DNA of 24,409 nucleotides from a virus: the IMG/VR virus record IMGVR_UViG_3300043433_000111, positions 1 to 24,409 of that record. One strand, given 5' to 3'. The notes under the pieces are model-generated. The model made no database searches and was not told the origin of the DNA. It was given only the letters and a program-made list of their open reading frames with translations. This document shows positions 1 to 24,409 of this stretch, piece by piece. Numbering within the stretch: the first letter of the stretch is position 1; each line of letters begins with the position of its first letter. The translations under genes and the position numbers were made by a program.

Positions 1-114
1 CTCTATACTATATAAACACTCTGGTAGAAATTGAAGGGTAAAAGTCTTATCTTGTATTCGTTGAGATACTATCCCAGTTGACTTTTTACTAATAATTGTG
101 TTTTTAATATACAT
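1..114 (-). CDS. Partial hypothetical protein running off the left edge
   Basis: An open minus-strand frame starts at an ATG at 114-112 and stays open for 38 codons to the window edge, beginning MYIKNTIISKKSTG. The frame is also open upstream of this ATG back to a stop at 186-184, but with no other ATG in between. A rare start or a longer product cannot be excluded. No family is recognised. The only support is the absence of stops in very AT-rich DNA, plus the fact that nothing else explains these bases. It would be divergent from the gene at 226. Confidence 0.35.
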   Translation of the reverse strand, partial: MYIKNTIISKKSTGIVSQRIQDKTFTLQFLPECLYSIE

Positions 115-225
115 AGTTTTTATATCAAAATTATGCAGTATGTTTGAATATTTTATCAATTTTTTTACGTCTAATTCCTCTTCTTATTTCATAAATATGT
201 ATATTAAAAATTAAATATATAGTTT

Positions 226-558
226 ATGAGAGAATATTTATTTGTATATGGACAGTTTAGAGATACTGCCAAGAAATTATTAAATGATCCAATATTTTGT
301 GGAAAGGCAACAATAGATGGTAAAATCTATAAAGTAAATGATTTTTATCCTGGTTTTGTTGATGGTGATGGGAAAATTTTAGGCGATGTTTATTTAATAG
401 ACCCAACCGTATTTCCAATACTTGACGAATTTGAAGGTGACGAATATATAAGAACTAAAATACATACATCAAGCGATATTGAATGTTGGGTATATAAATA
501 TATACATGATGTTAAAGGGTTCCAAGAAATTAAGGGTGGTGATTGGTGGCTTAGATAA
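226..558 (+). CDS. Gamma-glutamylcyclotransferase-like (AIG2/GGCT fold) protein
   Basis: This 110-residue protein has the hallmarks of the GGCT/AIG2-like fold. The N-terminal strand-turn LFVYGQFR (residues 5-12) matches the family signature V-Y-G-x-x-R. LDEFEGDEY (66-74) matches the family's L-D-x-x-E-G block, where Glu70 is in the position of the catalytic acid. Cellular relatives turn gamma-glutamyl peptides or amines into 5-oxoproline; the role in a phage is unknown. The length is normal for the small bacterial YtfP-like branch. The ATG follows an A/T-rich leader with TTAAATATATAG at 211-222 and no Shine-Dalgarno. It stands alone, convergent with the next gene, and ends three bases before a perfect hairpin terminator. 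Confidence 0.75.
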   Translation: MREYLFVYGQFRDTAKKLLNDPIFCGKATIDGKIYKVNDFYPGFVDGDGKILGDVYLIDPTVFPILDEFEGDEYIRTKIHTSSDIECWVYKYIHDVKGFQEIKGGDWWLR

Positions 559-560
559 AT

Positions 561-590
561 AAAAAAACCTACTATATAGTAGGTTTTTTT
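561..590. terminator. Bidirectional hairpin terminator between convergent genes
   Basis: This is a perfect 30-base palindrome with the stem core AACCTACTAT/ATAGTAGGTT and runs of seven A on the left and seven T on the right, so it works as a factor-independent terminator on both strands. The stop codon and last residues (KKPTI) of the minus-strand gene lie inside the stem. Confidence 0.85.
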
Positions 591-1906
591 GTCGTATTAA
601 TTGGTTCAATTGGTAGTTTACCACCTTTACCTTTTTTCTTCTTATCATGTTCAACTCCTTTTTCAAATTCAGAATAAACATCAGGATAAACTTGTCCATC
701 CGCATCAGTATCATATTGAATATCAAAGAAATCTCCAAAATCTAAAAGACCTGCTCTTGTCAATTCAACTTCACTTATTCTTTTCATATATTTACCTATT
801 TCATTATCAACATCATCAACAAATTTATTAAATAATTTAACCGTGTTGTCGGTAAAAATACCAATCGGTCTTTTTCTTCTTCTATTAAATGACCCAAGTA
901 TTACTTTAAAAATATACTCCAATTTATCACTTTCACTTATATACTCTTTGGTTAATTTATTCTTAATCAATTCAGTATTAATCTTGAATTTGTCTTTATC
1001 AAAAAATTCCGGAACTGTAAAATCAAAGTCAAGTAAATCATTTTTTACTTCTGAGATATAAATATTAAATAGTTTACAAACTAAGTAAATATAAATTTCA
1101 TCTTTTCTATCTCCTTTCAATTTAATACTTTTCAAATCAATTGATTGACAAAAATTAAGAAAATTAATTAATATTAAAGTATAAATTTCAACAAAGTCAG
1201 TATCATTGCTTTCACTAAGTCTTGTATATAAAGGATTTAACAATTCAAATGAAATATCTTTTGATTTACTTCTTATTATCAACTTCTCTATATTTTTCTG
1301 AAAATCATCCTCCATTAAAAATGAATTCTGTAAGATAGGATTTAAAATCTTATAAAAGAAAAATGTAAATGATTTTTCACCAAAAATATATTCTAAATCA
1401 TCAATACTGGTATTGATGAAATATTTTATTGCTTCTATCATTTTTTCAGTTAATTTACCCTGATAGATAACAGGTATTATTTCTACATTAAATAATCTAG
1501 CATACTCATCCAACTCTTCTAATACAAAGTCGTACTTACCTGCTTTATTTATTGCAGTTAAAACTAAATTATTTTTAGGTGTTCTATTATACTCAATGTT
1601 CGCAGGTTGACTATCTGGAAAATACTCAAAACAAAATGACCATCTTTTATTTAAAAGACTTTTTACTCTGTTGTCTAATGAATTAAAATAATTTATAGCA
1701 GGATTGTAATAATTTTGCATTGCCAAATCTATCATATTAATAGACTCACTTGATAATGATTTTGGTTTTATTATAAACTCTTTACCACCCCAACTAACCC
1801 ATATTTTAGATCCTTGTATATCTTCAAATACTACAATTTCATCATTAAATAATTCATTTAATAATTTTTGGTCGTCTAGACCATTTAGTGTTACCAATTT
1901 ACTCAT
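572..1906 (-). CDS. RNA-ligase/nucleotidyltransferase-like protein with degenerate motif I
   Basis: The product is 444 residues from the ATG at 1906. A TTG eight codons upstream is possible but less likely, because the promoter-like box at 1934-1942 then sits only a few bases away. The N-terminal third has a pattern resembling the covalent nucleotidyltransferase (RNA ligase) fold. EDIQGS (28-33) is where motif I, E-K-x-D-G-S, would lie; FCFEYF (91-96) fits motif III; and IEYNRTPKNNLVL (104-116) follows. In motif I the nucleophilic Lys is replaced by Asp29 and the Asp by Gln31, so it is probably not an active ligase. The helical C-terminal two thirds are unrecognised, and the tail is Lys-rich (DKKKKGKGGK). 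The last five codons lie in the terminator hairpin. The fold assignment is from motif memory and moderate; the gene itself is certain. Confidence 0.55.
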   Translation of the reverse strand: MSKLVTLNGLDDQKLLNELFNDEIVVFEDIQGSKIWVSWGGKEFIIKPKSLSSESINMIDLAMQNYYNPAINYFNSLDNRVKSLLNKRWSFCFEYFPDSQPANIEYNRTPKNNLVLTAINKAGKYDFVLEELDEYARLFNVEIIPVIYQGKLTEKMIEAIKYFINTSIDDLEYIFGEKSFTFFFYKILNPILQNSFLMEDDFQKNIEKLIIRSKSKDISFELLNPLYTRLSESNDTDFVEIYTLILINFLNFCQSIDLKSIKLKGDRKDEIYIYLVCKLFNIYISEVKNDLLDFDFTVPEFFDKDKFKINTELIKNKLTKEYISESDKLEYIFKVILGSFNRRRKRPIGIFTDNTVKLFNKFVDDVDNEIGKYMKRISEVELTRAGLLDFGDFFDIQYDTDADGQVYPDVYSEFEKGVEHDKKKKGKGGKLPIEPINTTKKPTI

Positions 1907-1933
1907 AATTTGATTTCTGTTTTTTATCAAACT

Positions 1934-1942
1934 TATATATTG
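1934..1942 (-). promoter_or_regulatory. Late-promoter-like box CAATATATA
   Basis: On the minus strand CAATATATAAG lies about 28 bases upstream of the ATG at 1906, at the same distance and with nearly the same sequence as the boxes before the genes starting at 20279, 14471 and 14552. It falls in the short gap between two minus-strand genes. Confidence 0.45.
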
Positions 1943-1945
1943 TTT

Positions 1946-2236
1946 TTACTCGTCTTGTTTTTCTTGAAAGAAGAAAATTACAGTATCTAGGTTTTCTTTA
2001 TTATAACCATCTAATGGTGAACCACCAGATTTTAAATAGTCTTGATACATTTGATTATACTCATCTATTGTATAAATTCGACCACCCAATTCACTATATA
2101 TGACATCGGTGTCATAACCGGTTATAGTTTTATTTTGTAGTCTAGTTTCACCATATCCCGGACCAACCGGACCAACCATCTCAGTACCTGATATTGCTTC
2201 ATTAAATTGAGTAAATTTCTTAATTATCATTATCAT
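1946..2236 (-). CDS. Small hypothetical protein with capsid-targeting-like N-terminus
   Basis: This is a 96-residue protein of no recognised family. Two starts are possible, ATG at 2236 and ATG at 2230; the second gives MIIKKFTQFNEAISG. This N-terminus (basic, Phe, then F-N-E-A) resembles the tags on the genes at 14552, 15645 and 16411, and the T4 capsid-targeting peptide MKTYQEFIAEA. A Gly/Pro-rich stretch follows (VGPVGPGYGE), then an acidic C-terminal half. The start overlaps the end of the preceding gene by 17 bases, or 11 with the second start, suggesting translational coupling on one mRNA. Confidence 0.7.
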   Translation of the reverse strand: MIMIIKKFTQFNEAISGTEMVGPVGPGYGETRLQNKTITGYDTDVIYSELGGRIYTIDEYNQMYQDYLKSGGSPLDGYNKENLDTVIFFFQEKQDE

Positions 2237-2684
2237 TTATAGTTATTTTTTCAAAATATTCATCTTGCTCTTGTAATGAATAATTACATTTTTTTTTATT
2301 ATAAACTATATTATAAAGAAATTTATCACTTAATTTATGAGTTTCATTTTTCATTATAATTAAACCAAATTCTTCATCATAGTTATTTTCAATACTCACA
2401 ACTGGTAATCCAATTAAACCATCTCTATCATGTAAGTCACAAATTATTAATTTATTTCTATCCAATAAATCTTTAACTCGTTCACATGTAGTATTCTTAG
2501 AAAGATACATAAAGTCCCTATCATCTTGTATCTTATTATTATAAAGCTCTATAAATCTCTTTTCCCTATTTGATAGTTCATCATTTTTACTAACCTTATC
2601 AAATATTCTATTAACTTCTATTTCTTTTAATGACTCACCAAGGAAATAATGACGTAATGTTCTTTTAATACTCATGTCTTCCAT
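2220..2684 (-). CDS. Hypothetical protein
   Basis: The 154-residue product is not recognised. ATG codons at 2684 (MEDMSIK) and 2675 (MSIKRT) are both possible. The second fits better with the TTAATATATA box at 2700-2709, since other genes here show 21-30 bases between box and ATG. The protein is highly charged. The first half is likely alpha-helical (LKEIEVNRIFDKVSKND, LSNREKRFIELYNNK), and a short beta-rich part follows around residues 80-110 (LIICDLHDRDGLIGLPVVSI). No signal peptide or membrane segment is seen. It heads a minus-strand transcript with the two genes downstream and is divergent from the tape measure gene at 2765. Confidence 0.7.
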   Translation of the reverse strand: MEDMSIKRTLRHYFLGESLKEIEVNRIFDKVSKNDELSNREKRFIELYNNKIQDDRDFMYLSKNTTCERVKDLLDRNKLIICDLHDRDGLIGLPVVSIENNYDEEFGLIIMKNETHKLSDKFLYNIVYNKKKCNYSLQEQDEYFEKITINDNDN

Positions 2685-2699
2685 AATTTTTTTGTATCT

Positions 2700-2709
2700 T
2701 ATATATTAA
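2700..2709 (-). promoter_or_regulatory. Late-promoter-like box TTAATATATA
   Basis: An exact minus-strand TTAATATATA (followed by AG) sits in the divergent gap, 16 or 25 bases upstream of the two possible starts of the minus-strand gene. The same ten bases precede four other transcription units in this window. Confidence 0.5.
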
Positions 2710-2764
2710 TTAATAATTATAGCATAAATACTTAAAAGGATTAAAAGTTTTATATATAGTTAGT

Positions 2765-5700
2765 ATGGATAAACAGTTATTAAATGCGTTAGATAATCTA
2801 TCAGAAGCACTTGTTATGATTTCGGAAGCCCTTGAAAAGAAAGGTACTAGTAATACTACGACTACTAATGTTTTACAGAGTGGTGATTTTTCAAAACAAA
2901 TTAAAGAAATTAATGCAGGTGTAAAATCTATAAAGTCGGATACTCAGGAAATTCTAAAAAATCAAAAAACAATTTTAGAAATATCTAAAAGTAAAGAGAA
3001 AAAAACAGGACTTTTTGAAGAAACCGCTGATAAAAAATCGGAAAGTAATATCAAAAAAGGCGTTAGTACTATTCTATTGATTGCAGTTGGTGTATTGGCA
3101 ATAGGACTCGCATTTAAATTAGTAGGTAGTGTTGACTTTTTATCGGTCATTGGACTATCAATGGCAATTCTTGTAATAGCGGTGGCATTTGAAAAGTTGG
3201 CTAAACTAAAACTAACACAGGATGATGCAATAAATACAACAAAGATACTGGTAATGATGGCACTGGGTATAACCGTATCATCTTGGATATTAAGTTTAGT
3301 AAGACCAATTGGTGTTACACAGGCACTTACTGCCATATTAATAGCAGGTATGTTTACTGTAATATCATTTGGTATTTCAAAAATATTAAAAGCATTAGGT
3401 GGTGAAAATGTTGTTACATTAGGTAAAAGTATTTTATTACTACCTATTTTACTACCAGCAATAGCATTAGGAATAACTTTATCATCCTGGGTATTATCCG
3501 CAGTCACACCAATAACACTAGGTCAAGCAGTTACTTCTATATTAATAGCAGGTATGTTTACTGTAATATCATTTGGCATTTCAAAAATATTAAAAGCATT
3601 AGGTGGTGAAAATGTTGTTACATTAGGTAAAAGTATTTTATTACTACCTATTTTACTACCAGCAATAGCATTAGGAATAACTTTATCATCCTGGGTACTA
3701 CAAATGGTTACACCAATAAGTTTTACACAAGCAATTACTTCTATATTGATAGCAGGTATGTTTACTGTAATATCATTTGGCATGGCAAAATTACTAAAAT
3801 CTCTTGAAGGTATTAGTCCAGGAACGATAGTTGGTGCGGTATTTATACTACCATTATTATTACCAGCAATGGCATTGGCCATCGCAGTATCATCACACGC
3901 ACTTGGTATGGTGATGCCTATAACCTTTGCACAATTTATTACTGCAATAGGTATATCAATTTTATTTATAGCATTTGCATTTGCTCTTAAATTAATTTTA
4001 CCAGTTGTTGGTAAGTTAGATATGGGTACTGTTATAAAAATACCTTTAGTTTTTACACTCTTAACTTTAGCAATTGCAGCATCGGCATATATATTATTCC
4101 AAGCACAAGAATACCTTAATGGTATATCATTTGGATCAATGATCAAAATACTGGTATTTAGTGTTTGTTTAGCAATATCTATAGCAGTTGTTGCCGCCGC
4201 AATGTGGGTTGTTAATAAATTAGGTAACCCAGAAACCTATTTCGCAGGTGGTATTTCATTGGTAATAATAGCAACTGCCATTATGGTGAGTTCATTGATA
4301 GTATCAGAAGGTAAATATGAAAAATACCCAGACTGGAAATGGTCTTTAGGTGTCGGACTTTCATTATTGACATTTGGTTTGGCCGCAGTTGAATTAGGAA
4401 CAATTGCAATGACTGGTGTTGGTGCTTTAGCCATATTAGCAGGAGCAGTTGCCATATTAGTAGTGGCGGCAACAGTAGTTGCGACTTCACACATTTTAGA
4501 CAAAGGTAAATATGAGAAATATCCAACTCTTGATTGGTCTATGGGAGTAGGTTTAAGTATGGTTGGATTTGGTATGGCTATGAGTACAATGGGTACATTT
4601 ATACTTGGATCACTTGGATTGGGTATGATAGCACTAATGACCGGTTCTAAGGCAGTATTAATGATAGCACAAACAATTGTTGATACATCATTTATATTAA
4701 GAAAGGGTAATTATACAGGAGGACCTACAAAAGCTTGGTCAGAGGGTATATCTCTTGCAATTGGAGCATTTTCACCAGTTTATGCAGCACTCAACAATGC
4801 AGGTTTCTTCAGTGTTAAAGTAACACCAGAACAAATGAGTTCTGGTATAATAAGTATTACCGATGGCATAATAACCGCGGCAAATAAATTTGCGAGTGTT
4901 AAAACATCATTTAAAAATGGACCTAGTAAAGCTTGGTCTGAAGGTGTTGGATTAGCAATTTCAGCATTTTCACCAGTTTATAAAGCACTTAGTTCAGGAG
5001 GATTCTTTAGTATTAAATTAACACCAGAACAAATGAGTTCTGGTATAATAAGTATAGTGGATGGTATAATACTTGCTGCAAATAAATTTTCAGAAAGTAA
5101 AGCGTCATTTAGTAGTGGACCAACAAAAGCTTGGTCTGAAGGTGTTGGTTCTGCAATGATAGCATTTAGTCCGATATTTAAAGCACTAAATAATGTAGGT
5201 TTATTCACATCAGGAAATGATGTAGTTGAAAGTATATTTAAAGGAATAACTTGGACGGCACAAGCAATTGTAAATGTTGCACATAAATTTTCAAAAGTAA
5301 AATCTAATGTTTGGGATTCTTATCCTAAGAAAGAATGGGTTAGTTCAGTAAAATCAATAATAAGTACATTTGTTGGTATAACCAACAGCATAAAGGATAT
5401 AAACTGGATTGAAATGGGTTCTATTGATAGAGTTGCATCTAAAATGGTCAATACTGCAAAAATATTAAGCAACGGTACTAGATTTTTTAATACAAGAATA
5501 GATCCTAATTATATCAGAAGTCTATCATCTAATGTTATTGGATTTGCAAATTTGGCAAAAAAACTAACAGAAATTAATAAAGGAGAAGGTGTTATAAAAA
5601 CTTTATTTGGACAGGATCCAGTATCACAAACTGCAAATTCAATGGTTAAATTAGCAAGTGCTTATGATAAACTAGCAAATGCCTTGAAAAAATTCGGTGG

Positions 5701-6076
5701 TGCACTATCATCAATAGATGGTAATAAAGTAAACTTAATAAGAAAATTAACAGGTAATTTAGCAGTACTTGCCGCAATGAATGAACAGGCTTTTAGTAAT
5801 ATGATGTCAACTTTAGAAAATAAGGCCAGTGTATTCAGTAAATTACTTGATTCTGATGTTAGTGGTGCAAAACGTCCAATGGTTGGTGCTAGAGAAGATA
5901 AAAAAGGAGGTATTATAAAAGAAAGATCAAAATCTAAATATGGTGATACTCATCAACAATTAGATATAGTAATTGACTTATTAGCAAATATAAATCATTC
6001 AACCTCTTCACTAGACGAGTATATCGCAAGTAAAGGATTCCAAGCAGACGCAGTTGTAGATTTAACCATGAAATAA
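2765..6076 (+). CDS. Probable tail tape measure protein, repetitive and membrane-helix rich
   Basis: The protein has 1103 residues. Residues 1-95 are polar and helical (coiled-coil-like, LLNALDNLSEALVMISEALEKK). Residues about 100-650 are a long series of Gly/Ala/Ile/Val-rich hydrophobic helices. After that come Ser/Thr/Gly-rich repeats and a hydrophilic helical C-terminus. This layout, the length and the position with tail genes fit a tape measure protein, which sets tail length and can span the host inner membrane during DNA entry. No catalytic domain is visible. Two tandem repeat families occur: a 68-residue unit near residues 191, 259 and 327, and a 66-residue unit near 653, 719 and 785. 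A further related motif (GKYEKYP...WSxGVGLS) appears twice before the second family. It is the first gene of a four-gene plus-strand operon. A different large membrane-active structural protein is the main alternative. Confidence 0.6.
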   Translation: MDKQLLNALDNLSEALVMISEALEKKGTSNTTTTNVLQSGDFSKQIKEINAGVKSIKSDTQEILKNQKTILEISKSKEKKTGLFEETADKKSESNIKKGVSTILLIAVGVLAIGLAFKLVGSVDFLSVIGLSMAILVIAVAFEKLAKLKLTQDDAINTTKILVMMALGITVSSWILSLVRPIGVTQALTAILIAGMFTVISFGISKILKALGGENVVTLGKSILLLPILLPAIALGITLSSWVLSAVTPITLGQAVTSILIAGMFTVISFGISKILKALGGENVVTLGKSILLLPILLPAIALGITLSSWVLQMVTPISFTQAITSILIAGMFTVISFGMAKLLKSLEGISPGTIVGAVFILPLLLPAMALAIAVSSHALGMVMPITFAQFITAIGISILFIAFAFALKLILPVVGKLDMGTVIKIPLVFTLLTLAIAASAYILFQAQEYLNGISFGSMIKILVFSVCLAISIAVVAAAMWVVNKLGNPETYFAGGISLVIIATAIMVSSLIVSEGKYEKYPDWKWSLGVGLSLLTFGLAAVELGTIAMTGVGALAILAGAVAILVVAATVVATSHILDKGKYEKYPTLDWSMGVGLSMVGFGMAMSTMGTFILGSLGLGMIALMTGSKAVLMIAQTIVDTSFILRKGNYTGGPTKAWSEGISLAIGAFSPVYAALNNAGFFSVKVTPEQMSSGIISITDGIITAANKFASVKTSFKNGPSKAWSEGVGLAISAFSPVYKALSSGGFFSIKLTPEQMSSGIISIVDGIILAANKFSESKASFSSGPTKAWSEGVGSAMIAFSPIFKALNNVGLFTSGNDVVESIFKGITWTAQAIVNVAHKFSKVKSNVWDSYPKKEWVSSVKSIISTFVGITNSIKDINWIEMGSIDRVASKMVNTAKILSNGTRFFNTRIDPNYIRSLSSNVIGFANLAKKLTEINKGEGVIKTLFGQDPVSQTANSMVKLASAYDKLANALKKFGGALSSIDGNKVNLIRKLTGNLAVLAAMNEQAFSNMMSTLENKASVFSKLLDSDVSGAKRPMVGAREDKKGGIIKERSKSKYGDTHQQLDIVIDLLANINHSTSSLDEYIASKGFQADAVVDLTMK
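3334..3790 (+). repeat. 204-base tandem repeat within the tape measure gene
   Basis: Three copies begin at about 3334, 3538 and 3742, exactly 204 bases (68 codons) apart. About 160 bases of copies 1 and 2 are almost identical: I see one silent difference (GGT/GGC) and one near the end (GTATTA/GTACTA). Copy 3 matches for about the first 45 bases and then diverges. The near identity points to a recent in-frame duplication. Confidence 0.9.
4721..5190 (+). repeat. 198-base (66-codon) diverged tandem repeat
   Basis: Three units begin at 4721, 4919 and 5117, exactly 198 bases apart, each opening GP(T/S)KAWSEG followed by A(F)SP(V/I)(Y/F)xALxxxG. Units 1 and 2 also share TPEQMSSGIISI. Identity is clear in protein but lower in DNA, so this duplication is older than the 204-base one. 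Confidence 0.85.
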
Positions 6077-6110
6077 TTAAACTAATTGTAAATTAATAGT
6101 ATAATATACT

Positions 6111-6545
6111 ATGAAACGAATATCTTTTTTAAAAAAAATGCAACTTTTTCTTTACTTCAAAAGAATTTTAAAGGAAAATAAAGTACAATTAGAACAAAAT
6201 TTAAATATAAGAATCGATGATGCTTATAGACTTTATACTGTTTTAAATGTACCAGAGGAACTAATAGGTGAGGCATTCTCTATTAAAAAATCTGATATTG
6301 ATAAAATATCAGAAAGTTATATCAGAGAATATACAATGAGTGTTGCGAAATTTCTAAATACTATTGGACTATCGGAACTTTTTCAATCATATGAAGTTAA
6401 AAAAGTTGATAAACTTTCATACTTAGTTGTAATTGGATTTTCATTATTTAAAACTAATAAATTTTATGATAAAATATATTATAGAGTCATACCAATAATA
6501 ACGTTATTTATGATTATCATCATATCATACTTTTTACTAAAATAA
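6111..6545 (+). CDS. Small tail-anchored hypothetical protein
   Basis: This 144-residue protein has a basic, partly hydrophobic N-terminus (KRISFLKKMQLFLYFKRILK), a soluble helical middle, and one strong membrane segment at the very C-terminus (VIPIITLFMIIIISYFLL, about residues 125-143). It is probably anchored by its tail with the bulk in the cytoplasm. The family is not recognised. It starts 35 bases after the tape measure gene and has no Shine-Dalgarno. Membership in the operon suggests a link to tail assembly or to a membrane step, but that is inference. Confidence 0.7.
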   Translation: MKRISFLKKMQLFLYFKRILKENKVQLEQNLNIRIDDAYRLYTVLNVPEELIGEAFSIKKSDIDKISESYIREYTMSVAKFLNTIGLSELFQSYEVKKVDKLSYLVVIGFSLFKTNKFYDKIYYRVIPIITLFMIIIISYFLLK

Positions 6546-6590
6546 ACTTTTCAATAATTTAAATTATAACTATTAAAATATATATAAAAT

Positions 6591-7022
6591 ATGAATGATA
6601 ATTTTTATGAAGTATCTGATGATACTATAACAGATTTTTTTGATGTTTTTAACAAAAAAACATTCCCTATTAAAATAGACTTTCAATTTCAAGGACACAA
6701 AAAGCAAAAAAGTATGATAAAGATTACTAAAATTGCAGATAATATGTGTGCCATTTTAAATAAAGAATTGTTAGTAACTGTAAACGAGGACTTGATGATT
6801 GCATTTGATGAAGAATCAAGAACTATATTAATTGAACAAGAAATTGATAAAATTAATATGAATATCGATAGTGGTAAAATTAAATTGGTAAAAACTGATT
6901 TAAATACATTTGCCTCTTTGGTAAATAAATATGGTGTTGAAAAAGTAAGTAGAGCAAATCAAGTTGAATCTTTATTTATCGAACAAAAAGAAGATGAAAA
7001 AGAAGATAGTTTCATCATATAA
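6591..7022 (+). CDS. Conserved phage protein of unknown function
   Basis: The product has 143 residues, is acidic, and has no membrane segment. It shows a beta-rich start and a long helix (DEESRTILIEQEIDKINMN) followed by VNKYGVEKVSRANQVESLF. The central part looks vaguely like the putative metallopeptidase-like proteins of T4-type phages. The helix carries EQEID where a HExxH zinc site would be expected, so if related it would be inactive; this is from memory and weak. It lies between two other small genes, with 45 and 16 bases of spacing, in the tape measure operon. A role in tail or head assembly is possible but unproven. Confidence 0.65.
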   Translation: MNDNFYEVSDDTITDFFDVFNKKTFPIKIDFQFQGHKKQKSMIKITKIADNMCAILNKELLVTVNEDLMIAFDEESRTILIEQEIDKINMNIDSGKIKLVKTDLNTFASLVNKYGVEKVSRANQVESLFIEQKEDEKEDSFII

Positions 7023-7038
7023 AAATAAGTAAAATAAA

Positions 7039-7710
7039 ATGTCAAAAACAATAGAAACAAATGTAATTAAACCTCAGATTAACTTCACTGAGAATCTTAA
7101 TGATTATATTCTTATAACTAAAGAATCTGAAAATAAATTAGACCTGAAGTCAAAAGAAATTACCAAATTCATCAATACAACTATTGGTAAAGGTAAATCA
7201 GATGAAGAAAAAGATGCACTTTATAATAATGCACAAATAATTTGGAAACAATATTCAGAGTTATTACAAGATACAAAATATAATTTTAATCTGAATAAAT
7301 CACAATGGAAATTTTTAACAGACTTAATTCTGAATAAATTAGAATATGATGTAAATACAGTATTTCTTGCCATAGAACTTACCGATTTATTTGATACAAT
7401 GAAATCAACTAAATATTCTGATGAATATCAATTATTTCCTTTCCAAGTAAATGCAACAGAAGTTACTTATATTTACCATTTAATTTCAACTTATAAAATT
7501 AAAGGGTTGACTAAAGATGCTTACACATTTTCTCAAATTCTTCGTAAAATTGGTGATGTTAGTAAAGTATTCAATTACTACGAAACACTTGGTAAAAATC
7601 TATCATCCGATGTTCAAGACTGGGTAGCTTGTTTTGAAGAAGGTGTAGAACGCGAAATTGAATCCAATTATAATGAACATCTACAAAATATTATTAATAG
7701 AAAAATTTAA
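7039..7710 (+). CDS. Conserved hypothetical phage protein
   Basis: The 223-residue product is mostly alpha-helical and soluble, with no signal peptide, membrane helix, or metal or nucleotide motif that I can see. Notable stretches are the Lys/Asp-rich N-terminal third, WKFLTDLILNKLEYDVNTVFLAIELTD in the middle, and an acidic end (WVACFEEGVEREIESNYNEH). It starts 16 bases after the previous gene and is the last gene before the terminator at 7755-7790, so it is probably co-expressed with the tape measure protein. A structural or chaperone role would fit the context, but nothing in the sequence proves it. Confidence 0.65.
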   Translation: MSKTIETNVIKPQINFTENLNDYILITKESENKLDLKSKEITKFINTTIGKGKSDEEKDALYNNAQIIWKQYSELLQDTKYNFNLNKSQWKFLTDLILNKLEYDVNTVFLAIELTDLFDTMKSTKYSDEYQLFPFQVNATEVTYIYHLISTYKIKGLTKDAYTFSQILRKIGDVSKVFNYYETLGKNLSSDVQDWVACFEEGVEREIESNYNEHLQNIINRKI

Positions 7711-7754
7711 ATCAAACTGAATTAGAGTTTGAAGAAGTAAAATAATAATTATTT

Positions 7755-7790
7755 AAAAACCTCTTAATTTTAAAAATTAAGAGGTTTTTT
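7755..7790. terminator. Hairpin terminator of the tape measure operon
   Basis: A long stem, AAAACCTCTTAATTTT paired with AAAATTAAGAGGTTTT, ends in a T run. It is shaped to work on the plus strand after the gene ending at 7710, and by symmetry on the minus strand. Confidence 0.85.
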
Positions 7791-7806
7791 TATTTATATA
7801 TAAATA
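7791..7806. promoter_or_regulatory. 16-base palindrome made of two opposed TATAAATA boxes
   Basis: TATTTATATATAAATA is a perfect palindrome. Each half is the T4 late promoter consensus TATAAATA, one on each strand. It fills the space between the terminator and the glycosyltransferase ATG, which it touches. A plus-strand promoter here would place transcription start at or inside the annotated ORF, so the box may be coincidental, may serve a leaderless message, or may serve a start further in. Confidence 0.4.
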
Positions 7807-8727
7807 ATGAGATATATATGTGCCCAACCAGCAACAAACTATTATGCTTGGCAAGTGGAAGTTATGATAAATAATTTTATAAAAAATGGAATAAATCCAA
7901 ATAAGATAGACATAGTATGTTCCAAAAATGGAAACACACCTGAACAATGGTCAAAGTTGGCAAACAGTTATCCCGCTAGGTTTTTCTTTTATGATGATAC
8001 ACGAAAATCTAAAAACTATATAAGTTCAATAAGACCCAATATACTAAAACAACACTTTTTAAAACATACTTATCTTTCAGAGGAAACCATATTCTATCAT
8101 GATTGTGATATGATATTTACCAAGTCTGTTAATTTCAATAAATTTGAACAGGATGATGATATTTTTTATGGATCTGATACACGATGGTATATTGGACATG
8201 ATTATATAATTAGTAAGGGTGAAGATATTTTAGATAAGATGTGTGAAATAGTAAATATAGATAAAAAATTAGTTAAAGAAAATGAACTGAATTCTATAGG
8301 AGCTCAATATATAATGAAAAATATTGGATATGAATTTTGGGAAAAGGTGGAAAATGATTCGGAAAAATTATTTAAAGAAATAACTGACTTAAATAACATT
8401 AAAAAAATAGAAAATCCAAAATATCATGAATTACAAATATGGTGTGCTGATATGTGGGCAGTTCTTTGGAATATATGGAAATTAGACATTAAGACGGTAT
8501 GTCATGATGATTTACTATTTGCCTGGGGAAATTCATCGGTAAATGAATGGGATAGATTAAATATATTCCATAATGCAGGTGTTACCAATTCAACTAGTGG
8601 GTTTTTTTATAAGTCCGACTATATAAATAAAATTCCATACAATGATAATTTAAACATAAAAAAAGATACTGCAAGTTATAAATATTGGCAAGAGATTAAA
8701 TCTACTGCAAAAATTACAGTACTCTAA
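7807..8727 (+). CDS. GT-A-fold glycosyltransferase
   Basis: This 306-residue protein looks like a sugar transferase of the GT-A type, nearest in pattern to the peptidyl-serine galactosyltransferase/SGT-like families. Residues 1-60 form an N-terminal alternating beta/alpha region. FYHDCDMIF (96-104) contains the metal- and nucleotide-sugar-binding D-x-D (Asp99, Asp101). FYGSDTRWYIG (120-130) and a late IFHNAG motif (253-258) are typical of these families. The acceptor is unknown and could be a virion protein, host cell wall glycan or DNA base. It has no signal peptide. It is a single-gene unit between two terminators, typical of a movable accessory gene. The ATG at 7807 directly follows the terminator region. 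Confidence 0.75.
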   Translation: MRYICAQPATNYYAWQVEVMINNFIKNGINPNKIDIVCSKNGNTPEQWSKLANSYPARFFFYDDTRKSKNYISSIRPNILKQHFLKHTYLSEETIFYHDCDMIFTKSVNFNKFEQDDDIFYGSDTRWYIGHDYIISKGEDILDKMCEIVNIDKKLVKENELNSIGAQYIMKNIGYEFWEKVENDSEKLFKEITDLNNIKKIENPKYHELQIWCADMWAVLWNIWKLDIKTVCHDDLLFAWGNSSVNEWDRLNIFHNAGVTNSTSGFFYKSDYINKIPYNDNLNIKKDTASYKYWQEIKSTAKITVL

Positions 8728-8754
8728 AAAAAATGCTCATAATGAGCATTTTTT
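8728..8754. terminator. Bidirectional hairpin terminator
   Basis: The stem ATGCTCA/TGAGCAT with loop TAA is flanked by A and T runs. It lies immediately after the glycosyltransferase stop and two bases before the stop of the convergent minus-strand gene, serving both. Confidence 0.85.
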
Positions 8755-8756
8755 AT

Positions 8757-11700
8757 TTATAAAATTTGTATTGGAATAAACGGACCAATAACATCCTTAG
8801 TTTGGTTATTTGTTATTAAATCTTTAGTACCTCTTATCTCATAATTTTTCTTATCAGTATAAACACATCCATAACCATTATCTGATGTTACTTCAATCAC
8901 AATAAATGGATCTAAATTAGAATCAATAGTAAAATTAAATGGTAACATATTATCACCATTTCTAAATTCAGATATTGTCTGAACTGGTTCTAAATTAGTT
9001 GGTCTCCATTCTGTTATATTTTTCCAATTTGAATCTAAAAGTGGACTTATAGTAGATTGTATAGAAGCAGTAGTACTTAATACATAAATATCGTTATTAT
9101 AGTTAACAATATTAGTTTCTATATAAGTTTGATTAGGTACCCAAGATGTTACTAATTCATATTTTCTAGGACTGTTTACCTTATTATTATTTATAACTGA
9201 TTCATAAAGAATATCATAGTATATAACTTTATCACCTTTACTATATGAAAAGAAAGGAGCCCACTCTTTAAATGTTTTATAAGTTCTTATCTTTATATTA
9301 AAGTAATCTGGTGAAACTAATTGAACACCATTATATGGTGTTGGTGCTGTTTTTAATATATCAGTATTTTTATCGGCACCAATACCTGGTATTATAGAAT
9401 ATAAGTCTAATACACAGTTATACACAGTTGATCCACTATTAACTGGCATTAGATAAGCTTCATTTAATTTAAATGAAACCGGTGTCATATTTTCACTAAT
9501 ATTAACTATTCTAATATCATTAACTCTATGTTGTATTTGAGTACCAGTACTAAGATAGGTTCTACCGGTAATATCAAGTATTTTATGCGTTAATGGAATA
9601 ATATTTTTCTTTAACCAATATTTTAGACCTTGTAATTTTATAATTACTTCATCTAATGAGTATGTTAAAATATTTGTACCATCTTTATCAGTTATAAAAT
9701 ATGTTAAATTGAAAAGATTCGTTCCTTCAAACTTATCATTTGACATAGTATGTTTAATAAAATCATTTTCAGTCCAACCTTCAACAGTATTATCAAAAAT
9801 ATCAGGAATCTCTACTTTAAATAATTTGGTAAAATCTGGTGATGTAGTATCAACATTTTTATAATACTCATTTAACTGTAAATCATTATATCCAAAAAAA
9901 TTAATTGCATTTATAACCGATTTATATGAACCAATATATGGATAAATCAAATGTTTCATCATCATCATCTCTTTTCGTTTCTTATTTAAGAAAGTCCAAT
10001 CAATACCACCTTCTAATATATCATATTGTTTGAATATAAATACATCTTGGGTATCAATCAATTTACCAACATTACCCAATTCTATTTTAAATCTAACATC
10101 TTCTTCTTCGGTTTGACCATATGTAAAAAATCTACCTATTTCCTTATCAACAACCTTTATACTAAAATCTAGATATGTAACATCACCTACTTTTGGGAAA
10201 TCACTTATAATAGTTGACTCTTCTTCCAATATATCATTTTCTATATCAAAGAAATCAACTATCAATGTCTTACTATAGATTTCTTTAATTATAAACATAG
10301 AAGCATTATTATGTGATATATACTGATCCTTTGTATTACTACTATCCTTAACATATATAACTATATGTTGATCAACTTTTAATCCTCTACCAGTAAATAC
10401 ATCAACTGAATTTGTATTTAGACTTATTTGACCTCTTTTCGTATCGAGATTAATATCCAAAGTCTCCATCTTAATACTTTGATTAATGTTTGAATTTATT
10501 TTAAATGAAATAGATTCTTGTTTATATAATTGTAAAATAGAACGAAGTGCACCTTCTGTTTGAGATTGAAAACCTATAAATAATTGTAAAGGTTCCACAT
10601 CACTTGAAACATTAATGCTATCATCAACGTGACCTAATGTATATTCAATTTTATCAAATATAGTTTTTTGATATTCTGGTAAAGAAACCTTAGTAATATC
10701 AGTATTAGGTGTCTTGTTTAAAACAACTGTACTTAATGGATTGGTTCCAGTATATGAATATGAGGCATATCCTTTATAAATATTCTCACTTAATTGTAAT
10801 TGAGTACCAGAATAATCATATAAAAAGAATTCAGGCACATTATCAGAAAACCATTTCCAATAGTATTTAACTCCAATTTCATCATTAAAGTTTTCTCTTG
10901 GTCTTCTAAAGTAGTCTCTTGTTTTTAACCAAATATCTTCCCTAGGTACATAATCACTATTTAATGTACCATATTGGTTATCTTCAACTAATGTAGATTT
11001 AACATCATTTAATGTAATCAGGTTATTCAATTTAACCGAAATCTCAATAATTCCATTTGTAGATGGTTGTATAAACCACATAGATTTTCTATCAGGATTA
11101 TAAATTAACTTAGTAGTTATTGCAGTTTGTACATTTAATAAAAATGTGTTAGTAAGTGGATCTATAACAACTATATTATTAGTCGTAGATGATAGATAAA
11201 TTGAACCATCATATGGATTTAATCCTAGATAACCGTGATTAGAAACATCAGTATAATCAACGATACTTCCAGTTAATCCAGTTCTAATAAATGAATTGGT
11301 ATCATCCGATAAATTTAACTCACCAGTTAGATTATTAAATATCATATCCGAAAATGTTGATGTTGGTATATCAGTTATACTTACTAAACCATTATCTATT
11401 CTATAAACACCATTAGTACTATAAATAAATATACCACCATTAACCGGTTCATAATAAATATTTGATAATGTGCTACCAATAACATATGTATTTTTAATAT
11501 TTCTATTCACACCATCAATCCTAAGTATATTACCATCATTAGATGTAATATAAATATCACCTTCATATTCTTGATAAACCATTTTACCAGTAAACGTAGT
11601 ATTGTATATTGGAATAGGTATAAAAGTATCATAATGTAAAATATCAATTTTGAAACTATCACTATATGTAATATAAACATCTCCATTGACTGGATTTACC

Positions 11701-14471
11701 AACATATCAACCGCATCATTAGTTAATAAAATACTAGATATAATTATATTAGTTAAAGGATCAAATATATTTAAATAATTTTTAGACAAGCAATAAACAT
11801 AATTATTAACATTATTAAACTCCATCTTTATACTAGCAGTATTACCCGGTAAATTTATAGTAGTTATATCTATACCATAATAAGAATCTAAAACTCCTAT
11901 ACTAGAATCACCTAAAACATAAATTGAATTAGATAATTGAACATATTTAATATCAACCATACCAGAAACACCACTATATGAATATGAAGTATATGTATTT
12001 GGACTAAAATTTATATTAAACTCTGAAGCACTAAATGCCTGGATATCAAACTCACCTGATGTACCATCCATTGGATTGAGACCACAAGCAGTTTGACCAA
12101 ATCCTAAACTAAATACAATAGTAACAAATGGAGATAAGTTACATATAAAATTATTAACATCCCAGAAAGGTCCTTGATAACTTAGGTTTAAAACTTTAGG
12201 GTCTAAATATTTAATATTAAATTCTTGATTAACATATGGATAATTAGTATTATTTATTGAAAATACCATACCAGTTGCAAATCCTATTTCTTCAAATGAT
12301 TCAGATGATGTTGCGGATAATATAAGTTCATTAGATGCTATTAAAACACCATCATTTCCTTTTATTTTATTTGTAATAACATAATCATTTATACCTGGTA
12401 AATTTATTTTACCTGTGTTTATAACATAATTAAGTCTGTTTTCTGTTTGTTTAATATCAAATAATAAAAGATTATTCTTAACACTAGATATTACACCATA
12501 CTCCAATAAATTATTAGAATATAAATCACTCCAATTTTTTAAAGTTTTTGGAATATCAATAATAGACTGAGTAGCAGTTGATAAAGATGATGTTGCAGTT
12601 TGAACATTGTAATCTTTGTTATTAATATTAATATTCAAAGATGGCCCTAAATCATTGAATAGAACACGAGAATGTTCTATATAACTATTGGCAGTTGTAC
12701 CAACTTGAACATCATTTATAATAATTGGCACATTTGGATATTCAGTTAATATTAATATCGAATTATAGAACAATGAAGTATAACTACCTGTATATTGTAA
12801 TTCAACATTTATACCTAATTTGTATAATTCTAAATAGTTTCTCGATAACCAATTTCTAAGTGTTTTATCGATTGTTCTTTTCATATCAATATTTAAACCA
12901 CTATAAACAAACGAAACTTCTTCTTCATAAACCATTTTGTTTATGATTATCTTTATACCAAATTCATCAATATCAGTAAATACTATATTATATTTATATC
13001 TTTCTGAATAGTCATAATTTAATTCTGTTGTAAGTACTTCAGTAGTCTCAATTAGTCTCTCAAATGTTCTTATTTCACTTCCTATAGAGTTATTAACATC
13101 AACTTGAGTATGATAGAAATTAACACTTGCATATCTACTTGGATAAATCAAATCTGCTTTAAGATAATCTTTATCATAATAAAGGTCAATATTAAATAGT
13201 TGTAAATCCGCTTTATATTTATCTACAATAGATGCAAAAGTTATTACACTAGAACCAGTCCAACCATAACTATAATAATATCTATCGGTTGTTAAATATA
13301 ACTGAGCATAAAGTAATGTTTCTAAATTTGTCGATTCATTAACTTTAATATGTGTCGGATTAGACCAGTGTGTTATATCAGTATCAGGTGTTATATACAT
13401 AGTATCTTGGGAAGAGTGACTATGTGTATAAGCCAAAATACATTCATATAACCGACCATTATAAGTAACTTGGTCTTGATAATTATAATATTTCACATTA
13501 TTACTACTTGTGAAATCATATATATCACTAACCGTTAAGAAATTATTATTCAGTGATGAACCAACTACTTTAAATACTTGACCCGATTTTAATATTCTAG
13601 GATAGTGAAAATAATCTGTTATACCTACTCTACCATTTGATGTAATTTCTAAACCACCATCGTATAATTTTGGTAAATCTGTACCAAGTATAACTTCTAT
13701 TATTATATCAGAATTTGTAGGTAAATTATATCTATTTACTGAGTACTCAAAATGTATTATATCGGTTATATCAGTATTACCAACTGTATAAACACCATCA
13801 TTTGTATCAGTATTAATAACATTAAGTTTTTTACCGGTATATAATTTATCATAAAAATTAGGTTCAGACCATTCTGATATTTTATTTTCATAATTAGTAT
13901 TAATATAATTATAAATACCAATAACATCTTTACTCGATATATATTTACCAATATATGTATTTGGATCTTTATATGATGTGTAATATGTATTTTCAAAAGT
14001 TGAATTATCAACTGTTGATATAATCATTATCGCATTTTTCTTAGTAGAGACAACTACAAATGATTGATTAGGATTACTAAACTCCAATAAACTATTATCA
14101 AATACTATTATTGATCCAACCGGAAATTTAACTTCAAAGTTCTCACCATATATCCATTTAGAATAAAAATCAGGATCATTATTAACCGGCTCAATATTGG
14201 TTATTTGTTGCAATACATTTGTTTTAGATCCATAGAAATGAAATCCAAATTCATTAAATAATTGGAATTTATTAGTTCCTAAGTTACCAATCGATTCAAA
14301 GTCAAATGTTGGTACTTTCTCTAATGTATATAATGCATATGTTTTGAATGTATCTGTTGAGTTCTCATCAAATAAAAGAGAACCTTCAAATAATTGTGTA
14401 CTTTCATTATAGTTTAAGTTTAGACTATCTCCTGACTTGTTGAAGAATGCTAGATTTTTATGACTTGACAT
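8757..14471 (-). CDS. Giant baseplate or tail-fibre structural protein with beta-propeller
   Basis: The product has 1904 residues and is rich in Asn, Thr, Ser and Tyr. In order: CBM5/12-like aromatic repeat around 327-370 (YNYQDQVTYNGRLYEC...HW); a mixed region; a block of about 800-1147 made of repeats such as NPVNGDVYIT, NPYDGSIYLS and VIDPLTNTF, characteristic of YVTN/NHL-type beta-propellers; a helical segment near 1500-1535 (MMMMKHLIYPYIGSYKSVI) that resembles a domain in baseplate or structural proteins of T4-like marine phages; and two CBM5/12-like repeats near 1739-1827 (YSKGDKVIYYDILYES and a following copy). It probably forms part of the baseplate periphery (T4 gp7-like in size class) or a receptor-binding fibre. 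No signal peptide or catalytic motif is seen. It has its own promoter-like box and is monocistronic. Confidence 0.6.
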   Translation of the reverse strand: MSSHKNLAFFNKSGDSLNLNYNESTQLFEGSLLFDENSTDTFKTYALYTLEKVPTFDFESIGNLGTNKFQLFNEFGFHFYGSKTNVLQQITNIEPVNNDPDFYSKWIYGENFEVKFPVGSIIVFDNSLLEFSNPNQSFVVVSTKKNAIMIISTVDNSTFENTYYTSYKDPNTYIGKYISSKDVIGIYNYINTNYENKISEWSEPNFYDKLYTGKKLNVINTDTNDGVYTVGNTDITDIIHFEYSVNRYNLPTNSDIIIEVILGTDLPKLYDGGLEITSNGRVGITDYFHYPRILKSGQVFKVVGSSLNNNFLTVSDIYDFTSSNNVKYYNYQDQVTYNGRLYECILAYTHSHSSQDTMYITPDTDITHWSNPTHIKVNESTNLETLLYAQLYLTTDRYYYSYGWTGSSVITFASIVDKYKADLQLFNIDLYYDKDYLKADLIYPSRYASVNFYHTQVDVNNSIGSEIRTFERLIETTEVLTTELNYDYSERYKYNIVFTDIDEFGIKIIINKMVYEEEVSFVYSGLNIDMKRTIDKTLRNWLSRNYLELYKLGINVELQYTGSYTSLFYNSILILTEYPNVPIIINDVQVGTTANSYIEHSRVLFNDLGPSLNININNKDYNVQTATSSLSTATQSIIDIPKTLKNWSDLYSNNLLEYGVISSVKNNLLLFDIKQTENRLNYVINTGKINLPGINDYVITNKIKGNDGVLIASNELILSATSSESFEEIGFATGMVFSINNTNYPYVNQEFNIKYLDPKVLNLSYQGPFWDVNNFICNLSPFVTIVFSLGFGQTACGLNPMDGTSGEFDIQAFSASEFNINFSPNTYTSYSYSGVSGMVDIKYVQLSNSIYVLGDSSIGVLDSYYGIDITTINLPGNTASIKMEFNNVNNYVYCLSKNYLNIFDPLTNIIISSILLTNDAVDMLVNPVNGDVYITYSDSFKIDILHYDTFIPIPIYNTTFTGKMVYQEYEGDIYITSNDGNILRIDGVNRNIKNTYVIGSTLSNIYYEPVNGGIFIYSTNGVYRIDNGLVSITDIPTSTFSDMIFNNLTGELNLSDDTNSFIRTGLTGSIVDYTDVSNHGYLGLNPYDGSIYLSSTTNNIVVIDPLTNTFLLNVQTAITTKLIYNPDRKSMWFIQPSTNGIIEISVKLNNLITLNDVKSTLVEDNQYGTLNSDYVPREDIWLKTRDYFRRPRENFNDEIGVKYYWKWFSDNVPEFFLYDYSGTQLQLSENIYKGYASYSYTGTNPLSTVVLNKTPNTDITKVSLPEYQKTIFDKIEYTLGHVDDSINVSSDVEPLQLFIGFQSQTEGALRSILQLYKQESISFKINSNINQSIKMETLDINLDTKRGQISLNTNSVDVFTGRGLKVDQHIVIYVKDSSNTKDQYISHNNASMFIIKEIYSKTLIVDFFDIENDILEEESTIISDFPKVGDVTYLDFSIKVVDKEIGRFFTYGQTEEEDVRFKIELGNVGKLIDTQDVFIFKQYDILEGGIDWTFLNKKRKEMMMMKHLIYPYIGSYKSVINAINFFGYNDLQLNEYYKNVDTTSPDFTKLFKVEIPDIFDNTVEGWTENDFIKHTMSNDKFEGTNLFNLTYFITDKDGTNILTYSLDEVIIKLQGLKYWLKKNIIPLTHKILDITGRTYLSTGTQIQHRVNDIRIVNISENMTPVSFKLNEAYLMPVNSGSTVYNCVLDLYSIIPGIGADKNTDILKTAPTPYNGVQLVSPDYFNIKIRTYKTFKEWAPFFSYSKGDKVIYYDILYESVINNNKVNSPRKYELVTSWVPNQTYIETNIVNYNNDIYVLSTTASIQSTISPLLDSNWKNITEWRPTNLEPVQTISEFRNGDNMLPFNFTIDSNLDPFIVIEVTSDNGYGCVYTDKKNYEIRGTKDLITNNQTKDVIGPFIPIQIL

Positions 14472-14492
14472 TAAGTTTAATTATGTTTTCAG

Positions 14493-14502
14493 TATATATT
14501 AA
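14493..14502 (-). promoter_or_regulatory. Late-promoter-like box TTAATATATA for the giant structural gene
   Basis: An exact TTAATATATA on the minus strand lies 22 bases upstream of the ATG at 14471. It is paired with a mirror-oriented copy at 14521-14530 for the divergent gene. Confidence 0.55.
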
Positions 14503-14520
14503 TTTTTAGGTTCTTGATAA

Positions 14521-14530
14521 TTAATATATA
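14521..14530 (+). promoter_or_regulatory. Late-promoter-like box TTAATATATA for the accessory block
   Basis: An exact TTAATATATA on the plus strand lies 21 bases upstream of the ATG at 14552, almost the same spacing as for the divergent gene on the other side of this 80-base gap. Confidence 0.55.
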
Positions 14531-14551
14531 ACTAAAATTAATTTTTATAAT

Positions 14552-15328
14552 ATGAAATATATAAAATTATTTGAATCATTCTCAGATATGAGTTTTGATG
14601 ATTATAGAGAATATAAAGAAGAAGTGAAAGAGTTTCTATCAGGGAGTGGTGGTAATAATACATCTCAATTAAATAATGATGTTCTTGAGTATCTTGTCAA
14701 AGAATTAGGACTTGAAATGGTAAGAAAGTTTGAAAGAGAAATAAAAGATTTTGAAATGATGCAAGATATTTCTAATAAAGTATCAGATTCAATATCAGAA
14801 AACTTACAATACCACATAGATAATAATAAACCTATTGTGGAAAATGTATTTAGACCTGGGTCTAATAAATATTTAGATTTAATCAAAGAAGCTAGAGAAT
14901 TATATGATAAAAATAAAATTGAATTATCTGACTTAGATACTGAATTATTTGAATCAACTGATATAGGCATATTCTCAGAATATGAAGGTACTTCAGTTCC
15001 TTTGGATTTACCAATGGAAACTATTGAAGAATTAAACGAAGCCGAATACCAAGGTAGAGAAGTTAAGTTAAATTATCCAATGAGAGGTGGTACTAAGAAA
15101 TATCAAGTTTTTGTTAAAAATCCTAAAACTGGCAATGTTAAAAAGATTTCATTTGGTGATGTTCATGGTGGTTTAACTGCCAAAGTAAGTGATCCTAAAG
15201 CAAGAAAATCATTTGCAGCCAGACATAAGTGTGATACCAAGAAAGATAAAACTAAAGCAGGGTACTGGGCATGTAGAATAAATCGTTACAAACACATTTT
15301 TGGTAAGTCCTATCCAGGCTTCTGGTAA
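14552..15328 (+). CDS. Putative internal head protein with basic Cys/His-rich C-terminal domain
   Basis: The 258-residue protein has three parts. The N-terminus MKYIKLFESFSD looks like a capsid-targeting tag with a prohead-protease site L-F-E/S. An acidic helical middle follows. A second L-F-E/S occurs at residues 132-135. The C-terminal 80 residues are a strongly basic domain with SFGDVHGG, KARKSFAARHKCD, KAGYWACRINRY and a final KSYPGFW. This domain is widespread in phages (cyanophage-type proteins end similarly with RARHNC...YWSC); its function is unknown, and nucleic acid or head binding is a guess. Its TAA stop is followed in the same frame by a NUMOD-like open frame, described separately. 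It heads the plus-strand accessory block. Confidence 0.65.
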   Translation: MKYIKLFESFSDMSFDDYREYKEEVKEFLSGSGGNNTSQLNNDVLEYLVKELGLEMVRKFEREIKDFEMMQDISNKVSDSISENLQYHIDNNKPIVENVFRPGSNKYLDLIKEARELYDKNKIELSDLDTELFESTDIGIFSEYEGTSVPLDLPMETIEELNEAEYQGREVKLNYPMRGGTKKYQVFVKNPKTGNVKKISFGDVHGGLTAKVSDPKARKSFAARHKCDTKKDKTKAGYWACRINRYKHIFGKSYPGFW

Positions 15329-15640
15329 TCTAAGGGAGGGCAAAAGAGAATTTCAATAGATAATAAAATATATGAATCTATAACAGATGCTACAAAAGAA
15401 CTTAATAAAACTCATGATTATATTAACTGGAGGTTAAATTCCAAATCATATCCAAATTGGTCTTATTTGGATAAAGTGGTTGAATTGAAAGAAACTGGTA
15501 TACCAAAACTAAAATCTGTTTCTATAAATGGTATAATATATGAATCTATTTCAAATGCAGTAATTGGTTCAGGTATAGATAGACAAGTTATAAGATATAG
15601 ATTAAAATCAAAAAATTATCCTGAGTATTTTTATATATAG
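15329..15640 (+). pseudogene. Startless remnant of a homing endonuclease with two NUMOD1-like repeats
   Basis: Between two genes lies an open frame without any ATG that ends in TAG at 15638-15640. It translates to two similar units, ISIDNKIYESITDATKELN...WRLNSKSYPNWSYLD and VSINGIIYESISNAV...RYRLKSKNYPEYFYI, matching the NUMOD1 DNA-binding repeats found at the C-termini of phage HNH and GIY-YIG homing endonucleases. The catalytic part is absent. The frame is exactly in phase with the gene ending at 15328, separated only by its TAA. A purine-rich AAGGGAGGG at 15332-15340 looks like a Shine-Dalgarno but has no ATG behind it. It is best read as a decayed tail; a rare start codon or readthrough fusion is less likely. 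Confidence 0.6.
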
Positions 15641-15644
15641 AATT

Positions 15645-16022
15645 ATGAAATATTTAAAGAAGTTTAATGAGTCCATTTTGGATAACAAATTTGAAATAGA
15701 GACAGATAAATATGATGATGATAAATTTCATTTTTATGTTGATGATATAAAAGTAGGATATATTTATATAGTATTATATGAGGAAAATGAAATATATCTA
15801 TCATCTTTTACTATTTTTGATGAATATCAAAATAAAGGATTTGGAAAAATATTTATGAGAAAAATATTAGATTTCATTAAAACCAAATATAAGGAAGAAT
15901 TTATAAAATTATCTGTAGGATATACTAATAAAATTGCAATAAATATGTATAAAAAATTTGGGTTTAAAGAAGCATATCAAAATAACAAGTATGAATTCTA
16001 TATGATAAAAGAAAATAAATAA
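15645..16022 (+). CDS. GNAT-family N-acetyltransferase with capsid-targeting-like N-terminus
   Basis: This is a 125-residue protein with the GNAT acetyl-CoA-binding core. The beta strand ending SSFTIFDEYQ is followed by the pyrophosphate loop Q-N-K-G-F-G (62-67) and helix KIFMRKILDFIK, and then the typical motif B, NKIAINMYKKFGFKE (93-107). The length is near the family minimum but the core is intact, so it should be active; the substrate is unknown. The first ten residues, MKYLKKFNES, precede the fold and resemble the tags on the genes at 14552 and 16411. The gene begins four bases after the NUMOD remnant. Its stop TAA is followed by an in-phase open stretch of 42 codons. Confidence 0.75.
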   Translation: MKYLKKFNESILDNKFEIETDKYDDDKFHFYVDDIKVGYIYIVLYEENEIYLSSFTIFDEYQNKGFGKIFMRKILDFIKTKYKEEFIKLSVGYTNKIAINMYKKFGFKEAYQNNKYEFYMIKENK

Positions 16023-16151
16023 TCACCAAAAGCAGCAATTGTTTGGCAGAGATTGGACAAAGAAGATAAGTATAATGTTGAAACTATTGATCGTAATTTT
16101 CCAGGTTATATACCTGATAGACATAGTGAAAAAAGAATTACCTTAAAATAA
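16023..16151 (+). pseudogene. Orphan C-terminal gene fragment
   Basis: After the acetyltransferase stop, 42 sense codons run in the same frame to a TAA that overlaps the next ATG (TAATG). The translation has a natural-looking composition (KAAIVWQRLDKED, NFPGYIPDRHSEKRITLK) but has no ATG start. It looks like the last 40 residues of a gene whose front was replaced, perhaps by the acetyltransferase. No family is recognised. A TTG at about 16053 could give a 32-residue peptide; chance openness cannot be excluded. Confidence 0.4.
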
Positions 16152-16414
16152 TGAAATTACCTTTCAAAGAAGAAATAGTATCCGATAATATATTTATCAG
16201 AGAGTTTAAACAAGATACTGACTCTGGTGAGTTTATGTGGCATAGAGATAGAGAAGATAGAATAATTGAATCTATAGATGAAACAGATTGGCAAATACAA
16301 TTAGATGATGAATTACCAAAAGTTATTCAAGGTGAAGTTTTTATACCAATGGGTGTTTATCATAGAGTTATAAAAGGAACTGGAGACTTAAAAATAAGAT
16401 TACAAAAGTTATGA
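16151..16414 (+). CDS. Small cupin-like protein
   Basis: The 87-residue protein consists of short beta-strand-like segments with a His in FMWHRDREDR (His31) and a second in IPMGVYHRVIKG (His71). This is the spacing and PxGxxH pattern of a single-domain cupin. It resembles small conserved proteins of T4-like cyanophages. With few classical metal ligands it may be a binding rather than an enzymatic cupin, and its ligand is unknown. The ATG overlaps the end of the preceding fragment (TAATG), and its TGA overlaps the next ATG (ATGA), so it is translated in a coupled series. Confidence 0.7.
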   Translation: MKLPFKEEIVSDNIFIREFKQDTDSGEFMWHRDREDRIIESIDETDWQIQLDDELPKVIQGEVFIPMGVYHRVIKGTGDLKIRLQKL

Positions 16415-16917
16415 AATACTTAAAGACATTTGAAGCAGTTGGTAATGTTAAAAGAAATAGTAGAAACATAAATGATAAAGAATTTATCAGTTCAATGGAA
16501 GACAGTATAGAAGCTATATTTATTGATATGATTGATGATGGGTTTGAACTTGATATGACACTAACTGACTGGGGTGGTAATTGTGGTCACATTTCAATAA
16601 AAAAATGGGCAAACAACAAAAAAATCACTGAATACCTTGATATATTTCATATGTTTTTTGATTATATAACTGAAAAGGGTTATAGTATTGGTGATATAAA
16701 TCTTGGTGGTTGGATCAAAGATGAAAATGATAAAGCAATATCTTTTAACAATAAAAGTTGGGAATTTGTTGAAGAACATTTAATTAAAGCAACTAAAGAC
16801 AGAAATTTTAGTGGTCTATTATTATACTTGGATCCAATCAAAACTAAATGGGTTAAAGATGAAAATGGTAGAGGTGAGTATGTTCCATTATACAAATTAA
16901 AAAACCCTATTATATAA
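16411..16917 (+). CDS. Hypothetical protein with capsid-targeting-like N-terminus
   Basis: This 168-residue acidic protein is of unrecognised family. The N-terminus MKYLKTFEAVG carries the same kind of tag as the genes at 14552 and 15645, with F-E/A as the potential prohead-protease site. The rest is mixed alpha/beta, with conserved-looking patches TDWGGNCGHISIKKWA (about 51-66) and IGDINLGGWIKDEND. No membrane segment is present. The start is coupled to the cupin gene by an ATGA overlap. The last codons (KNPII and stop) fall within the terminator hairpin, and the gene overlaps the convergent minus-strand gene by eight bases. Confidence 0.7.
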   Translation: MKYLKTFEAVGNVKRNSRNINDKEFISSMEDSIEAIFIDMIDDGFELDMTLTDWGGNCGHISIKKWANNKKITEYLDIFHMFFDYITEKGYSIGDINLGGWIKDENDKAISFNNKSWEFVEEHLIKATKDRNFSGLLLYLDPIKTKWVKDENGRGEYVPLYKLKNPII

Positions 16918-16927
16918 TAGGGTTTTT
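16900..16927. terminator. Bidirectional terminator that encodes both convergent C-termini
   Basis: A near-perfect palindrome with core CCCTATTATATAATAGGG and A/T arms. The plus-strand gene ends at 16917 and the minus-strand gene at 16910, both inside it. By symmetry both proteins end in KNPII. Confidence 0.85.
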
Positions 16928-17116
16928 GTAATTTAATTCATGATTAAATCTTTCTTTAATATACTTGCTTAGAATAGAACATTTTTCATATTCTTCTTCT
17001 ACTTCAAGATACTTAACTACTTTAGTTAAATACTTCTTTGAATATAATTTTAATTTTCGATCATAAGGTGTTCCTGATTTTACCCTATTAAATACCACAC
17101 ATGCAGTTGTTTCCAT
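16910..17116 (-). CDS. Small protein with UVR-like motif, next to the gp47-like nuclease
   Basis: The 68-residue protein has a basic front half (VFNRVKSGTPYDRKLKLYSKKYL). Its C-terminal helical segment, EEEYEKCSILSKYIKE, resembles the UVR motif that mediates UvrB/UvrC contacts in excinucleases. Small UVR-motif proteins occur in T4-like phages; their role is not established. It starts two bases after the stop of the nuclease gene and is surely on the same mRNA. Whether it works with that nuclease is inference from the spacing. The end lies in the terminator. Confidence 0.65.
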   Translation of the reverse strand: METTACVVFNRVKSGTPYDRKLKLYSKKYLTKVVKYLEVEEEYEKCSILSKYIKERFNHELNYKNPII

Positions 17117-17118
17117 AA

Positions 17119-18240
17119 TTAATCTTTTTTAGAACTAAAGTTCTCATTATAAATTCTAATAACTTCATCAAACTCAGTCATTACACCACTTTTGAATTTC
17201 TCATTATCATACTTTTGTTTTAAAATATATTCTTTTATATAATCTGCATAATCAAGTTGTATAGAAATGTTTAAATTATTCTCATCAAACTCAACTTCCT
17301 CTTCTTTTTTCTTTTCTTCTTCTTCAGGAGTCAATACAATATCATCAATATAATCAACTGATGCAAATGAACCATTTTCTAATATCATTTCTAATTTACG
17401 TCTTAACTTTCTATTTGAAATTAATAAATTATTAGAAATAGAAATATCTATATAATCTTTAGAGTTTTTTAATTGATCCAATTCTTCAACATCTTGTTCA
17501 CTAATAACTCTATGTTTTTTGAATACTGGTGAATAATCATTTGGTATGAAATCTACTTCATCCTCTTCTAAATCCAATACGGTCATTCCTTTTTGATCAT
17601 TATAATCATTTCTATCCATTTGATACAAGGATCCGATAAATGTAAAGTTCTTTTGAACTTGTCGTATATGAATATGGCCCGAAAATACTCTTTGATATTT
17701 ACCAAAATCTTCAACATCAATTTTATCCGCATTTCTATGTGCAACAGAGTTTAAATGCATTTTACAACCATTTAAATCTGAGTGACATAATAGATAATCA
17801 CCAGGATTAATAGCAATTTCATTAATCATATCTATTCTCTTCTCAACCCATGGCATTAAAACTACTTTCTTACCACCTATTTCTAAAGTTTTTGTTCTTT
17901 CATATATTGTTATATTATCGATATAACCATATAATCTTATAGAATTTACTTCATTTGATCCTTTGTTAAATAAATCGTGATTACCGACCATAATATGAAC
18001 AGGTAATATAGATGCTAACTCTTTTAGAATATTTTCCACTTTATTCATTGTAATAATTGGAATACTATTTCTGTTATCAAATAAATCACCTAGATGTATT
18101 AGAATATCACCTGGTTTAACATTTTCTTTTAAATATGGAATTACGAAATTGTAAAATGTTGACTCCATCATATTTTGCCATTTATCTAAATTGTTTAAGT
18201 AAATACCAAAATGGGTATCAGTTAACATATATACTTTCAT
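17119..18240 (-). CDS. Recombination nuclease, Mre11/SbcD (T4 gp47) type
   Basis: The 373-residue calcineurin-like phosphoesterase carries all metal-binding motifs in order: TDTHFG (Asp8, His10), LGDLFDNR (50-57), VGNHDLF (85-91), CHSDLNG (152-158) and SGHIHIRQ (187-194). In T4, gp47 pairs with the ATPase gp46 to resect DNA ends for recombination-dependent replication. T4 gp47 is 339 residues, so this is slightly longer, with an acidic Glu/Lys-rich insert (EEEEKKKEEEVEFDE) near residue 310 before a capping region. The gp46 partner is not in this window. The promoter-like TATAAATA lies 18 bases upstream of the ATG. It is followed by the UVR-motif gene. Confidence 0.9.
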   Translation of the reverse strand: MKVYMLTDTHFGIYLNNLDKWQNMMESTFYNFVIPYLKENVKPGDILIHLGDLFDNRNSIPIITMNKVENILKELASILPVHIMVGNHDLFNKGSNEVNSIRLYGYIDNITIYERTKTLEIGGKKVVLMPWVEKRIDMINEIAINPGDYLLCHSDLNGCKMHLNSVAHRNADKIDVEDFGKYQRVFSGHIHIRQVQKNFTFIGSLYQMDRNDYNDQKGMTVLDLEEDEVDFIPNDYSPVFKKHRVISEQDVEELDQLKNSKDYIDISISNNLLISNRKLRRKLEMILENGSFASVDYIDDIVLTPEEEEKKKEEEVEFDENNLNISIQLDYADYIKEYILKQKYDNEKFKSGVMTEFDEVIRIYNENFSSKKD

Positions 18241-18257
18241 ACTAATCTTTTATTTTC

Positions 18258-18265
18258 TATTTATA
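18258..18265 (-). promoter_or_regulatory. T4-like late promoter box TATAAATA
   Basis: An exact match to the T4 late consensus on the minus strand, 18 bases before the nuclease ATG. T4 gp47 is an early/middle gene, so use of a late box here would be unusual. Confidence 0.45.
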
Positions 18266-18340
18266 TGATAAATTTCATAATAAGTTAGAAAAAAAGCATT
18301 TTTTTATCCTAATATATAGTAGTAAGAGATATTAAAATAA

Positions 18341-18350
18341 TTAATATATA
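18341..18350 (+). promoter_or_regulatory. Late-promoter-like box TTAATATATA for the tail tube gene
   Basis: An exact TTAATATATA lies 47 bases upstream of the ATG at 18397, with a related TAATATATAG at 18310-18319. The leader contains a small hairpin (TAACTT/AAGTTA, 18360-18374) and then an A-rich stretch (ATTAAAAACAA) directly before the ATG, with no Shine-Dalgarno. Confidence 0.5.
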
Positions 18351-18396
18351 ATTTAATAATAACTTAAAAAGTTAACTAAAAAATAATTAAAAACAA

Positions 18397-19017
18397 ATGC
18401 CATTACCACATTATACGCAAATCCAAGGTGTAGGTTCACCAGGTGGACCTGGAACGCTTCCAGATGAAGTAGTATACCTTAACTTATTTGAGGTAACATT
18501 TATCTTACCAGTTCTTTTACAAGCACAAGGTAGAGATCCTATCTTATTGTTACAAAATGCCACTAAAATTAGTATGAATACTACTGAATTTGATGTTGCA
18601 CAAAAAACTCAAAGATTCAAGTATTCAACTAGAGTGTTTAATACTACTCCAACTAAAACTGATGGTACATTAGCAATTCCAATTCAAGTGAATGTTAATC
18701 AACAAGGTTCTATGGAGAATTGGAATACTATGAAGGCATGGTATGACTTAGTATTTAATTCACAAAATGGCGCACTTCATTATAAAAGTGATATTATTGG
18801 TACTATTATTGTTAATCAACATGATAAAAAAGGTGTTGTATTAAGAAGAATTACTTACCAAAATGTTCAAATAACTAAATTAGGTGGATATGAATTGGAT
18901 TGGAGTACAAACAATATTATCGAATCTGTTAATGCGGATTTCGTTTATGATTACTTTATCGATGAGTATATTGATAATAACTTTACAATTAACCCACCGT
19001 TAGTTTCAGGGTATTAG
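18397..19017 (+). CDS. Tail tube protein (T4 gp19-like)
   Basis: The 206-residue protein resembles tube proteins of contractile tails (T4 gp19, 163 residues). It is beta-rich, with a strand pattern VVYLNLFEVTFILPVLL near the start, a central YSTRVFNTTPTKTDGTLAIPIQVNV, an alpha helix WNTMKAWYDLVFN, and C-terminal ITYQNVQITKLGGYELDWSTNNIIESVNADFVYDYFI. The G/P-rich front (VGSPGGPGTLP) is an extension relative to T4. It polymerises as stacked rings inside the sheath. The gene is alone on its strand, away from the sheath gene at 20417, unlike T4 where genes 18 and 19 are adjacent. It ends in TAG and is followed by a GC-rich relic and a terminator. Confidence 0.75.
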   Translation: MPLPHYTQIQGVGSPGGPGTLPDEVVYLNLFEVTFILPVLLQAQGRDPILLLQNATKISMNTTEFDVAQKTQRFKYSTRVFNTTPTKTDGTLAIPIQVNVNQQGSMENWNTMKAWYDLVFNSQNGALHYKSDIIGTIIVNQHDKKGVVLRRITYQNVQITKLGGYELDWSTNNIIESVNADFVYDYFIDEYIDNNFTINPPLVSGY

Positions 19018-19018
19018 G

Positions 19019-19051
19019 ATGACCTCCTGCGCACACAAGGCAGGTGCTGTA
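19019..19051 (-). other. GC-rich hairpin resembling a tRNA anticodon arm (relic)
   Basis: About 33 bases directly after the tail tube stop are far GC-richer than their surroundings. On the minus strand they read AGCA, stem CCTGC, loop CTTGTGTGC, stem GCAGG, AGGTC. This is the layout from the D-arm end to the variable loop of bacterial tRNA-Ala or tRNA-Thr, but with a 9-base loop instead of 7. No acceptor, D or T arm is present on either side, so it is not a tRNA gene. On the plus strand the same bases can be read as a 12-codon ORF from ATG at 19019, which is probably chance. Confidence 0.45.
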
Positions 19052-19068
19052 AATTAAAATTTGAAATA

Positions 19069-19096
19069 AAAAAATCCATCATTTGATGGATTTTTT
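19069..19096. terminator. Bidirectional hairpin terminator after the tail tube gene
   Basis: The stem AAAAAATCCATCA pairs with TGATGGATTTTTT around a two-base loop. It lies between the convergent tail tube gene and the minus-strand gene ending at 19100. Confidence 0.85.
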
Positions 19097-19099
19097 ATT

Positions 19100-19360
19100 T
19101 TAGAACTTTGGCATTTGCATATTATTTGTCATACTTTGTGCATTTTTCATCATCGAACCGGTATCCATATTAGGCATTGAAGATTGTTGTTGTTCTTCAT
19201 CTTTCTTTTTCTGGGTTTCTTCTTCATCAATTATTTCATTCACAATATTAATATTTTCTTCTAACATCCAATAAGGCCATTCATCCATAGATATTTCTTG
19301 AGTATGGAAATGTTTCTGTAAAAGTAACTTATTCTTTAATATATGCTTCAAAGGCATCAT
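19100..19360 (-). CDS. Small protein overlapping the baseplate gene; possible tail assembly factor
   Basis: The open frame reaches back to an ATG at 19429, but its first 23 residues only mirror the end of the baseplate gene in another frame. The tandem ATGs at 19360 and 19357 (MMPLKHILKNKLL) are more likely starts, giving 86-87 residues and about 30 bases of overlap. The protein has a basic helix, then EWPYWMLEENINIVNEIIDEE, a pattern like the W-x-x-E helices of small phage tail or baseplate assembly proteins, then a low-complexity Gln/Met/Asn-rich tail (EEQQQSSMPNMDTG). Its overlap with the gp26-like gene suggests a shared role in baseplate or tail assembly; this is inferred from position. 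Confidence 0.6.
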   Translation of the reverse strand: MMPLKHILKNKLLLQKHFHTQEISMDEWPYWMLEENINIVNEIIDEEETQKKKDEEQQQSSMPNMDTGSMMKNAQSMTNNMQMPKF

Positions 19361-20279
19361 GAATAACGAAAATACTTGATGTTCCGTTGGGAAACTGCAT
19401 TTCTGCGTGTACCTCCGCGCCACATTCACATGTTTTTTTCAATTCCTTGATACCAAATGTCATTTTACCAACTGCAGCATTCAAAAATTGAAATGATTGG
19501 TCATCCATTTTTTCGAATTCAACTAATTTTGATTTAATTCCATCATAAGTAATACTTGTTCTGCTACCCAACATAAATGGGATAATTTTCAAAAATGATA
19601 AATTTGGAGATACTTTTTCATTATTTTCTTTAATGATATAATCTGTAAATGCCTTTTGTAACCCTATATTAGGTGGAGTTACTTCAAATACACCACCATT
19701 TTTTGTTTCAAAATGATAACATCTAGTAGAAGGATTAAAAAATCTTTCTAACTTTTCATCAATCTCATGAAAATGAAAGTTCTTTCTAGTTAATTCAAGA
19801 GAAACATCATTTCCACAGGTACATTTTGAATCAACTTTAAGTGAGTTACCTTGTTGAAATGTCAATTCTCTAATTAAGAAGATTAAAAATAATCTATCTT
19901 GATCCTTAACTTCCAAGAAAGAACCAACTTTACCATCTGGATATTTAATCCTAACGCAAGATTGTAACATATCATTCATCTTTTCAACAATATCATAAAA
20001 GTTAGTATCATCAACCATAGAATATGCTTGAATCTCTTTTACCTTTGCAGGTCTAACCATAAACAAAGTTCCGGATGGATAAAATCTACCACAAGGCAAC
20101 TCTCTAATATCACAGTTAAAATATTGTAAATCATCAACTCTACCAACATTCTCCACCACATTATCATTAAACGTAGTATCCGATACAAATGTATTATTAT
20201 TTTTTTTACCAGTTTCCATATCACCAAGATGTCTCTTTAGGTAATCCTCTTCGGTTAAATTTTCTTTTTTATCTGACAT
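19329..20279 (-). CDS. T4 gp26-type baseplate protein with zinc ribbon
   Basis: The 316-residue protein matches the layout of the T4 baseplate hub family (gp26; T4 protein 208 residues). The conserved entry LPCGRFYPSGTLFMVRPAKVKEI (61-83) is followed by the helical DRLFLIFLIRELTFQQGN (128-145). Two Cys pairs, C-x-C at 153/155 and at 284/286 (KCTCGN and TCECGAEV), can form a zinc ribbon whose halves are separated by the helical core. The long acidic N-terminus (1-45) is extra compared with T4. It is the first gene of a two-gene minus-strand unit with the small overlapping gene downstream, and is preceded by a TATAAATA box. Confidence 0.75.
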   Translation of the reverse strand: MSDKKENLTEEDYLKRHLGDMETGKKNNNTFVSDTTFNDNVVENVGRVDDLQYFNCDIRELPCGRFYPSGTLFMVRPAKVKEIQAYSMVDDTNFYDIVEKMNDMLQSCVRIKYPDGKVGSFLEVKDQDRLFLIFLIRELTFQQGNSLKVDSKCTCGNDVSLELTRKNFHFHEIDEKLERFFNPSTRCYHFETKNGGVFEVTPPNIGLQKAFTDYIIKENNEKVSPNLSFLKIIPFMLGSRTSITYDGIKSKLVEFEKMDDQSFQFLNAAVGKMTFGIKELKKTCECGAEVHAEMQFPNGTSSIFVIHDAFEAYIKE

Positions 20280-20304
20280 AATTTGTTATTATTTTTTTCT
20301 TACT

Positions 20305-20317
20305 TATTTATATATTG
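20305..20317 (-). promoter_or_regulatory. Late promoter box CAATATATAAATA
   Basis: On the minus strand CAATATATAAATA combines the local box with an exact T4 late TATAAATA, 26 bases before the baseplate gene ATG. This is the best late-promoter match in the window. Confidence 0.55.
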
Positions 20318-20367
20318 ATAAGTTTTACTTCTCTATTATAGTAAATAATACAAACTATGTTTAAAAT

Positions 20368-20399
20368 AAAAAACCCTTAGATTTCTCTAAGGGGTTTTT
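20368..20399. terminator. Hairpin terminator after the tail sheath gene
   Basis: The stem CCCTTAGA/TCTAAGGG with loop TTTC is flanked by AAAAAA and GTTTTT. On the minus strand it follows the sheath gene and ends in a T run. Confidence 0.8.
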
Positions 20400-20416
20400 A
20401 TTTAATTTAATATTTA

Positions 20417-23400
20417 TTATGCATTTAAGAAACCACCTGCAGCAATAGCACCAGTTCTTAATATTGTAATATTATTTACAATTATACCCATACCTTTGAT
20501 TGGTTCTACATAAGTATCAAGAACACCAATTTGGTTATCTATTACATCTGCAGTATTATTCTCATCATCCATTTTATTAAAGTAGTTATATAAACCATTT
20601 TTACTTACAAAAGTCTCACAGATAACATCCGCCCTAAGCTTAATTTCTGCTCTTACATCAGGAGTGTTGAATTTCCATTGGTAATCAAGTAACATTCTTG
20701 ATAATTCTCTTTCAAGTTCAATTAATACCTCTCTAACGTGTACTAAAGAAAGTGCTGATTTATACAATGTTAGTGCAGTATTTTCTGTTTCAATAACATA
20801 TCCTCTATTTCTTTTTAATACGATAGGGTTCATTTGTGCAGTATTTAAGAACTCAATATCAGTTGGATCAAAATCTAGTTCTAGTCCAGCAATATTAGTA
20901 ACTCTACCATTAGTAACACCCGCTGCAATTGTCCAAGGAGTAACTGAGCTAATATTTGAAATATGTTTTCTAATATAAGTAGTTGCCACATAAGATGCAG
21001 GTGGGAAATCAAATGGTCTTCCATTATCATTTACTGTAATGTAAGGAGTAAAGTAACCAACACAAGTTGTACCAGTACCTTCACCAAATGAATACAAGAA
21101 TGCAGGATTACTTTCAGGATCTCCTCCTTTTGCAATAAATTCTACTTGTAAAACACCATTTGCATCAACAAAACTTGGTGATGATGAATTTTTGAAAGAT
21201 CTAATTGATGGCATGTTTAAGAAACCAAATACATCTAATCTTTCTCCACAAATATCAACCAATTGTTGTTTAGATCTTTCAACCAATCCTAATCCGAATG
21301 AGTCAATTAAATATCTAAAGTCAAATGCTTCTTTATTAATCAATGATTTGAATAAAGGTGTACCTTTAGCAACTAAGTTCAAAACTTGATTTTGTTTAGC
21401 TTCTGTACCATCTGGTAAAGATGCCTGTCTAATTCTAAAACCTTTCATAGCAATTGCTTTATATGTTGTTGCATATTGATCAATTGATGAATATCTTGTT
21501 GCTTGATAATCTCCACTATAACCATTTATCAAAATTCTAGCATCACAACTAATTTCTGATAATGTTGTATCACCAGCATATTGTCTTTTACTTAAAACTC
21601 TTGTAAGTTTTCTAGCAACTTGACCAACTTCCAATACTACGTCTGTAGTATCTGCTTCTAGGAAATCACCAACTTTTAATTCAGTATATCTTGAACCATT
21701 AACTAAAATTTTATTAGGGACTTGAACATAACCAGTAGGTAATTCAATTTCAATAGTCTCTTTTAAGTTAGATTTTGAAGATTGAACATATATAGTATTC
21801 GCTGCAATAGTATTTATTGATTCAACACTATTTAATGTAACATCTCTAAAACCAACATTTAAGTTAGCATTTGTATCCAAATACATTCTTAAATAATGTT
21901 TAACATCATAGTCATAAATAACATTAACATTAGTTAAATTTTCTGTAACAACATTTTGTACAACTTCATATGCATAAGAACCTGCATAACCAAGTGATGT
22001 TGCCAAAGCACTAGTACTTTCAGCAGTAGCAGTATTATCAGTTATAGTAAATACACCAGTGTTTAATGATGAAGTTGGGAATATTACATTCTCTAATACA
22101 TCCAATCCTACTTCACCTTCAAATGATAATGCATCAAATATGATGTAATTATGTCCAGCATAAACTGAAGTTACTGAAGTTGCAGTTTCACCATTTATAA
22201 ATGTAACATTAGTAGTTGACTCATTATACGCATATGTATTTTGAACACCAAAGTTATCTAAATATAATCTATTATTATAGAAGAAATCACCAGTATTTAT
22301 ATTACCATTATAAAAATCAGAATAGAAGTTTGAATATTTTGCAACAACACCAGTAGTTGGAGTTGCGATAAGGTCTGTAGTTAGAACCCCATCAGTACCT
22401 AAAATAAACTCATTATCATCAGTATAGAATACTAAGAATCCTTTCAATATATCATCAATATTAATAATATTTGTGTTTAATACAAATGATTTATTAAAAC
22501 TTGTGCTATAAACAATATTTGTTATTGTAGCATCCACTAAACTATATTTTGTAAAGTCAGTTGAATTTGTCAACATAGATACTTTTGATTTATTAACACT
22601 ATCAATAATCTCAACCAATCTATTAAACATTTTAAATCTTCTATATTGTGCATAATTTGATGTATTAGAAGATACAGTATTTGTTCCTAAAAATTCTACT
22701 TTAAATGATTTACTAAATCCAGCAGGTGCAGGAACTTCAATAACATCATAATCAGTACCTATCAATAAATCACCGAATCCTGTGTTACTAACGGTAACAT
22801 CTGAGAAAGTACCACCGACAAATAATCCTGATTGTACATTAACATTTATATAACCAAGTACAATATCAGTTGATGAAACAGTTGGTAAAGTAGCTTCAAC
22901 AAAACTATCTACTTTTCTTATTTCACCAGTATTGTCCAAAACAAATGCTGAATAATAAGAAGCAGTAGTTGATTTATTTACATAATCAGAACTGTTTATT
23001 ACAAGTGATGTAGTTGCACCAACTGGAACATAACCACCAATCACTGCATATGCAGATGCACCAACACCATAAGTAATAGATAATGACTGTGTTGCAGAAA
23101 AATTAGGTGATGTTGCTCTACTAACTCCATATACCGAACCTTCTCCAAACCAACCTGTTCTATTTACATTATCAACAACACCAGTTTCTTTTGGTGAACC
23201 AAAAGCGTGTATTGGTTGACTATAATATGAGAAACTTGCACCACCAAATAATGATGTAACATTTCCAGGTAAATCTAAAGGAACCTGTTTAAAATCAACA
23301 TTTTCAGATATTATTTCTTTGTAAGACAAGAAATCAATTTCCGTTTCTCCTGTACCAACAAGTGTATTACCAACAAGGTCAACTAAACCTGTGTAGAAAT

Positions 23401-24298
23401 CTTTTTCAACTAATTCTGCATTAAATGCACAGAATAAACCAGTTGTATCAGTATCTCTATTAATTGTTGTTTCGATAAATATATTTCTACCGTTTAAATC
23501 TCTAAAATATGGAATAAGCGACAATCCTTCATAGTAAGATAAAAGTGTTATATTTCTATCATTTGCGAAGTTTCTTAATTGTTCTTTAATTAAACCTTGT
23601 GTATTAAAATATGCGGACCATCTTGTATCAACTGCCAATTCTTGGTAGTTTGACCAATCACCACCAACAACAACAACATCAACCATATAGTCTGATGCAT
23701 AATCTGATGAGCTAACATAAGCAGGCATTTTTTCAACAGAACCATACCATTCAAGTAATGTTCTATCAAATCCAGTAACTGCAGTTTTAACAACAAATAC
23801 TGTAATATATCTATCCGATAAGTTAGTAAACCCTAAAGCTCTTTCAGTATATCCTTCATCTCCTTTAGTTAGATTAATAAAAGATTCAGTATCTCTTTTC
23901 CAGAAACCAGTAGTATCAAAAAATCTTCTATAAGGTCCTTCTCTTTTTATATCATTTTTATTAAATGATGATGTAGATAAAGATTTATATTCGATTTTAT
24001 CTAATGTATCATCTGTTAGCAACAAGTTCATTGCATAAACGGGAGTTGTTTCCAACATTTTTGATACAGTTCTATGAAAGAAAGATCCCTTTCTCTCTAA
24101 ATTTCTATCTAATTGACCGAAAACTGCTTCTAAATCAGTAGTATTTGTTAGTCTAATTGGTGTATTAACTGGTCCTTTTTTAGAAACACCAATAACAAGG
24201 TTAGTTATTCCTTCTACAACCGATGTACTAAACACTGACTTATCAATTTCTTCGATGAAGATACCAGGTCTTTTGTATTTTCCAATTTGAATTGCCAT
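20417..24298 (-). CDS. Very large tail sheath protein (T4 gp18-like)
   Basis: The product has 1293 residues, against 659 in T4 gp18. The N-terminus (KYKRPGIFIEEIDKS, then GVSKKGPVNTPIRLTN) is the standard sheath start. The C-terminal part, from about residue 915 to the end, carries the conserved sheath core with PWTIAAGVTNGRV, LNTAQMNPIVLKRNRGYVI, a long helix VHVREVLIELERELSRMLL, KFNTPDVRAEIKLRADV and the final VNNITILRTGAIAAGGFLNA. Between about 340 and 910 is a large beta-rich, Thr/Ser/Val-rich insertion that should decorate the outside of the tail. Sheath subunits contract around the tube to drive it into the host. The ATG lies 29 bases behind a TTAATATATA box. It is monocistronic, with its own terminator. 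Confidence 0.9.
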   Translation of the reverse strand: MAIQIGKYKRPGIFIEEIDKSVFSTSVVEGITNLVIGVSKKGPVNTPIRLTNTTDLEAVFGQLDRNLERKGSFFHRTVSKMLETTPVYAMNLLLTDDTLDKIEYKSLSTSSFNKNDIKREGPYRRFFDTTGFWKRDTESFINLTKGDEGYTERALGFTNLSDRYITVFVVKTAVTGFDRTLLEWYGSVEKMPAYVSSSDYASDYMVDVVVVGGDWSNYQELAVDTRWSAYFNTQGLIKEQLRNFANDRNITLLSYYEGLSLIPYFRDLNGRNIFIETTINRDTDTTGLFCAFNAELVEKDFYTGLVDLVGNTLVGTGETEIDFLSYKEIISENVDFKQVPLDLPGNVTSLFGGASFSYYSQPIHAFGSPKETGVVDNVNRTGWFGEGSVYGVSRATSPNFSATQSLSITYGVGASAYAVIGGYVPVGATTSLVINSSDYVNKSTTASYYSAFVLDNTGEIRKVDSFVEATLPTVSSTDIVLGYINVNVQSGLFVGGTFSDVTVSNTGFGDLLIGTDYDVIEVPAPAGFSKSFKVEFLGTNTVSSNTSNYAQYRRFKMFNRLVEIIDSVNKSKVSMLTNSTDFTKYSLVDATITNIVYSTSFNKSFVLNTNIINIDDILKGFLVFYTDDNEFILGTDGVLTTDLIATPTTGVVAKYSNFYSDFYNGNINTGDFFYNNRLYLDNFGVQNTYAYNESTTNVTFINGETATSVTSVYAGHNYIIFDALSFEGEVGLDVLENVIFPTSSLNTGVFTITDNTATAESTSALATSLGYAGSYAYEVVQNVVTENLTNVNVIYDYDVKHYLRMYLDTNANLNVGFRDVTLNSVESINTIAANTIYVQSSKSNLKETIEIELPTGYVQVPNKILVNGSRYTELKVGDFLEADTTDVVLEVGQVARKLTRVLSKRQYAGDTTLSEISCDARILINGYSGDYQATRYSSIDQYATTYKAIAMKGFRIRQASLPDGTEAKQNQVLNLVAKGTPLFKSLINKEAFDFRYLIDSFGLGLVERSKQQLVDICGERLDVFGFLNMPSIRSFKNSSSPSFVDANGVLQVEFIAKGGDPESNPAFLYSFGEGTGTTCVGYFTPYITVNDNGRPFDFPPASYVATTYIRKHISNISSVTPWTIAAGVTNGRVTNIAGLELDFDPTDIEFLNTAQMNPIVLKRNRGYVIETENTALTLYKSALSLVHVREVLIELERELSRMLLDYQWKFNTPDVRAEIKLRADVICETFVSKNGLYNYFNKMDDENNTADVIDNQIGVLDTYVEPIKGMGIIVNNITILRTGAIAAGGFLNA

Positions 24299-24326
24299 AT
24301 TTTTATTTTAATTTTTTATTTTAATG

Positions 24327-24336
24327 TATATATTAA
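24327..24336 (-). promoter_or_regulatory. Late-promoter-like box TTAATATATA for the sheath gene
   Basis: An exact TTAATATATA on the minus strand, 29 bases upstream of the sheath ATG, in the short gap after the preceding gene fragment. Confidence 0.5.
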
Positions 24337-24357
24337 AAGAAAAAAACGATATTTTTT

Positions 24358-24409
24358 CTATTTTTTATTAACATTAGATATTTGTGTAATATATTCCTTC
24401 ATATCATTC
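24358..24409 (-). CDS. C-terminal end of a gene entering from the right edge
   Basis: On the minus strand the last 16 codons read NDMKEYITQISNVNKK and end in TAG. The peptide looks like the polar tail of a protein whose body lies outside the window. In T4 the gene before the sheath is the large terminase, but nothing here shows that. Too short to be sure it is coding. Confidence 0.35.
   Translation of the reverse strand, partial: NDMKEYITQISNVNKK

Follow-up and report, generated by a model that had tools for sequence, protein, structure and literature searches.

Why should three genes in one block of a viral genome begin with nearly the same short peptide, when the proteins that they encode otherwise have nothing in common? 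As originally predicted, the starts MKYIKLFESF, MKYLKKFNES, and MKYLKTFEAV are found at positions 14552, 15645, and 16411 of the window, the whole 24.4-kb record that was analyzed, and the bodies behind them are unrelated, each belonging to its own BLAST family. The original prediction took these starts for capsid-targeting tags like those of T4, cut by a gp21-type protease after the Glu of an (I/L)xE site, and the proteins for cargo that is packaged in the head and injected with the DNA.

The window is, from its sequence, a Mahaphage-like fragment of a T4-related huge phage. Between its tail sheath (1293 aa) and the sheaths of LR745206.1 (635 kb) and LR756502.1 (642 kb), identity is 68% and 63%, respectively, and by the same protein LR756504 (636 kb), LR756501 (735 kb), and LR756500 (462 kb) are farther away. 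These five genomes of 462-735 kb, each joined from pieces, are the relatives used for comparison, and LR745206, LR756502, and LR756504 are the three closest. The Mahaphage clade has genomes of 634, 636, 642, and 735 kb, with hosts predicted to be Bacteroidetes (PMC7162821). LR745206, from the subsurface in Japan, has been grouped with LR756502, from a freshwater lake in France, and no megaphage had been cultured as of that report (PMC9723777).

Results

The first gene of the tagged cluster (14552-15328, plus strand) encodes a protein of 258 aa with the conserved C-terminal domain phrog_7595. Its tag, MKYIKLFE↓SF, occupies 14552-14575 as read from the ORF (the arrow, here and below, marks the presumed cleavage point). 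The protein differs from its near orthologues, which begin MKYLKLFESFSGRISENLQYHIDNNKP, by about 66 additional residues separating the tag from the body. Orthologues are present in many other T4-like phages, often with different N-terminal tags, such as MNTLRNLIKE↓S, MDLKKLIKE↓A, and MNLRKVITE↓A, and many of their starts look like tags that contain a hydrophobic-x-Glu↓Ala/Ser site. Since the AlphaFold model is of low confidence (mean pLDDT 69.6, pTM 0.38) and a search of the PDB gave no match (best E 0.93), we assign no function to this protein.

The second gene (15645-16022, plus strand) encodes a GNAT acetyltransferase of 125 aa (PF00583, E = 4e-12), and its ORF gives the tag MKYLKKFNE↓S at 15645-15671. 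One orthologue in IMG/VR keeps MKYLMKFNES, with different residues after the tag, and the homologue in LR756502 is tagged as well; a search of GenBank phages gave no homologues. The third protein (16411-16917, plus strand; 168 aa), with the tag MKYLKTFE↓AV at 16411-16434 as read from its ORF, has no homologues in IMG/VR or GenBank phages. The original prediction did not include a fourth tagged gene, at 1946-2230 on the minus strand (ORF 1946-2236, likely start 2230), whose product is small and has orthologues in related contigs. It begins MIIKKFTQFNE, and its tag (2198-2230) reads MIIKKFTQFNE↓AISGTE, where relatives have MIKKFYQFINE↓ISGTE and MIKRFEDFINE↓VSGTE.

Two further pieces of DNA lie in the same block. 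A piece at 15467-15640 (plus strand), between two tagged genes, matches the I-TevI DNA-binding domain (PF20987, 2.6e-8) and is probably what remains of a homing endonuclease. An open stretch without a start codon, KAAIVWQRLDKEDKYNVETIDRNFPGYIPDRHSEKRITLK, at 16025-16150 (plus strand), between the GNAT gene and position 16151, looks like a gene remnant.

How widespread is the tag? In an unbiased comparison, residues 2-10 of each ORF were compared with those of all others, and a gene was counted if it had at least three N-terminal neighbors. Shared N-termini were found for 161 of 955 genes in LR745206, 187 of 984 in LR756502, 99 of 939 in LR756504, 125 of 1032 in LR756501, and 47 of 695 in LR756500; the shuffled control gave 10, 1, 7, 1, and 2, respectively. 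A stricter regular expression gave 110, 138, 62, 43, and 27 tagged genes in the same order, a few of which are chance matches (3-5 per genome in shuffled sequences). Simple expressions of this kind also miss tags, and variants such as MIIKKYIKFIKEN, MEHIKKFETF, and MIYLRPYKLFES were scored as untagged. Of 14,494 internal Met residues in the five relatives, none is followed by KY[IL]K.F, whereas 41 of the 2,878 genes that the three closest genomes have begin with MKY[IL]K.F. Thus, the shared starts are not due to chance. A looser pattern at the DNA level matched 42, 36, and 24 times in LR745206, LR756502, and LR756504, compared with 0-1 matches for the reversed control pattern. The tag, about 8-13 residues long, evidently is an address label; each genome of these related huge phages has some 50 to 190 proteins that carry it and are otherwise unrelated.

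In LR756501, a second short motif, DPYGEE[IDN]W[DN], is located behind the tag in several otherwise unrelated proteins, for example, in those of the genes at 5130, 132555, 297634, 338419, 474929, 475399, and 475851.

Tagged genes also share a promoter-like element, AATATATA. It was found by an unbiased k-mer search after two known promoter patterns, that of T4 late genes, TATAAATA, and that of Bacteroidota, TTTG-N-TAnnTTTG, had shown no consistent enrichment upstream of tagged genes. Among tagged genes preceded by an intergenic gap, 33/39 in LR745206, 33/41 in LR756502, and 20/34 in LR756504 have AATATATA in the 80 nt before the gene, while the values for untagged genes are 84/320 (26%), 87/329 (26%), and 74/445 (17%). 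The association of AATATATA with tagged genes is not significant in LR756501 and LR756500, and this counts against the tag being a targeting signal. The form [AT]ATATATA is located before 12 of 13 genes for capsid, protease, portal, sheath, and wedge-like proteins but before only 2 of 13 replication genes, and we read AATATATA as a putative late promoter. The window genes with AATATATA upstream include the tagged gene at 14552, the tail tube gene, and the sheath gene. The element at 14523-14530 (plus strand) is 29 nt before the ATG at 14552, and, for comparison, that at 18343-18350 (plus strand) precedes the tail tube gene at 18397. The GNAT gene has the element TATATATA at 15632-15639 (plus strand), which, at 13 nt before the ATG at 15645, belongs to a short-spacing class.

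Genome-wide in LR745206, LR756502, and LR756504, the spacing of AATATATA/TATATATA to the ATG falls into two classes, 12-13 nt and 25-42 nt, and the shorter one, to which a large number of genes belong, possibly reflects leaderless late mRNAs or a translation element. Could the tag itself be a signal for translation or transcription, for example, on leaderless mRNAs, with the first codons aiding initiation? In these three genomes the short spacing is confined very sharply to 12-13 nt, and the codons of the tag are A/T-rich. However, conservation is at the level of the amino acids. The same positions of the tag alternate between AAA/AAG/AGA, TAT/TAC/CAT/CAC, and TTT/TTC/TAT/TAC, that is, by synonymous changes and changes between related amino acids, and thus selection acts on the peptide. 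Furthermore, genes without an upstream gap are still tagged, untagged genes also use the short spacing, and the Glu site would be left without a role, so an expression signal is a very improbable explanation.

Targeting followed by cleavage, as originally predicted, involves a gp21-type protease. None is visible inside the 24-kb window, which is a fragment. In all five of the closest complete relatives, an S77 protease gene is located immediately upstream of the PF07068 (Gp23) capsid gene, a result that favors the original prediction; LR756500 alone has a match to PF03420 (S77, gp21-type) that exceeds the curated cut-off, and the E values in the other four are 1e-4 to 4e-6. T4-type portal genes are present together with those for the Gp23 capsid protein. 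The protease ORF, of 632-807 aa, continues after the protease into a scaffold-like region of tandem repeats, NIxYSEY[IL]AENLDK, with 12-15 regex matches in four genomes (LR745206 198546-200669, LR756502 225272-227371, LR756504 185342-187636, and LR756501 73913-76336) and a looser version in LR756500. The YSEYIAE of the repeat is near to the T4 tag, TYQEFIAE, and to the tag cores KYNTYINE, EYEDFINE, and KFNSFINE. The short N-terminal regions of the capsid proteins similarly end in YAEFHSINE↓N, YAEFHQINE↓N, YAEMHQMNE↓N, YAEYHQIHE↓N, and YAHYHELYE↓N, with the cleavage points presumed. In T4, taken as a control, the coding sequence of MKTYQEFIAE was found twice, exactly, and gp23 and gp22 have FGSFLTE↓AE and QLIAE↓AQ.

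In two small tagged proteins (LR745206 93266 and LR756502 80294), the part behind the tag is homologous to the capsid protein, starting at the presumed cleavage point of the latter. At the junction they read MRYLKPYKKFIE↓NA... and MKHLKNYKSFNE↓DA..., and in the alignment MRYLKPYKKFIE↓NADGSS-TSGMGAVSSAQPGGLAGTT is set against EYAEFHSINE↓NAYANASNVSGMGAVVAAQPASLAGTT of the capsid protein. Thus, the tag occupies the place of the propeptide. Over all tagged proteins, [ILF]NE is found within residues 6-30 in 20-44%, compared with 4-8% of untagged proteins (p = 5e-4 to 2e-17), and beyond these residues it is back to the background of 0-10%. The (I/L)xE site of the original prediction is strictly present in LFE↓S of the protein at 14552 but not in FNE↓S (15645), TFE↓A (16411), or FNE↓A of the fourth protein. 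The residue at P3 is F, T, or Y, not I/L, at many first-Glu tag sites, an observation that speaks against targeting, and the cleavage consensus for this clade would have to be relaxed to about [ILF]xE↓[SNAGED].

Tag sets are also found in other phage lineages. In Sphingomonas phage PAU, at least 16 genes begin MKT[LI][ST]xLYE[AS] or nearly so (the MKTLxxLYE dialect), and two of these are directly upstream of the protease gene and three are between the protease and capsid genes. The corresponding neighborhood of protease and capsid in T4 is occupied by the core genes 67, 68, and 22. Lak-A1 has tags of the form MNKxIKxLLE[SN], and Flavobacterium phage MaF61 has MKKxYKI[FY]E tags together with the capsid site RKIYE↓S. 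PTm1 has a relative of the protease and no clear set of tags, which is a further point against targeting. The dialects vary by lineage but end in one kind of site. Any address tag would give an identical picture in the sequence, and the proteins could be directed, uncut, to the tail or baseplate, to a membrane, or to an intracellular phage compartment. Such a destination would not account for the likeness of the tag to the T4 head tag, the repeats of the protease-scaffold, and the propeptide of the capsid protein, or for the position of tagged genes beside those for protease and capsid in PAU; moreover, the identified sheath, tube, and portal-like genes have no tag. We consider it unlikely.

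Is the shared start then an inherited one, left from a single gene that was duplicated many times until only its N-terminus was recognizable? The 380 proteins tagged by regular expression fall into 322 BLAST body families, 225 of them singletons, and this number is an overestimate, since BLAST splits the '[IL]xDDGF' superfamily. Profile searches place 64 small proteins of LR745206 and LR756502 in this superfamily, 48 tagged and 16 less clearly tagged; many are encoded by neighboring genes, for example, at 10-80 kb in LR756502. It is a genuine paralogous superfamily with often adjacent members, and the protein at 16411 of the window matches it weakly (E = 0.0019). Yet it covers 48 of the 248 tagged proteins of LR745206 and LR756502, leaving 200 outside, and the three remaining genomes have no tagged members. 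The tag is also found on a 2H phosphoesterase, a DEDDh exonuclease, NUDIX, NFACT-R, and GNAT proteins, an M15 peptidase, and a piece of capsid protein, and many folds are thus already indicated among the tagged bodies by Pfam matches. Tags are, furthermore, swapped between orthologues: in one pair from LR745206 and LR756502, MIIKKYIKFINEE-FDHL is found against MKYLRTYEG-FDHL, with bodies that are 84% identical. In reciprocal best pairs of these two genomes, identity over the first residues is 58% for tagged proteins, with 52% for the bodies, while the values for untagged proteins are 34% and 55%. Orthologues evidently either keep their tags or exchange them, and common descent of the tagged genes is an improbable source of the shared starts.

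What do the tagged proteins do? Only about 7 of 108 tagged LR745206 proteins have Pfam matches: a fusion of a 2H phosphoesterase with a DEDDh exonuclease, NUDIX, NFACT-R, an M15 peptidase, a MazE-like protein, and two families of unknown function. The 2H phosphoesterase of the fusion (LR745206 448257-449573, minus strand) is a weak match to the anti-CBASS protein Acb1, and LR756502 has a tagged Acb1-like 2H phosphoesterase without the fusion (473773-474312; PF23474, E = 1.6e-6, barely above the cut-off). By Pfam, the tagged LR745206 set has no replication, translation, or tail protein except for the exonuclease domain; such functions occur among large untagged proteins, a set chosen as untagged. 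PADLOC found only the DEDDh protein and one weak candidate in the tagged set, and there are no Pfam matches of the IPI-III type among the window proteins or the tagged LR745206 set. The tagged bodies are more acidic than untagged proteins in four of the five relatives, and this too counts against targeting, the T4 internal proteins being generally described as unlike these acidic bodies.

Discussion

The best explanation of the shared starts is that they target proteins to the capsid and are then cleaved off, to which we give a probability of about 0.82. Sequences similar to the tag are found in the propeptide of the capsid protein, in the protease-scaffold repeats, and in the T4 internal proteins. 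Targeting is the part of the original prediction that is best supported, by the machinery of the relatives and the likeness of the sites, whereas the strict (I/L)xE consensus fits only one of the window tags.

In the proposed mechanism, the N-terminal 8-13 or so residues, with their basic start, aromatic residues, and hydrophobic-x-Glu site, would form a T4-type capsid-targeting sequence. During late expression, the tag would dock the new protein onto the prohead core, which may consist largely of the repeat region fused to the prohead protease. As the head matures, the protease would cut after the Glu of the tag, the scaffold repeats, and the capsid propeptide. The tag would then depart, and the cargo would remain in the head with the DNA and enter the host at infection. 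The tagged proteins of the window, including the GNAT acetyltransferase, would be a few among many such cargo proteins. Injection of the tagged cargo into the host, for which T4 is the analogy, seems to us fairly probable, if somewhat less so than targeting. The T-even internal proteins have been described as diverse defence and counter-defence proteins that are conserved in the tag only (PMC3012670), and the T4 internal proteins and Alt enter the cell (PMC7411985), so a role of the cargo in counter-defence or host takeover is a reasonable guess, no more. The comparison of the GNAT protein with T4 Alt has a single basis, namely that each is a tagged enzyme.

Since proteins with the label most likely go into the head and lose it there by cleavage, these viruses may bring a large, ready-made protein cargo into the bacterium. 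We lean slightly toward a wider proposal, that in the largest known phages up to one fifth of the genes have a cleavable capsid address, with perhaps 100 different effectors delivered at once by one virion, lineage dialects that co-evolve with the site in protease-scaffold and capsid, and cargo status conferred via tag swaps. The effectors would perhaps include the Acb1-like 2H phosphoesterase-exonuclease fusion, the acetyltransferase, NUDIX, and many unknown families. If this is true, the tag alone would be enough to recognize, in the genome of a huge phage that is uncultured, the proteins that it injects, and dozens of hypothetical proteins per genome would become candidate effectors for host takeover or counter-defence. 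It would also help to account for part of the coding capacity of huge phages and make tags with new specificities available to those who wish to load phage heads with proteins, with Sphingomonas phage PAU as a cultured member for a direct test.

The mechanism is known from T4; against the literature searched, what is new is its scale, the existence of dialects, and a protease fused to repeats that mirror the tag. No description of such tags in huge phages, or of a tag on 5-20% of genes, was found in that literature, which mostly lay outside preprints and subscription papers. In T4, the capsid-targeting sequence is found on IPI-III and Alt (Mullaney and Black 1996, cited in PMC7411985; PMC3012670). 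As in T4, a short N-terminal tag with aromatic residues and a hydrophobic-x-Glu site is found on unrelated proteins, and the relatives have an S77 protease and a gp23-type capsid, with similar sites, at presumed cleavage points, in the capsid propeptide and scaffold. Unlike T4, with its four such proteins, these phages have about 50 to 190 tagged genes per genome, lineage-specific consensus sequences, bodies that are acidic, and scaffold-like repeats in the same ORF as the protease. IPI-III are small and basic, and neither the window proteins nor the tagged LR745206 set match them by Pfam; the enzyme of the window is a GNAT, whereas Alt has an ADP-ribosyltransferase domain.

The giant phages SPN3US, PhiKZ, and 201phi2-1 also have head proteins cleaved by a prohead protease and a large ejected cargo (PMC10052503, PMC5694885). 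The number of tagged proteins here is far above the 9-19 protease substrates known for them (PMC10052503), which weighs against targeting. They are a separate lineage, with many propeptides of about 110-130 residues and no common short tag reported, whereas tags of about 8-13 residues with a T4-type portal and Gp23 are found here rather than phiKZ-type head genes and long propeptides. We know of no shared short tag of such a kind on injected proteins of the P1 DarA/Hdf type. These and other injected anti-restriction proteins have an unrelated assembly pathway but are carried in the head and counter defence (PMC12810830, PMC12373910), as the tagged proteins of these huge phages may do.
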